Positions 1-64,000 of a stretch of 64,000 nt of DNA are shown here, in pieces; the first letter of the stretch is position 1; each line of letters opens with the position of its first letter. Made by a program: the position numbers and the translations under genes. The stretch spans positions 1 through 64,000 of the forward strand of contig JACGCM010000983.1 in assembly GCA_014058105.1 (NCBI GenBank). The letters run 5' to 3'. This DNA is from Kingdonia uniflora (lineage: Eukaryota; Streptophyta; Magnoliopsida; Ranunculales; Circaeasteraceae). The notes below the pieces were generated by a model. That model was given only the letters and a program-made list of their open reading frames with translations, had not been told where the DNA came from and did no database searches.

Positions 1-163
1 TGAAACTGATCTTGACCTCTTTGTTGGAGGAGCCTGCGGAGCATTTGCCGAGCCCCTATTCATTCTGCCATTGTTGTTTAATTGGTTTTCATGTCGTTTG
101 AGCACTGTCCAATAATTTTGGTCGTCCGCATCGAGTCTTTCCTCTTTCACGAGCTCCGCCCAA

Positions 164-307
164 TCACTTTATGTAACGAATTTCGATTTCACATTTTTTC
201 TGGCTCTCATCGGGGAGATTGACCCCAACTCTGTAAGCTTTCTTGGTCCCATTAAAATGTCGATCCCATGGTGCCTTGCCTGAAGCTGGTCGTCTGGAAG
301 TAGCCAT
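164..307 (-). pseudogene. Start of gag reading frame of element F
   Basis: An ATG at 307 on the minus strand, about 55 bases beyond the primer-binding site, opens a 47-codon frame beginning MATSRRPASGKAPWD. It ends at a TGA at 164-166. Position and basic composition fit the N-terminus of a Tat gag leader protein. No gag core or zinc knuckle is visible before the window edge, so this is probably a stop-interrupted gag. An alternative minus frame covers 169-429 but begins inside the LTR and crosses the primer-binding site, so I prefer this one. Confidence 0.4.
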
Positions 308-359
308 GATTGAAAATCATAGTGAAAAAATGCCTTAGGATATCGTAGAAATGAAATCT

Positions 360-377
360 TTTCCACAGACGGCGCCA
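360..377 (-). other. Primer-binding site of element F
   Basis: On the minus strand this reads TGGCGCCGTCTGTGGAAA, two bases after the LTR end (CA at 380-381 complement). The TGGCGCCGTCTGTGG core is typical of Tat-lineage Ty3/gypsy elements. I do not assign the tRNA. Confidence 0.75.
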
Positions 378-656
378 AATGTAATGGCCAAATTTCGTAA
401 GCTCGTAATGGCCTAGAATTCACTATCACACCAATGAACCTGTAATAATATTTTAATAGAAAGCAAAAAATGACACAGGTGATTTTTAGAGTGGAAAACC
501 TCTGAATAGTGGAGGATTTTTATAAAATTATCTTTATTGCTTGAGGCAGATATCTTATTATGTGATCTCTAGGTATAACATGGCTTGAACCTTATAACTA
601 CGAAGTTTGAGTATTTTGATAATCTAGTCAAGTAGTTTCTAGTTGATCCCTTGTGC

Positions 657-880
657 AATTTTTTTTAGTGTAGTCCCACCTACAAACTGAATATTTGCCT
701 TTAGTCCCCAAGTTGTTGAAATATGCAGTTTTGGTTCCCAAATGGCTTCTGATCACAGGTCAACCTCCGTTGAAGTCAAATTTTGGCATGAAGTGATTAA
801 TCTACCCTCACGTGAGTTGTACGTGATTTCATCTAATAAGTAAGCAAGTTATCTTCAGGTCACCCCTATCCACCTCAACA
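657..880. repeat. Left terminal inverted repeat of the MuDR-like element
   Basis: Inverted counterpart of 7405-7628, recognisable by eye to about 880 with scattered substitutions. It includes CTACCCTCACGTGAGTTG near 800, matched by CAACTCGCGTGAGGGTAG in the right repeat. Confidence 0.85.
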
Positions 881-1439
881 ATCCCTAACGGTCATCTCCT
901 TCCCCAAATACCTCTATCTTTTTTTTCTTTTTTTCTCTCTCTCTCATTTAGAAGTTTTGGTATTGGTTTGTGGGATCCCATGGTTTGTTTCTGTCTATGG
1001 GAGGTGGAGGTGGTGGTGATGTGAAAGTAAAATCACTTTATTTCTCTTTTTCTCTTTCATTAATTATGTGTTTTATGTAAAATTTGAGAAATTTCCATTA
1101 AACCTTAAAAGTAAGAAATGAGACTAAAGACAAATTACCAGGAAATAAATTGGGACTAAAGACTAACTTATTCATGATTTATGATTTTTGTTTTAGGATA
1201 ATCTGTGTTCTATCTATGATCAAGTTTTTTATAGTATTGGGGATTGTTCATGATTATATAGTACGCGCAAGAAACCAAATTGCAGTGGAATAATGTAATT
1301 CCATGTTTCTAAATCAATAGAGAACCCTAGTAGAAAGTACGTGAAATACTAATTCCCTACTTGTGGTGTTTTCCAATGGTTGAGCGAGGCCATTGGGCAA
1401 TCTTCAAATTTACCAAGTATGAGTAGCCCCTCTTTCAAA
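881..1439. other. Non-coding interior of the MuDR-like element
   Basis: AT-rich sequence with a CT-rich tract around 918-950. I see no coding sequence or RNA gene here. Confidence 0.5.
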
Positions 1440-1607
1440 GGTGGTTGCTTTGGTTATGAGGAAACTGGACATTGGTAAAAAGAATGTCCTTGGAAGACTG
1501 TAGTTTTCCCTAAAGGTGTCATGAAATTGTGTAAATCTACTGTTCAAAGAAGCAAGGGTAATAAATTCTTAGTTTGTGACAATGCTGAATATAATCACTT
1601 TATGTAG
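1440..1607 (+). pseudogene. CCHC zinc-knuckle plus GRF-like relic inside the MuDR-like element
   Basis: The plus-strand frame reads GGCFGYEETGHW, a stop, then KECPW. The spacing is that of a CX2CX4HX4C knuckle with the second Cys changed to Tyr (TGT to TAT) and a TAA after the His-Trp. About 30 codons later KGNKFLVCDNAEYNHFM resembles a GRF-type zinc finger (G-R-x-F-x-x-C ... C-x-F-F-x-W), also missing a Cys. Knuckle-plus-GRF pairs occur in plant nucleic-acid-binding proteins. This is probably a captured or decayed accessory gene. There is no start codon or intact frame. Confidence 0.45.
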
Positions 1608-2062
1608 CTAAAGAACTATATGCATGAAGAAGGAAAAAAGAATGCAGAATTTGAGACTATGACTAATTTAAAGGTCAAGGTGAGTGTGACTATGAGATTG
1701 GATGAATTTTGCAAAGAGTTTAAAGGCAAATCCTCAATGGGGTGAGATTGGGAGTGTAGTGGTTAGAGATGGTTATTATGTGAGAGGATAAATCTTATCT
1801 TATCGTACCTTATTTACCATATTAATTAAATTATATTTTGCCCTTATTTTTTAAGTTTCTTCTGATATAAGTTATGTGCAATTCTTCTTCTACAAGTTTG
1901 TTATATCTATAATCCATTAGTGATCCTGTGTGCACACTTTACACATACTTAACATAACTCCAAACCTTCCCCCTAACCATTATCCCCCCAACTACCAACA
2001 TTGGGAAACTTGAGCATTTAGTGATCATTCTCTTTTCAAGAACCCCTTAAATGCCTTTTCTT

Positions 2063-2069
2063 TATAAAA
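2063..2069 (+). promoter_or_regulatory. TATA box before the acidic ORF
   Basis: TATAAAA lies 67 bases before the ATG at 2136, followed by a CT-rich leader (CTTCTTCAAAACC, CTTCTCTTCTCTTC), the usual look of a plant core promoter and 5' UTR. Confidence 0.55.
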
Positions 2070-2135
2070 CCAAGACTTTCTCATACCTTCTTCAAAACCA
2101 CAAGTATTTCTTCTCTTCTCTTCAAAATCTTAAAA

Positions 2136-2414
2136 ATGTCTCTTTTCTTATCAACTGAGAGTGTCTCTTCTTCTGAAGAAGGGTATATTAGATTTGTTGC
2201 TAGTTATAAATCATCCAGCAGTGAGGCTAGCTGGATGGAAGACTTATACATTGTGGAGAGGAAGCAGATGTTGCAAGATTATGGGTGGACAGATAGTGAA
2301 GAAGAGGCTGAGGAAAGTGATGAAGAAATAATCGAGGAAGAAGAAGAGATAGAAGAAGAAGAAGAAGAAAAAGAAAAAGAAAAAAAAAAAAAGATTGAAG
2401 AAAATGGAGCATAA
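2136..2414 (+). CDS. Small acidic protein gene inside the MuDR-like element
   Basis: A 92-codon frame beginning MSLFLSTESVSSSEEGYI. The N-terminal half is Ser-rich. From about residue 50 it is almost pure Glu/Asp, turning into a Glu-Lys run near the end. There is no catalytic motif and I do not recognise the family. A TATA box and pyrimidine-rich leader precede it, and about 230 bases of T-rich sequence follow, resembling a 3' UTR. It points away from the minus-strand transposase, so the element would carry two divergent genes, as some Mutator elements do. The long GAA/GAG run could also be a repeat that merely stays open, so I rate it moderate. Confidence 0.5.
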   Translation: MSLFLSTESVSSSEEGYIRFVASYKSSSSEASWMEDLYIVERKQMLQDYGWTDSEEEAEESDEEIIEEEEEIEEEEEEKEKEKKKKIEENGA

Positions 2415-3164
2415 GAGAAAGATGAAGGTTTTATTTGTGTCTGTGGGTATTGCTTTTAGTTGTAAGTTTTCTTTTTTGGATGTGGTTATGTTTGTGTTTC
2501 TTGTTTGGGATCCCAGGAAGGTTTTGTTTCTGTTTTATGGCACCCTTGGTATTTCTCCCTATTTTCTTTCAATTTTTGTATTGTGGTATTTTTGTATTAT
2601 GGCAATTCTTTTGTGAATCAATGAAACTGCAATTTCCTTTCTATCTAACATCTTATATCTATTAATGTCTATAAATTCATAAAACAATGAAAACTAGAGA
2701 GAAAAAAGAAAAGAAAAGTAAGGTTGTGTAATTACTAGTGCGAGTACCTACACATTTCATACCTGTGTAGCTTCCAGTTGGACCATACTAAAACCAGCTT
2801 GAGTTATCTTCTATATATACCAGTGTAAGTACCTGCATATTTCAGACCTGCACAAATATAAGAACAACAACAAACAACAAGACCTTCTATAAATTTATAG
2901 TCTCACAAATATAAGAAAACCAACAAATAACAAGACCTGCACAAATATAAGACCTGTTAACATGCAGTCAAAATATAATATTTTAAAAAAACTATAAAAA
3001 CATTTGGCATTAAGTTACAAAATGTACTTGTTAACATGAAGTCAAAAAACTGATATCAAAATTGTGATCACTAGATCATTACATAGATACACAAAGTTAA
3101 ATCACCAAATTAAGTCACACTTTCCAATTCTTGCCAGGAGATTGAAAGGCTTTCTTGTAAGGGT

Positions 3165-3460
3165 TAGAGCTTGGGGCTTGAGTTTGCTGTGTTGATGCCC
3201 TAGTTTTTCTTGGGGCTTGAGTAGCTTGAGACTACCTTTGGGCTTGACTTGCTTGACTTTTCCTTAGACCTTGAGTAGCTTGAGACTTCCTTTGGGCTTA
3301 ACTTGCTTGACATTGTCTTGGGCTTTGAGTAGCTTGAGACTGCCTTTAGGCTTGACTTGCTTGACTTTGCCTTGGGCCTTGAGTAGCTTGAGACTGCCTT
3401 TGGGCTTAACTTTATTGACTTTGCCTTGGGGCTTTAGTAGCTTGAATTTGCCTTGATTGA
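3165..3460 (-). repeat. 54-bp tandem repeats in the transposase C-terminal tail
   Basis: The phrase GAGTAGCTTGAGACT recurs at about 3219, 3273, 3327 and 3381, exactly 54 bp apart, with decayed copies to 3600. A 54-bp period equals 18 codons, so the repeat keeps the reading frame. On the minus strand one frame reads Lys-rich units containing KVKPKGSLKLLKAQ. It lies just downstream of the transposase core and probably encoded a basic low-complexity tail. Confidence 0.7.
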
Positions 3461-3588
3461 GTTTACCTTAGGCCTTAAGTAACTTTAGTTTACCTTGAAT
3501 GAGTTTACCTTGGGGCTTGAACCCACTGTGTTGATGCCCTAGTTTTCCTTGGGGCCTGACTTGGCCTTAGGGCTTGAGTAGCTTGAGT

Positions 3589-6500
3589 TTACCTTGTACC
3601 CCTAGAAGATCTCCCACCACTACCACCTATACCACCACTTCCCCTCCATCTCATATTTGGTATTATAGGTGGTAAGCCAACACTGCTCATATGTCTTGCC
3701 ATGCTAACATTTGTATCTACCCTCTTAGGTGCTCTTGCCACTCTTGGCCTTGGTGTTACTGGTGCACCCTTACAAGTTTTCTTTGTTGTGACCATAGCCT
3801 CCACATTTTCCACATCACCTATGCCTCTTATCTTCATCTGGATTAGGGATTCTTTGTTTTCTAGGTCACCCAGCTCCTCTCATCAATGGGGGAGGCAGAA
3901 AATGGTTTTCTTGGTTTATAGGCTGCATATAATACAAAAATAAGCATACTTATGAAATAAAGATTCATATATACTTGTGTTAAAATACAAACCTTCTCCC
4001 ATTCTGATCCATCAGCTATAGGATATATGGCATTTTTTATATGTTTGGACATATAAACCAACTTTGTGAAAATAAGAAACATAATTGTTAGCCATCCATA
4101 AAAAAAAGTTAACTTTTAAAAAATTAGAGACCCAACTTTGTAAAAATTTAGATTATTAACAAAAAATACTTACTTAACCCATAGCCACCCATTAGGAAGT
4201 ATAGGACTAACAGTAGGTACACATAGTAGTCTAGAAAGTTGCCATTCATGACAATCATATTCATGTGTGCTGGTGTTCACTCTCCATCTTTGGCCATTTA
4301 TCCCATTTATAAGAAAAGATTTTGATATGATCCCTTGAACCTGATATTGACCATAGAATTTGATCATCTTATCAATGTGAGTTTGTGCTCTAGGCACCAA
4401 CACCAAACCTACAAAAAAGATATACATATAATCGCATAATAGTTCATGAAAAGAAGAAGAGATCTCAAATAATAATAAAGGGTCTTGTTTAAATTACCTG
4501 TTTCTTCCTACTTTTTGATTTGAGCCTTCTGTTATACATGAGTTTCATCAACATTATATTCAATTTTTTAGTAACTTTTGTATTGGTCTATCCCTAATAT
4601 TTAAAATACACATGTTAAAAAACTTACTGAAGTTGTTTGTGATGTGTTCACACTTGGCAGTAAAATCAAAGTGGGACCTAGCACAGTGTTCAAATGGCTC
4701 CTTAAGCAACCAGTCATGAGTAGCTGGGTTATCCAGTTTGAGTTGGTCTGTGTGCATGCTATTTTTAGATTGCTTAAATGTCTTTGCTGCACTCTACACT
4801 AACCACTTTATTTGAATCCCCCTATGAAACTTCTTCATATTCTTGTACATATGTCTAAAGAAGTAGAATATGTTATTTATATGAGGAAAAAGGGTAGTCA
4901 CAGCAACAATAAGTCCCTTCTGCTTATCTAATATGAATGTTAGCTTTTGATTATGTAGAATGAGATAGAGCAGAAGAACCTCAAGGAAGTTGGTCCAAGT
5001 TTCATTACATTCTGATCTGCATAAGTAAACTGTAATAGGAAATAGGCCATTGTTGAGATCCAAGGTAATCACATATAGACAACCCTCCCCCCCCCCCCCC
5101 CCATATTTACCATTTAGATAATAACCATCCAAACTAAGTACAGGTCTACAGCCACTTAACCATCCATCAAAACTTTCTTTAAACATTACCATTGAACTTG
5201 TTCACTGGTTATTTTGAAGATCTTTACTACATTTGGCCCAACTGCCAAGGTTAACCAATAAGACTTGGCTCATAAATTTAGGTTGCAGAATATAACCCTC
5301 ATCACATGATCCAACTATCCTCTCCATGCATATAGTCCAAGTATTCCATGAACTATAATATGAAATATCAACACCATACCTTCATGAAATCAGCTCCTTC
5401 ACACATACTAGTCTAGTGGTTCTCACTGCTCTAATTGTTTCTTCAACTTCATTTGCCACCCACAGGGCATTTACATTTTTGATAGATTGGCCATTTTTTC
5501 CAGGATATCTGTGAATGTGATTACTACTTTCCCTCATACTAAAAGTGGTACCATCTGGGTCAACCCTAGCATAGAACATCCATTGATAGTTAAATGTTTC
5601 AACCTGAGTACAAATGTATCTTACCCTCATATAGTCATTTTTTTGTTGGAATTTGGGTTTGTTCACAATTGCCCATTGCCTTAAAAAAAGCTCTACAAGT
5701 ATCAACTGTAGGCTACTCCATGCTAATAACCATCTCTAACCCAGGATTATGCACAGGTAACGTAGTATAATGCACTTCAGCTTCTTCTATTACAAAAATA
5801 TTATCACATTCTTTGGCTAAATCTCTGAACTCATCATCACATCTGTCTATATCAGCTTAGGTTGGACCATCATCACCATCAAGTGATGAGTAATTTAAGT
5901 AATACCATTCATCTACATCTAGGCTATCTGGATTAATTTCAGCCCATTTATTCTAAGCATCAACTTCTTCTACATTATTTGAAGCCTCCCTCCCCCCCCC
6001 ACCCTAATCCAACTCCACCCTCAGTTTCAGCATTAACTGAAGCATTCCCCCCAATCCAACTCTACCCTTAATTTTAGCATTAATTAGAATATCTCCTCCC
6101 AATCTGACTCTACCCTCAAATTTAATATTCGGTTCATCATCACTGAAGTACATATGTGGTAAATCATCTAGTTCTTCCTCAGGTAGTTCAGTTGCCCTTG
6201 GTTTCTTAACTCTTTTAGTATTTTTTTTACTACTTTGTAAACTATTATATTTTTCTCTTTCCTATGTTGTTTACCCTTTTTTCAGCTATTTTGTCTTTTA
6301 CTTTACTTGTTTGTCTAGTTTGAGCTGGTTTTTTTTGCTTTGATACAACTCTTTTTTTGTTTGAGTCACAACTACCTTTTCTCTACCCCTGGCAATAGTC
6401 TCATGTTGAAGTGGATCAAACTTTGTACTCTCATGCTGTAATGGATCAAACTGTATAGTCTCAACCTCAACTTGAGAAGTAAGCCATATTAGTGGTCCTT

Positions 6501-6933
6501 CATCATCATTTATCATAACTGCATCTGGCTGTTCAATTAAAGGTGGGGGAACAACTCCTATAGGCACTGTATGTACATAAAAATGTACATCCCACATACT
6601 ATCCATATCGCTACAATGCCACATCATATATAAAGTTGCATCATCGCAAACATCCACTATCTCACCTGTACATAGTATCTTCACCACAATCCCGAAACTA
6701 GGTAAGATAACTTCATTTATCCCAACAACATCAGACATAATAAACTTCAATAGACCTTTATAGTAAAATTGATCCCCATTTATATTTTTAAATATATGAT
6801 TTTCTCCCTCAATGTATAGATGATGTGTGTACCCTATCTCATCAGGTTCAGACCATCTACCCCCCCCCCCCCCCCCCCCCCCAATGAATAATGACATTTT
6901 TAAGGTCATTAATGTCATTGTAACATACCCCAA
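3589..6933 (-). pseudogene. MuDR-like transposase, broken
   Basis: Minus-strand pieces follow the order of a plant MULE transposase. An N-terminal domain lies at 6933-6298. A MudR DNA-binding domain lies at 5705-5382 and contains NDYMRVRYICTQ and YARVDPDGTTF. The DDE transposase domain lies at 5192-4794 and contains LDGYYLNGKYGG, LNNGLFPITVYLCRSECNETW and FILDKQKGLI. A downstream helical part at 4757-4560 contains HDWLLKEPFEHCARSHFD and CEHITNNFSKFFN. A SWIM-like piece at 4427-4170 contains YDCHEWQLSRLLC. A tail at 4082-3589 contains IYPIADGSEWEKV. Stops, frameshifts and three poly-C tracts separate the pieces, though some gaps may be introns. The family normally cuts and pastes the element through its TIRs. 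This copy is unlikely to be active. Confidence 0.82.
6860..6882. repeat. 23-base poly-C run in the transposase N-terminus
   Basis: Twenty-three consecutive C on the plus strand (G on the coding strand, giving poly-Gly). Shorter C runs occur in the same gene at 5087-5102 (16) and 5992-6000 (9). Confidence 0.9.
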
Positions 6934-7404
6934 ACACTATATAATTAAGATAAATATCATGGTAACATACCCAAAACTCCTAATTTATAAACACCACTTA
7001 TAAAATCCATAATTTTTTTAATAAACCCTAATTTTAAAATAACAAAAAACCAAAACCCTAATTTTCTAATCCAAACCACTTGTAAAGGCCTCAATTTTAT
7101 AATCAACCATAATTCTTAACACAAATCTTCTAACTTTAAAAATTTAAAAGTTAAAGCAAATATATTAGAGATAGACTACTCAAAAAGAGAGAGAGTGACT
7201 TATATTATGATTAAGAGAGAAATAAGAGATTCAAAGGCTTGGCGAGATCAGATATTAGAGAGATCCCTCCATACTAACCACTCAATTTGATAGTTGCAAA
7301 ACTTATAAATTTTCCCTCCAGAATGATTGTGAGAGACAGAGCCAATTGTGTACGAGACTCGTATGTGATCATTGGGGATTGGTGAGGTAGATTGGTGAGG
7401 TAGA

Positions 7405-7628
7405 TTTGTGAGGTGGATAGGGGTGACCTGAAGAAAACTTATTTACCTTCTAGATGAAATCACGCGCAACTCGCGTGAGGGTAGATTAGTCACTTTATGT
7501 CAAAATTTGACTTCAACGGAGGTTAACCTGTGGTCAAAGGCCATTTAGGGACCAAAATTGCATATTTCAAAAACATGGGGACTAAACGCAAATATTCAGT
7601 TTGTAGGTGGGACTACACTCAAAAAATT
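7405..7628. repeat. Right terminal inverted repeat of the MuDR-like element
   Basis: Inverted counterpart of 657-880. Just inside it, the unit GGTGAGGTAGATT is repeated two to three times (about 7380-7420), which has no equivalent on the left side. Confidence 0.85.
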
Positions 7629-8612
7629 CCTTAATAGAACCAAGAAATTGGACGATAATGAAAATGTAGTACGTTTGCAAGATTGCTTACTTGTATTTTT
7701 ATTTTATTTTTGAAAAGGAGTGTCAAGCCTTAATAGTGAAGAATTAAAATATTTAAGGAACAAATTGAATAATGGAGGAAGGGGAAAGTAGTATGAATGG
7801 GGAAGATGAAGAGTTCATGATCTAGAAATCTTTTATTCATCCATTAATCATAATGTAATTGTCCATAAATGAGCATTATTGTTGTGAAGTTTGAGGGAAG
7901 AAAAAGAAAATGGGGGGTTAAGAGAAATGAAAAGTCGGCTAAAAAAATAATAATAAATTCATTTAATTTAATTTATGAATAATAAATTTATTATTAGTTT
8001 TTGCATGCCACATAGGACAAACGATGCTCCCAGTTCGCCAATTCCATGTGTCTCAACCTGAAACTGAGTTGAGGCCTACCAATTCCATTATGCCATCACC
8101 ACATCTTTTGTATCCTAATCATTTTGCTTAAAACAACTAAGAAAGGAATGCATATAGTGCAAATGGAGATGGAGATGGAGATAATCGTTACTGACATAGT
8201 AGATCTCTTTGACTTACTATAGAAGAACACTAGTTCTCAAAATATAAATATGAGCATCTTCGACTCAAGTTTTCATCAATAAGATTTCTTCATCCAAATC
8301 TGCATACATATACTGAAGAAATTAGAATAATATGCCTAACTTAATAATTTTTATCAAACCTGTATACATATATTTGCGAAATGTGAGACATCTATAGGGA
8401 TTGACCAAAAGGTATATTTAGGTTGGAGTGGGGAAAATTAGGCAAACCACAAAATCATGGGTATTACATTTTAATATCAATTATTTATGTAATAGTACGT
8501 ATGTGAAAAGAAATTGCACAAGTATGAAACAAATTATTAGAGAAGAAACTAGCGATCCATGACTAAATTGGATTGAGAGTGTTACTAAAATGCACATATT
8601 TCATATGGGGAT
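7629..8612. other. Intergenic, no gene seen
   Basis: AT-rich sequence between the MuDR-like element and Tat element A. I see no coding frame with family similarity and no RNA gene. GGGAT at 8608-8612 is the left target duplication of element A. Confidence 0.6.
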
Positions 8613-9163
8613 TGTAGGGACCAGATTTCGTAAAGCTCGAACTAGCTTAAAATTGATCCTTACACCAAGAATTACCATGTCAAGAATTAAATAAGAGATA
8701 ACACTTGACACAGGGGATTTAGTGTGGAAAACCTGTGAATAGGTAAAAACCACGACCTCGAGTAGAGGATTTTGTAAAAGTAGTATTATTTCCTGAGAGA
8801 GTAAGAGAATCTGATTACAAGAGTTAATCTAAGAAAAAATAGCTAGAGATCAGATAATTGTATGAATAGAATTGTCTATCGAGCGTCCTATTTCCTTAGG
8901 AGTTCTGCCCTTTTATAGACCCTGCTATCAACCTGACATCGTGCTTGAACACGTTCTCCTAAAAGTGGGAGTCATGGGCAGTTGAGTGTGTAACAGCTAG
9001 CTTGTGGGAAACAGGTATATGTTGATTTGTTATGTTTACATCTGTTATGGACGATACACGTGTTTATTTATGCGTGAGTCTGGTACTGGATAAGATCGAG
9101 TCCTCTAGAGCTCGAGGTATAGATGAGGTCAAGTGTCCATAGCTCGAGGGATAAGTCCCTACA
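8613..9163 (-). repeat. 3' LTR of element A
   Basis: Starts TGTAGGGACCAG and ends AAGTCCCTACA, forming the usual TG...CA ends with a short inverted repeat (TGTAGGGAC/GTCCCTACA). It is about 50 bp shorter than the 5' LTR because of an indel near the right end. Confidence 0.9.
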
Positions 9164-9178
9164 ATCGCCCCCTCGCAA
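9164..9178 (-). other. Polypurine tract of element A
   Basis: On the minus strand the bases before the 3' LTR read GCGAGGGGGCGAT, the usual purine-rich plus-strand primer. Confidence 0.7.
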
Positions 9179-9375
9179 CTAAAGTCACGTGTGGCTTTAG
9201 TTGAGAAAAACCCTAAAACTCGGACCTTGTGATGACGTAAGCGACGCTTGAAAAATGGAACGTCTGTATTAAAGAGTGTGTTGTCATTATGACGCATGAG
9301 TATTATGGGCAGACTGTTAGTTTTCCCGAGCAGATAACTGTTTGGGGAAACAACTTGCATTAAATGTGGTATCGC

Positions 9376-9383
9376 TATAAATA
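9376..9383 (+). promoter_or_regulatory. TATA box of antisense unit s1, element A
   Basis: TATAAATA lies 57 bases before the s1 start position and 213 bases inside the LTR boundary. Elements B and C have an almost identical GCTATAAATAGT or TTATAAATAGA box at the matching place. Confidence 0.7.
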
Positions 9384-9432
9384 GTGGTCAGATTTGATCG
9401 CCAAATAACCTGCAACACATCCTTGCAACATC

Positions 9433-9915
9433 GTGGTTAAGATGAGGAATCAAGTATATCATACCTGGCTTTCTTTCATCATAGAGGGATTCCGGATATT
9501 GTTTTGTGGCTATCAGAGTAGGGAGACTCCCTTTGTTGTTTTGTTGAAGGAGTATTGTTTGAAATATTTTTGGGTATTATGTAGCATCCGATTTAGCGGC
9601 CGGGGTATATGCGATGCAAAATCCCTGGTTTCTATTGACGCTCTAATTTCTAAGGTAGGAGTCCTCTTCAATCTCTACGAACTCCGGGTTAGTGGGGATA
9701 AGGAGGAAGAGACGGCGGTGGTAAAGGTGGAAAATGGATCACTTCTTTCGGTACCATCGTCTTTTCTTCTAATTCTTCCTGCACGGAAATGTAGGGGAAA
9801 GAGGTGTTGGACCTGTTGTAGTCTTGCAATTTTTGAGCAGTGGCTGAGGTTTCTCTGGAAGATCAGCATTATCTTGGCAACAAGAAAAGAACTAGAGACC
9901 TGTCCTTGTATTTGA
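9433..9915 (+). pseudogene. Antisense small ORF s1 of element A
   Basis: A 160-codon frame antisense to gag-pol. Position 9433 reads GTG-GTT-AAG-ATG-AGG-AAT-CAA, where the other copies have ATG. The ancestral start MVKMRNQ is therefore damaged, unless the ATG at 9442 is used. The opening matches the MV-x-x-R/Q start of the s1 units at 22793 (MVTTRNQ) and 46795 (MVKTRFQ). The rest is rich in Leu and basic residues, with LYELRVSGDKEEETAVVKVENGS as its most structured part, and probably crosses ancient frameshifts. It has no known catalytic motif. A TATA box precedes it. I cannot assign a function. Confidence 0.5.
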
Positions 9916-10313
9916 GAAAGTATTTGTAATATCGAGCTTCGAAAAGCTTGATTATGTAATTGTAAAGCAACGTTGTAGGGGTAGTCCTGTAACCAACTAG
10001 TTAGATAAAAATTAAGCGTAATAAAAGAATATTTTGTTTGTTTCTTACTAGCAAAAGGCAGAAATAGTCGACATGTCATCGAGTTATACATAATATGGGA
10101 GTGAATAGTTGGTGGGATAACATACCTTATCCTACCTCTTAAATGAATCGAGCTTAACATATGTAAACATAATGCTCGAAATATAAACTTTAGAGAGCTC
10201 GATTAAGCACGAAAAGATAATAGTAAGTAGTTCGAACCCGGGAAGAGTGGGTTATAGAAGCTGAAAGACATTGCGTATAGTCAATCGAAAAATTAGTCCT
10301 GTTAACTGAACAA

Positions 10314-10320
10314 TATAAAA
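10314..10320 (+). promoter_or_regulatory. TATA box of antisense unit s2, element A
   Basis: TATAAAA 43 bases before the s2 ATG. The matching unit in D has TATATAAA at 23988 and in B has TATAAAAG at 60712-60705 (minus). Confidence 0.7.
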
Positions 10321-10356
10321 GTGTGACTTATTCTTTAAGTAGGTTATTCATAAAAA

Positions 10357-10725
10357 ATGGTGAAGACTCGCTCTCAGAGGGCTGTTGAAGCGCGTGTGTT
10401 GAATGACTTGCGTTTAGCATTCAAGATTGATGAAATAAGGGAAGCTATTTTTGGGCAGCAAGGTTATGATGCGGTTCTGCTCGAAACCCGAGCGAACTAT
10501 GAGGGTAAGACTGATGTAGAAAGGGGTGAGGAAATGAACCGTGTGTACTGGTCTGAGTCCATGCGTACCTGTTGGCGGTCTGTTGAAGATTGTAAAAAGA
10601 TCATCCTGATGATGGCCAGGGAGGAGATCATCAATGAGGATAAGGATATCGTCTCAGGGCTACTGAAAGCTAATGGTGTTGTTGGGCACACCGGTAGCTT
10701 CAAATGCAAGTATCTTGGGGATTGA
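10357..10725 (+). CDS. Antisense small ORF s2 of element A, intact
   Basis: Intact 122-codon frame starting MVKTRSQRAVEARVLNDLRL and ending FKCKYLGD. It has a basic N-terminus, a charged helical middle, and a C-terminal motif GHTGSFKCKYLG. The tail is matched in element D (NHSGYFKCNYR, stop near 24421) and in the remnant at 28210-28314 (NHVHCFKCNYI), so the protein end is conserved across copies. No enzyme motif is seen and I do not recognise a named family. The TATA box 43 bp upstream and the separate frame suggest its own transcript, antisense to integrase and the 3' end of the retrotransposon. Retention of an open frame in an otherwise broken element is notable. Confidence 0.65.
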   Translation: MVKTRSQRAVEARVLNDLRLAFKIDEIREAIFGQQGYDAVLLETRANYEGKTDVERGEEMNRVYWSESMRTCWRSVEDCKKIILMMAREEIINEDKDIVSGLLKANGVVGHTGSFKCKYLGD

Positions 10726-11139
10726 AGTGATTGACTGTTGTATTTTTGAATTTTAAAATGTAACTGCCCGAATTTACTTGAAGAAAACTTTATTCACGGA
10801 AATAGGTTATGACTAGGATTGTCGTTGAAACTAAATTTTTGAATTTGAGTTGCTAACTGATATTGACATTAAAGTCAAGGTGCATAAGTAGGGCAAACAA
10901 ATGTACGTGAAATTTTAAAGTTGATTATTCAGAATCATGAGTTTGGGGCATTGTGAAAAGAGTGGGACCAAGAGTCTGAGAGATACGCTAAAGTATACTA
11001 TTTGGTATAATGATGGGAAGGTAATTTCACCGAAGCGGTACGACACGTCTAACAGGTTCAGACAAACAGACAGCTCGGTTCAGGAATCGAGGGCTGCTTA
11101 TTGGAAAGCTTCAAACCGCTAGTGGTTTGGGGAAAGGTG

Positions 11140-11147
11140 TATAAGTA
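11140..11147 (+). promoter_or_regulatory. TATA box of antisense gene L, element A
   Basis: GTATAAGTACCCCC at 11139-11152. Equivalent positions hold CCTATAAATACCC in C (47354) and CCTATAAATAGCCCC in B (minus, around 60395), each followed by a similar first exon. Confidence 0.7.
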
Positions 11148-11159
11148 CCCCCTCTCATC

Positions 11160-14100
11160 CCTCTCCGAATATAAAAAACCAGAAAAAGAAGAGAAGGGTT
11201 AGAGAAGGGTTAGAGAGAGAGAGATCTCAATTGACGATTCCATTACCGCCGAAGGAGGAAAGGATAAGAAGAAAGCGGTGACTAGGAGTCTCAATTGCAA
11301 ACTACGAGAGGAGGCTGAGATTGAGGAGGTTTTGAAGAAGTTGCAGAAATTGAGCAAACTGGTGCGGACCAACGCTGTAGACTCTCACTCGGGTGTTGAA
11401 GGTAAGTTTGTCTTTGGGTTTACAAGAGTTTTTGAATAAAAAAATTTATTGTGTCGGGATAAGGATGTAATCCCTACCCAAAAATAAAAATTAAATAAAA
11501 ATAACAATGGGAATAATGACTGTGGGGCGATACAAATCGTTTAATGACAGTTTATGATTATAGAAGTGATCTAGTAGTGTGAGATAAAAATTGATATATA
11601 TACATCGACCTATCTGTAGGTTTTGTTGGACCAACGTCTTGTAACGTAGACCCTTTACTGTAGATAAGTATGGTTTTGACTTCTGGTTGTGCAAAGGCTG
11701 ATGAAGTAGACCTCGTAGGACATTTATCTCCCGTCATTGGAGTAGGGGATGAGGAAGATACTGCAGCCGAATTGGTAGAATGGCCTCTTCTGAAGGGTTC
11801 TCGAGTTGAGTACCCAACAGGTTCTAGTCGATTTAGAGAGTTTTGTAAGGCCAAAATTAGTATAGATGGGATTTGGGGGCACGCCTTCGGATATAGGGGT
11901 AATTTCTTTAGAACTTGCAGTGTCAGTCAATGAGGGGATTACTTGTACTTGTTGCCTGATTTGGCTAAAGAAAAGAAGTGCAGGCATTTGGGGGACGAAG
12001 TTTCCTTGGAGTACGTTCAAGGCATGGTGAAGGATAGTCGAACTGATGATTTTTGTTGTTATTTAACCCAGTTCGACTATGGGTTGACGCTGCCTTTGAG
12101 CAATTCGGCTAAGAGTGTTATGAATATGATTGGAGCTTGCCCGGCGCAGCTGAATTGCAATTTTTGGGAAGTTATCCTTGTATGCGAAACCCTAAATGAG
12201 AGATGGGTTGCATCTGGTAGTGAGAGAAAAATTACTGCCAAGGATTTCCTAGAGTATTACGCTGTGAAATATGTCACAGCAACTGATGGTGCATATCTTT
12301 CTTCTAGTTCTTCAAGACCCTGCTTCTTTGACCTGTCATCACCAGGGCGTGTGTGGAACGACAACCTTTTATGGGTGTCTGGTGAATGTCTTCAGCGGTC
12401 TGATGAGGAACCCCTAGAACTTAATAATAGAACTATAACAAAGGGTAAGCATACCATTAAAAATTGAACTATCATTTGTATGTTGAACTATATTTCTATA
12501 GTTGATTTGTATCTTACATTACCGACCTTTTATGCAGGAATTAGCTGCAAAGTTTTGAGGAAGGAATCCTTTATAGACGTTGTTGCTAAGGAAGGCGCTA
12601 AGCTCGAAGCTGTTCTCAAAGAGTTAGAGATAAGTAGGTTCAAAAGGGCAGCTAGTAAGGACAACAAAGTCAGGAGATCTCAAGCGAAGAGGAGAATGGC
12701 TAGGAAAACTCCAGGCACTATGGAAGAGAAATAGTTAACTCTTGAATTTAATACTCCTTTGAAGCTTGCGCGGCCCAATGAAATGTCAGATGGGCCAGTG
12801 GACATGGCCACTGTCTCCAGCACTGTTGTACGGAACCTTGCGAAGAGGAAGGCCGTAAAAAGGGGGATACTTCTCGTTTTGTTACGTCGGACAGTATGGA
12901 CGATAGCAGTAAGAGGAGGAAGGTAACTTCTCCCACAAAGTCGCAGGTGGTGTTAGAGGAAAGCGATAAGATCGCTGAGGGGGTGGACTTGAGGCCGCAT
13001 TTTGAGGTTGAAGCTGGTCTCCTTGAGGAACAATGTCGAGCTAAAGCTCGAGAAAAGATGGTTGCTGCTGTGGATGATGAGTTTAAGAAGGTTAGTAAAT
13101 AGTTGGTTTTGTTGAGCTGTTTTGTTGCTCGAGCTGACTTATTTCTTTTTGCAGTTTGCTTGTGCTCTGAGGGGGGTTCAGCTTGGTCTCCCGGATAGGT
13201 CGATTGAGCTGGAAAGGAGGATCTCCCAACTCGAGGGAGAAAAAAGCCAGTTTGAAGAAAAATTGACTTGGGAGAGGGAAGTATTGCAGTTGGAGCTGGA
13301 GAAAGAAAGGGAAGCTACTGCCCTAAAGCTGAAGGAAGTTAGGGCCGAAAGTGTAGCTGAAGCGGAGCGATTGGTTACCGCGTCTGTTAATTCTCAGAAC
13401 AACCTTGCAGGGAAGCTCTACCAACTGAGGTATACAAAGGCAGAGATTTTGGCATTTAGCGAAGGAAATTATGAAAAAAAGGAAATTGTGGATGAAGAGG
13501 AGGTTGAGGAAATGGAGGATGGTCTGAATGTTGCTGAAAAGACCGCTGCCGATAATCAAGAAGCTATTGATCAGGTAGGATGATCGTGTAATGTAACATT
13601 GGTTGTAAAACATGAACTCGAGTTTTGTAATATTTTACTGCTGTTTGATGCCAACAACATTTTGCTTATGAAACTCCGTATTGTAGGAGATAACAAGCTC
13701 GCGCCTCAGAGTTGTGGACTTTGAGGGCCTGCTTGAAGTGGAAAAAAAATCCTCTGCTGAATTGCAGGCTTTATAATTTAGATAAATTAATAACTAGATG
13801 AACAAGAATTTGATAGAAGAAGGGATATGTACCTTGCAAGTTTATTCTAGCTCAGGATGTTTGTGTATGTGCACTCTGTCTTGCGACCAAAACGTGTTTC
13901 TTAGTCGGTATGCCAAGGAGGCATTGGCTGTCTCGAGCTTGCTCAGTTCTGCCAGTTTGTCAGTATGCTTCTGTCGATCTGTTTCCCAATTAGGTACTGA
14001 TGTTGTGAGTCCCTGCTAACTATTATGCAGAAGGAGCTAGACGTTGCTAGAGAGAGAGAAGAACAGACTCTTCTGTATAATGCTGAGTGTGTAGACGAAT

Positions 14101-15412
14101 ATGAGGCTTTGATCTCTTAGTATGATGATTGATTGGATGATAATGTGAAGCTTTCTTTAAAGATCGAAGAAGCTAAGAGACAAGTCGAGGATAAGACTAT
14201 AACAATTTTGAGCAGGGATTTGGCTTTGAACCAACTTACCAGCGAACTTGCTGAGTTGAAGGAAAAGGCTGCGTCAGGTTCTCTACACGAGGCTGAGTTA
14301 GCCGAATACCGTATTAGAGCATTAAATGACGAGATATCTGATATGAAATGTAACATTCGTGTTCTGAATGGGCAGTTGCTAAAGAGAGAGATCGACTTGG
14401 ATACTGCACAAACTAACTTGGCTGTGTCTGAGGCCGATTTTGAAAAATAGAGTAGTAGTATTATGGGAAAAGTTCTAGAATTTGTGTAACTCTGCACAAA
14501 TACGTGATAGTTTGATTGCCAGGTTAGATCGTTTGAAGGCATATTTACATCGTTTAAAATGGAGAGAGGCTCAGAGTAGGGCTGATTTAGCAGAGGTTCA
14601 AGCTAAGAACAAAAGTTTGGTGGACAAGTTGGCCCACGCTCACAGAAACGTGAGGAAGGTTGTGCAACTTAATAAGGAGATGAATGAAAGAATTAATCAA
14701 CTCTGTACTCGAATTTCCGAATTGGAGCGGGAATTACGTGTACGTGAAATGAAGTATCAGAAAGATCTAAAATTTGAATTGGATAAAAGGGATGGTGAAA
14801 TTGCTTCTGGTGAGGGGAGTCGAGAGATGAAGGAATTTCTTCGTCAAAAAGAAGAGTTAGTGGAGAATATGCGTATTGATCTCACAAATTCTCGGCAGAA
14901 GTTGATAAATCTTACAAGGCAAATGAGTAAACGTATTGATCAATTAACAGCTGAACTGGCTGAATCAAAAGCTCGCCGTTTGAAGGATAACAAGCGTGTT
15001 GCTGTTACTCACCAATCCTTTAAGGAACTAGTAGTTCATGAACAAGAAAAATGTGATGGTGAAGCTTTGCATCAACGGCAATTAAGTGCTGGTTGCATTT
15101 TTTGTCGAGGAAATAATATTCCTGCAAGTTGAGAGAGATTTGATGCAAGATTGCTTCTCTGGGAAGACTTGTGTATGTAAACTTGATATCTCAAGCATAG
15201 ATCTAATTGAAGTTATAGATCGTGGTATTGGGACCACGACGGCTGAGCAGATAGCTCGAGGGAGAGAAATTGTTGCTGAACGAGCTCTAGAATATATGGT
15301 ATCCAAGACTGAAATAGGGGGAAGCTCAAGTGCAGTCTCACCTACTCCTGCTATGGGAGGAAGGTCGACTGTTCTCCCATCAAGAAAATCTAGCATAATT
15401 AAAAGGAAATAG
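11160..15412 (+). pseudogene. Antisense multi-exon coiled-coil gene L of element A
   Basis: Spliced gene running antisense to gag-pol. The first exon (to 11402, donor AAG-GTAAGT) is followed by an exon at about 11668-12441. That exon contains LPLSNSAKSVMNMIGACP and ends AAGG-GTAAGC. Later exons begin after AG at 12537, 13155, 13687 and 14030. The second half is long heptad-rich coiled coil (ERRISQLEGEKSQFEEKL, LTSELAELKEKAASG, MNERINQLCTRISELEREL). The C-terminus contains IARGREIVAERALEYM. Stops at 11931, 14117, 14448 and 15130 show decay. Such proteins are known as antisense ORFs of Tat elements, and the N-terminal part resembles the 'putative gypsy type transposon' domain. Its function is unknown. 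Matching genes lie in B and C. Confidence 0.65.
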
Positions 15413-15649
15413 ACTTGAATTATGATAACGAGTACCTTTTGTAATTAGCAGATATTGATGCTTCAGTGCTCGATGTAGGCCTTTGAGAGGAGCATTATAA
15501 TTTGAAATGTTGATATGAGAAACTAATATTTCTACACCTGCAGTAGATGTTATTCTCTGGTTTGACCCATAGAATTAGAAGAAGTCCGCGGGTATAGAAG
15601 TAAGTATTATTTGTGCTTCAACCCTTGGACTTTAGGGAGGCTTAACGAC

Positions 15650-16425
15650 ATCGAGCAAGTTTTTTCCTCACTCGTGCTTTAGGCGTGCTATCTTCAGGCT
15701 AAGAGGTTTATTATGTCCCCCGCCTTCGGATGTATGAGTATCCTCAGGAGTTAGGCTAGTATTATCTATGCCATTACCAATATTGGATGTTGGAGCTTAT
15801 CGGCAGCGAGCAAGTTTTTTCCTCACTCGTGCATTAGGCTTGTTATCATCAGGCTAAGAGGTTCGTTATGGCCCCCGCCTTCGGATGTATGAGTATCCTC
15901 AGGAGTTAGGCTAGTATTATTTATACCATTACCAATGTTGGATGTTGGAGCTTATCGGCAGCGGGCAAGTTTTTTCCTCACTCGTACTTTAGGCTTGTTA
16001 TCTTTAGGCTAAGAGGTTCGTTATGGCCCCCGCCTTCGGATGTATGAGTATCCTCAGGAGTTAGGCTAGTATTATTTATGCCATTACCAATGTTAGATGT
16101 TAGAGCTTAGCAGCAGCGAGCAAATTTTTTCCTCAATCGTACTTTATGCTTGTTATCTTCAGACTAAGAGGTTTGTTATGGCCCCTGCCTTCAGAGTATG
16201 AGTATCCTCAGGAGTTAGGCTAGTATTTTTTATGCCATTACCAATATTGGATGTTGGAGCTTAGCGGCAGCGAGCAAGTTTTTTCCTCACTCGTGCTTTA
16301 GGCTTGTTATCTTCAGGCTAAGAGGCTCGTTATGGCCTCCGCCATCGGATGTATGAGTATCCTCAGGATTTAGGCTAGTATTATCTATGTAATTACAAAT
16401 GTTGGATGTGGCTTACCTTAAGGGA
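15650..16425. repeat. Five 155-bp tandem repeats in the 3' region of element A
   Basis: The phrase GAGCAAGTTTTTTCCTCACT starts at 15653, 15808, 15963, 16118 and 16272, a period of 155, 155, 155 and 154. Each unit also carries GCCCCCGCCTTCGGATGTAT and GAGTATCCTCAGGAGTTAGG. The array sits exactly between the converging 3' ends of gene L and integrase. Tandem arrays in this part of Tat/Ogre elements are known as seeds of plant satellite DNA. Confidence 0.92.
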
Positions 16426-16594
16426 TCGAGCTAGTATAAACTACACTTTTACCCTTGGATGGAGATGAAGTAAAACTGTATAGCAGTTATTCTTGTGATA
16501 AGAAAGAGATTTCATTGATTGAAAAGAGTTTGTACATACATTGGAGGTGAAATCTCAAGGTGGATTGAACGTTGCTGAGTGATGAAGGAGCTGT

Positions 16595-17520
16595 TCAGCG
16601 TCGAAATAACTTTAATCTTCTTGAATTCCATAGATTTAGAATTTTATCACCAGCTTTCGTCATGTGATAGCATGAACCCAGACCAGTTCGACCTATGACC
16701 ATGAAAGGACCTTCCCAATTTTTAGCTAGTTTCCCAGTATGTGGATCTTTTCTGTTATCTGGGATTTCTCGAAGGACCCAGTCGTTGATAGTGAACTCCC
16801 GAGTGCGAACTCGTTTGTTGTATGAATTTACCAGTGTTTGATGATATTGACCAAGATTTGAGATAGCTCGATCTCGTGTCTCATCGATCCAATTGAGGTT
16901 ACAAGTCAATTTGAACTCATTTTCTTTATCTGTGAGCTCGTGGTCTCTTACAAGATGGTGGTACTACGTTGGGATCACTGCTTCAGTTCCATAGGCAAGC
17001 AAAAAAGAAGAGCAATGTATTAATTTCTGGGGCGTAGTTCGATAAGACTATAAGACGTGAGGTAATTCACGTATCCAGTTGCTCTTCTTCTGTACATAAG
17101 GTGCATTTTGAGACCATCCACGATGATCTTGTTTGTGATCTCCGCCTGTCCGTTTCCCTGGGGGTAGTACAGGTTTGATGGAGAATGGATTATGTTGTGT
17201 TTGTTGAGAAATACTACGACCTTTGCTCCAACGAACTGAGGACCGTTATCGATATGGATAAAATGTGGACAACCAAATCCTGTGATGATATGCTGCCAAA
17301 TGAAAGAAATGACCTCTTCTTCTCGAGTTCTGCATAGAGGAACTGTTTTGACCCATTTAGTGAAGTAATCTATGGCAACAAGGAGAAATTTTCTATTACC
17401 CGGAGTATTGAAGAATTCACCAACTAGATCGAGTGCCCACCGCTTGAACGGCCAGTACACCTTACTAGCATGAAGTTCGAGGGTCGGGGCTCGAATTTAA
17501 TTTCCATGACGCAGACATGC
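16595..17520 (-). pseudogene. Integrase of element A
   Basis: Minus-strand integrase in two frames. 17520-17020 carries the zinc-finger tail CDACLRHGN and the catalytic core: WALDLVGEFFNTPGN with the first Asp, FIHIDNGPQFVG with the second, and YPQGNGQAEITNK with the Glu. A stop interrupts it near 17500. 16909-16595 carries the C-terminal part (WIDETRDRAISNL, GKLAKNWEGPFMV, ending NLWNSRRLKLFRR), typical of Tat integrases. The D-D-E residues survive, but a break at about 17020-16909 separates core and C-terminus. It normally joins element cDNA to host DNA. Confidence 0.88.
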
Positions 17521-17588
17521 ATCGCATTTCCTTGAGTATTCTTCAGCTTGCTTTCGCATCCCTAGCCAGAATACTCCTTGGATAATAG

Positions 17589-18480
17589 CTATGTTAGCAA
17601 GAGCTCGTCCTGTGGTATGGGATCCGCAGATTCCTTCATGTAGATCTCGAAGCATGTTGTCGGCAAGTTCCATAGAGATACACTTGAGGTATGGACCAGT
17701 GGCTGAGCGTTTCTAGAGATCGTCATTTGGTTGGACTGTGCAGCGCTTTGAATTCTTGATGATGTGTTTGCGCTACTGTAGATTATCTGGTAGTGGCCCG
17801 TTATATGAGTTATCCTGACCGAGATAAGTAACGAAAGGTTTTCTCCAATCATCTTCTTCCATCTCATCGCCCCCAGTGTTAATCGCATATACTATAGTAC
17901 GATTAATACTAGGGCTAGAAATAACTTCAATTTGAAGGTGTCTTGATTCTGTACCCAATACTCCGGCTAAGTAAGCCAATGAGTCAGCGTGGCGATTCTC
18001 TCCTCGAGGGAGGTATTCAAGCATAGCTTTGTGAAATTTGTTAAGTTTTTCTGCAACCAGAGTTGCATAATCGACCATGATGTCGTTATTCTTGTAATGT
18101 TCTGACTAGTGATGAACGATTAGAAGAGAGTCTATATAGGCTGAGATTTCAGTGATTCCGAGTTTGAGAGCCATGTTCAGACCGGGAATGAGTGCCTCGT
18201 ACTCTGTAACATTGTTCGAGGCTTTGAGGTCGAGACGGATGGATTTCTCGATTCTGTCGTTAGAAGGTGTAATGAGAACGATCCCAATTCCCAACCCTGC
18301 AGGTCCTGCAGAACCACCGGCAATGAGCCTTCACCCTTTTTGGGATATCCATGATGTTCGATCATCAAAAGATTTGGAGAGTGGAAACTCATCTGTTGCA
18401 TCTTCGGCGAGATCTGGATCATGTTCTTCCCAGTCAGGTTCTGAAACTGGAAAGTCTGCTAGAAAATCAGCGACTGCTTG
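17589..18480 (-). pseudogene. Second (archaeal-type) RNase H of element A
   Basis: Minus-strand frames at about 18480-18106 and 18078-17773. Visible motifs are AVADFLADFPV at the start, GGSAGPAGLGIGIVL (the first catalytic Asp replaced by Gly), NNVTEYEALIPGLNMAL with the conserved Glu, AYIDSLLIVHH, and EYLPRGENRHADSLA near the end. This aRNH domain next to the ordinary RNase H marks the Tat lineage. Here the ordinary RNase H and reverse transcriptase are missing because of the deletion just upstream. An internal stop (TGA) before RLIAGG is shared in position with element B. Confidence 0.85.
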
Positions 18481-18932
18481 TGGAAAATATGGGCAGTTAT
18501 GCGGATATCTGTCTGCGCCTCCTGTCCCAAATGAATTGAGACTATCGGTGCTTCTAGATCCTCACAATGAATCATGGGAATGTATGTACTATGTACCTCA
18601 TGTGGCCCTAACCTCTCATGAATGAAAACCCTTGAGATTGTTGGTACTATTTCGCGCTCTCTCAGGGATGGTGGTGGTTGGCTGCTCTGTAATGCTTTCA
18701 GAGCTGTTTGAAAAGCTAACATCAGAGCTTCTTGTTTATTTATCTCCAGAACTCGAGCTTGACGCTCTCATTTTGACTCCTTCTCGCGGAGTTCTCGATC
18801 TTCCAATAGCTGGCGCTCGAGCTGACTCTGTTTCTTGGCTTTGGCAATTAAGCTTGTCCGAAGCTCGGCAGCCTGACCAGGTTCCCTCGAAGTTTCAGGC
18901 TGAGCTCTCAAAGATTGACGTGTTTGAACCAT
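18481..18932 (-). pseudogene. gag N-terminal part of element A, truncated by deletion
   Basis: Starts at the ATG at 18932 (MVQTRQSLRAQPETSREP), 65 bases past the primer-binding site. It runs through a charged coiled stretch (KAKKQSQLERQLLEDRELR), a TGA, then LMLAFQTALKALQSSQPPP and ISRVFIHERLGPHEV. It stops matching gag at about 18485, where the sequence passes directly into the RNase H frame. The gag core, zinc knuckle, protease and reverse transcriptase are absent. The MV-x-TR-Q start resembles that of the antisense s1/s2 ORFs, which may be coincidence. Confidence 0.7.
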
Positions 18933-18996
18933 AATTGAATACTACTTGACTGATGAGTATCAATTGTGACCCTTAAGTACGTAGAAAAATTGTGCG

Positions 18997-19014
18997 TTCC
19001 CACAGACGACGCCA
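18997..19014 (-). other. Primer-binding site of element A
   Basis: Minus strand TGGCGTCGTCTGTGGGAA, two bases after the 5' LTR. It differs from the F site by one base (GCC to GTC) in the first eight. Confidence 0.8.
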
Positions 19015-19016
19015 AA

Positions 19017-19616
19017 TGTAGGGACAAGATTTTGTAAAGCTCAAACAAGCTTGAAATCAATCCTTACACCAAGAACTACTATGCCAAGAATTAAATAAGA
19101 GATAACACTTGACACAGGGGATTTAGCGTGGAAAACCTGAGAATAGGTAAAAACTACGACCTCGAGTGGAGGATTTTGTGAAAGTAGTATTATTGCTTGA
19201 GAGAGTGAGAGAATCTAATTACAAGAGATAATCTAAGAAAAAATAGCTAGAGATCAGATAATTGTATATATAAAATTGTTTGTCGACCATCCTGTTTCCT
19301 TAGGAGCTCGGCCCTTTTATAAACCCTGCTTTCAGCTTGACATCGTGCTTGAACACGTTCTCCTGAAAGTGGGAGTCATGGGAACTTGAGTGTGTAGCTG
19401 CTAGCTCGTGGGAGACAGGTGTATGTTGACTTGCTCTGTTTACATCTGTTGTGGATGATCCACATTCTGCTTGAGTTCGTGGTCGATCTGTAAATGTTAA
19501 CGTATTTGTAACGTGTTTGTTTATGCGTGAGTCTGGTACTGGATAAGATCGAGTCTTCTGAAGCTCGAGGTATAAATGAGGTAGAGTATCCATAGCTCGA
19601 GGGATAAGTCCCTACA
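19017..19616 (-). repeat. 5' LTR of element A
   Basis: Starts TGTAGGGACAAG and ends AAGTCCCTACA. It aligns by eye with 8613-9163 throughout and has about 50 extra bases near 19465-19510. Confidence 0.9.
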
Positions 19617-19769
19617 GGGATCACTCACATCTCAAAACTATAGTGATATAGATTATACATATATCCTCGTATTCAAGACACTAAGTTTATCCTTCAGAAT
19701 GTTGAAGACTCGGAAGAACATAATATATAAAAAAGTAAAATATTGGTAGCCAAGTCCAAAACTCTAAAT

Positions 19770-20042
19770 TAGGGGTGACCCTGAGGTTTAGGGGCCCAAG
19801 GCAAGGTTAAGCAGTGGGGCCCTCTGCATGATTTTATTATTATTATTATTGCATTTTCTTAGTACAAATTTTTTGAAAAAACTAGTGCAAGGCTACCTCC
19901 AACCTCTTAATCAAAGTAATTAAGTGTAACCAATAGCCCAAGCTAAACTTGTGTCAAATTTAGGGCCTTCTTATTGATACTACTATACCATTTGGGGGCC
20001 CTAGGAGAACGCTTCTTGCGCCTATAGTCAGGGTTGGCCCTG
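19770..20042. mobile_element. hAT-type MITE, 273 bp
   Basis: Ends are TAGGGGTGACCCTGA on the left and, inverted, CAGGGCCAACCCTGA on the right. The flanks are 8-bp direct repeats CTCTAAAT (19762-19769) and CTCCAAAT (20043-20050), with one mismatch. An 8-bp duplication and these short tips fit a non-autonomous hAT element. There is no coding capacity. Confidence 0.75.
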
Positions 20043-21190
20043 CTCCAAATATGTAGGAATTGCCATAGTGAAACAAAAATTATTTATGAAATTCTTGGCT
20101 AAAAAATCAACTAGTCAAGGACATCAATCACTTTCATCATCACGAGTGAGGGCATCTTATATGCAGAATTTCTACTTGGGATACCATCCAATCCTCTAGA
20201 GAGAAAGATCCCAATTAATCAAGACCAAAACCGTTTCCAAACCAAGAAAAACAACTAGAAGAATGCAGACCTAGTGCAGAGATAAAAAAACTTGGGAAGT
20301 AGAATTCAAGTTTTACATACACTGACCTTTTAGATGCATTGACATTCTTACTAAAGAAAATGGCTAAGCTAATATTATTAAGGATACCTAGAATTTGCAG
20401 TAAGCATGGAAGAGACGTCAGATTCTTTTGCTAGGGAGATTTCATGCGATAGAGAAATTGGAAAAATATAACAACATCAGGCAAAACATTAGTAAATTTT
20501 ATTTTGGGAAATATAAAATAATTCAGATATCAAATATCACTATTAAGTTGACGTAATTGAAAAGTAGGTTATGAACATACATTGCTGGTAATGAACATAC
20601 CTTGCTGAACATACCAAATTTGATCAAATTAAGTAGAACACCTTTAATGATGATTCAAACAAAGATCAAATATCACTATATCAGATTCCAAAGCTTCATT
20701 GAGGATTAAAAGAGATGAAGAAGAAGAAGAGAAAGTGTACCCAAATGAGAGAGAGAGAGAGAGAGAGTATGTGTGTGTGTGTGTGCGAATTCACCATTAA
20801 GCTTTATGGATTCCAATAAAGATTGGGCTTTTGTATTTTAGGATAAACTGATGAGTGGATGTTGAGAATTAATGAGTAAAATTTGGAGGCTATAAAGTTA
20901 ATGTGGAGAAGATGGAGATTAATATAGTATTTATGAAGATTTGAGGGAGATAAAAGAAACTTAATTGCAAAGGAGTTTGTTTCCCACGAGATTAATGTGC
21001 TATTTAGGAAGATTGAATTGATATGTCCATGTAATTTTGTCCAGTCATGTGCATTGCCACGTAGGATAAACGAAGCCACGCGGGACAATTATCGTCGCCA
21101 CGCGGCACAATCGATGCCACGTAGGACAAAACTGAGATTTATAATATAGATAGTTGTTGATATTTTCTTACTATGGTTCCGTATCTAGCC
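20043..21190. other. Intergenic with microsatellites and short repeats, no gene seen
   Basis: Holds a (GA)n tract at about 20746-20767 followed directly by a (TG)n tract to 20785. Around 21056-21130 there are four imperfect 20-bp units of the type GCCACG-T/C-A/G-GGACAA. I see no supported coding frame or RNA gene. Confidence 0.6.
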
Positions 21191-21715
21191 ATGGCCGGAG
21201 GCCGTGGGAAAAGTATTGACGTTGAGAATTTGAGAAGATCAGAGAGAGTGAGAGTTTTGACTGTTTGTTTTAGGGATTCGATACTAAAATCTACCAAACC
21301 CGGGATTGAGAACAAAGCTAAGGGTCTTACTCCCTTGAATTTTACCACTCTCTCTAAGTATATTGAGGAGCCGGAGAACATTGCACACTCCAATGCACCA
21401 TCCGTGATCAAACAACTGATAGATGCTCAAAGAGAATAAAGACAGGAGGAGGGTACAAATGATGCTGAAATGAATGAGACCATGGTCGTCTTTACGAAGG
21501 CTATTGAGGCTATGGAGGCCATGGAATCAGTTGAATCAGAAAGGATAGAGAGTACATATCAGACTCAGAGGGGAGCTCTGTTAGCTTTGGAGCTGATTTG
21601 AGTGATTCAAAACTAGATAATTTCAACAAAGAGGAAGATATATATATAGAGAGAGAGAGAGATTTCTATGAAAGATATATTATTTGTAATAATAGCACTT
21701 GTGATGCCACCACCT
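21191..21715 (+). pseudogene. LINE ORF1, first segment (N-terminus), copy 1
   Basis: Opens MAGGRGKSIDVENLRRSERV and continues LSKYIEEPENIAHSNAPS, then LIDAQRE and a TAA stop. It is matched nearly word for word by the second copy at 44480-44880. The frame decays by about 21600. It breaks at CCACCACCT (21715), where Tat relic D is inserted, and resumes at 25462. Plant L1-type LINEs encode such an ORF1 as an RNA-binding protein; the DUF4283 part follows in segment three. Confidence 0.6.
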
Positions 21716-21717
21716 AT

Positions 21718-22456
21718 TGCAATAGCCTAATTCTTGGAATCAGATTTAACCTTTACACCAGATGCATTTAGAGCACTCAAGAATGGTGAATAATAAGTAA
21801 CAAGACAATTTAGCGTAGAAAACCTTTGAATAGGTTAAAAACTGTGACCTCTCTTGAGGATTGAGAAAGAGAAGATGATATTATTGAGAGTGCTAGTTTA
21901 TTACAATGACCGTTCTGAGTATGTGGAATGTTAGAGTAAAGATTTCTCAATTCCTCATCTCAAATTCTCTGGTCATATTTATAGGTCTTATAATATTACC
22001 ATTTGACGACCATTAAGATTCTTAATGATGGACGTTACAAAATATATGCCTGATTATTCTCTGACCAGATTATGTAATGTTTTAATCCTTGTTGCTGTAT
22101 AACAGCTTTATGGATGACTGTACATTTGCATAACTCAAACTGTTGATATAGAGGTCGAAAGTGATGACTCAAACTTAGGGATACTAAATATGTCTTTAGT
22201 AATGCTTCATGTATGTTGATGAGGTCAAGGATGAAGCATGAGTCCGAGATACGAAATAAGCTTTTATAAGACGACTCTCAACTAAGAGTACGAGGAGCAT
22301 CATGAGCGAGTGTGTTGATTGAGAAACTCGTGCTACAATTGTTTCCTGATGTTGTTGCCTTGATTTTGATTATACCACGTACTCTGTTGATGAGGTAAAA
22401 ATTTTGCATGTTGGTCGAAGATGATGCATGAGTCTAAGATGCAAAATAAGCCACTA
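21718..22456 (-). repeat. 3' LTR of relic D
   Basis: Starts near TGCAATAGCC and ends GCCACTACA. It shares with the element A LTR the segment around TTTACACCA and the GAAAACCTTTGAATAGGTTAAAAAC block. An internal near-duplicate (GATGAAGCATGAGTCCGAGAT at 22223 and GATGATGCATGAGTCTAAGAT at 22419) shows a local tandem duplication. Confidence 0.7.
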
Positions 22457-22711
22457 CAGCAGCCCCCTCTCAACCAGCAGTACGATAAATACTGTGGGTG
22501 AGTGATGTTGGTTAAGAAGTGTCATTAATGTTATTTTTAATATCTAGGAATCATTTCTAACACAAATTCATGAATATCTGTTTGTATTTTTTGGTTTTTC
22601 TTGAACCAGTGGTTGTAGCCAATGTTGTTGTATGGGAAATCCTTCTGACATTGGGAATTTGAAGAGTAGGCTTAAATGACTATCATAGTAGAAATGGCAC
22701 TCTGAGTTGTG

Positions 22712-22718
22712 TATAAAG
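22712..22718 (+). promoter_or_regulatory. TATA box of s1, relic D
   Basis: TATAAAG 81 bases before the s1 ATG. Confidence 0.6.
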
Positions 22719-22792
22719 AACCAAGTCTTCATCCCTAAACTATTGCTTCTCTGTGTTTGTTTCTGTACTTAAAATCTTCTACTGTTGAGAGG

Positions 22793-23132
22793 ATGGTGAC
22801 TACAAGAAATCAGGCTCGAGAGTCTAGGATTCGTAGGACGATGGAACAATTACGCATCAGGTATTTTTGGATACCAACCATTGCATCTACTAAAGACAAT
22901 TCTTGTATCTCCTACCTATCATTATATGTCATATGAAGAAGTGATGGAGGCGAGGGATGACCATTATCAGATGGTACGGTTCCATTATCTGTTAACATTT
23001 AAGTCAGAGCGTCGAAATGGACTTCAACTATTGGCGAAGGAGGCTGTGACAACTGAAGATGAAGTGGCAGGCGTTCATTCAAGGGAGTCTCATCGGTACC
23101 CTGCTAATGAATGGGTCTTGTTGAAGAAATAA
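22793..23132 (+). pseudogene. Antisense small ORF s1 of relic D
   Basis: Begins MVTTRNQARESRIRRTMEQL. It shifts frame near 22870-22880 and continues as SYEEVMEARDDHYQMVRFH to a TAA at 23130. The middle (acidic Y-E-E start, then a hydrophobic and aromatic helix) parallels YEGMTELEAEATESEFFFRC in C and EDLTEEEAEIAKTECCFLC in B. It is a member of the same antisense family, of unknown role. One frameshift makes it a probable pseudogene. Confidence 0.55.
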
Positions 23133-23987
23133 GACCTTCCGTCTGTCTCTGGCATACAGGAGGTGGGGGTTATGGTGGAAGAAGTGGTAATGTTGGAGGT
23201 TTTTCTTTTAGGGACCATAGATATTGGCCATGAAGATCTTTCATCTATGATTTCCAATTTACCTGTTTCCTGTGCCTTGCAGTATGGGATTAGAGTTTGG
23301 AAGTTGTTTCAATTTTTCATCTTCTTCCTCGTTGATTGTTGAAAGGCATTTCGAACTGTAGCTTTGTAAAATAATCTGGCGGATTAGTTTGGAACATTTT
23401 GTTATCTGTAAAGTATTCTATAAGAAAAAAATTGAACTAATAAAATGTCTTCATTCTGGTATCTTGATTCTTTGTATCGAACTTGTTTGTGTAGCTTTCT
23501 GTTATAAAATAGGAGTCTGTAAATAGGTTTAGTTCATCATGGGGTATGATGAAGAAAATCGAGCTATAAGGATTTCAGTATGTACGGTGGTAAATGGTAG
23601 TGAGAGGTGAGGTTTAAAAAATTATAGAAGTTCGAAAATGTGATGACAGGAAGTAGATAATTTCGGTAAGATAACTAGGCTGTTAAAAAGGTATATGGCT
23701 TTTCTGCGATCTGTGTCTTCGAACTGGTCTGAAAGAATGTCTCAAACTATAGAAAAAATTGATAAAGGTTGTAGGTGCCACCGCTGGACTTGCTTGACTT
23801 TGTATGTTACCATCTGCATATTTGCTCGTATAAATTTGCGGAGATATTTCATAATATGGAAATAATGACCTATCACAATATTCTGGATTTGTTGTTGATA
23901 TGTTGTTATCCCAAAGATTTCTTAGAAAATATACCCTTCAGCAAAATATGTGGGGTAATCTGGATTTGTAAAGATCTTCTTGGTGAC

Positions 23988-23995
23988 TATATAAA
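23988..23995 (+). promoter_or_regulatory. TATA box of s2, relic D
   Basis: TATATAAA, 77 bases before the s2 ATG at 24065. Confidence 0.6.
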
Positions 23996-24064
23996 GTGGG
24001 ATTTTTGGCTACTATGTCTTATATCTTCTGTAGGATTAATTTGTTAAAAATAATGCGAGTAACC

Positions 24065-24423
24065 ATGGTGAGGACGCGCGTTCAGCGTGCTTGTCAAGTA
24101 GCAAAGGGTAGGTTACATATCAAGGTTGTTGAACTTTGCGAGCGATATTTTCGTCGAATGCCTTATGATGCTGTATTATAGGAATGGCTATTGGATTTGA
24201 CCGGTTTAGATGATGAAGGCAGGCGTGTAGAGTATGATCATTTTTTCTAGTGCAATATGTTTTGTAAATCTATACTGGATGCCACGGTATGAGAAATGAC
24301 TGTTCCAATGCTCGTATGTGGCAAACTTGTTGAAGAGGATGCAAGGGTAGCAAGAGGAGAGATAATTCCATGTGGGGAGGAGAACCATTCAGGCTATTTC
24401 AAATGTAACTATAGAGCTCGATA
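24065..24423 (+). pseudogene. Antisense small ORF s2 of relic D
   Basis: Begins MVRTRVQRACQVAKGRLHI and runs to YDAVL with a stop at 24179. Later in another frame it reads EEDARVARGEIIPCG and NHSGYFKCNYRAR before a stop near 24423. YDAVL matches GYDAVLLE of element A s2, and the FKCNY tail matches FKCKY there. It is therefore the orthologous unit, damaged by stops and frameshifts. Function unknown. Confidence 0.55.
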
Positions 24424-24868
24424 ATCTTGAGATATAAGAGCTCGTAATAAGTAATCTATTTTAGTATTCTTTGTTGGTATTCAAATAAATGTAAGACGGG
24501 GCTTAGCTGATGCGTCGATCTGAAATGAATAGATTAAAGTATTCTGTTTACTGTATGTGTGCGTATATTGTGGATGACAGCTGTAGGATTTTAACAACTG
24601 TATAGATAGCTTTGAATTTTGAATATTAAACCATTTTAGAAATGTTGTACGATCTTGGTTGAGTATAAAAGTAAGGTGATTGGTCGTTTGTACGTGTTGA
24701 GGAAAAGGTAAAAATTTTAATGGCAGACAATACAGACAGATGTGATGAAAATAGACTTTATCACCAAAGTCATGATAATGTTGTTGCCCAAAAAGGCGTG
24801 CCTGTAGAGATAGTAGAGATGGCTGACGCGTGTTAGAAGGAGTCATCATTTCAAAAACCAAGGGAGAG

Positions 24869-24877
24869 TATAAAAAT
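24869..24877 (+). promoter_or_regulatory. TATA box of gene L, relic D
   Basis: TATAAAAAT followed by a GA-rich leader (GTAGAGGGAGAGAAAGGG), like the first exon of L in element A. The gene body beyond about 25400 is missing. Confidence 0.55.
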
Positions 24878-25461
24878 TTGTACCTCTCTCCCACATAAAT
24901 TATCAACAGTTGTAGAGGGAGAGAAAGGGTATGCAAATCCAATCTCCAAAGAGAGGAAATGTTTAAGTTTTGAGTTTGGTCTGAGAGAGAAAGGGTCATT
25001 GGGTGAGATAAAACCTGTAGAAAAGTGATGGGAACGGTCAACCACGGTAAGACGTCTGGGTAAAGCAGAGGATTGCAGCTCTTCAAGTACAAGTTGGTGA
25101 TATGTATCTCTTTTTTATTGGCTTTTTACGAGTAATTTGTATGGTAGTGTATGTGTATCCTTTTAGATTGAGGGATTCATAATTTGATAATGTAGGGGTT
25201 TTAAGATCTCTGGATAATTGATGAGAGAACTTTGTAGTGTAGAAGCTTTGATATATGAATAGACTGTAGAGAGAGAAAATGTTCGTTTGGAGAAGAAGAG
25301 GGAAACTTAAAATGATTGCTTTTTGTTTGGGAAATCTAAAAGTAAATGCGTGGACTGGGTAGAAGTATGGGTGGGGCTATTTTCGCTGTATGTGGGGTTT
25401 AATATGTAAAGTAGAGATAATGAAAAATATGCATGAGTCCGAGATGCGGAATAATCCACAA

Positions 25462-25611
25462 CACCTGTAGTAGTAAATACCTCAACTACACAGCCAAGAA
25501 TAATGTATGCCTTAAATCCTGCAACCAAAATGCTAGTGAAGATGAACACTTTGAAGAAGTGCAAGAGGTATTTCAGGATGGAAGTGAAGGTGAGGAGGCT
25601 ACTAACAACGA
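25462..25611 (+). pseudogene. LINE ORF1, second segment, copy 1
   Basis: Continuation of 21191-21715 after relic D. It reads SSKYLNYTAKNNVCLKSCNQ and EDEHFEEVQEVFQDGSEGEE, matched by 44866-44990. It ends where the solo LTR is inserted at 25612. Confidence 0.6.
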
Positions 25612-26045
25612 TATAATGGCTAGTTTACCATTGGTAAACTTCGTCAATACTTTTGTAAATGAATACTACTTAGATGTAAACATAGACTATAACACAATAG
25701 ATTTTATGAGGAAACTCAGTAAAACCTAAGAAAAACCACGACCTTGAAGAGCATTTAATCTATTATACTTGTAGAAAGATTGAGTAGAGTTTTACAATGA
25801 AATTTGGACATATGTTCTGCCTGTATTTATTAGATAGATAAAGTTACAAGTATTTTCCATATTTTTATGGGTGGTAGGCGAACTTCACGGATCATTTGCA
25901 ACGACTCTATTTGACTAAGTGTAACGACTACTTGCGGAGGGTCTAAATTTGTAGTTGTGGTCTTTGACTCCGTCTCGAATGATCAAATACCTTCATATGC
26001 TTATGCTAGCTCGTCCTTATCGAATCTGGGAAATATGCTACTACA
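25612..26045 (-). mobile_element. Solo LTR of the B/C-type Tat family
   Basis: A single 434-bp LTR (TATAATGGCTAG at left, ATGCTACTACA at right) lies within the LINE ORF1, flanked by AACGA (25607-25611) and ACCGA (26046-26050), 4 of 5 matching. The LINE sequence resumes at once (GATGAAGGGTACAGTGG), as in the uninterrupted copy at 45003. The pattern is that of LTR-LTR recombination. Confidence 0.8.
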
Positions 26046-26050
26046 ACCGA

Positions 26051-27170
26051 GAAGATGAAGGGTACAGTGGACTACACTGATGAGCAGATTAAGCAAAAAC
26101 AACTGAAGTGCCTCTATGGAAAATGCAATGATGGCCAATGTGTCAATGAAAAAGCCACTAACTAGGAGGACTTCCCACCTTTGAACCCTGCTATTAGTGG
26201 AGTCAATAATGCAAAAGTTTAAACTGGGCAAGTTTGATGGGTGCAGCTCCTAGTAATAGAGGTAAGACTAAGCTCACTTATGCTCTACCTACAATGTTAA
26301 ATGGGGTGCCCACTACTGTGTTTACTGGCAAAGAGCTCATCAAGAATATTAAATGCTACGAAAATTACCTAGTGGGGAATTTTATTGGCAGGAGGTTGGA
26401 TTATTAGTTTGTTAAAGAGGCCTTGAGCAACCTCTGGAGAGTTAAGGGACACTTTGACATGACATTACAAGGTAATGACTTATTCTTCTTTAAGTTTAGC
26501 TCTACAGAAGATAGCGAAAGGGGTTTAGAGATTGGGCCAGTTCGCATATCTAACAGGGCCTTTATGTTGAGAGCTTGGAAACCTCTTATCACACTTGAAA
26601 TAAGAGACTATACTACAGCTCCTATTTAGATTACTCAGAGAAACATGCCATCAGTCCTCTGGTACCCTGAAGGCATTAGAGGAATTGTGAGTGCAGTAGG
26701 GCCTCCCATATGTCTTGATAGAATTTATGAACTCTACTGATAGAATCGGGTTAAGCTGGATAGGATTATGGTTAATGACATGTGGAGCGCAACCTTCAAA
26801 GATTCCTTAGTTGACTTCCAATGTACTGGGATATCTGACCATACACCAATGATTGTTTCAATTTTCAAGCCTTAACCTTAATGGAAAAAGCCTTTTAAAT
26901 ATTTTAGCTTTTTGGGCTGGTAAAGAGGGTTATGAAGAGGTGATTGAAGAAGCTTGGGCATCTGGGGTGGAAGGCAATGATATGTACAATCCGATGATGA
27001 AGCTAAAGAAAGCTAAACATTGGAGCAAGGAAAAGGTTGGAAATATGACTGATCTAGCTAAGTTTGCTAAAGAGACTCTTTAGAGAATTCAAGAGAAGAT
27101 AGGGAGAAGGCCATGTGATAATAATCTGCTCATTGAAATGAAAACTGCTTGTAATACTTTTATTGTTCTG
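26051..27170 (+). pseudogene. LINE relic, ORF1 DUF4283 region joined to ORF2 endonuclease end
   Basis: 26400-26720 reads SNLWRVKGHFDMTLQGNDLF, LEIGPVRISNRAFMLRAWKPL and YPEGIRGIVSAVGPP. This is the DUF4283 nucleic-acid-binding domain, matched by copy 2. From about 26750 it reads KLDRIMVND, then SDHTPMIVSI, the C-terminal signature of the LINE endonuclease (EEP fold), and onward YEEVIEEAW. The ORF1 zinc knuckle and the ORF2 N-terminus are therefore deleted between them. There are many stops. Normally these proteins bind LINE RNA and nick DNA for target-primed reverse transcription. Confidence 0.7.
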
Positions 27171-27597
27171 TCGGGGCTCTTTGATCGAGATCTAGAGGTT
27201 TGGTTTCGCTCTTCCCTTGGTGCATTCCCCCTGGGAAGCTCGTGATCGGTGTTCACTTCGGCTGAGATCCTTGTCGAGTTGTAAATCGATCATGTTATCT
27301 TCACAGACTTTTCATTTATTTTGATGGGTTCAGATCTGTTGTTCTAGGGTTTTTTCCTTTCGCCTCTCTCAACTTGGAGGGCATGAGTATGAAATTCTTA
27401 TCTTCGAACCGCTGAATGCTATCAGATTCATTTGCTTCTGAAGCTCAATAACAACATTGTGTAAATTGATTATTCTGGTAGGGCAACTGCTGGAATGTCA
27501 TTATTGTTCTTCTAGGAATTTGAGGCACTTTTGAGATTCATGTTGGTCATGGCAGTGACTATTCAGATGAGATTTGGTAAAGAAAAAGTAGGTTATC
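27170..27597 (-). other. Leader region of Tat remnant G
   Basis: Sequence between the LINE end and the primer-binding site at 27595-27612. By position it is the 5' leader of a minus-strand element whose LTR lies to the right. No clear gag frame is visible. Confidence 0.5.
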
Positions 27598-27612
27598 TCA
27601 CAGATGGCACCA
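27595..27612 (-). other. Primer-binding site of remnant G
   Basis: Minus strand TGGTGCCATCTGTGAGAT, beside the LTR start at 27615. It is the TGGCACC-GTCTGTGGGAA type of element B with several transitions. Confidence 0.65.
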
Positions 27613-27614
27613 AT

Positions 27615-28094
27615 TGTAATGGCTAGTTTTCCGTTGGCAAACTTCGTCAATACTTTTGTAAATGCTACTTAGATGTAAACAAAAGACTATAGCACAATAG
27701 ATTTTAATAGAAACTCAGTAAAACCTAAGGAAAACCACGACCTTGAAGAGGATTTTGGTGATCTGAATCCACTATATGCTAATCTATTACACTTGCAGAG
27801 TGATTAAGTAGAGTGTTGCAAAGAAATTTAGAAAAGGAATTTGAGAAACTTATTGACATATGCTCTGCCTGTATTTATAGATGGATGCAGGCAGTTACAA
27901 GTATTTTTCTATCTTTATGGGTGATGGGGGAACTTCACAGATCGTCTGCAACAACTCTATTTGACCAAGTGTAACACCTACTTGTGGAGTGTCGAGATCT
28001 GTAGTTGTGGTCTTGACTCCTTTTCGAATGATCAAATACCGTTGACATGTTTCTGCTAGCTCGTCCTTATTGAATATTGGAATATGCTACTACA
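27615..28094 (-). repeat. LTR shared by two Tat remnants (G and H)
   Basis: 480 bp, TGTAATGGCTAG to ATGCTACTACA, of the B/C family. Unusually, a primer-binding site flanks its left side and a polypurine-type stretch (minus strand TCGATAATGGGGCTGT) its right side. It therefore serves as the 5' LTR for G on the left and the 3' LTR for H on the right. Confidence 0.75.
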
Positions 28095-28320
28095 ACAGCC
28101 CCATTATCGATACAATACTTCTTATGTCAAAAAGAACCTTCTAAACCTTTGTGGTTGTTTTGCAGATGAAGTGCTTGAGATCAACTATCATGTACTATTT
28201 TAAGGTATATCAAGAGGATAAAATTATTCAAGAAGATATTCTTGTTGCTGAAGGATTGTTGATTTCATGTGGACAAGTGAATCATGTTCATTGTTTTAAG
28301 TGTAACTACATATGAAGTTA
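28095..28320 (+). pseudogene. Remnant of antisense small ORF in Tat remnant H
   Basis: Beyond the LTR, ACAGCCCCATTATCGATAC parallels the polypurine region of C (ATCGCCCCATTTTCGACAC). It is followed after a short gap by QEDILVAEGLLISCG and NHVHCFKCNYI ending in TGA at about 28314. This is the C-terminus of an s2-type ORF. The start, the s1 unit and the TATA boxes have been lost by deletion. Confidence 0.55.
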
Positions 28321-30046
28321 AATACAATTTTTTTAATAAATAAAAAATGGCATTAAATAAGAGGAAAGGGAAGAACGAATGACGATGATTTAGAGACCAC
28401 GCTATTCAATTTTTTTAGCGAGTTAAGTAAATTTTTGATGAATAATTTGTTAATGGTTGGTCATGAAGCAGTTTTAAAGTTATTGTGTGTCGTTGTATCG
28501 TTGTGATTTCTTGATGAAAATCGTTGTAGAAATTAACATAGGCTGAATAAGCATTTGTGATTAAGTAATGACGCATTCAAAACGAATTGTATACAACGAC
28601 ATATATCATCCGAAAAAATTTATCATGAAAAAGAATCAATGTAAATAATTTTGTATTAATTGTAAATAATGAATGCGAGACTTGATTTAAGGTTGGGTGT
28701 GATAAATAACATTTTGCACCAAAGCGGTAACAAATTTTTTACCTTACCTTATATCCTAACTCGCCTAATGGATAAGATAATTTATTTGGAAAAAAGTATT
28801 GAAATGGAAAAATTGGTAACAGCTAACAAAGTTCTATGTTACAAAAAGCTTGGTGATACTCTCTCATTCGTGGTCATTATGCTCTACAGCCTAGATTATC
28901 ACCCAGCAGTTCAATTTCAAATGTTGGATAAGCCTATGTTTCTATCAATTAAGAGTCTTCAATTTTTGCTGACATGTGATCCACCAGATTATCATCCAGC
29001 AGCCTAATTTCCTTACCATATGAAAACATAGCTACTAGAAATAGTGTTTTACAACTTGGGAGTTCAAGAAATAAATTGTTGAGAATGATTCCACTAAGCC
29101 CATTTTAAAAGGGCAGGTGACTAAATTCAACCCAGTAAAGGTAACACAAGTACATTCTTAAAAATAAATTGTTTCCACCAAGGCCATTTTTAAAGGGAAG
29201 TAGCTAATATTCAACCCATAAAAGGTAAAACAAATACATTCTCAAAAAGGTAACACAAGTAGGGAGATTCAGATTATAAAGGCGAAACTACGAAAAAATA
29301 TACCATGATTTGCTTAGCATTAATGTATTTGTTTTAATTGTCAACGATGGAATGTATAAACTAGAGCCATTTGATTGAGTTTTGTTGTATTAATGATAAT
29401 TGGGGTGATAGTTTCAGGCATTGAGAGTTGCAAACCTAAACTAACGAAGAATAAATAGAATTAGAAGACGACCATTAGGTGAAGAATCCACCTAACTTTA
29501 GAGAAAGGATTCCACTTATCTTTCTCTAAATTCACAATTTGGAAATCTATATCTAGTCTGATTATGTTGTTGTGGCAACTCAAAAAGATAAGAAGTCTTC
29601 ATTTCGATTTGTTGTACATTTTAATTGTCGCAACAATGTACTCGCAATTAACAGTAAAATCTCACTCTTTAATCTTCATACTTAAAAACATTAATGCATT
29701 TACCTATGATTTTACATTAATCTTATGTTGTTTGAAATTCAAGCTCTAAGGACTACACGAACTTAAGTGGCATAACGACAATTTTACAACATTATTTAAA
29801 CCCAATACTTGTAACTAAAGAACTGAGATATGAGCTCTATTATTAACGATCTCTCAAATACTAAACAATTTGAACACTTGGGAAGATGTTTTACAAATAA
29901 TTGTAGGCACATGTGAGTACCGATTGCTAGTTACTTATAATGGAATCAAGTTCTAGATCTTTGACCAAAGCTCGGTAACTTTGTGCTGAGCCAATACCTA
30001 CTCTAGGTGTTTACAATGTTATAGTTACAGTCCTAACAACTTAAAC
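28321..30046. other. Intergenic, no gene seen
   Basis: AT-rich. A 112-codon frame at 28669-29007 has no recognisable domain, promoter or codon structure, so I do not call it. TAAAC at 30042-30046 is the left target duplication of the next element. Confidence 0.6.
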
Positions 30047-30812
30047 TGTTAGATTACGACTCAAAACATACGAAGTCGTTCGAGCGAAAAGCCCGTTGAA
30101 GTTGTTCGGTGTGAAACTGTATTTTGTTCGAACGAAAACCGCAGTATTTGTTTTGTTAAGTTCATTTTGAAGGGAATATATTCCAAGGCGATGGTTTGTC
30201 TCGTGATGCGAACTTCGTAGATGACCTAATAGAGAGTTTATAAATATAGAGTGTGAGTTCAAAGGCTCTATAAAGTGTGTGATTTAAAAAGCTTCTGTGT
30301 GAGAAACCCAAAATCTATAAGAGATGTAGCCTCTATGATAGACCTTGTAAAGAGTTGGTCTTTACAAGGAAGAAGGTGGAGGGTGTTCTCTTGGGATTTG
30401 ATGGTGAGAGGGGAAGTACATTTGGTTGCTAAGATGATAATTAATGTAGAGAGAAGATTGAAGGGTTTCAAAAAGAAGGTATGCAATATGGTCTTTGTTG
30501 AGGTAATCTTTGGATTCTTGATGGATCTATTATTTTCTTCTTCTCTTGTAAATCTATATGAGGGTATTATGAGATTAAAGTATTCCATGTTGGTTGGAAT
30601 CTCTCGAGGGCTTGTAATTGAACTTGGATACATAGTAGATTTCTAACTTAGTGGTGGGGAGTAGCCTTAAGGTGAACCTCCGATAAATATTGTGCTTTGT
30701 GTATATGCTAATTGTGTTTTTAATATCTTGGTTGATTATTTATATGCCATGAGGATAACGGATAAAACCAAATTGTGTACGGGTGATGTATTCCGTACGT
30801 TCACCCCAAATA
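30047..30812 (+). repeat. 5' LTR of the short LTR element
   Basis: Aligns along its length with 31745-32536. Its end reads CCCCAAATA where the right copy has CCCCTAACA, so the terminal CA is mutated. Confidence 0.85.
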
Positions 30813-31744
30813 ATTAGAATCATGGCGAGGTTAAGACCTTGGGATTATAGTTCTTGAAGATTATTGGGTTCGATGGTTAAGTCGGATATTAGATTTTTTT
30901 CAAATGGATTTGGTTTCGGTTATTTTGGCTACATGATTTCTCAAGCGGTGGAGTTTAGTATGAAGAGATTTAGATGAAAACGATATTATTGTACATAAGC
31001 ATGGCAACATGGTTTGTGTTGTAAGAAAGGCTTGAACATGGTATTTTGTTCAAGGTGAAGCAGTTTCGGCAAAAGCTTTAAAAGTTCGGTAGGGGGGGAT
31101 GGTTTTTCTCTAAGACCGATTTTGTTAAATTTTGTAATCGTGGTGGCACCTCAAGTTATTCGCCATGCATGATTACCAAATTGGTGGGTTACAATTTTAT
31201 CAATCATGGTCGTAAGATATGGTTCGTGTGATGACAAAGTGTGTCGATGTGCGGAGATTCCAGGTTTGCAAGATAGAGTAATATTTTGCAAGTTTGTCCG
31301 ACATGGCCGAGTTATTGTGTAGTGTTTAATTTTTTCCTTTCTAGATTAAACATACACTGGTCTGATTTTGCTGTTGTAGGCAAAATTGTGTGATTTCATT
31401 GGTATAAATAAAATTATTATTTCAGATGCTATTTTTGGTAATGGAGGAGTTCAGGGGTGGACTTGATGGTGCTTATGGTGTTGTGTTCAAAGCAGAAGTT
31501 GGAGCGGTATAGTTTCATGGCTGCAGGTGGAGCAAGCTCGAAAGCACGGTTTATCACTGAGATAAAAGAAGCTAATGGATGTTCGTCGGTTTTGACAAAG
31601 GTATATATCCAGTTTTGGGTACGAAAATATTTTGATCATGGGTAGCGGATTCGAAGTAACAAGTTCAGCAGTTTTGTTTATAGGTTTGTTCGTTATGGAT
31701 GGTCAATGAAGACATGAATTGAGATTTTTCGCCGAGGTAGAAAT

Positions 31745-32536
31745 TGTTAGGTTACGGCTCAAAACATACGAAGTCGTTCAAACATTCATAAAGACGTTCG
31801 AGCGAAAAGCTTTTCGTTGAAGTTGTTCGGTCGAAACTGTATTTCGTTCGAACGAAAACTGCGGTATTTGCTTTGTTAAGTTCATTTTGAAAGGAATATA
31901 TTTCAAAGCGATGGTTTGTCTCGTGATACGTACTTCGCAGATGACCTAATAGAGAGTTTATAAATATAGAGTGTGAGTTCAAAGTCTCTATACAGTGTGT
32001 GAGTTTAAAAGCCTCTGTATGAAAAACTCAAAATTTAGAAAAGATGTAGCATCTATAATAGACCTTGTAAAGAGTTGGTCTTTACAAGAAAGAAGTGGAG
32101 GGTGTTCTCTTGGGATTTGATGGTGAGAAGGGAAGTACATTTTGGTTGCTAAGATGATAAATTAATGTAGAGAGAAGATTGAAGGGTTTCAAAAAGATGG
32201 TATGCAATATAGTCTTTGTTGAGGTAATCTTTGGATTATTGATGGATCTCTTATTTTCTTATTCTCTTGTAAATCTATGTAAGGGTATTATGAGATTAGA
32301 GTATTCCATGTTGGCTGGAATCTCTTGAAGACTTGTAATTAAACTTGGATACATAGTGGATTTCTAACTTAGTGGTGGGGAGTAGCCTTAAGGTAAACCT
32401 CCGGTAAATAATGTGTTTTGTGTGCATGTTAATTGTGTTTCTAATATCTTGGTTGATTATTTGTTTGCCATGAAGATAAATAATAAAACCAAATTGAGCA
32501 CGGGTGATGATGTATTATGCACGTTCACCCCTAACA
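31745..32536 (+). repeat. 3' LTR of the short LTR element
   Basis: TGTTAGGTTACGG to CACCCCTAACA. It has a local insertion (about 31784-31800) relative to the left LTR. Confidence 0.85.
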
Positions 32537-32654
32537 TAAACTACATAAACTTACGGGAGTGGTAGTTTCTTATTGATTGTCCCACCCTTCCAGCAAAGCT
32601 TGTTCAAGGGACACCTATAACCAATGGTCTTTCTCACTTATATTTATTTATATA

Positions 32655-32972
32655 TCAACCATTGCGATTTTAAACTGTCGTGCGGGTTCTTAACCTTGTT
32701 TTCTCAATAAAAATTCACTTCTAACATATACGTAAGCCATGACACATAAATTTGGACTTCAAGGGCCTTGGCACTATCAAGACTTGGCACAATAAGGACT
32801 TGACACATATTACCAAGACAAATATAGAAAACTTTCATGAATCTCACCAAATTGCAAAAGTCACCTATTATTATCTTTCCTACCTTGGTATCTTCTTCGT
32901 CTTTCTTTCTTTGTGTTGCTCTCTGAAACTTATTCAAATAGTCCTGCATACACTTCCTCTAATAAGATAGGA
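32655..32972 (+). promoter_or_regulatory. Upstream region of CYP72A copy 1, duplicated
   Basis: From ACCATTGCGATTTTAAACTG onward this region is almost identical to 35831-36161 ahead of copy 2, including the stretch up to the start codon. It marks the left limit of the tandem duplication and probably holds the promoter. I see no unambiguous TATA box. Confidence 0.55.
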
Positions 32973-35428
32973 ATGGGAGAAACTCTGGTTGTTTCCCTTA
33001 TAATTTGCGCAGTTTCTGTAATTTTATGGGCAGTGAAGGTTTTGTACATAATATGGTGGACACCGAAGAAACTGGAAAGGGCACTGAGGAAACAAGGGAT
33101 TGAAGGTCCTCCATATAAGCTGTTCTTTGGAAATATGAAAGAAAACTTTGGTATGGCCAAAGAAGCATGGTCTAAACCGATGAATCTTTCACATAATATC
33201 GCTCCACGCATTCTCCCTTTTGCCCTTCAAACAGTCGAGAAATATGGTATGGAAGCTTATTATTTAGTTTCTTTAAGAAATTTATTGTTTTAGGAAATGC
33301 TTGAGTAGTTTAGTGTAAAAATAGTGGTGGGGGTGTAGAAGCTTATGGCAATACAAAAAACTCGAAATAATAATCTTGACAGACTATGCCCCGGTTAGTC
33401 GGAAATAGTTGCGTTTTTAAGATAATTGAACATATTAGTTAACTGATGAGACAGACTTATGATATCTTTGACTGAATTGTTACTCAGGTAAGCTATCTGT
33501 TATTTGGTACGGAGCGATTCCGAGGGTAACCATAATGGAACCAGATCTCATAAGAGATGTATTGTCAAATAAGTTTGGACATTTTCCCAAACCCAAATCT
33601 AACCCACTTGTAAGGTATTTTGCAACTGGGCTTTCAACCTACAATGGTGAACAATGGGCAAGCACAGAAGGATTCTAAACCCTGCTTTCCATCAAGAGAA
33701 GTTAAAGGTGAATTTTTCTCACTTGCGGTCTTGTTCTCAAAAAAAAAAAAAAATCATCTCCTAAAGCCAACGGTTGCATTGCTTAAAGCTTACTATGTTT
33801 TGTTTATTTGTTTTGGTGGTTATAGCGGATGTTGCCGGCATTTTATACCAGCTGTAGTGAGTTAGTAAGCAAATGGGACACATTGATCACAGCAGAGGAA
33901 GGGTCGTGTGAATTGGACGTTTGGCCAGAACTCCAGAATTTAACTGGAGATGTCATCTCTCGGACAGCCTTTGGCAGCAGCTTTGAAGAAGGAAGACGTA
34001 TATTCCAACTGCAAACTGAACAAGCAGAGCTTGCAATACAAGCTATTCAGTCTGTATACATCCCTGGTTCTAGGTATATATGCTTAATAATTCTTATATA
34101 TAATTCTGATAAGCAGATTAGGAGATTGAGAGAAGCTTAAATTTGTTCGAATATACGAGTTGGGATTTTTAGCCAGCCAAGGAGAACATGTTCTTTAATC
34201 CGTAAGAAGATCTATTTAAATTCTATTACATTTTTTTAGAGTCCTCTCTTCAGCTTGTTCTTGGTCTAACCAAAATGTGAGATATCAAATATACTGTCGA
34301 GATATATAGCCACACATTGGGCAAATCAGGCCTAGCACCTCAAAATATAAGATCTTGTGGCTACTCCTCTTGCCAATTGGTTTTGAGATAGAACCTCTAA
34401 CTCTAATATGGTATCAGAGCGGGGATTTTCTTCCACCTGTTGTGGGGTAACTCCTCTCATTGCCAGTTGATTTTGAGAGGGAACCATACTCTAGTACTGA
34501 TCAGCTAGTTCTGAACTGGATTAACTTGTGTGTAGATTTTTGCCGACAAAGAGAAATACCAGAATGAAGGAGATTGACAAAGAAGTACGGGTTCTCTTGA
34601 CAGATATAATACACAAGAGAGAACAGGCTACTAAAGTTGGGGAATCTACCAATGGCGACTTACTGGGTTTGATGATGGAGTCCAACTTTAAAGAGATAAA
34701 AGAAAATAACGGATCTAAGAAACTCGGAATGAGTTTACATGAGATTATCGAGGAATGCAAGCTATTTTACTTTGCAGGGCAAGAAACCACGTCAACTTTG
34801 CTTGTTTGGACAATGGTTGCGTTAAGTATGCATCCAGAATGGCAAGTGCTTGCAAGGGAAGAAGTCCTTCAAATTTTCGAGCATAGAGCACCTGAGTTTG
34901 ATGAGCTGACTCATCTAAAGATTGTGAGTATTCCTCTTTTTACAATATTTTTTTTAAAGTAAATATCGATTTCTGGTAACTTTCTGAACATATTCATTTG
35001 AAGGTACCCATGATTTTGTACGAAGTCCTTAGATTATACCCACCGCTTGTTCTGCTTACGCGGCGTACTGACAAGGAATGAAACTAGGAAAAATAATTTT
35101 GCCAGCAGGTGTTGGAGTCGCATTGCCAATACTTTTCATTCATCATGATCGTGAAATTTGGGGAGAAGATGTTGATCAATTCAATCCAGAAAGGTTTCGC
35201 AAAGGAGTTTCAAATGCAACTAAGAATCAAGTCTCCTTCTTCCCATTTGGTTGGGGTCCAAGGATATGTATAGGACAGAATTTTGCTATGGTAGAAGCGA
35301 AGATGGCTTTGACGATGATTCTGCAACATTTCTCATTCGAGCTTTCACCCACTTATGCTCATGCTCCTTGGACTGTCATTACAATTCAACCTCAATATGG
35401 TGCTCAAATTATTCTTCGTAAAATATGA
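32973..35428 (+). pseudogene. CYP72A: CYP72A-type cytochrome P450, copy 1, two frameshifts
   Basis: Five exons with GT-AG borders: 32973-33246, 33488-33707, 33826-34073, 34536-34923, 35004-35428. The start (MGETLVVSLI) opens an N-terminal membrane helix followed by WWTPKKLERALRKQGIEGPP, the CYP72A hallmark. The I-helix has AGQETTS, the K-helix YEVLRLYPP (ExxR intact), and the haem loop [10 protein letters not shown] with the Cys ligand. Exons total 1555 nt. Two one-base deletions relative to copy 2, near 33661 (giving an early TAA) and near 35078, would restore 1557 nt, or 518 codons, the normal length. CYP72As are ER-bound monooxygenases acting on terpenoids and hormones. If the sequence is right this is a pseudogene. 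Confidence 0.88.
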
Positions 35429-36161
35429 CATTTTCTTGTGCGTTTACTTCGTAATGCGTTGTGATAAATCCAATAGTATTCTTGTCGAAAACCTCTAGTA
35501 TATGATCTGTTAATCGAGTGCTGTCGCATTGCATCAGATAATCTACATTACAATGGTTTGGTCTACATGCTCCCACATACTTGAACATTCATTAATTCTT
35601 TTCTTTTAGCTCCTTGTTTCAACTTCTTGTAAAGAAACACCAATGGTTTGGTCTAACTAGATAGTACCATAGCTGTAGGAGAAGCCACGCCTATTTTTTG
35701 GAAGGCATTGAAGAACAATTGGGAGAGGGATGGACCGTTCTTAACATTGAAATTCAGATCCATCCATCCATGAATTGTTCTCAACGTTGGCAGAAATATG
35801 AAAGTTGAAATTCATCCAGGTTAAATTTCTCAACCATTGCGATTTTAAACTGTCGTGCGTAGCACGGGTTCTTAACCTTTTTTTCTCAATAAAAATCCAC
35901 TTCTAACATATACGTAAGCCATGACACATAAATTTGGACTTCAAGGGCCTTGGCACTATCAAGACTTGGCACAATAAGGACTTGACACATATTACCAAGA
36001 CAATATATATATAGAAAACTTTCATGAATCTCACCAAATTGCAAAAGTCACCTATTTATTATCTTTTCCTACCTTGGTATCTTCTTCGTCTTTCTTTCTT
36101 TGTGTTGCTCTCTGAAACTTATTCAAATAGTCCTGCATACACTTCCTCTAATAAGATAGGA
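35429..36161. other. Spacer between the CYP72A copies
   Basis: 3' flank of copy 1 followed, from about 35829, by the duplicated upstream block of copy 2. No other gene is visible. TATATATA lies at about 36004-36011. Confidence 0.6.
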
Positions 36162-38903
36162 ATGGGAGAAACTCTGGTTGTTTCCCTTATAATTTGCGCA
36201 GTTTCTGTAATTTTATGGGCAGTGAAGGTTTTGTACATAATATGGTGGACACCGAAGAAACTGGAAAGGGCACTGAGGAAACAAGGGATTGAAGGTCCTC
36301 CATATAAGCTGTTCTTTGGAAATATGAAAGAAAACTTTGGTATGGCCAAAGAAGCATGGTCTAAACCGATGAATCTTTCACATAATATCGCTCCACGTAT
36401 TCTCCCTTTTGCCCTTCAAACAGTCGAGAAGTATGGTATGAAACTTATTATTCTCTTTAAGAAATTTATTGTTTTAGTAAAGGTTTTTATAGTTTAGTGT
36501 AAGACTAGTGACGTGCAGGCTTAGAATCAGCAGCAGGCTAGGTATAGCTAATGTAGCAATCCAAATGTTTTAAAAATTTCTTTTTCAGGATTGCTCAAAT
36601 GGCACTTCTATTCATAAAATTAGTGGCTATTTCTGACGATGTTGTCATGCTCATAATTTATCAGGGCCACACGTTTAATATTGTAAAATTGGTTTTGTGT
36701 GTATAATATGTTTTTATTTAATAAAAAATGTTGTGCGCCAACTTATTTAGCGCAGGTTATTTATTTATTTATTTTATTATTTTTAATTAAAAATATATAT
36801 AATAATATTGTGTGCCACTTGAATTGGTTGGTTGATGCTTACGTAGCAATACAAAAAAGTCGACCTAATAATCTTGACAGGCTAGGCCTCGGTTAGTCTG
36901 AAATAGGTTATTTTTTAAGATAATTTATAATTAAGTTAACTGATGAGGCAGACTTATGATATCTATAACTGAATTGTTACACAATAATACAGGTAAGCTA
37001 TCTGTTATTTGGTACGGAGCGGTTCCAAGGGTGACCATTATGGAACCAGATCTCATAAGAGATGTATTATCAAACAAGTTTGGACATTTTCCCAAGGTTA
37101 AGCATATCCCACTTGTAAGGCTTATTGCAACTGGGCTCGCAAACTACGAAGGTGAACAATGGGCAAAACACAGAAGGATTCTCAACCCAGCTTTTCATCA
37201 AGAGAAGTTAAAGGTAAATTTTTCTCACTTGTGATCTTCTCCTCAAAATCTTTTTTATCTTTTAATGAATAAAGCTTACTGTGTTTTCGTTTATTTGTTT
37301 TGGTGGTCATAGAGGATGTTACCGGCATTTTACACCAGCTGTACTAAGTTAGTAAGCAAATGGGACACGTTGATTACAGCAAAGGAAGGGTCGTGTGAAT
37401 TGGACATTTGGCCAGAACTCCAGAATTTTACTGGAGATGCCATCTCCCGGACAGCCTTTGGTAGCAGCTTTGAAGAAGGAAGACGAATATTCCAACTCCA
37501 AACTGAACAGGCAGAGCTCGCCATACAAGCTATTCAGTCCGTATATATTCCTGGCTATAGGTATGCTTATAATTCTTATATATTCTGATAAGCAGATTGA
37601 GAGATGTCTAAATTTATCCAATTATACAAGTTCGGATTTTTAGCCAGCCAAGGAGAACATGTTCTTTAATCTGTAATGAGATCTATTTAAATTCTATCAC
37701 ATTTTTTCAGAGTCCTTTCTTCAGCTTGTTTTGGTCTGACCAAAACGTCAGATCTCTAATGTACTGTATGTTGAGATATACAGTCTCACATTGGCCAAAT
37801 CAAGCATAGCACCTCAAAATATAAAATCCTCCGGCTAATTCTCAAATTGCCAATTGATTTTGAGATGGAAGCTCTGGTATGTTGTAATATGGTATAATAA
37901 TAAATCATGGGGCTAGTCTTCTTATTGGCAGTTCTGAGATGGAACCTCCTGTATTAATACTCTAGTACTCTTCATCTAGTTCTGATGAGCTGGATTCACT
38001 TGTGTGCAGGTTTTTGCCGACAAAGAGAAATATCAAAATGAAGGAGACTGTCAAAGAAATACGGGCTCTCGTGACAGATATAGTATACAAGAGGGAACAT
38101 GCCATTAAGGCTGGGGAAGCTAGTAATGGTGACATACTGGGTTTGATAATGGAGTCCAACTTTAAAGAGATTAAAGAAAATAACGGATCTAAGAAACTGG
38201 GAATGAGTTTACATGAGATTATCGAGGAATGCAAGCTATTTTACTTTGTAGGGCAAGAAACCACGTCTACTTTGCTTGTATGGACAATGGTTGTGTTAAG
38301 TATGCATCCAGAATGGCAAGTGCTTGCAAGAGAAGAAGTCCTTCAAATTGTTGGGCGAAGAGCACCAGAGTTTGATGAGCTGACTCATCTAAAGATTGTG
38401 AGTATTCCTCTTCTTACAATCTTTTTTTTAACGTAAATATCGATTTCTGATAACTTTCTGGACATATTCATTTGAAGGTACCCATGATTTTGTACTAAGT
38501 CCTTAGATTATACCCACCCATCGTAAGCATTACGCGGCGTACTTACAAGGAGATGAAACTGGGAAAAATAATTCTGCCAGCAGGTGTACAAGTCGCATTA
38601 CCAACACTCCTCATTCATCATGATCGTGAAATTTGGGGAGAAGATGTTGATGAATTCAATCCAGAAAGATTTCGCAACGGAGTTTCAATGGCAACTAAGA
38701 ATCAAGTCTCTTTCTTGCCATTTGGTTGGGGTCCTCGAATATGTCTTGGACAAAATTTTGCTATGGTAGAAGCAAAGATGGCATTGACAATGATTCTCCA
38801 ACATTTCTCATTCGAGCTTTCACCCACCTATTCTCATGCTCCTTTCACGGTCGTAACAATTCAACCTCAACATGGTGCTCAAATTATTCTTCGTAAATTA
38901 TAA
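36162..38903 (+). pseudogene. CYP72A: CYP72A-type cytochrome P450, copy 2, nonsense in the K-helix
   Basis: Five exons match copy 1: 36162-36435, 36993-37213, 37313-37560, 38010-38397, 38478-38903. They total 1557 nt, or 518 codons plus stop, the normal family length. Exon 1 is nearly identical to copy 1, while later exons differ more. The haem loop reads [10 protein letters not shown] and the I-helix VGQETTS. Exon 5 reads VPMILY, then TAA at 38496-38498 exactly where copy 1 has GAA for the Glu of ExxR, so codon 384 is a stop. The product would lack the haem-binding loop. Exon 2 keeps WAKHRRILNPAFH, broken in copy 1. Intron 1 has about 320 bases more than in copy 1. Probable pseudogene unless the stop is a sequencing error. 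Confidence 0.88.
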
Positions 38904-39096
38904 CATTTTCTTCTACCCACTGTTTACTTTGTAATGGGTGTTGATAAATCCAAAAGTATTGATCTTGTCGAATATATTATAACTAAGAAAACCTCAAGGG
39001 CTTTTTTGAGGCGATTTTGAAATGTGAAAGAATATATTATAACTAAGTATATCTTTTAATTTTGTCTCCAAGGCAATTTTGAGGCGATTTTGAAAC
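38904..39096. other. Spacer before the copia element
   Basis: 3' flank of copy 2. AATATATTATAACTAAG occurs twice (38972 and 39031) and GAGGCGATTTTGAAA twice (39008 and 39081), a short direct duplication. GAAAC at 39092-39096 is the copia target duplication. Confidence 0.6.
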
Positions 39097-39679
39097 TGTT
39101 GGGTATGAACTCGAATTGAAGAGATTGTCGAAGTTGGGAAATTGTCGAAGTCGTTCGAACGAGATTAATAGTCGTTCGAACAAACTCATGTACTCCCTGG
39201 AATTTTGGCCCAAGAGTTAATCTCGTTCAAACGAGCTTGGATGTCGTTCGAACGAGATGTTATGTTTCTAGGGTTGGAGACCAACTATCGCAAAGTCGTT
39301 TGAACGAGCTTCGCGTAGGTTTTCCTTAGATGTTAGAGTTATGCCTCGAGATTTGTACTAGTATTTTTGGTCCTCTAGTATATAAAGAGGACTTAGGCTA
39401 TTTTGTTAATCTATCATTTTGGTAAGTTTAACCTTAGAGAGGCTAGGGTTTTAGAGACTTAATTAAAAGCTTGAGAAGCTTGAGAGATCATTGTAACCTG
39501 TTTGATATAGTGAATTGTTCGTGGGGAGTAGTTTTTCATCCGCAAGGGTTTTTCACTTCCCTCCTCCGGGTAAATTCCTTGTGTTCTTTATTGTCTTTGC
39601 TTGATTTACTTCTTGTGTTGGCGATTTTCGCGTTTCGTTCTTCGTAGGGAAGAGAGAGTAGCTACCTCAATTCTCAACA
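39097..39679 (+). repeat. 5' LTR of the copia element
   Basis: TGTTGGGTATGAAC to ATTCTCAACA. It contains TATATAAA at 39379-39386, the likely promoter, and several copies of a TCGTTCGAACGA palindrome between 39150 and 39260. Confidence 0.95.
39379..39386 (+). promoter_or_regulatory. TATA box in the copia 5' LTR
   Basis: TATATAAA, inside the direct repeat-like context CTCTAGTATATAAAGAGG. The same box is at the equivalent place in the 3' LTR. Confidence 0.65.
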
Positions 39680-39681
39680 AT

Positions 39682-39693
39682 TGGTATCAGAGC
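39682..39693 (+). other. Copia primer-binding site
   Basis: TGGTATCAGAGC, complementary to the 3' end of initiator methionine tRNA, two bases after the LTR. Confidence 0.9.
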
Positions 39694-39722
39694 GAGTGTT
39701 AGGGCTTGTGTGGTGAAGAGAG

Positions 39723-40490
39723 ATGGCCGATCAGGAGAAGTTGAAGATCACGAAGTTCAATAGGTCAAATTTTGGAGTGTGGAAGATGCAGATAGAAGAT
39801 TACCTTTATTAGAAAGATCTTGATTTACCACTGGGTGGAACTGAGATGAAGCCAATAGATTTTGATGCTGCTAAGTGGGCGCAATTGGATCGCAAAGCGC
39901 TTGAAACCGTTAGGTTAGCGTTGTTATCTCAAATTCTATATATGATCTCCAAAGTTACAACGACGAAGGGTTTAATGGAGACGTTGTCCGCTATGTACTC
40001 GGAACCGTCCAGGGAAAATAAGGTTCACCTTTTACGATGCTTGTTTACTTTGAAGATGAAGGAGAATGGTAGTGTGCAATCTCATATCAGTGAGTTCAAT
40101 ACCATACATGCTCAACTGGAATCCGTTAAAATCACTTTTACCGAAGAGGTGAGAGTGTGGGCTCTTTTAGGCAGATGCCAAAAAGCTGGGAAAGATTCAT
40201 TACAGCCGTGAGCAACTCATCGGGAAGGAAAACATCAAATTTGACACTATAGTCTCGTTGATTATGAGTAAAGAGAATAGGCGTAAAACATCTAAACCCT
40301 CTTCGAGTTTAAACGGCAGTATGTTGAACGTCGAGAAAAGAGTGAGGTCTTACAGAAAAGGGTCAAAATTTGGAAGGGGCCGATCACAGTCAAGAGGGAA
40401 GTCTAAGTCACCTGGTGCGTGCTGGACTTGTGGAAAAAATGATCACTTCAGGCGAGATTGCAACTCTTCTTCGTCTAAAAAGATTGATGA
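39723..40490 (+). pseudogene. Copia gag
   Basis: Starts MADQEKLKITKFNRSNFGVW, the usual opening of Tork/Tnt1-type copia gag. A TAG at 39810-39812 sits where most relatives have Gln (LYQKDL). The UBN2-type gag core follows (AKWAQLDRKALETVRLAL, MSAMYSEPSRENKVHLL-like region) to a TGA at 40209. A frameshift near 40190-40250 moves into the frame of the CCHC knuckle CWTCGKNDHFRRDC (about 40423-40464). Gag normally packages element RNA. Confidence 0.85.
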
Positions 40491-43400
40491 TGAAGAGAAA
40501 GATACAATGAACCTTACTGAGGAGGTTAGTTCTGACGAGGCTCTACTACTATCGTGTGAGGATGTTAACAAATTTTGGATTGTTAATTCGGGCGTTTCTT
40601 TCCATGCTACTGCGAACGTAGGTTTTCTTACTAATATTGTTAAAGGCGACTTCGGTACAGTCTTTCTTACAGATAAGAGTGCACGCAATATTACTGGAAA
40701 GGGAAACCCAAGGTTGTTGTTGCCTTCAAGGGGAATATTGATTTTACAGAATGTGCGACTTGTACCTAAACTGGGGCGTAACCTTATATCGGTTAGCAAA
40801 TTGGCGGATAATGTCGGATACGAGTGTACCTTTGGCACAACTTTCTGGAAGGTTACAAAGGGAGCTATGTTGGTAGCTCAAGGCTTGCGACAAGGAACAT
40901 TGTATACAACGCAAAACATAATTTTCACTATTTGTGTGGCTACTCCGGGGATTGATACAAGTACGTGGCACAAATGGCTCGGTCACATGAGTGAGAAGGA
41001 GATGAAGATAATGGTAACAAAGTGAAAGCTAGAGGGTCTTGCTGAGGTTGATCTTAAGTTTTGTGAAGAGTATGTTCTTGCGAAGCAGAAGAAGGTCAAT
41101 TTCAAATTATCTGGAAGATCAAGGAAACCAGGAAAGCTGGATCTTGTACAAACAGATGTTTAGGGGCCAACCAAGGTGTCTTCTCTTGATGGTTCTCATT
41201 ACTATGTTACTTTTATCGATGATGCTACTCATAAACTGTGGGTCTACTTCGTGAAGAACAAGTCAGATGTGTTCGATAAATTCAAGAGGTGGAGGGCTCT
41301 GGTTGAAAATGAAACCGGTTTCAAACTGAAGTGTCTCAAGTCGGATAACGGGGGCGAATACTGTAGTGACGAGTTTAAAGACTTTTGTGCACCAAACGGG
41401 ATTAAGAGACAGAAGACTATTCCCAGAACACCACAACAAAATGGTGTTGCAGAACGTATGAACCGAACAATAAACGAAAGAGTGAGGAGTATGAGACTCA
41501 ACGCTGGATTGCCAAAGTGTTTTTAGGCGGATGCAGTTAGTACGGCAGCGTACTTGATTAACAGAGGGCCTTCGATGGCTTTGGACTTTGGACTACCTGA
41601 AGAAGCATGGATCAATAAAGAGGTAAACCTTAATCACTTGCGTATTTTCGGTTGTATCTCATATGTACTTGATAATTTAGATACAAAAACAAAGTTAGAT
41701 GCAAAGTCGATAAAGTGCATTTTCATTGGATACGGTGGTGATGAATTTGGGTACCGGTTTTGGGATGCGAAGAATCATAAAGTTATCAAGAGCCGTAATG
41801 TTACATTTAATGAGGAAGTTTTATATAAAAACTTCAAAGTACCTGTGGAAAGGATTCGAGGTGAAGTAGCGGAAAGTATCGATATTGAAGATGATGAACC
41901 CTCTCGAGAGGATGATGTAGAAGTCATTGTTGAGTTCGTTGCACCGAATCAAAACGAGGAACCGAATGATCTAGACATTCCAATAACACTTCGAAAGGAG
42001 CCGAGAGTTGCAAGAATTCCGGCAAGGTACATAAATTCTTTAAATCACTTGATACTTACAGATGGTGGTGAACCTAAAAGTTACGAGGAGGCTTTAGATG
42101 TGGAAGCCAAGAGCAAGTGGGAGCTTGCTATGGATGATGAGATGCAGTCATTGTCAGTTAATCGAACTTGGGATTTAGTTCGGTTACCGAAGGGGAAGAG
42201 AGTATTGTACAACAAGTGGGTATACAGACTAAAATAGGAATCTGATGGTTCAAGGAGATTCAAGGCTAGACTTGTGGTGAAGGGCTTTCAGCAGAAAGAG
42301 GGCGTTGATTTCGGTGAGATTTTTACTCCTGTTGTGAAGATGTCTACTATTCGGGTTGTGATGAATATAGTTGCTGTTGAAGACTTACATCTTGAACAAC
42401 TTGATGTCAAGACTGGATTTTTTTACGGTAACCTTGATGAAGAAATTTATATGAAGCAGCCAGAAGGGTATTCGGTTAAAGGGAAAGAAGATCTTGTGTG
42501 TAGGCTCACAAAGAGTTTATACGGTTTGAAACAGGCGCCGAGACAATGGTATTTAAAGTTTGAATAGTTCATGTCCATAAATGGTTATTCGAAGAGCAAT
42601 GCAGATCACTGTTGTTTTATCAAGAATACGGGGAACTCGTATATTATTCTACTTCTGTATGTAGATGATATGTTGGTAGCAAGTGCTGGCATGGGAAAAA
42701 TAGTTAAGTTGAAGGAACTGTTATCCCGGGAGTTTTCTATGAAGGACTTGGGTGCGGCGAGACAAGTTCTTGGTATGCGTGTTACGAGGGACAGAAAGCG
42801 GTGAGAATTAAAGTTGCCTCAAGCTGAGTACATTGGCAAAGTACTGAAGCGGTTCAATATGGATGGTTCTAAAGTTGTTAGTACACCATTAGGAGGTCAC
42901 TTCAAATTATCAAAAAATTATTGTCCGAAGACGCAGAAGGATCGCGAAGAGATGCAGAAAGTTCCTTATCAATCCACAGTTGGTAGCCTAATGTATGCTA
43001 TGATTTGTATAAAACCAGACATTGCCCAAGCAGTTGGAGTTGTGAGTAGGTATATGAGCAATCCAGGCCAGGAGCATTGGAGAACTGTGAAATGGATACT
43101 GAGGTATCTAAAGGGGACCCAAGATGTGACATTATGTTATGGGGGTTCTCAGATATGCTTACAGGATTTTGTTGATTCTGATATGGCAGGTGACATGGAT
43201 AGGCGGAAGAGCACTAGTGGTTTCATTTTTTCATTGAGAAACGGTGCAGTTACATGGGTTTCTAGGCTACAGAAGATTGTGGCTTTGTCTACAACGGAGG
43301 CAGAATATGTTGCAGCTATAAAAGCGTGCAAAGATATGGTTTGGCTCAAAGGGTTGATGAAAGAGCTTGGTAGAGAACAATTCTCTCCTAAGTTGTATAG

Positions 43401-43620
43401 TGATAGTCAAAGCGCTATACACTTAACGAAGAATTTGGCTTTTCACTCTAGGACCAAACACATTGATATTCGGTATCACTATATTCACTCGATTCTCGAG
43501 GACGGTGTGTTGAAGCTTGTGAAGATTCACACTGATATTCGGTATCACTATATGTTTACAAAGGTGGTGACTTTTCAGAAGTTGACGACATGTATAACTT
43601 CTGTGGGTCTTCAAGATTGA
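40491..43620 (+). pseudogene. Copia pol: protease, integrase, reverse transcriptase, RNase H
   Basis: One frame from 40258 to 43620, broken by stops at 41023, 41161, 41524, 42235, 42565 and 42802. The protease reads WIVNSGVSFHA, with the catalytic Asp changed to Asn. The GAG-pre-integrase reads TWHKWLGHMSEKEM. Integrase has FIDDATHKLWVYF, SDNGGEYCS and PQQNGVAERMNR with D-D-E kept. Reverse transcriptase has LDVKTGFFYGNLDEEIYM and LLYVDDMLVAS. RNase H has DSDMAGDMDRRKSTSG and STTEAEYVA. Near the end, DIRYHY occurs twice (after KHI and HT), replacing the usual ENPAD-type sequence. Several stops fall on ancestral Trp codons (DVWGP, FWADAV). Confidence 0.92.
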
Positions 43621-43693
43621 AGGTCCGGGTAGTGCGAGCAATTCATTAGGAGATCTGGAGATGGGTTACGGGATTCGATTTCAAGTGGGAGAT

Positions 43694-44282
43694 AGTTGGG
43701 TATGAACTCGAATTGAAGAGATTGTCGAATGTGGGAAATTGTCAAAGTCGTTCGAACGAGATTAATAGTCGTTCGAACAAACTCATGTACTCCCTGGAAT
43801 TTTGGCCCAAGAGTTAATCTCGTTCAAACGAGCTTGGATGTCGTTCGAACGAGATGTTATGTTTCTAGGGTTGGAGACCAACTATCGCAAAGTCGTTTGA
43901 ACGAGCTTCGCGTAGGTTTTCCTTAGATGTTAGAGTTATGCCTCGAGATCCGTACTACTTGTATTTTTGGTCCTCTAGTATATAAAGAGGACTTAGGTTA
44001 TTTTGTTAATCTATCTTTTAAATAAGTTTAACCTTAGAGAGGCTAGGGTTTGAGAGACTCCATTAAAAGCTTGAGAAGCTTGAGAGATCATTATAACCTG
44101 TTTGATATCATAGTGAATTGTTCGTGGGGAGTGGTTTTTCATCCGCAAGGGTTTTCCACTTCCCTCCTCCGGGTAAATTTCTTGTATTTTTTATTATCTT
44201 TGTTTGATTTACTTCTTGTGTTGGCGATTTCCGCGTTTCGTTCTTCGTAAGGAAGAGAGAGTAGCTACCTCAATTCTCAACA
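43694..44282 (+). repeat. 3' LTR of the copia element
   Basis: Matches 39097-39679 but starts AGTTGGG, so the terminal TG is mutated. Ends ATTCTCAACA. Confidence 0.95.
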
Positions 44283-44439
44283 GAAACCCCAAAGGCTTTT
44301 ATGCCTTTCTAACAAAGGTTAGTTTTAATTTGTGCTATCACCTCTTAATACTTATTTATTTTCCTCCTTTGGTATAATCCGGATGCAACCTAGCAAACCC
44401 AAACCTTGCAGCCACCCATTTATAGTAATATTTTCTTCC
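44283..44439. other. Flank of the copia element, no gene seen
   Basis: Begins with the right target duplication and joins in sense to the LINE copy 2 region. No feature recognised. Confidence 0.5.
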
Positions 44440-45992
44440 TATGAATCCGTCTCTCTAAGTATATTGAGGACAAAGCTAGGGTCTTACTCCCTTGAATCCA
44501 TTCCCTTCTCTCTAAGTACATTAAGGAGCTGGAGAACATTGCACACTCCAATGCATCACCCGCGATCAAATAACTCATAGATGCTCAAAGAAAAAGAGGA
44601 CAGGAGGAGGGTACAAATGATGCTGAAATGAACGAGGCTATGGTCGTCTTTACGGAGGCTATTGAGACTGTGGAGGCCATGGATTCAGTTAAATCAGGAA
44701 AAGATAGAGAGTATATATCAGATTCGGAATGCAGCTCTGTTAGCGTTGGAACTGATTTAAGTGATTCAAAACCAGATAATTTCAACAAAGAGGAAGAGGC
44801 AGATATGGGGATTTCTATGAAAGATGTGTTGTTTTGTAACAATAGCACTTGTGATGCCACCACCTGTAGTAGTAAATGCCTCAACTACACAACCAAGAAT
44901 AATGTATGCCTTCAATCCTGCAACCAAAATGCTAGGGAAGATGAACACTTCGAAGAAGTGCAAGAGGTATTTCAGGATGGAAGTGGAGGTGGGGAGAGAG
45001 GAGAGGAAGGGTACAGTGGAGTACACTGATGAGCAGATTAAGCAAAAACAACTGAAGTGCCTCTATGGAAATGCAATGATGGCCAATGTGTCAATGAAAA
45101 AGCCACTAACCAGGAGGACTTCCCTCCTTTGAACCCTGCTATTAGTGGAGTCAATAATGCAAGAGTTTGAACTGGGCAAGTTTGATGGGTGCAGCTCCTA
45201 GTAACAGAGGTAAGACTAAGCTCACTTATACTCCACCTACAATGTTAAATGGGGGTGCCCACTGATGTGTTTACTGGTAAGGAGCTCATCAAGAATATTA
45301 AATGCTATTAAAATTACTTGGTGGGTAATTTCATTGGTGAGGTTGGATTATTGGTTTGTTAAAGAGACCTTGAGTAACCTATGGAGAGTTAAGGGACACT
45401 TTGACATGACATTACAAGGTAATGACTTATTCATCTTTAAGTTTAGCTCTGCAGAAGATAGAGAAGGGATTTTAGAGATTGGGCCAGTTCACATAGCTAA
45501 CAGGGTCTTTATGTTGAGAGCTTGGAAACCTCTTATCGAAATTAAAACAAGAGACTATACTACAGTTCCTGTTTGGATTACTCTGATAAACATGCCATTA
45601 GTCCTCCGGTACCCTGAAGGCATTAGCAGAATTGTGAGTGCAGTGGGGCCTCCCATATGTCTTGATAGAGCAACAGTAGAGAAATCAAGAACAAATTATG
45701 CTCAGGTCTATGTTGAGTTGAAAGTTCGCAAAGATTTGCCAAAGGTATTGACAGCAATCATTGATGATATCATTGTTGAAATGGAAGTAGAGTACTCTTG
45801 GGTGTCAGTTAAGTGCAACTTCTGCAAGATTTTTGGGCCTAGCTCTAATGGGTGTGAGAAAAATCCAAGCAATATACAAGATATAAGGCTGCTACTAAAC
45901 CGATGGCACCTCAACAAAGAAAGGTGTGGAGACCAGTGGAGCAAGTTAATTTCAAGCAGACTAGCAACAACAATAAAAAAACAGGTGGACGA
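44440..45992 (+). pseudogene. LINE ORF1 copy 2 (DUF4283)
   Basis: Reads LENIAHSNASPAIK, DAQRKRGQEEGTNDAEMNEA, SECSSVSVGTDLSDSKPDNF and a Cys-rich stretch FCNNSTCDATTCSSKC. After frameshifts comes the DUF4283 domain from about 45355 (SNLWRVKGHFDMTLQGNDLF, LMRAWKPL-like MLRAWKPLIEIKTRDYT, VPVWITLINMPLVLRYPEGI). Then VKCNFCKIFGPSSNGCEKN is a decayed CCHC knuckle. This copy is more complete than copy 1 in the DUF4283 region. It is cut at 45992 by element C. ORF2 is not present here. Confidence 0.72.
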
Positions 45993-46544
45993 TGTAATGA
46001 CGTGTTTTTCGTGATGGTAAACTTCGCTAATACTTTAGTAAGGAGGTTGCAATTCTAAGCTATGACACACTAGATTTTACGTGGAAACTCAGTAAAGCCT
46101 GAGAAAACTACGACCTCGAGGGGGATTTGATGATGAAATCCAATGTGTTAGTTATTACAATTGCTGATAGACATAATGGTCGTGAATAGTAGAAAATAAT
46201 AGAGTTTTCGGATCCAATTCAATATGTGCCCTGCTTGTATTTATAATGGATACGGGCAGTTACAAATAATTGGTCTTCTATTTTAATAGGTAGTGGGCGA
46301 AGTTCACGGATCTCTTGCAATGGCTCTATTTGACCAAATGCAACGGTTACTGTAGATGATCGAGATCTATAGGTGTGCACTTGATATCTTCATGAATGAT
46401 TTCATAGTTTTGACATGATTGTACTAGCTTCTTCTTGTCGAATCTGGGGAGTATGCTTCCACAATATCTTCTTGAATGATCAGATACATTTGACTTAATT
46501 ATATTTAGTTTGTCCTTATCGAATTTGGGGAATATGCTACTACA
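45993..46544 (-). repeat. 3' LTR of element C
   Basis: TGTAATGACGTGTTTTTCG to ATGCTACTACA. The reverse complement aligns with the B LTRs at 48444-48918 and 62384-62864. Confidence 0.85.
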
Positions 46545-46562
46545 ATCGCCCCATTTTCGACA
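46545..46562 (-). other. Polypurine tract of element C
   Basis: Minus strand GTCGAAAATGGGGCGAT next to the LTR. B has GTCGAGAATGGGGCAAT in the same place. Confidence 0.7.
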
Positions 46563-46725
46563 CAATTACTTGTTGTTGTGTCGAGAAGAAAATCTGAATT
46601 GGTGGAGGTTCTCGAATTGTTTGTAAGGTCGATTGTCATTTCCAACGTGGTTGACCAGGTCATTGCATAGTTATAATGCGCAGTAATGGCAGACTGTGGG
46701 GAATGTGTAATTGAGGGTGGCATGC

Positions 46726-46733
46726 TATAAATA
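46726..46733 (+). promoter_or_regulatory. TATA box of s1, element C
   Basis: GCTATAAATAGTA, 69 bases before the s1 ATG, in the same spacing as in A. Confidence 0.7.
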
Positions 46734-46794
46734 GTATTTGTAGAGAGATGGGAAGGTATTTCTTTGTAGATAGTGAAGGTGAAGGATTCCAAAG

Positions 46795-47186
46795 ATGGTG
46801 AAGACACGATTTCAGACTTTGCATAACGAGTTTGTGAGGCGTACATACGCCAAGTAGTGGGAGCTGAAGGAGCTTTATTTTGGTCGGTTGTCTTTGTCAT
46901 CGCGGACACGCCCCTACCGATCGAGCCATCATATGAAGGAATGACGGAGTTGGAGGCGGAGGCTACTGAATCGGAGTTCTTCTTCCGGTGCCAGTATCAC
47001 TATGTATTGTTGTCGGCGGCGGAACGTATTAATAGTCTTTGCGAGTTAGCCTATGCGACGGTGGAAGAAGAAAATGTGCTAACGGGCAGGGCTAGTTATG
47101 AGGGTTATTTTGGTAATTGTCGTATGTACAATCTTCGTGCAGTTTATATTTATAAAAATAAGAACTCCACTGAGGAAAATAGATAA
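46795..47186 (+). pseudogene. Antisense small ORF s1 of element C
   Basis: Starts MVKTRFQTLHNEFVRRTYAK, TAG at 46855, then WELKELYFGRLSLSS, a shift of frame near 46900, and YEGMTELEAEATESEFFFRC, QYHYVLLSAAERINSLCEL and YEGYFGNCR to a TAA. Each block has a match in s1 of B (LHNNFLECV, ELKGLYFGQLSLSS, LTEEEAEIAKTECCFLC, YGGFSYR), so it is a real protein family. It is helical and acidic with paired Cys. Function unknown. One stop and one frameshift. Confidence 0.6.
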
Positions 47187-47204
47187 AACCAAGAATGTAG
47201 AGAT

Positions 47205-47330
47205 GTATTTAAATGATTTAGAGCGACAATGTTATGGTTTGTTGGCTGTAAGGAGACGAAGGCTGTAAGACTTTGAGAAGAGACGTACCAGGCATTTTGC
47301 TAGGCGAGTATCCGAAGGTTCTCGAAGGGG
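47205..47330 (+). pseudogene. Antisense small ORF s2 remnant of element C
   Basis: DLERQCYGLLAVRRRRL, a stop, DFEKRRTRHFARRVSEGS. It aligns with GFEQQCMGLLAFRSRMIKDF and VKRRVKRYAQVLERS of s2 in B. The N-terminal half and its TATA box are missing, and s1 runs almost directly into it, so a deletion fused the two units. Confidence 0.55.
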
Positions 47331-47354
47331 TGTGATGAACAGTCGTGTGGGCCC

Positions 47355-47362
47355 TATAAATA
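47355..47362 (+). promoter_or_regulatory. TATA box of gene L, element C
   Basis: GGGCCCTATAAATACCC. The upstream GGGGTGTGATGAACAGT also occurs, with one change, before the matching box in B. Confidence 0.7.
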
Positions 47363-47399
47363 CCCTCGTAAGTGGCTACTGATCATACACAATTGTTTC

Positions 47400-48443
47400 T
47401 GAAAATTTGTCTGTGTTTTAAGATTTTCATTGTTCATCTTTTGTTCATGTTTTCAATATTGGTACAGAGGAGATTAGTGTTCTCATTGCGAGAGCCAGAA
47501 TCGTAAAGGAGAGAAATACTTAAGTATCACGTCGTCAAGGTCAGTATCTGTCTATACTTGTCTTGTATGTCGAGTGTTGCTTTGTTTTTATAATGAATGA
47601 TTGAAACCCTTTGTAGATAGAGTTGTACACAAGTCATGGAGGAAGGAATTTTAATATGGAGTTATATTTGCAGATAAATTTGAAAAAATTGTGTTTTTAG
47701 GGTTTGCTCTCATTTATGTATTGTGGGTAAAATTGGAATTGTAGGGTTTGAGGGTATTAAAATAATATGTCGTATGGGGAATGGGAATAGTGGGGTTTTA
47801 AGGTTTGTTCTGATTTGAGAGAACGTGGAGAGAGAATGAATATGAGTTACTGTAGGTCTTATGGCATGGTTTTAGGGGATACCTTACAAAATGAAGTTGT
47901 GTGAAGTGTTGAGACAATTGGCAAAGTACTTCGCGGGATGTACGACGTATATTACCAGATGTAGCGCCGAAGATAATGAGATTTTCAAAAAATTTGTATA
48001 GAATCTCCGTTTAAGTGGAAAACTGAAATGTCTTCGAGAAGCTTTATCCTGTGGAAATTTTTTGAGATAAAATGTGAGGGTAAAAAAGTAATTAATTGTG
48101 AAATTAATTGATGCCGATATTGGATTTAAATGACATAGAAAAGTAAAGATGTCGAAGATAGTAACACATATAATGATGTGTCTGAGAGTAAAATTTGACA
48201 AATGATGTATACTGTAACAACTAAGAATATATAGTATATAAGATATCATAATATGCTAACTTAAAAAGGGAATATGATTTTCAGGTTTAAATAAATGGTT
48301 GAACCAGTTCAAAATGCTAACTGCCCTAACGCCGACTCGGATGGAATTTTCAAAAATCTTGTCGACGTAGAAACATTAATAATAGATGTTACTTCCTGCG
48401 TGCAAAGGTTGGGTAGTGATTTTAGAGTAGTGAAAAATAATAC
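47400..48443 (+). pseudogene. Antisense gene L of element C, 5' exons
   Basis: A first, apparently non-coding exon ends GTCGTCAAG-GTCAGTATC at about 47540. A long intron runs to TTTTCAG at about 48284. The coding exon starts MVEPVQNANCPNADSDGIF at 48295 and reads NLVDVETLIID and TSCVQRLGSDFRVVKNN to the B insertion at 48443. B has the same start (MAEPIHNDDKEGIFTNL, then CVQKLG). The frame resumes at 62870. A 5'-UTR intron in an antisense retrotransposon gene is unusual but is supported by both copies. Confidence 0.62.
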
Positions 48444-48918
48444 TGTAGTAGCATATTTCTCAGATTCAACAAAGAGAAGTTAACAAAACTTAGCCGAAGA
48501 TACCTCATCATTCGAGAAGATGTCACATCTGCGACCACAGTTATCGGCCCATTGAAGTGGCCGTTATGCTTGATCAAATAGAGCCATTGCAGGGAGATCC
48601 GCGAAGTTTGCCTAATACCCGCCAAAATAGGAAACTGTTTTTACTTTTATTTTTGCAACTGGTTGTATTTATAGTAAAGAATATGTTAATCAGATCCACA
48701 ACTCTACTAATCAGACATTCTTACGTCCTTACCATAACAGCAATTGTAATAACTAGCAACTTATTGATTTTTTTTTTATCAAAACCCTCCTCGAGGTCGT
48801 GATTTTTTTCAGACTTTACTACGTTTTCACGTAAAATCATGTGCGTTTAAGCTTATTATTGCATAATCCTTACTAAAGTATTGGCGAAGATTATCCTCTC
48901 GGAAAATATGTCATTACA
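48444..48918 (+). repeat. 5' LTR of element B
   Basis: TGTAGTAGCATATTTC to ATGTCATTACA, aligned with the 3' LTR. Confidence 0.92.
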
Positions 48919-48920
48919 AT

Positions 48921-48938
48921 TGGCACCGTCTGTGGGAA
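48921..48938 (+). other. Primer-binding site of element B
   Basis: TGGCACCGTCTGTGGGAA, two bases after the 5' LTR. Confidence 0.85.
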
Positions 48939-49675
48939 ATACCATACTTTTTCTTTACCACCTGAATTCTAAGAATTCGATAGGGATGGCAATGGGACGG
49001 ATTTGGGGCGGGGGAGCTAATCCCATCCCCATCACCAGTTAGGATTCAACCCCCCATCCCCGCCTCAATACCCGTTTAAGTTAAACGGGGATCCCCAAAT
49101 CCGCCCCACCTTACAAAGCCTAATCCCAGACCCGCCCCATCCCCGCCCCATTTAACTATTACTTTTTTTAAAATAGTATGCAAAAAAACATTCAAAAACC
49201 ATAATTCAGAATTCAGAAAGCAGAAAGAAGAAAGAAAAAAATAAGAAAAGAAGGGTTATGTACATTGTACAAAACTATGGCAGCCAAAGCTTCATTCCTT
49301 TAAGTATTCATTACAGACTGCCAAAGACATTTTACTTCAACCTTATAAATTTCTATCTATATAAACTCAACTATTGCTTACATTCATATATGGATATTGG
49401 ATGGACTTAATCTGGGCATTGCTTTACAAATCAAAACTATGGCAGTTGAAGTGGAAATAAGCCTCATTCTTTCCACCCCTTATGTTCTTTGACCTGCACT
49501 CTTTAGCAAACACTTGATTCAATGCTTTGAGGACCGCAAACAATCACACCCACGTCTACATGGCCCCAACTCTCACAGACACTATCAAAAATTTCTGGAC
49601 AAAGGAAACAAATATTTCCTGGTGAAATCAGACAAATGTTCATTTAGTACAATCTATAAACAGTAGGTTATGTAC

Positions 49676-49773
49676 TTACCTCCGAAATCTGGTCCGTAGC
49701 CGTAACGCGTAGTAGTGAAAGTAGCCCTGATATGGATTATTACTATACTGCATATCACCTCTGCCACCCTCAC
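49676..49773 (-). other. Possible further captured fragment, Gly/Tyr-rich
   Basis: After the BI-1 exon the minus strand reads MQYSNNPYQGYFHYY and, one frame over, RYGYGPDFGG ending at GGAG-GTAAGT, a perfect donor at about 49679. The composition suggests the Gly/Tyr-rich tail of an RNA-binding protein, with one frameshift. I cannot name the donor gene. Confidence 0.3.
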
Positions 49774-49960
49774 CTCAAACTTGAACGTAGCAGCAGATCC
49801 TCCAAAAATAGAGGAAGCGAAGTGCAACTAAAAGAGGATGGAGAGCCCAGATGAAAGCAGGCCTCCCAAGTAAAGGTATTCCCGACGCTTTGCCAACATG
49901 GCTGCTGCTGAGAAGCAACCAAACGCTATCGCTGTCCCCACAAATGCGGTTATTAATATG
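49774..49960 (-). pseudogene. BI-1: Captured BAX INHIBITOR-1 exon
   Basis: One 187-nt exon with acceptor CTGCAG before 49960 and donor GTGAGG after 49774. It reads ILITAFVGTAIAFGCFSAAA, MLAKRREYLYLGG, LLSSGLSILF, a TAG in place of Trp, then LHFASSIFGGSAATFKFE. This is the middle transmembrane section of plant BI-1, an ER-membrane suppressor of cell death (TMBIM family), with its conserved RRREYLYLGG loop. The next exon (LYFGLL...) is not found downstream. Only a fragment was captured, and the Trp-to-stop change (TGG to TAG) shows decay. Confidence 0.9.
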
Positions 49961-50614
49961 CTGCAGGACACAGGAAGCGGGTATTTTTAGTCTGATCACA
50001 ACTTCAACTAGCATTTCTACTGAATTTTGACCAACAAATAGCAGCACCAAAAAATCCTAAGTAGCATGTTCTATTCCCCCTACTGCATTTATATTGACTC
50101 AAAAGTAACTAGAATATTGATAATAACAAAAACTCCACTAGAAGTACCATTTCTTGCTATCTAGAATACGCAAACTCAGCATAATACAACTCAAATACAA
50201 AGCCAATATCTTGCTATCTAGAACGTTTAACTGCAACTATGCAGTATACAACGTCAGCACATAATTACAGTCCAAAAAAGATCCCTTCTCCAGACTGTAC
50301 AGTGATAGATACTGGATACTTCAAACTTCCGAGCCAAGTGAACATGAAAGTAAGAAGATCAAGTTGGTGAGCTGGCTTCTACACAGATCTATATTAGCAT
50401 CTATATTGCTTTTATGTACAACCACCAAACAAAGTAATCTTACATTAACAAACTTCAGGAGAGAGTAGACTTTCAGCGGAAGCCAAATTAGATGGGAGTT
50501 CAGATGTATCAAAGAGACTAAAGAAAAAAAAACTCTAAAATAGGCACTTAATGAGTATATTAAAGTCACTGGTAACAATACTTTAATATCAGATAATCCT
50601 ACAGTAAGTATTTG

Positions 50615-50692
50615 TCAGGACCCATTATTAGCGAGTGGGGCATCAGTTTTATTCAAATGAACGATCTTGAACTTTTGTATCAAAGGAAGAAT
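50615..50692 (-). pseudogene. Captured O-fucosyltransferase exon 2
   Basis: After acceptor GCAATCAG the minus strand reads ILPLIQKFKIVHLNKTDAPL and ANNGS, then TGA. It continues the preceding exon exactly as in plant O-fucosyltransferase family proteins (…LLQKYKVVHL, RTDARLANNG). The host sequence stops after NNG, giving a chimeric end. Confidence 0.85.
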
Positions 50693-50780
50693 CTGATTGC
50701 AAAACAATTCAGAAGTCATTTAAGAATGGGTGAGTGGAGAAATAAAATGAAAACATTCCAAGCAGTAGTAGGAAATGAAC

Positions 50781-50969
50781 CTGATGAAGGTAGTAAGAAA
50801 TATCTGACCAACTAATGGGTGGCATTGAATAGAACATTCCGAGCTCAACTCTTCTCTTGAGCCTTGGTGGCAGCTCTTTCAATATCCGTACTTGATCTCT
50901 CAAGGATGTAATGAAATGATCAACATCAAATATGTCTTGGAGCTCACTGAATAAAGACTCGAAAGGATC
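50781..50969 (-). pseudogene. Fused coatomer / O-fucosyltransferase exon
   Basis: A 189-nt exon (acceptor GGGGCAG before 50969, donor CAG-GTTCAT at 50780). The first 24 bases complete coatomer beta-prime: joined to the previous exon's TG they read W-ILSSLYS. Then the sequence becomes O-fucosyltransferase in a different frame ([53 protein letters not shown]). O-fucosyltransferases of this plant family are Golgi type II membrane glycosyltransferases. The join lies near TTCAGTGAG, a shared short stretch. In the coatomer frame a stop follows about 17 codons later. Confidence 0.85.
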
Positions 50970-51056
50970 CTGCCCCAAACAAAGTTGAACACAAATTACA
51001 CATCACAAGTGACAACATAGTTACTCTTCTAATGTGATCTAATCAAGTAAAAATAC

Positions 51057-51317
51057 CATGGCTCCGTCGGGTGAAGATCCACACATTTCACTCTTTCAGA
51101 TCTTTGAGCAAGTTTCCTCTGATCCAAATCAAAACAAAAGGGTTACCAATCAAACACATTACAACAAATCAAAGAGATTAAGATCCAAAATACCTTGATT
51201 TCAAATTTCAGAGGCTGTTTCATCATCACAACATGCAACAATTCAGAGAAAAATAGATCAAAAATCTATTCAAATCAAAGCATAATTTCACCAGATCTGG
51301 CGATGAAATCTTACCAT
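51057..51317 (-). pseudogene. Captured coatomer beta-prime 5' exons
   Basis: Three exons on the minus strand: 5' UTR ending in the ATG at 51317-51315 followed by GTAAG; 51214-51194 reading PLKFEIK; and 51118-51057 reading RKLAQRSERVKCVDLHPTEP plus TG of Trp. Together they give the N-terminus of coatomer subunit beta-prime (COPI coat, first WD40 repeat). Splice phases fit perfectly into the fused exon at 50969. The UTR and probably the promoter (to about 51600) were taken along, so the chimera could be transcribed. Confidence 0.9.
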
Positions 51318-51550
51318 TTCGATGAAGAAATCAAGAGAAACTGACTTGTTTTGATGAGGAGACGAGAATTTGGGATTTTGGTGTGAGATCGGAGAAACAA
51401 AGCTCGAAAATGTTGGTGTGTTTTATCTTTGTATATAGTGGGATGGGAGTAACAAAGAAACAGTTCTTTGATTTCTCTAATTCTTTGATTTTAAATTGCA
51501 TCTAAAGAATTGTTGGGTACTTGGGTTTGGTTTGGGGAGAGACAGGTTTC

Positions 51551-51586
<36 letters not shown>

Positions 51587-51821
51587 ATTAGGGTTTTCTT
51601 TTTTTAATTCTACTATATATACAGGGGTATAAAAGTAAAAGTATTATATGAGGCGGGGCGGATAAACGATTTATCCAAGCTCAGTCCCAAATTCGCCCCA
51701 ATCCCCGACGGATTTAACCAAACTTGGCCCGACCCGCCCCCATACCCAATATAGTCATCCCAAATCCTCTCCAAATGGGGCGGGGTGGGGCAAATTGTCA
51801 TCCCTAGAATCTGATGACAAA

Positions 51822-52851
51822 CGTAAATCTGAAAAGTGCCTCTAGTACACTGAGGAACCACGAGATCAATCCAATACCAGAAACAGTCAATCTATACAGT
51901 TCGTGATCGAACTTCAGAAACAAATGGAATCTGATCGAGTCCAGAGGCTTGAAGATCAGAGAATCCACGCCTAAGTTCTTCAAGTTGAAAGATATGAGAG
52001 GATAAAAGCCTTGGACCAACAGAGTCAGATCGGCTCACTAATCGTCAGACGTCACCTCCCCAAGCCCAGAGTGAATATCGCTCTAGGGCGACCCAGAGAG
52101 AAAACTTACCAAGAGAGGAACGAGTTCGAACTTCTCAATCCAGATCAAGGAATCTAGACAGGGCTTCTTGACATTCATATCAAGGAATCCAGATCAATGG
52201 AACTTCTCGATACCATTCTTGAAGGCTCTATCACTACATTCAGCCAGTTGAATTGCCTCTTTGAATCAAATTATGCTCATGTTAAGGAACGAGAAATAAC
52301 GGTAGATTCATTATTCTTTTTCAAGCAAGGTGGGAAAGAAACCTTGACAAGTTTCGATAAACGTTTTCTGCAGGAAACATAAAAGATTGGGAATTCAGAT
52401 CCCAAAATTATCGTTCCAGCATTTACTTCCGCACTCCACATCGACTCTAAAGTTTGAGAAGAGTTTATCTTGCACAAGCCCAAGACAGAGACAAAAATAA
52501 TCGATGTTGTTAATAACTACATCGAATTGGAATGGTCCAAAAATGATAAGATGAAAAGCTCCTCAGTCATCCACTCAAATAAAATATTTTCGTCGCCACC
52601 TCCAAAGTCAGCTAATAATGGGACTCCTAAGCATTGCGAAAGGAACATCGACAACGTCAGGAAAAGAGACGAAAAACCAGACAGACCCATCCCAGTCTTG
52701 CCTCCTATGATAATCACACTCTCCACTATCTTACCAAAGATAAAGGGAGACAAATTATATCGAGAAGCACAAACTATTCATAATGTACCCAATAAGCCCT
52801 TGTGTCAGTATTACAACGTGCATAACCATGAAACTGACAATTGTTAATCTC
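51822..52851 (+). pseudogene. gag of element B
   Basis: Plus-strand frame with stops. It reads QIQFVIELQKQ-like coil (MESDRVQRLEDQRIHA), IGSLIVRRHLPKPRVNIA, then the retrotrans_gag core: TTFSQLNCLFESNYAHVKER, FFKQGGKETLTSFDKRFLQE. A zinc-knuckle-like CQYYNVHNHETDNC lies near 52800-52845, the Tat variant with first Cys pair degenerate. TAA or TAG stops occur near 51972, 52155, 52380, 52455 and 52845. The leader between the primer site and gag is split by the hAT element. Confidence 0.82.
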
Positions 52852-53054
52852 TTATACAAATTTTTCATCGCATTCTACTAGCTGGGCGGCTTCACAACTA
52901 TGTAGTCAATGTTCAGAAGTTTCTCGAGGAAGAAATTAAAAAGAAATAAGTCGAACAAGAGCAAGGGCAAGGCCAAGCTCGCCACCTTTACATGATCAAA
53001 ATTGAAAAAGGAAAAAAGAGAAAGCAATACGAAAGAATTACATCTTGATGCAAA

Positions 53055-53500
53055 ATGACATCATCAGACAAATCAGCAAAACTTTTCCCTATCTTCAGCA
53101 AGGCCAAACGACCGTACCATATTTCTTTCGAAGACTCCGATACCAGTCATGTTAGGTACCCTCACGATGACCCTCTGGTCATTATGCTTAAAGTAGGTCA
53201 GGACTACCTACACACACTTCTAGTTAATATAGGAAGCACATAAGACATTTTGTCCAAGAGAGCTATTGGTGTTTTAGGTCTCAAGCATTCAGTTAAAGCT
53301 TCGACAACCACAATCACAGGGCTTAACGGTTCCAAAGAATCTTCTATGGGAGAAATCACCCTGCCAGTTCCAGCGGGATTAGAAACCTCTTTCGTCAAAT
53401 TTGTTGTAATAGATGCTTAATCTAAGTATTTGGGCATCTTAGGTCAAAGTTGGCTACATTCAATCAAAGCAGTACCATCGACATATCATCTGGCCTTGTA
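53055..53500 (+). pseudogene. Protease of element B
   Basis: Reads HISFEDSDTSHVRYPHDDPL and VIMLKVGQDYLHTLLVNIGS. The last piece stands where the family has VDTGSS or VDGGSS, so the catalytic Asp-Thr-Gly is now Asn-Ile-Gly. It continues LPVPAGLETSFVKFVVID and LGILGQSWLHSIKAVPSTYH. Stops at 53241 and 53418. Confidence 0.82.
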
Positions 53501-53579
53501 ATTTCTAACAGATCACGAAGTATATGAAATCAAAGGGAGTCAAGCAGTAACACGTATGTGCGAGAATATAACCACTAAC

Positions 53580-54640
53580 TCTCACGCAGCAAAACTCTTG
53601 AAAGCATAACAATTACAGCAAGAACCAACTCCAACATTCGAGCAACATAATATTGAGGTAGTGGACTCTTTTGAACTCAATGGGCCCAGGCAAAATACCT
53701 TCATTGGATCAAAACTGTCATTTAATGAAAAAGAAACCATGATACAACTTCTAAATAAAAACGTCGACATCTTTGCATGATCTTTTTAAGAAATGCCCGA
53801 CATTGACCCCTCGATAGCATGCCACAAGCTCAACCTCCTTCCTGATAGCAAAGCAGTTGTACAAAAGCATCGCAATTTAGCCCTCCGCCTTCGCGAGGCA
53901 GTTAATGAAGAAATTGATAAACTCTTTCGTGTAGGATTTATTCGAGAAGCAAAATATCCCAAATAGGTGTCTAATATCATTGTTGTACCAAATATGAATG
54001 GGAAAAATCAGAGTTTGCGTAGATTTTGCATTGCCAAACAAATTTACACCAAAGGACAACTTCCCCCTCCCTCTAATTCCAATACTCCCCGATTCTGTAG
54101 CAGGGCACGAACTTCTCTCGATGATAAATGCAACGTCCGGTTATAATTAGGTTCCTCTCACCAAAGAATTCCAAGAAAAAGCAACATTCGTAACAGAAAG
54201 AGGTCTTTACTGTTACACAATTATGCCTTTTGGGTTGAAAAATACAGGAGCCACTTATTAGTGACTTGTCACCCACATGTTCAAAGATCATTTAGGTAAA
54301 ATTATGGAAGTATAGATCGATGATATGATCTGCAAAAGCTTACGGCGAGAAGATCATTGTAACAATCTCCAGATAATCTTCGACATCCTACGTACTTACC
54401 AAATGAACTCAAACCCAAAAAAGCCAATTTGGTGTTGCATCGAGTAAATTTTTGGGCCATTTGGTTAGTAAAAGGGGAATAGAGATTGATCTGGCTCAAA
54501 TCAATGTACTCATGGCAATGTCATCTCCTCAAACCAAAAAAGATGTATAGAAGCTTGCTGGCAAGATTACAGCTCTTCATAAGTTCATTTCTAAGTCATC
54601 TGATCGATGCAAACTTCTTTACCTCATTCTCCTTGGAGAT
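53580..54640 (+). pseudogene. Reverse transcriptase of element B
   Basis: Order of motifs across shifting frames: MPDIDPSIACHKLNL, RLREAVNEEIDKLFRVGFIR, REAKYPK-stop-VSNIIVVP, a YCYTIMPFGLKNTG-like LYCYTIMPFGLKNTGA around 54210, IDDMICKSLRREDHC with the YxDD pair preceded by a stop (54313), and FLGHLVSKRGIEIDL around 54450. The catalytic Asp pair survives but at least four frame changes do not. It would copy element RNA into DNA. Confidence 0.8.
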
Positions 54641-54649
54641 CCAGCTCCA

Positions 54650-55021
54650 ATGTCCAAAAACCAGCCCAAAGAAATTATTTGGACCCCCGATAGTGAGTTC
54701 GCTTTCCATGATCACAAAAGATACTTAGGGCGTCCTCCCGTAATGAGTACTCCTGTCAATGGCAAAACACTGACAATATGCTTATCAACCACGGATGATT
54801 CCATTAGCTTTGTCCTTATTAGGGAAGATGATGGTATGGAAAAACCAATCTACTTCATCAGCAAAACTCTCATGCCTGCTGAAAAAAGATATACAACAAC
54901 TGAAAAGCAGCTCCTCGCCTTGGTATACAGCTCTCAAAAACTTCGACCCCATTTCCAGGCTCATCCCAACAAAATTATTACCAAGTTTCCTCTCAAACTT
55001 GTACTCTTTAAAAAGAAATAA
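54650..55021 (+). pseudogene. First RNase H of element B
   Basis: PPVMSTPVNGKTLTICLSTT, SFVLIREDDGMEKPIYFISK and YTTTEKQLLALVYSSQKLRP: the ordinary Ty3/gypsy RNase H tether after reverse transcriptase. Ends in TAA at 55019. Confidence 0.85.
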
Positions 55022-55034
55022 TCTCAAAGAATTC

Positions 55035-55880
55035 AGCAATGGTCTGTATTCCTCGGCGAATATGACATCTCCTTCGAACCTCAGATATCGATCAAAGGAC
55101 AAGCAGTAGCCAATTTTTTGGCTGACTTTCCAGTTGAAGACCCTGAATAGGAAGAACTTGAAGAAGTACTGGCCGATGATTCCATAGCAGAACTGGATGC
55201 CTGGTCACAAAGCACAGGATGACGACTTTTTACAGATGGATCTGCTGGACCACAAGGAGCAGGGATCGACATCGTCCCCGTTACACCATCCAATCATCAA
55301 ATTGAAAAAGCTATCAAACTTAAATTTTATGCAACCAACAATGAAGCCAAGTATGAAGCTATCTTACATGGATTAGATATCGCTATAACACTGGGAGCTG
55401 ATGAAACAGTTGTTTACGTCGATTCCTTACTTGTTGCCAACCATAACAATAAAACATTTAAAATATCAGGCAAGATGGTTGATTACGTAGCTCTAATCAA
55501 AGAGAAAATGAAGAAATTTAAAATAGCAACAATCTTCTATCTCTCTCGGGCTGAGAATCGCCATGCTGACACATTAGCATACATTGCAGTAATATTCGAA
55601 GGCAGTAAAAAAAGAACTTTAGACATCAAAGTCATCGAACATTCTAGTCTCGACGTAAGCTACACCATGCAGATCCATGCCACTGAAGACGAAGATCCTA
55701 AAGATTGGAGAAGACCATTTTATGCATACCTTAATTCCAGCATCCTCCCAAGTAACAAAGAAGAAGCCCGATCGCTTTTAGCAAAATTTCCTCGATTCAT
55801 AGTTCAGAATAAAATCTTATATCGCATCACAGAAGGAGGACCACTTATTGAATGTATCTCACATAAACAAGCACAAATCT
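55035..55880 (+). pseudogene. Second (archaeal-type) RNase H of element B
   Basis: AVANFLADFPVEDPE, TAG (Trp in A), LFTDGSAGPQGAGIDIV with the catalytic Asp present, NNEAKYEAILHGLDIAITLG, VYVDSLLVANH, FYLSRAENRHADTLAYIA. Then the linker DWRRPFYAYLNSSILPSN and NKILYRITEGGPLIECIS leading to integrase. This extra aRNH domain is the Tat-lineage hallmark. Element A kept only this RNase H. Confidence 0.88.
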
Positions 55881-55882
55881 AA

Positions 55883-56528
55883 ATCAGAGAACTTCACAAA
55901 GGAATCTGCGCATCTCACATCTCGGGAAGATCATTGGCACAACAGGCATTCGCTCAAGGGTTATACTGGCCAAAGATGTGACAAGACTGTAAAGATTTTG
56001 TCCAAAAGTGCTATAAATGCCAAATCCATGCTCAAGACATCAAAATCCCAGCCCTCGACTTACATGTTAGCAATGTCCTATGGCTATTCAAAAGATGGGT
56101 GATCGATATCATTGGAATTTTCCACCCAACATCGGGTAACCAAAAGTTCATTCTTATGGTAACAGACTACTTCACTAAGTCGGTCAAAGCAGTACCTCAA
56201 TGTCACACTGTTGAAAATGAAGTTATCAAATTTTTTCGGAACACATTATTACCAGATTTGCTTGTCCACAAATGATACGATCTGATAATGACAAGGATTC
56301 ATCAGCAGTAAAGTGCTTAGTTTCCTCCATAAATACAAAATTCAACTATCTACTTCGATACCATACTACCCTCAAGGTAATGGTCAGGCTGAAGTCATCA
56401 ACAAAAGCATCAAGTCAGGGTTACGCAAGCGCCTTGAAGATAAGAAGGGCAGATGGGTGGATGAACTACTAACTCCTCGAACATCCACGGGCTATACACC
56501 ATTCATGATGGATTTCGGTACTGGTTAA
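55883..56528 (+). pseudogene. Integrase of element B
   Basis: The zinc finger reads ELHKGICASHISGRSLAQQA to CKDFVQKCYKCQ (HHCC). The core reads WVIDIIGIFHPTSGNQKF and MVTDYFTKSVKAVP. The second-Asp region near 56270 is garbled (IRSDNDKDSS), and a frame change leads to KYKIQLSTSIPYYPQGNGQA-EVINKS with the Glu. It ends near FMMDFGTG. The C-terminal chromatin-binding part is missing; a duplicated 26-bp unit CTGGTTAATGACTGAAGATG follows at 56521 and 56571. Confidence 0.85.
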
Positions 56529-56599
56529 TGACTGAAGATGAAGTACTGGTTAATGGTAGTGGGACATACTGGTTAATGACTGAAGATGAAGTACAACTC

Positions 56600-57191
56600 A
56601 AATTTTTATGGAATACAGCCCATCTAAAAATGTTCTACAATTAACCGTTGTAACCGTTATTGAATAATTCAAATCAAGACATCTTTACTGTCAATTACAT
56701 CCTTCAAACTATCATTTACTTAGTATTGATACATACTTCATAGTATGCATCACCGCTAACTTTCATCTCTTCGACTAATGCCTATCCAATTACAGGATAA
56801 CTTGGTTTGCATTTCTTTACTTACCAAACAAAACATGTCATGTTTTGACCATCTTTCTCAAAAAGCCTAAATATCCCATCGGGGAACAACATCTGGTCAT
56901 CATTCTACATTTACAAGAGCCATTGCATAGCCCTCTTTCCATCATCTCATATACTTGCTTAAAAGCATGCTCTACATATAATTTACAATACTATCTGATG
57001 CTATCAATTTTGACGAATCAAACACTTAGCATAATTTTTACAAAAACTCTATGCATTTTGAATAACTTACTTCCAAATATTCTTTACCAAACATCTCAAT
57101 AAAGCATTCAACAATAAACACAAAAAATTGTTTCGGTCCCATCGACCATTTGTACATCTTTCATAAAAACAAATACTTTTCAAACATAATT
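56600..57191. other. Region between converging integrase and antisense L
   Basis: AT-rich, no coding sequence seen. The position corresponds to the 155-bp repeat array of element A, but no tandem array is visible here. Confidence 0.55.
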
Positions 57192-60100
57192 CTACTCTGC
57201 AGGTGGAGAGATTGGGGCATCAACTTTCATTGTTAAAACTGGTATTAGCTCATCTAATATTTGCTCAGGAAGAATACCCTTAGGAATGGTCACCACAGGA
57301 GCCTCAGGTGCTTTAGGAACCTCAGCTACTTTAGGAGCTTCGTCCTCCACATCTGAATCGAGAAAAAACTGATTCTGAGCAACTGCCAAACCTTTATAAA
57401 AATATTTTTTCTCCTCCAATGCCTCGAACTGCCCAACAAAATTAGTCTTCATACGCTTGAGCAAGTCAATATTGACTCGATCAGCTTCATCTCTCACCTC
57501 ATCCAAGGCCTTTGCGTACTCCACCTTCATCGTCATCCGGGCGGATATGATCTATTCACGAACATTTCTCTTAAAGTTGGCTTTCTACAACGCCAATGCC
57601 TCTCCCTTTCCTTCGCGAGATCGGCCCTTATCTTCTGGACCTCCTTCCTCTTCACCGTGTCCCAAATTCTCTTCGCCTCGCGAATAACAACTTACTTCGC
57701 CTTCCCGGCCTCAAGCTTCTACTTTCCCAGCTTCTCCTCCAACTTTTCTTTCTCCAGGAATAAATCATCTTTTTCCTTCACCAGCTCCTTCTCAATATTT
57801 TTATACACGAGAAGCTGGTTTGCCAAACTCCCAGTATCGAGAATACGGGGTTTCTCCTCGATCAACAACTTCTTGATCTGCAATAGATTTACTATGAGAG
57901 TTCTCGATTGTTGAACCAAGTATTTTAGTCGAAGCAAAGTATAAAAATTTCTAACCTTATTCATGGTGCGGTGGCCTTTGATAAGGAAGGATGATAGACT
58001 TTCTGCCCCCACCAGGAAATCAACAAACTCCTCCTCCAAAGATGCTGTTTCAACAACATAAGACTCAATAACATGTTAGACTTCAGTCTTTGACTCCTCA
58101 AAAAGCTGTTTCTTCGTCGATCCCGAAGATGCCTTCTTCTTTGGTAATAAATAAGTAGCCGATTTTGGAGGTCAGCCATCTGGAACACTAGAGGGTGTAG
58201 CATCAACTTTCTCCCCATCCTTCATAGGAGATCTTTGAGATACCCTCATCGGGGGAGGAATAGGAGCAGCAACCTGGCTGGCAACCCTCATTTTCTTTCC
58301 CTTCCCAAAAGTTTCCATCAGTAAAGCTTCTCTTTCTGTAGTTGCAGAGTTTGTGGTATACCCACTAAGTGAAAGGTTCTTAAGGGGTAAGCTCACATCC
58401 GCAGCTTTCTTATTCCTGGTAGACATTTTTCCGTCGATGACCGGAATTTCCGCTCCTTTAGCCCGAGTTCTCTTTAAACACGCTTCTTGAAATAAACTGT
58501 CGACTTTCTCTTGGTCGACAACTAGGTTATCGATCTGACCGTAGAAGCCTTTCCTTATATTGTATAGGTTCTCTGTAACAGACAAAGTCCAATCAATCTC
58601 CTTCAAAGTTGTACAAAGACACACAAACAGAAATTAGCCACCAATCAAACCAATGAAGACTACATAAAAACTTTGATATCAAATTACCTAACCACAAACC
58701 TAGGTGGAAAGTTTTTCTTTTTAGAGGTTCCCCTGGATTTTTCTTATCAAACTCGTAGTTCCCTGACACTTGGAGATACTCCTTACAATACTGCCCTCTC
58801 GTTGATACCATTTCATAAAATAGAGGTCTCTTCAAAAACCTCGCCAAGTACCTATAACCTAGCTTCTGAGGGTTTTACTTAAGTGTATAGTACATACATA
58901 AATCATCCACAGTGATAAGTTCTTCCCCTCTCACCTTTAATCTATTATTAATCACTCCCACCACTCGAGAAAAAATCATACACATTGGGATTTAACTGAC
59001 CAGGTGCCACATCAGAAAAATTTAACAATTTCTTCTGGTCCGCTGGAAGAGGCAACTTTAGCCCTTTTTTAATCTTTTCTTAATGGACAAGAATGCCATC
59101 AAACAGAACATCTTGATCTGTCATCTCATAATGGTATTCCTCTAACTTAATGTCCTTTGGAATACTGTATTTTTCCTTAAAGCTCAAAATTTCATTTGTC
59201 TCTAGGGCCTCACCATAACACACCCCTTCTTCCCCATCGACATCTTCCTCACCACCATCACTTGCCTGCGGCTCGTGATCCACATCTGTCTCGGTCTCTT
59301 CCTCGTCAGACACTTCCACCACCCTTGGTGTAACTTTAAATTGGTCGACACTCACCATATCCGCGCTACTCGAACAAACCCTATACCTCCCCCCCCAACT
59401 TTTGGACACATGCTGTATCATCAATTAAAAGTGGTTCAGCATTCATAAGGTTGGTGAAGATTCCTTCTTTATCATCATTATGGATAGGTTCAGCCATTAT
59501 TTATGAATATGAAAATCAGATTCCCTTTTTTATGTTAGTATACTATCATATTTGATACATTATATACGTTCATATACTAATATTCATATCGTTGTCGAGT
59601 TTCATCTCCAACATGCCATTCTTTACATTACTACATTTAGTTCTTAATACAGGATTTATTTGATATTTATTCTAAGTCCTAACATCGACAACTACCTATC
59701 TATCATTACCATCTTCTAATCGAAGTACAAGACCCCTAACTTCTCGAAGACACTTCGGCAGTACCACGTTTCCCACCAAAGAAAGACGAATTCGAAAATT
59801 TCTAATTTGCGCTTTCTCTAGTGTAAAATCCAGTCCATTTCGCATGAAATCCGATGCTCCAACTGCCAAGCCTCCTCCCATATCCTAAATAATGACCGAA
59901 AACCCTACAATTGCGTCATACTCACAACGACGACAAAACCTTAGTCTCTCCCCTCATCATCAATCCGTAACTCCAACCCCTCTTTCCAACATATTCCATA
60001 ATCCTTTTCGGCACCATTCAACCATCCATTACCCACCATACAATCCATCTCACAGTAATTTTAACAAAAACCCTAAATCTATATTTTTTTTTTCTCCCAA

Positions 60101-60340
60101 CATACACATTTAAACTACAATTACTTCCTGCACTATCTCCACCATGTCTACATCTACAAAGGGTTTCTACCAAAATTGCATGAACAAGAAACAAGTATAA
60201 GAAAAATTTAAAACAATCACTAACCTTAGAGTCGCGCTGCTTCGGTATCCCTTTGCTTTACCCTCTCAATTAACATACTAATCTCCTCCTTCCTAATGGT
60301 TGACAACGACGAAAAAGATAAGAGAATCAAAACTTGAAGA
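57192..60340 (-). pseudogene. Antisense multi-exon coiled-coil gene L of element B
   Basis: Minus strand. The first, non-coding exon is about 60340-60235. Coding starts at 59497 (MAEPIHNDDKEGIFTNL) and reads CVQKLG. An eight-G run at about 59390 shifts frame, then SADMVSVDQFKVTPRVVEVS, an acidic stretch and [15 protein letters not shown]. Next come [58 protein letters not shown] and a coiled-coil half (NIEKELVKEKDDLFLEKEKL, DEVRDEADRVNIDLLKRMK). It ends near 57192 with a Pro-rich tail. Almost every block has a counterpart in C (62870-64000). Stops are scattered. Function unknown; this is the Tat antisense ORF. Confidence 0.65.
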
Positions 60341-60386
60341 ATTTTTTTCAGAATTAGTGGTTTGTCAACTGTCGCCAACCACGGGG

Positions 60387-60395
60387 CTATTTATA
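60387..60395 (-). promoter_or_regulatory. TATA box of gene L, element B
   Basis: Minus strand GGCCTATAAATAGCCCC, just upstream of the first L exon and within the end of s2. Confidence 0.7.
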
Positions 60396-60424
60396 GGCCC
60401 CATGCAACTGTTCATCGCACCCCT

Positions 60425-60661
60425 TCATGACCGTTCGAGTACTTGAGCGTAACGCTTTACTCGCCTCTTCACGAAGTCTTTGATCATTCGGCTCCTGAAT
60501 GCCAACAAGCCCATGCATTGTTGCTCAAACCCTTTCATATCTCTTTTTAACTCCCCTGATTTATCCATCCTCGCAAAAGCAACTCTTATTCTATGAAACA
60601 GAGATTGTACATCTAATTCATTGTACCTTAAAATATCACCTACACGATAACACCTAGCCAT
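60425..60661 (-). CDS. Antisense small ORF s2 of element B
   Basis: Open 78-codon minus-strand frame starting MARCYRVGDILRYNELDVQS and ending RYAQVLERS. It is basic and helical, with a Q-C near the middle (GFEQQCMGLLAF). It matches the remnant at 47205-47330 in C. A TATA box lies 44 bases upstream of the ATG. There is no recognised domain. The frame is intact, unlike most ORFs of this element. Confidence 0.55.
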   Translation of the reverse strand: MARCYRVGDILRYNELDVQSLFHRIRVAFARMDKSGELKRDMKGFEQQCMGLLAFRSRMIKDFVKRRVKRYAQVLERS

Positions 60662-60704
60662 TTTTCTCTAATAATCTAAACACATCTTTTATTATTTAAA
60701 TTCA

Positions 60705-60712
60705 CTTTTATA
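60705..60712 (-). promoter_or_regulatory. TATA box of s2, element B
   Basis: Minus strand GGATATAAAAGTGA. Confidence 0.65.
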
Positions 60713-60734
60713 TCCTCAGGCCAGTTGTAACAAT

Positions 60735-61794
60735 AATTTAAATTCAAATATTATTCGACAAAACCACTACAAAAACATCGAGGAGATATCATAATTTCAC
60801 ATATCTAAGATCTTACTTTTTTATCAATCAAACATCATTCGCACAACATATCACATCATATTCGAGAAATTTTATCATCATACACATCGACAACAACATC
60901 TGACACAAATAAATTCATTTATTTCATGACCAACACTGTACAACTTTATCATTTGTTACTAACCTAATAGACACTCAGTCCACTCTTCGACCGCTTCGAC
61001 CGGCCACAACATCTTCTTTTATCACCAATACATTGGCTCGATTTCTTATCTTGCCGACGCACTCCGAAGGACTTAACATTGCAATTGGCAGTGAAGAGCA
61101 TGCTCCTCTTCCACCTCCTTCACCTCCACTTCACTCATCTCTTCGTACTTGGGATCTACTAGCACTAGCGGTTGCCCGTTTACACAACACTTGTCGAAGT
61201 ACTAATCAAGCAACTCTTAATACTTGTCATACACCCAGTTGGACAGTTCCTCCTTACGCAGCTACACCCTTATCTTCGCCATCTTCTCAAGCAAGCACAT
61301 GACAACCTGAGCAACAAAATAAGGGCATTTATAAGTAATATTCAGACTACTCAACTACCAGCAGTCAAACCCATTGGCTTCACATTAGAACTCTCAACAT
61401 CCCAGTCAAATTAAACCTCTTCGGGAACCGTTTACATGCCCCACAAAGTCAACAAACTTCAGTTCAAGATCTTCTTACCTTGACACTATAACCTCGACAT
61501 TTCCTTATAGTTCAAAACAACTATCTCGACATCACTCTGCCTCGACAAACTATCTTGGAATGATAAATTTCCATATTATTCGAGATTGCAACATTTTTAA
61601 TCGATGCAAATTCACAAATGGTATTTTATTTCATAAGATAACTTTACATTTAGCATTCAACAATTCTATCCCTCGATTACATTACATCAAGCTACAAGTT
61701 AAATGTTATCCATCGACATAAATTACTCAAAGCTACAAGCTTCTTTTTACCAGAATCCACCCTCCTCCTCTGAAGCCACCACCATCTCACAACC
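60735..61794. other. Between s1 and s2 of element B, no gene seen
   Basis: Spacer of about 1 kb. A plus-strand frame at 61033-61302 is Pro/Ser-rich without domain similarity, and its strand disagrees with the cassette; I do not call it. Confidence 0.5.
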
Positions 61795-62136
61795 CTAGGG
61801 GCTACAAAGATGATAGCGATAGGAGAAACCACCATAGAAAGCCATGTCTGCCTTCGCATCATCATCTTCAATATGGGTAGTAGCCCATTCTCGAGGACAT
61901 TTTATGCACTCTAAGGCCGTCAATAACACAAAGTAAAATTGACACAGGAAGCAACACTCCGTTTTGGCAATCTCCGCCTCTTCCTCTGTCAAATCTTCAA
62001 ATCTTACCACCGCTAAATTTAGATAAAAAGATGACAAGGACAACTGGCCGAAATAAAGGCCCTTCAACTCCATGTACTTACCGTGCACACACTCCAAAAA
62101 ATTATTGTGTAGCGCCTAAAACTGCATCGTCACCAT
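61795..62136 (-). pseudogene. Antisense small ORF s1 of element B
   Basis: ATG at 62136 (MVTMQF), TAG at codon 7, then ALHNNFLECVHGKYMELKGL, YFGQLSLSSFYL, FEDLTEEEAEIAKTECCFLC, QFYFVLLTALECIK and FYGGFSYRYHLCSP. Apart from the single stop the frame is open and matches s1 of C block by block. Helical, with several Cys. Function unknown. Confidence 0.6.
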
Positions 62137-62186
62137 CACGACGTACTCCACCTTTACAATTCTGCCGAATAACTTCACATTCACTC

Positions 62187-62194
62187 TATTTATA
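62187..62194 (-). promoter_or_regulatory. TATA box of s1, element B
   Basis: Minus strand GGTTATAAATAGAGTG, about 50 bases before the s1 ATG, same spacing as A and C. Confidence 0.7.
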
Positions 62195-62365
62195 ACCTCA
62201 CCTTCAAAGTTACACAATCCAATGTCCTGCCATAAATTCTCCTCAAAAAATCCACATGACCAAATTTATTTGATTTTTGCTTCGGAAATGACAAAATATA
62301 AACTTCTACGACATTTGACAACCTGTTCACATTTCGATGTTCTTCTCGACGCAACATGTAATTAT

Positions 62366-62383
62366 GTCGAGAATGGGGCAATT
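62366..62383 (+). other. Polypurine tract of element B
   Basis: GTCGAGAATGGGGCAAT directly before the 3' LTR. Confidence 0.7.
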
Positions 62384-62864
62384 GTAGTAGCATATTTCCC
62401 AGATTTAACAAAGAGAAGTTAATAGAACTTAGCTGAAGATACCTCATCATTCAAGAAGATGCCCCATCTATGACCACAGTACTCGACCCATTGAAATAGT
62501 CGTTATACTTGGTCAAACAGAGCCGTTGCAGGGAGATTCGCAAAGTTTGCCCACTACCTGCCAAAATAGAAAACTGCTTTTACTTTTATTTTTGTAACTT
62601 CATGTATCTACTATAAATACATGCATAGATTATGTTAAACAAATCCATAACTCTACTAATTAGATATTCTTACGTCCTTAATAAAATAACAATTGTAATA
62701 ACTAACAGCTTATTAAAATTTCCATCAAAACCCTCCTCCAGGTCATAGTTTTTCTTAGACTTTACTGAGTTTCTACGTAAAATTCTATGTGTTTAAGCTT
62801 GTTATTGAATAATATTTACTAAAGTATTGGCAAAAATTATCCATCCAGAAAACATGTCATTATA
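62384..62864 (+). repeat. 3' LTR of element B
   Basis: TGTAGTAGCATATTTCC to ATGTCATTATA; terminal CA mutated to TA. Confidence 0.92.
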
Positions 62865-64000
62865 AGTATAGAGATTGCTCGTCAGAATCGAGCAGAATTG
62901 GAGGCTGAGGTTGTCAAGGTTTTTGAGGGGGAGAGAACAGAAACTGACGTAGGATATGAGCCATAGAAAACTGATCAGGAAGATTGCACTAGTGGAGGTG
63001 GGGAAGGAGGAGAGGGGGAGGTAGAGATGAATTTTGTTGGGGAATGTTATGGGGACGCCCCCAAAAATAAATGAAATTCAGAGTTTTAAAATAAAGTATG
63101 GCATCCCGGAGGATGTGATGTTGGAGGAGTATCTTGGGGAGATGTCGGACCAAGAGCTCCCAATGGATGGGATTCTCGTACATTAAGATCAAATAAAGAA
63201 GGGGTTAAAGTTGCCCCTTCAAGCTAACCAGAATAAAATTTTAAATTTCTACGATGTTTCCGCTAGTCAATTCAATCCAAATGTATACGACCTATTCAGG
63301 GTTGCGGCTGTGATAAATGGTAGGAGGTAATATCTGTAGATGATTTATGTGTATACTATACATTAAAATAAAATCTTCATAATGTGGGTTATAGGTATTT
63401 AGCGAGATTTCCAAAGAGACCACTCTTTTATGAGATGGTATCGACTGGGGGCAGTATTTTGCCGTGAAGCTGCTTGTGTCTGGGAACAAAGAATCTGATC
63501 CCAAAGACTCTGGGGAGCCTTTGAAGAGAATTTTTTTTATTAGGTTTGTATGGAGACTATAGTGTATATGTCGTCAAACTTTGTTTGTTGCCTGATTGAT
63601 AATGTTTTAACTCATGTTGTTTTGTGTGCAGCGTTAAAGGAGATTGGTATAAAATCTTCAGTGAAGGAAAAGTTGTATATTCCGAGAGCCAACTATTTTG
63701 GGCGAATTGATTCGCTAGTCGAAGACCAAAAGAAGGTCAAAGATTTGATTCAGAAGGCTGGGCTGAAGATAAACTGAACTAAAGGGTCAGAAATTTTAAT
63801 GGTTGATGGGAAGATATCGAGAAAAAAATAAGAGGGCTGCAGGAGCAAGTATTCCCCTCGAGAACCCTACTATAAGTAGGTATACGATGGACTCCACTGC
63901 TGCAGAGGCAGAAGCTCTTCTGACAAGGGTTTTTGGAAAAAGCAAAAGGAAGAGAGTTGTCGATGCTGAGGATGTAAGTCCAAAATGTTGAGAAGCCTAG
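62865..64000 (+). pseudogene. Antisense gene L of element C, continued
   Basis: Resumes after the B insertion: EIARQNRAELEAEVVKVF, ETDVGYEP, an acidic stretch, then after shifts YGIPEDVMLEEYLGEMSDQE and [20 protein letters not shown], ending NGRR before a donor near 63327. The next exon after TTATAG (about 63395) reads [19 protein letters not shown]. Another after GTGTGCAG (63631) reads ALKEIGIKSSVKEKLYIPR, YFGRIDSLVEDQKKVKDLI and FGKSKRKRVVDAEDVSPKC. All match gene L of B. Stops at 63774 and 63828. The coiled-coil half and the rest of element C lie beyond the window. Confidence 0.68.

Follow-up and report, generated by a model that had tools for sequence, protein, structure and literature searches.

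A 64,000-nucleotide stretch of the Kingdonia uniflora genome (the window) contains a Pack-hAT element at 48981..51806, with cargo derived from four distinct host genes that was probably—we hold this with good confidence—gained stepwise through template-switching repair. The element is 2826 bp long, lacks transposase, and belongs to a large K. uniflora hAT family, for whose left end a first look gave 1104 candidates and in which such copies are presumably mobilised in trans. How plant DNA transposons collect far-apart exons is not settled. Because stages with none, one, three and four captured genes occur in one genome together with the donors, it is possible to read both the junctions and the order of the steps, and to compare the two main models of capture.

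What identifies the element as a hAT transposon? Its short terminal inverted repeats (TIRs), as expected of hATs, match at 12 of 13 bp (TAGGGATGGCAAT at 48981..48993, plus strand; TAGGGATGACAAT at 51794..51806, minus strand), and G/C-rich subterminal repeats extend to about 49160 on the left and from about 51650 on the right. The subterminal CCCGCCCC/GGGGCGGG motifs number three in the left 180 bp and two in the right 180 bp, counts that were reached at either end in none of 1,000 single-letter shuffles. The initial annotation described hAT-like ends with an 8-bp near-duplication, and this description holds: the flanks GAATTCGA (48973..48980) and GAATCTGA (51807..51814) are identical at six of eight positions. 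The window region is itself duplicated on the same contig (~23 kb at ~97%), and the left flank in the duplicate, 75 kb away, reads GAATCCGA, one C>T change from each window flank; the near-duplication is thus most simply read as a decayed 8-bp target-site duplication (TSD). Both ends are present in 14 elements, counting the window copy (7 further mapped elements lack one end): seven have perfect 8-bp TSDs, three have one mismatch, and three have two (the window copy, L025, and L027); the sole element without a matching TSD is L010 (3/8, ungapped). The hAT transposase domains—BED finger, RNase-H-like, and hAT dimerisation—are present in the relative L023 and not in the window copy. Host gene fragments lie between the ends of a nonautonomous element, which defines the Pack-TYPE class, and these ends are shared with the relatives.

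The cargo consists of fragments of four host genes, all in sense orientation on the minus strand with introns kept, and the DNA matches of all four to donor loci are far above chance. The initial annotation correctly recognized captured exons of unrelated genes but counted three, having missed fragment 1—the 3' end of a ferric reductase (FRO-type) gene at 49302..49752 (83% over 497 columns to the donor locus L034). This fragment comprises exon pieces at 49680-49752 and 49424-49618 followed by 3' UTR, with a frameshift ahead of the last ~25 codons; the donor exons match FAD_binding_8 and NAD_binding_6, while the 64-aa fragment by itself has no Pfam match. A 4-bp filler, TATC (49753..49756), which is also present in the six other BAX inhibitor-1 (BI-1)-bearing copies shown, separates it from fragment 2 (49757..50617; 94% over 861 columns to L016), a BI-1 exon (49774-49960; Bax1-I 1.5e-9 in Pfam) with its upstream intron, the exon being interrupted by an in-frame TAG at 49830-49828. 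A second filler, GGAC (50618..50621), leads to fragment 3 (50622..50949; 96% over 335 columns to C1146), two O-fucosyltransferase exons (50945-50781 and 50692-50622) with their intron (O-FucT 7.4e-13 in Pfam). Fragment 4 (50950..51460; 90% over 551 columns to C1563) derives from coatomer beta-prime (PDB coatomer beta', E = 4e-20) and runs from upstream sequence through the 5' UTR and the start codon (51317-51315) into the first exons (51214-51194, 51118-51057, and 50969-50950). The three gene identities first proposed are upheld, with changes of extent: positions 50950-50969, which had been assigned to O-fucosyltransferase, are the start of coatomer exon 4, inside which the junction falls, and the O-fucosyltransferase piece ends at 50622 rather than 50615. 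Beyond the coatomer fragment, on the side away from fragment 3, there is an 18-bp copy of O-fucosyltransferase donor sequence (51464..51481). GT-AG borders, also reported initially, are found at all six introns examined.

Donors were found for every fragment, each on a contig of its own, so the refuting condition set with the initial annotation, that the genes be neighbors, fails. The coatomer donor is on C1563, and C1146 carries the only O-fucosyltransferase donor locus found. The BI-1 donor L016 is GIB67_012477 (annotated Bax inhibitor 1); all 11 first-look candidates were scored. The ferric-reductase donor L034, which may be a paralogue of the gene actually captured, is on C2676, 13 kb from the contig's end. 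For coatomer, O-fucosyltransferase, and the annotated BI-1 locus, no contig end is closer than 500 kb. A single segmental duplication of four adjacent genes, or an assembly artefact, might be suspected from the duplication of the window region, and it is conceivable that the ferric-reductase donor lies close to one BI-1 copy, which is 29 kb short of the end of C579; however, the contig positions of the coatomer, O-fucosyltransferase, and annotated BI-1 donors, together with chimera copies elsewhere that are each flanked by a separate perfect TSD, refute this reading, to which we give almost no credence. Capture through RNA (retroposition) is equally hard to credit: we found no evidence for it, and retained introns and upstream DNA align to the donors, which refutes it and bears out the earlier proposal of capture at the DNA level.

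How was this cargo assembled? The 21 mapped copies, window included, form a ladder of none, one, three, and four fragments: transposase-bearing copies without cargo, then copies with ferric reductase, then BI-1/O-fucosyltransferase, and finally coatomer. At its base are A37 (5639 bp, TSD 7/8) and A38 (5767 bp, TSD ACTGGGGA on both sides), neither of which is the literal ancestor, because both hold a LINE fragment elsewhere. The ferric-reductase-only copies (L021-L027) retain donor sequence past 3318 in seven of seven cases, and the BI-1-bearing copies break off at donor sequence 3318 in eight of eight. One of the former, L023 (5452 bp, TSD CGTGGTAG), has zf-BED (4e-4), hAT-like RNase-H (1e-25), and Dimer_Tnp_hAT (2e-25) matches; in L011 (5417 bp, TSD AGGCTATT), BI-1 plus O-fucosyltransferase replaces L023 positions 743-1411. 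One copy at the BI-1/O-fucosyltransferase stage retains some of the transposase region. Full-length copies having BI-1 but lacking O-fucosyltransferase were not found, so these gains may be one event or two. L009 has all four fragments, with its TSD CTAGCCAT present twice, and in five copies the point at which O-fucosyltransferase meets coatomer lies further out than it does in the window; these five also hold a 32-bp vestige of fragment 1, and three of them share one flank. Several cargo-bearing relatives have TSDs of their own (L009, L011, L014, L018, and L020), which shows that cargo-bearing forms were mobile. A second mosaic, composed of no fewer than four loci, occurs in the same hAT family and suggests that the family captures genes repeatedly. 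L025 and L027 share a 762-bp stretch, 393 bp of which is in L024, and L036 is represented by a right end only.

The order of capture can also be examined from the element ends, independently of cargo. In a tree built from left ends alone (trees were midpoint-rooted), one branch (97/95) sets A37/A38 apart from all 19 remaining copies, and those that have BI-1 and/or O-fucosyltransferase, 12 in number, group together (96/91); 11 of these 12 group in the right-end tree as well (97/97). The left-end tree thus agrees with the ladder, although support for most inner forks of the trees is weak. With right ends, A37/A38 do not fall outside the copies that have ferric reductase alone, and in neither tree do the coatomer-bearing copies form a single clade. 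Noncoding divergence from the donor is 0.115-0.181 for fragment 1 and 0.029-0.062, 0.035-0.058, and 0.045-0.066 for the other three, ranges that omit the O-fucosyltransferase of L018/L020/L029-31 (2 noncoding sites). We infer that ferric reductase was captured first, BI-1 plus O-fucosyltransferase second, and coatomer last.

The junctions carry marks that bear on mechanism. Inside fragment 1 is an island of element sequence between 7-8 bp microhomologies (six of seven such copies); in L023 it is an exact 23-bp match, against a maximum of 11 in 2,930 control comparisons. Beside coatomer, all five copies tested have a short duplication—18 bp in the window, 23 in L009, 20 in L020, 15 in L018, and 13 in L010—with control maxima of 8-11 in comparisons that leave out the true site; the L010 case is weak (13 bp, where controls reach 11). 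The duplication is shorter in L029-L031, outside these five, and 11 bp of it are found in the right part of L014, a copy without coatomer. A 14-bp repeat near the left end (49270 and 49432) was considered as templated filler; the match of this filler to the ferric-reductase donor is only 9-11 bp long and 14 bp was reached in 4 of 500 shuffles, so we make no such claim.

Template-switching repair would account for these marks as follows. A break inside an element, for example after excision of a sister copy, would be repaired by synthesis that, where there is short microhomology, switches to unlinked host genes and later returns. Each capture would thereby take the place of some interior sequence, leaving the ends intact and the product able to move. 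Early captures would have occurred in copies still holding transposase sequence, with short forms arising by later internal deletions. The main competing model, proposed by Gisby and Catoni for Pack-TYPE elements (PMC8903248), is the fusion of neighboring insertions: two nearby hAT copies flank host DNA, and their outer ends move as one element. There, this model is supported for other superfamilies and said to suit Pack-hATs, and a maize Pack-PIF cluster gained its two gene fragments stepwise; it likewise predicts that recently gained DNA will be internal. It requires, however, insertion pairs at unlinked loci, and in this family the new pieces displace interior sequence, and neither the element island in a captured exon nor the short flanking duplication is expected from it. 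In eight elements, the 100 bp around each of 45 junction positions, counting both edges of each filler, contain no TIR-like 12-mer (up to two mismatches), although mutated or deleted inner ends would escape such a search. At the ferric-reductase donor, one hAT-like end, CAGGGATGGCAA, speaks for the model; it is ~1.2 kb away from the stretch that was captured, begins with C, and does not adjoin that stretch. Fusion of neighboring insertions is therefore unlikely here, and template-switching repair fits better.

Pack-MULEs and gene-carrying Helitrons also hold several host gene fragments per element but differ from the window element in superfamily, TSDs, and ends. Searching literature that mostly excludes subscription journals, we found nothing on hAT transposons in Kingdonia or on multigene hAT transduplication. 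Pack-hATs of maize and hAT transduplications of grapevine are already in print (PMC8903248, PMC2528002), and the window element joins this known kind as an unusually readable member. The maize and rice Pack-hATs share its hAT ends, 8-bp TSD, and internal host gene fragments, with acquisition explained there by fusion of neighboring insertions (PMC8903248); the window element differs in having four unlinked genes in one hAT and earlier states, some transposase-bearing. Grapevine Hatvine-6 similarly includes transposase-bearing copies with a variable part that matches exons and introns of genes located elsewhere, but the passages concerned give no capture order, cargo-free parent, or junction analysis (PMC2528002). 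Among animal Pack-TIRs, of which hATs are the commonest source (208/370), gap filling with template switching is described, with breakpoint microhomology as here; most of these exist as single copies, in many cases no more than 15 kb from the parental gene (PMC8277862), whereas the Kingdonia elements have several unlinked donors each and copies multiplied by transposition. A 2026 review allows that an undiscovered alternative capture mechanism may exist (PMC13317346). We consider it an even call whether this hAT family represents the missing route, by which plant cut-and-paste elements would gather unlinked gene fragments through serial, replacement-type template-switching capture in copies bearing transposase sequence, followed by transposase loss.

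Has the element become a functional gene? GIB67_019435, a public gene model of 140 aa named "O-fucosyltransferase family protein" (49828..51086, minus strand; exons 51086-51057, 50969-50781, 50692-50622, and 49960-49831, stop 49830-49828), and the window element are the same thing, the translation of these exons equaling P0033 letter for letter. A chimeric host gene under selection, at which that annotation hints, could draw on models for both the window copy and L010 (P0032, 227 aa), on O-fucosyltransferase and BI-1 standing in their native frames in both, and on the coatomer upstream region and start codon within the element. Yet copies differ from one another about as much in coding as in noncoding sequence (BI-1 0.060/0.041, O-FucT 0.026/0.022, coatomer 0.044/0.050), and nonsynonymous/synonymous ratios, calculated from small numbers of changes (26/11, 13/4, and 7/1), are 0.80, 0.84, and 1.94, so that no constraint is visible in these three fragments. 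Stops interrupt the BI-1 or O-fucosyltransferase exons of the window copy, L009, L011, and L014, and the coatomer start codon runs into a stop soon past the junction. Selection on a chimeric gene is thus highly improbable; the element acts as a gene shuffler, and a protein function is not likely. Judging from the carried coatomer upstream region, the element could be transcribed. The shared orientation of the fragments (4/4) was dropped as a sign of selection, its chance being 1 in 8. At least four element copies are listed as genes in the public set (P0009, P0031, P0032, and P0033), two of them labeled O-fucosyltransferase family proteins, which calls for caution in annotation.

Which host genes contributed to the nonautonomous Pack-hAT at window 48981–51806 (2826 bp)? 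The element starts with TAGGGATGGCAAT at 48981 and is closed at 51806 by the complement of TAGGGATGACAAT; these terminal inverted repeats match at 12 of 13 positions and are flanked by GAATTCGA and GAATCTGA. It also has G/C-rich subterminal repeats, in numbers reached by 0 of 1000 single-letter shuffles. The initial annotation read the cargo as exons of three genes, whose identities were borne out: BAX inhibitor-1 (BI-1) and O-fucosyltransferase by Pfam matches to Bax1-I (1.5e-9) and O-FucT (7.4e-13), and coatomer beta-prime by a coatomer beta' match (4e-20) among solved structures. The count, however, fell one short. The fourth fragment alone has no Pfam match and is named ferric reductase because its donor exons match FAD_binding_8 (4e-9) and NAD_binding_6 (6e-6). 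Donor alignments give the order, left to right, as left end, ferric reductase (fragment 1; donor locus L034, 2824–3318), TATC, BI-1 (L016, 2095–2932), GGAC, O-fucosyltransferase (L032, 3086–3420), coatomer beta-prime (5' part of L028), a short O-fucosyltransferase copy, and the right end.

We searched the 1.0-Gb Kingdonia uniflora assembly (2693 contigs; the window's contig, C1716, is 188,313 bp) and found both the donor loci and further copies with the same ends. The whole element gave at least 52 matches (40 scored of 1455 first-look candidates), and 30 loci were retrieved for comparison, plus small later additions. Fragment censuses, in which the first-look step may overlook very common words, placed BI-1 at 8 loci in elements and 3 gene loci (11 of 11 candidates scored), O-fucosyltransferase at 11 in elements and one donor on C1146 (12 of 12), and coatomer at 8 in elements, a donor on C1563, and a weak relative on C720 (10 of 10). 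At least three nearly identical ferric-reductase donor-like loci (C2676, C2666, and C2437) are among the whole-element matches listed. The BI-1 genes lie on C579, C1794 (annotated as GIB67_012477), and C1858; an in-frame stop codon interrupts the one on C579.

Twenty-one elements were mapped (the window copy, L009–L012, L014, L017, L018, L020–L027, L029–L031, A37, and A38), with L029–L031 representing one insertion (common flank GCTTTCCA). A37 and A38 contain transposase-region sequence and none of the four-gene cargo, and are uninterrupted at the ferric-reductase site; a LINE-like zf-RVT fragment lies within both (A38 815–1990). Seven copies carry ferric reductase only, in a piece that exceeds the window's and reaches donor 3389–3536. 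One of them, L023, encodes hAT transposase BED, RNase-H-like, and dimerisation domains in separate open stretches. L025 and L027 have a common 762-bp extra stretch (95% alike) adjoining a cut in the ferric-reductase piece, and L024 has 393 bp of it. BI-1 and O-fucosyltransferase join ferric reductase in L011 and L014, the first of which retains part of the transposase region, with no open frame of 150 residues there. All four fragments are present in the window copy, L009, and L010. L012 seems to have lost coatomer while keeping the junction scar. From L018, L020, and L029–L031 the bulk of fragment 1 and BI-1 has apparently been lost: these copies keep 32 bp of fragment 1 and a fuller O-fucosyltransferase/coatomer junction, and the window copy differs from them by an internal deletion of ~1.1 kb. 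L017 is truncated. The ladder reads more simply as gain by replacement than as loss, since earlier stages hold donor sequence missing from later ones.

Does this order agree with phylogeny and divergence? In midpoint-rooted trees built from element ends only, excluding cargo, copies with BI-1 and/or O-fucosyltransferase group together at the left end (12 rows, support 96/91) and the right (11 rows, 97/97). A37 and A38 split from the 19 others in the left-end tree (97/95) and fall among ferric-reductase-only copies in the right-end tree; the remaining forks are mostly weakly supported. Noncoding divergence from the donor is 0.115–0.181 for fragment 1 versus 0.029–0.066 for fragments 2–4 (O-fucosyltransferase range from copies with at least 84 noncoding sites), which fits an earlier capture of fragment 1.

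How might the cargo have been acquired? In six of the seven ferric-reductase-only copies, an island of element sequence, CTGCACAGCTAACAACTTCACTT, sits inside the captured exon (exact in L023 and A38, with 1–5 changes elsewhere); in the seventh, L026, the site is deleted. The donor has a single T where the island's middle 8 bp stand, and the flanking CTGCACAG and TTCACTT are common to donor and element—the trace expected if a polymerase moved from one template to the other at microhomology. Beside the coatomer piece, 13–23 bp of O-fucosyltransferase donor sequence are repeated in five of five copies tested (control maxima 8–11 bp, ~2900 comparisons per copy), as expected from staggered-break repair; the repeat is shorter in L029–L031, which stand outside those five. 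Coatomer-free right ends share 6 bp in six of seven cases and 11 bp in L014; the L012 right end, read as coatomer loss, shares 17 bp. Four-base-pair fillers occupy two other joints, TATC (fragments 1/2) and GGAC (2/3). The main rival is fusion of neighbours; no TIR-like remnants were found near 45 junction positions in eight elements. Capture by repair synthesis with template switching appears the likeliest mechanism, and hAT excision may have supplied the initiating break.

Public models GIB67_019435 (identical at every residue to the translated window exons) and GIB67_005663 (L010) are annotated as O-fucosyltransferase family genes. A protein function of the chimera is unlikely, because the three fragments tested diverge among copies to a similar degree at coding and noncoding sites, the ratios of nonsynonymous to synonymous change are 0.80, 0.84, and 1.94 (small counts), and the window BI-1 exon contains a stop. 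Transcription may be possible, since the captured coatomer piece brings its start codon and upstream region. L013, the truncated duplicate outside the 21-element map, was used solely in the donor, divergence, and codon comparisons.

The element is ordinary in kind, because Pack-hATs (PMC8903248), hAT transduplication (PMC2528002), and a maize Pack-PIF cluster that gained two gene fragments stepwise (PMC8903248, section 9) are already described; what is unusual is how completely its capture history is readable. In animals, Pack-TIRs formed by gap filling with template switching are described (PMC8277862). According to a 2026 review (PMC13317346), fragments of unlinked genes may be captured through an undiscovered mechanism.

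A left-end search gave at least 40 matches (40 scored of 1104 candidates), and four further family loci (L043–L046) were retrieved. L043 (C2510:1701282–1702492, 1211 bp, perfect TSD CTACCAAC) carries a RING-H2 gene fragment (zf-RING_2, 8e-15). L045 and L046, with common cargo and flank, carry a bromodomain fragment (1e-14). L045 (C2114:110191–112310) is a mosaic whose 1433 bp of cargo match, in pieces, at least four separate loci elsewhere, a bromodomain gene among them (the C2571 group, C35/C2323, C945, and C2014; 29 of 29 candidates scored), and its adjoining pieces overlap by 16, 3, and 4 bp. Thus, multi-locus capture has occurred at least twice in this family. The L045 mosaic is probably young, because the seven near-full copies of its cargo, itself included, are 96–100% alike.

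The window element lies within or next to an LTR retrotransposon that matches RT_RNaseH_2 and RVT_3 at window 54551–55018 and 55223–55879. A segmental duplication of ~23 kb, as far as fetched, pairs window 39778–63491 with C1716:115092–137700 at ~97% identity. Its element copy, L013, lacks the right part, and its left flank, GAATCCGA, is a single change from either window flank. Elsewhere in the window, a cytochrome P450 gene region is duplicated at 32655–38972 (pieces 84–95% alike; p450 match 8.6e-35 at 38499–38900), and a tandem array of ~155-bp units, ~90% alike, occupies 15640–16409.
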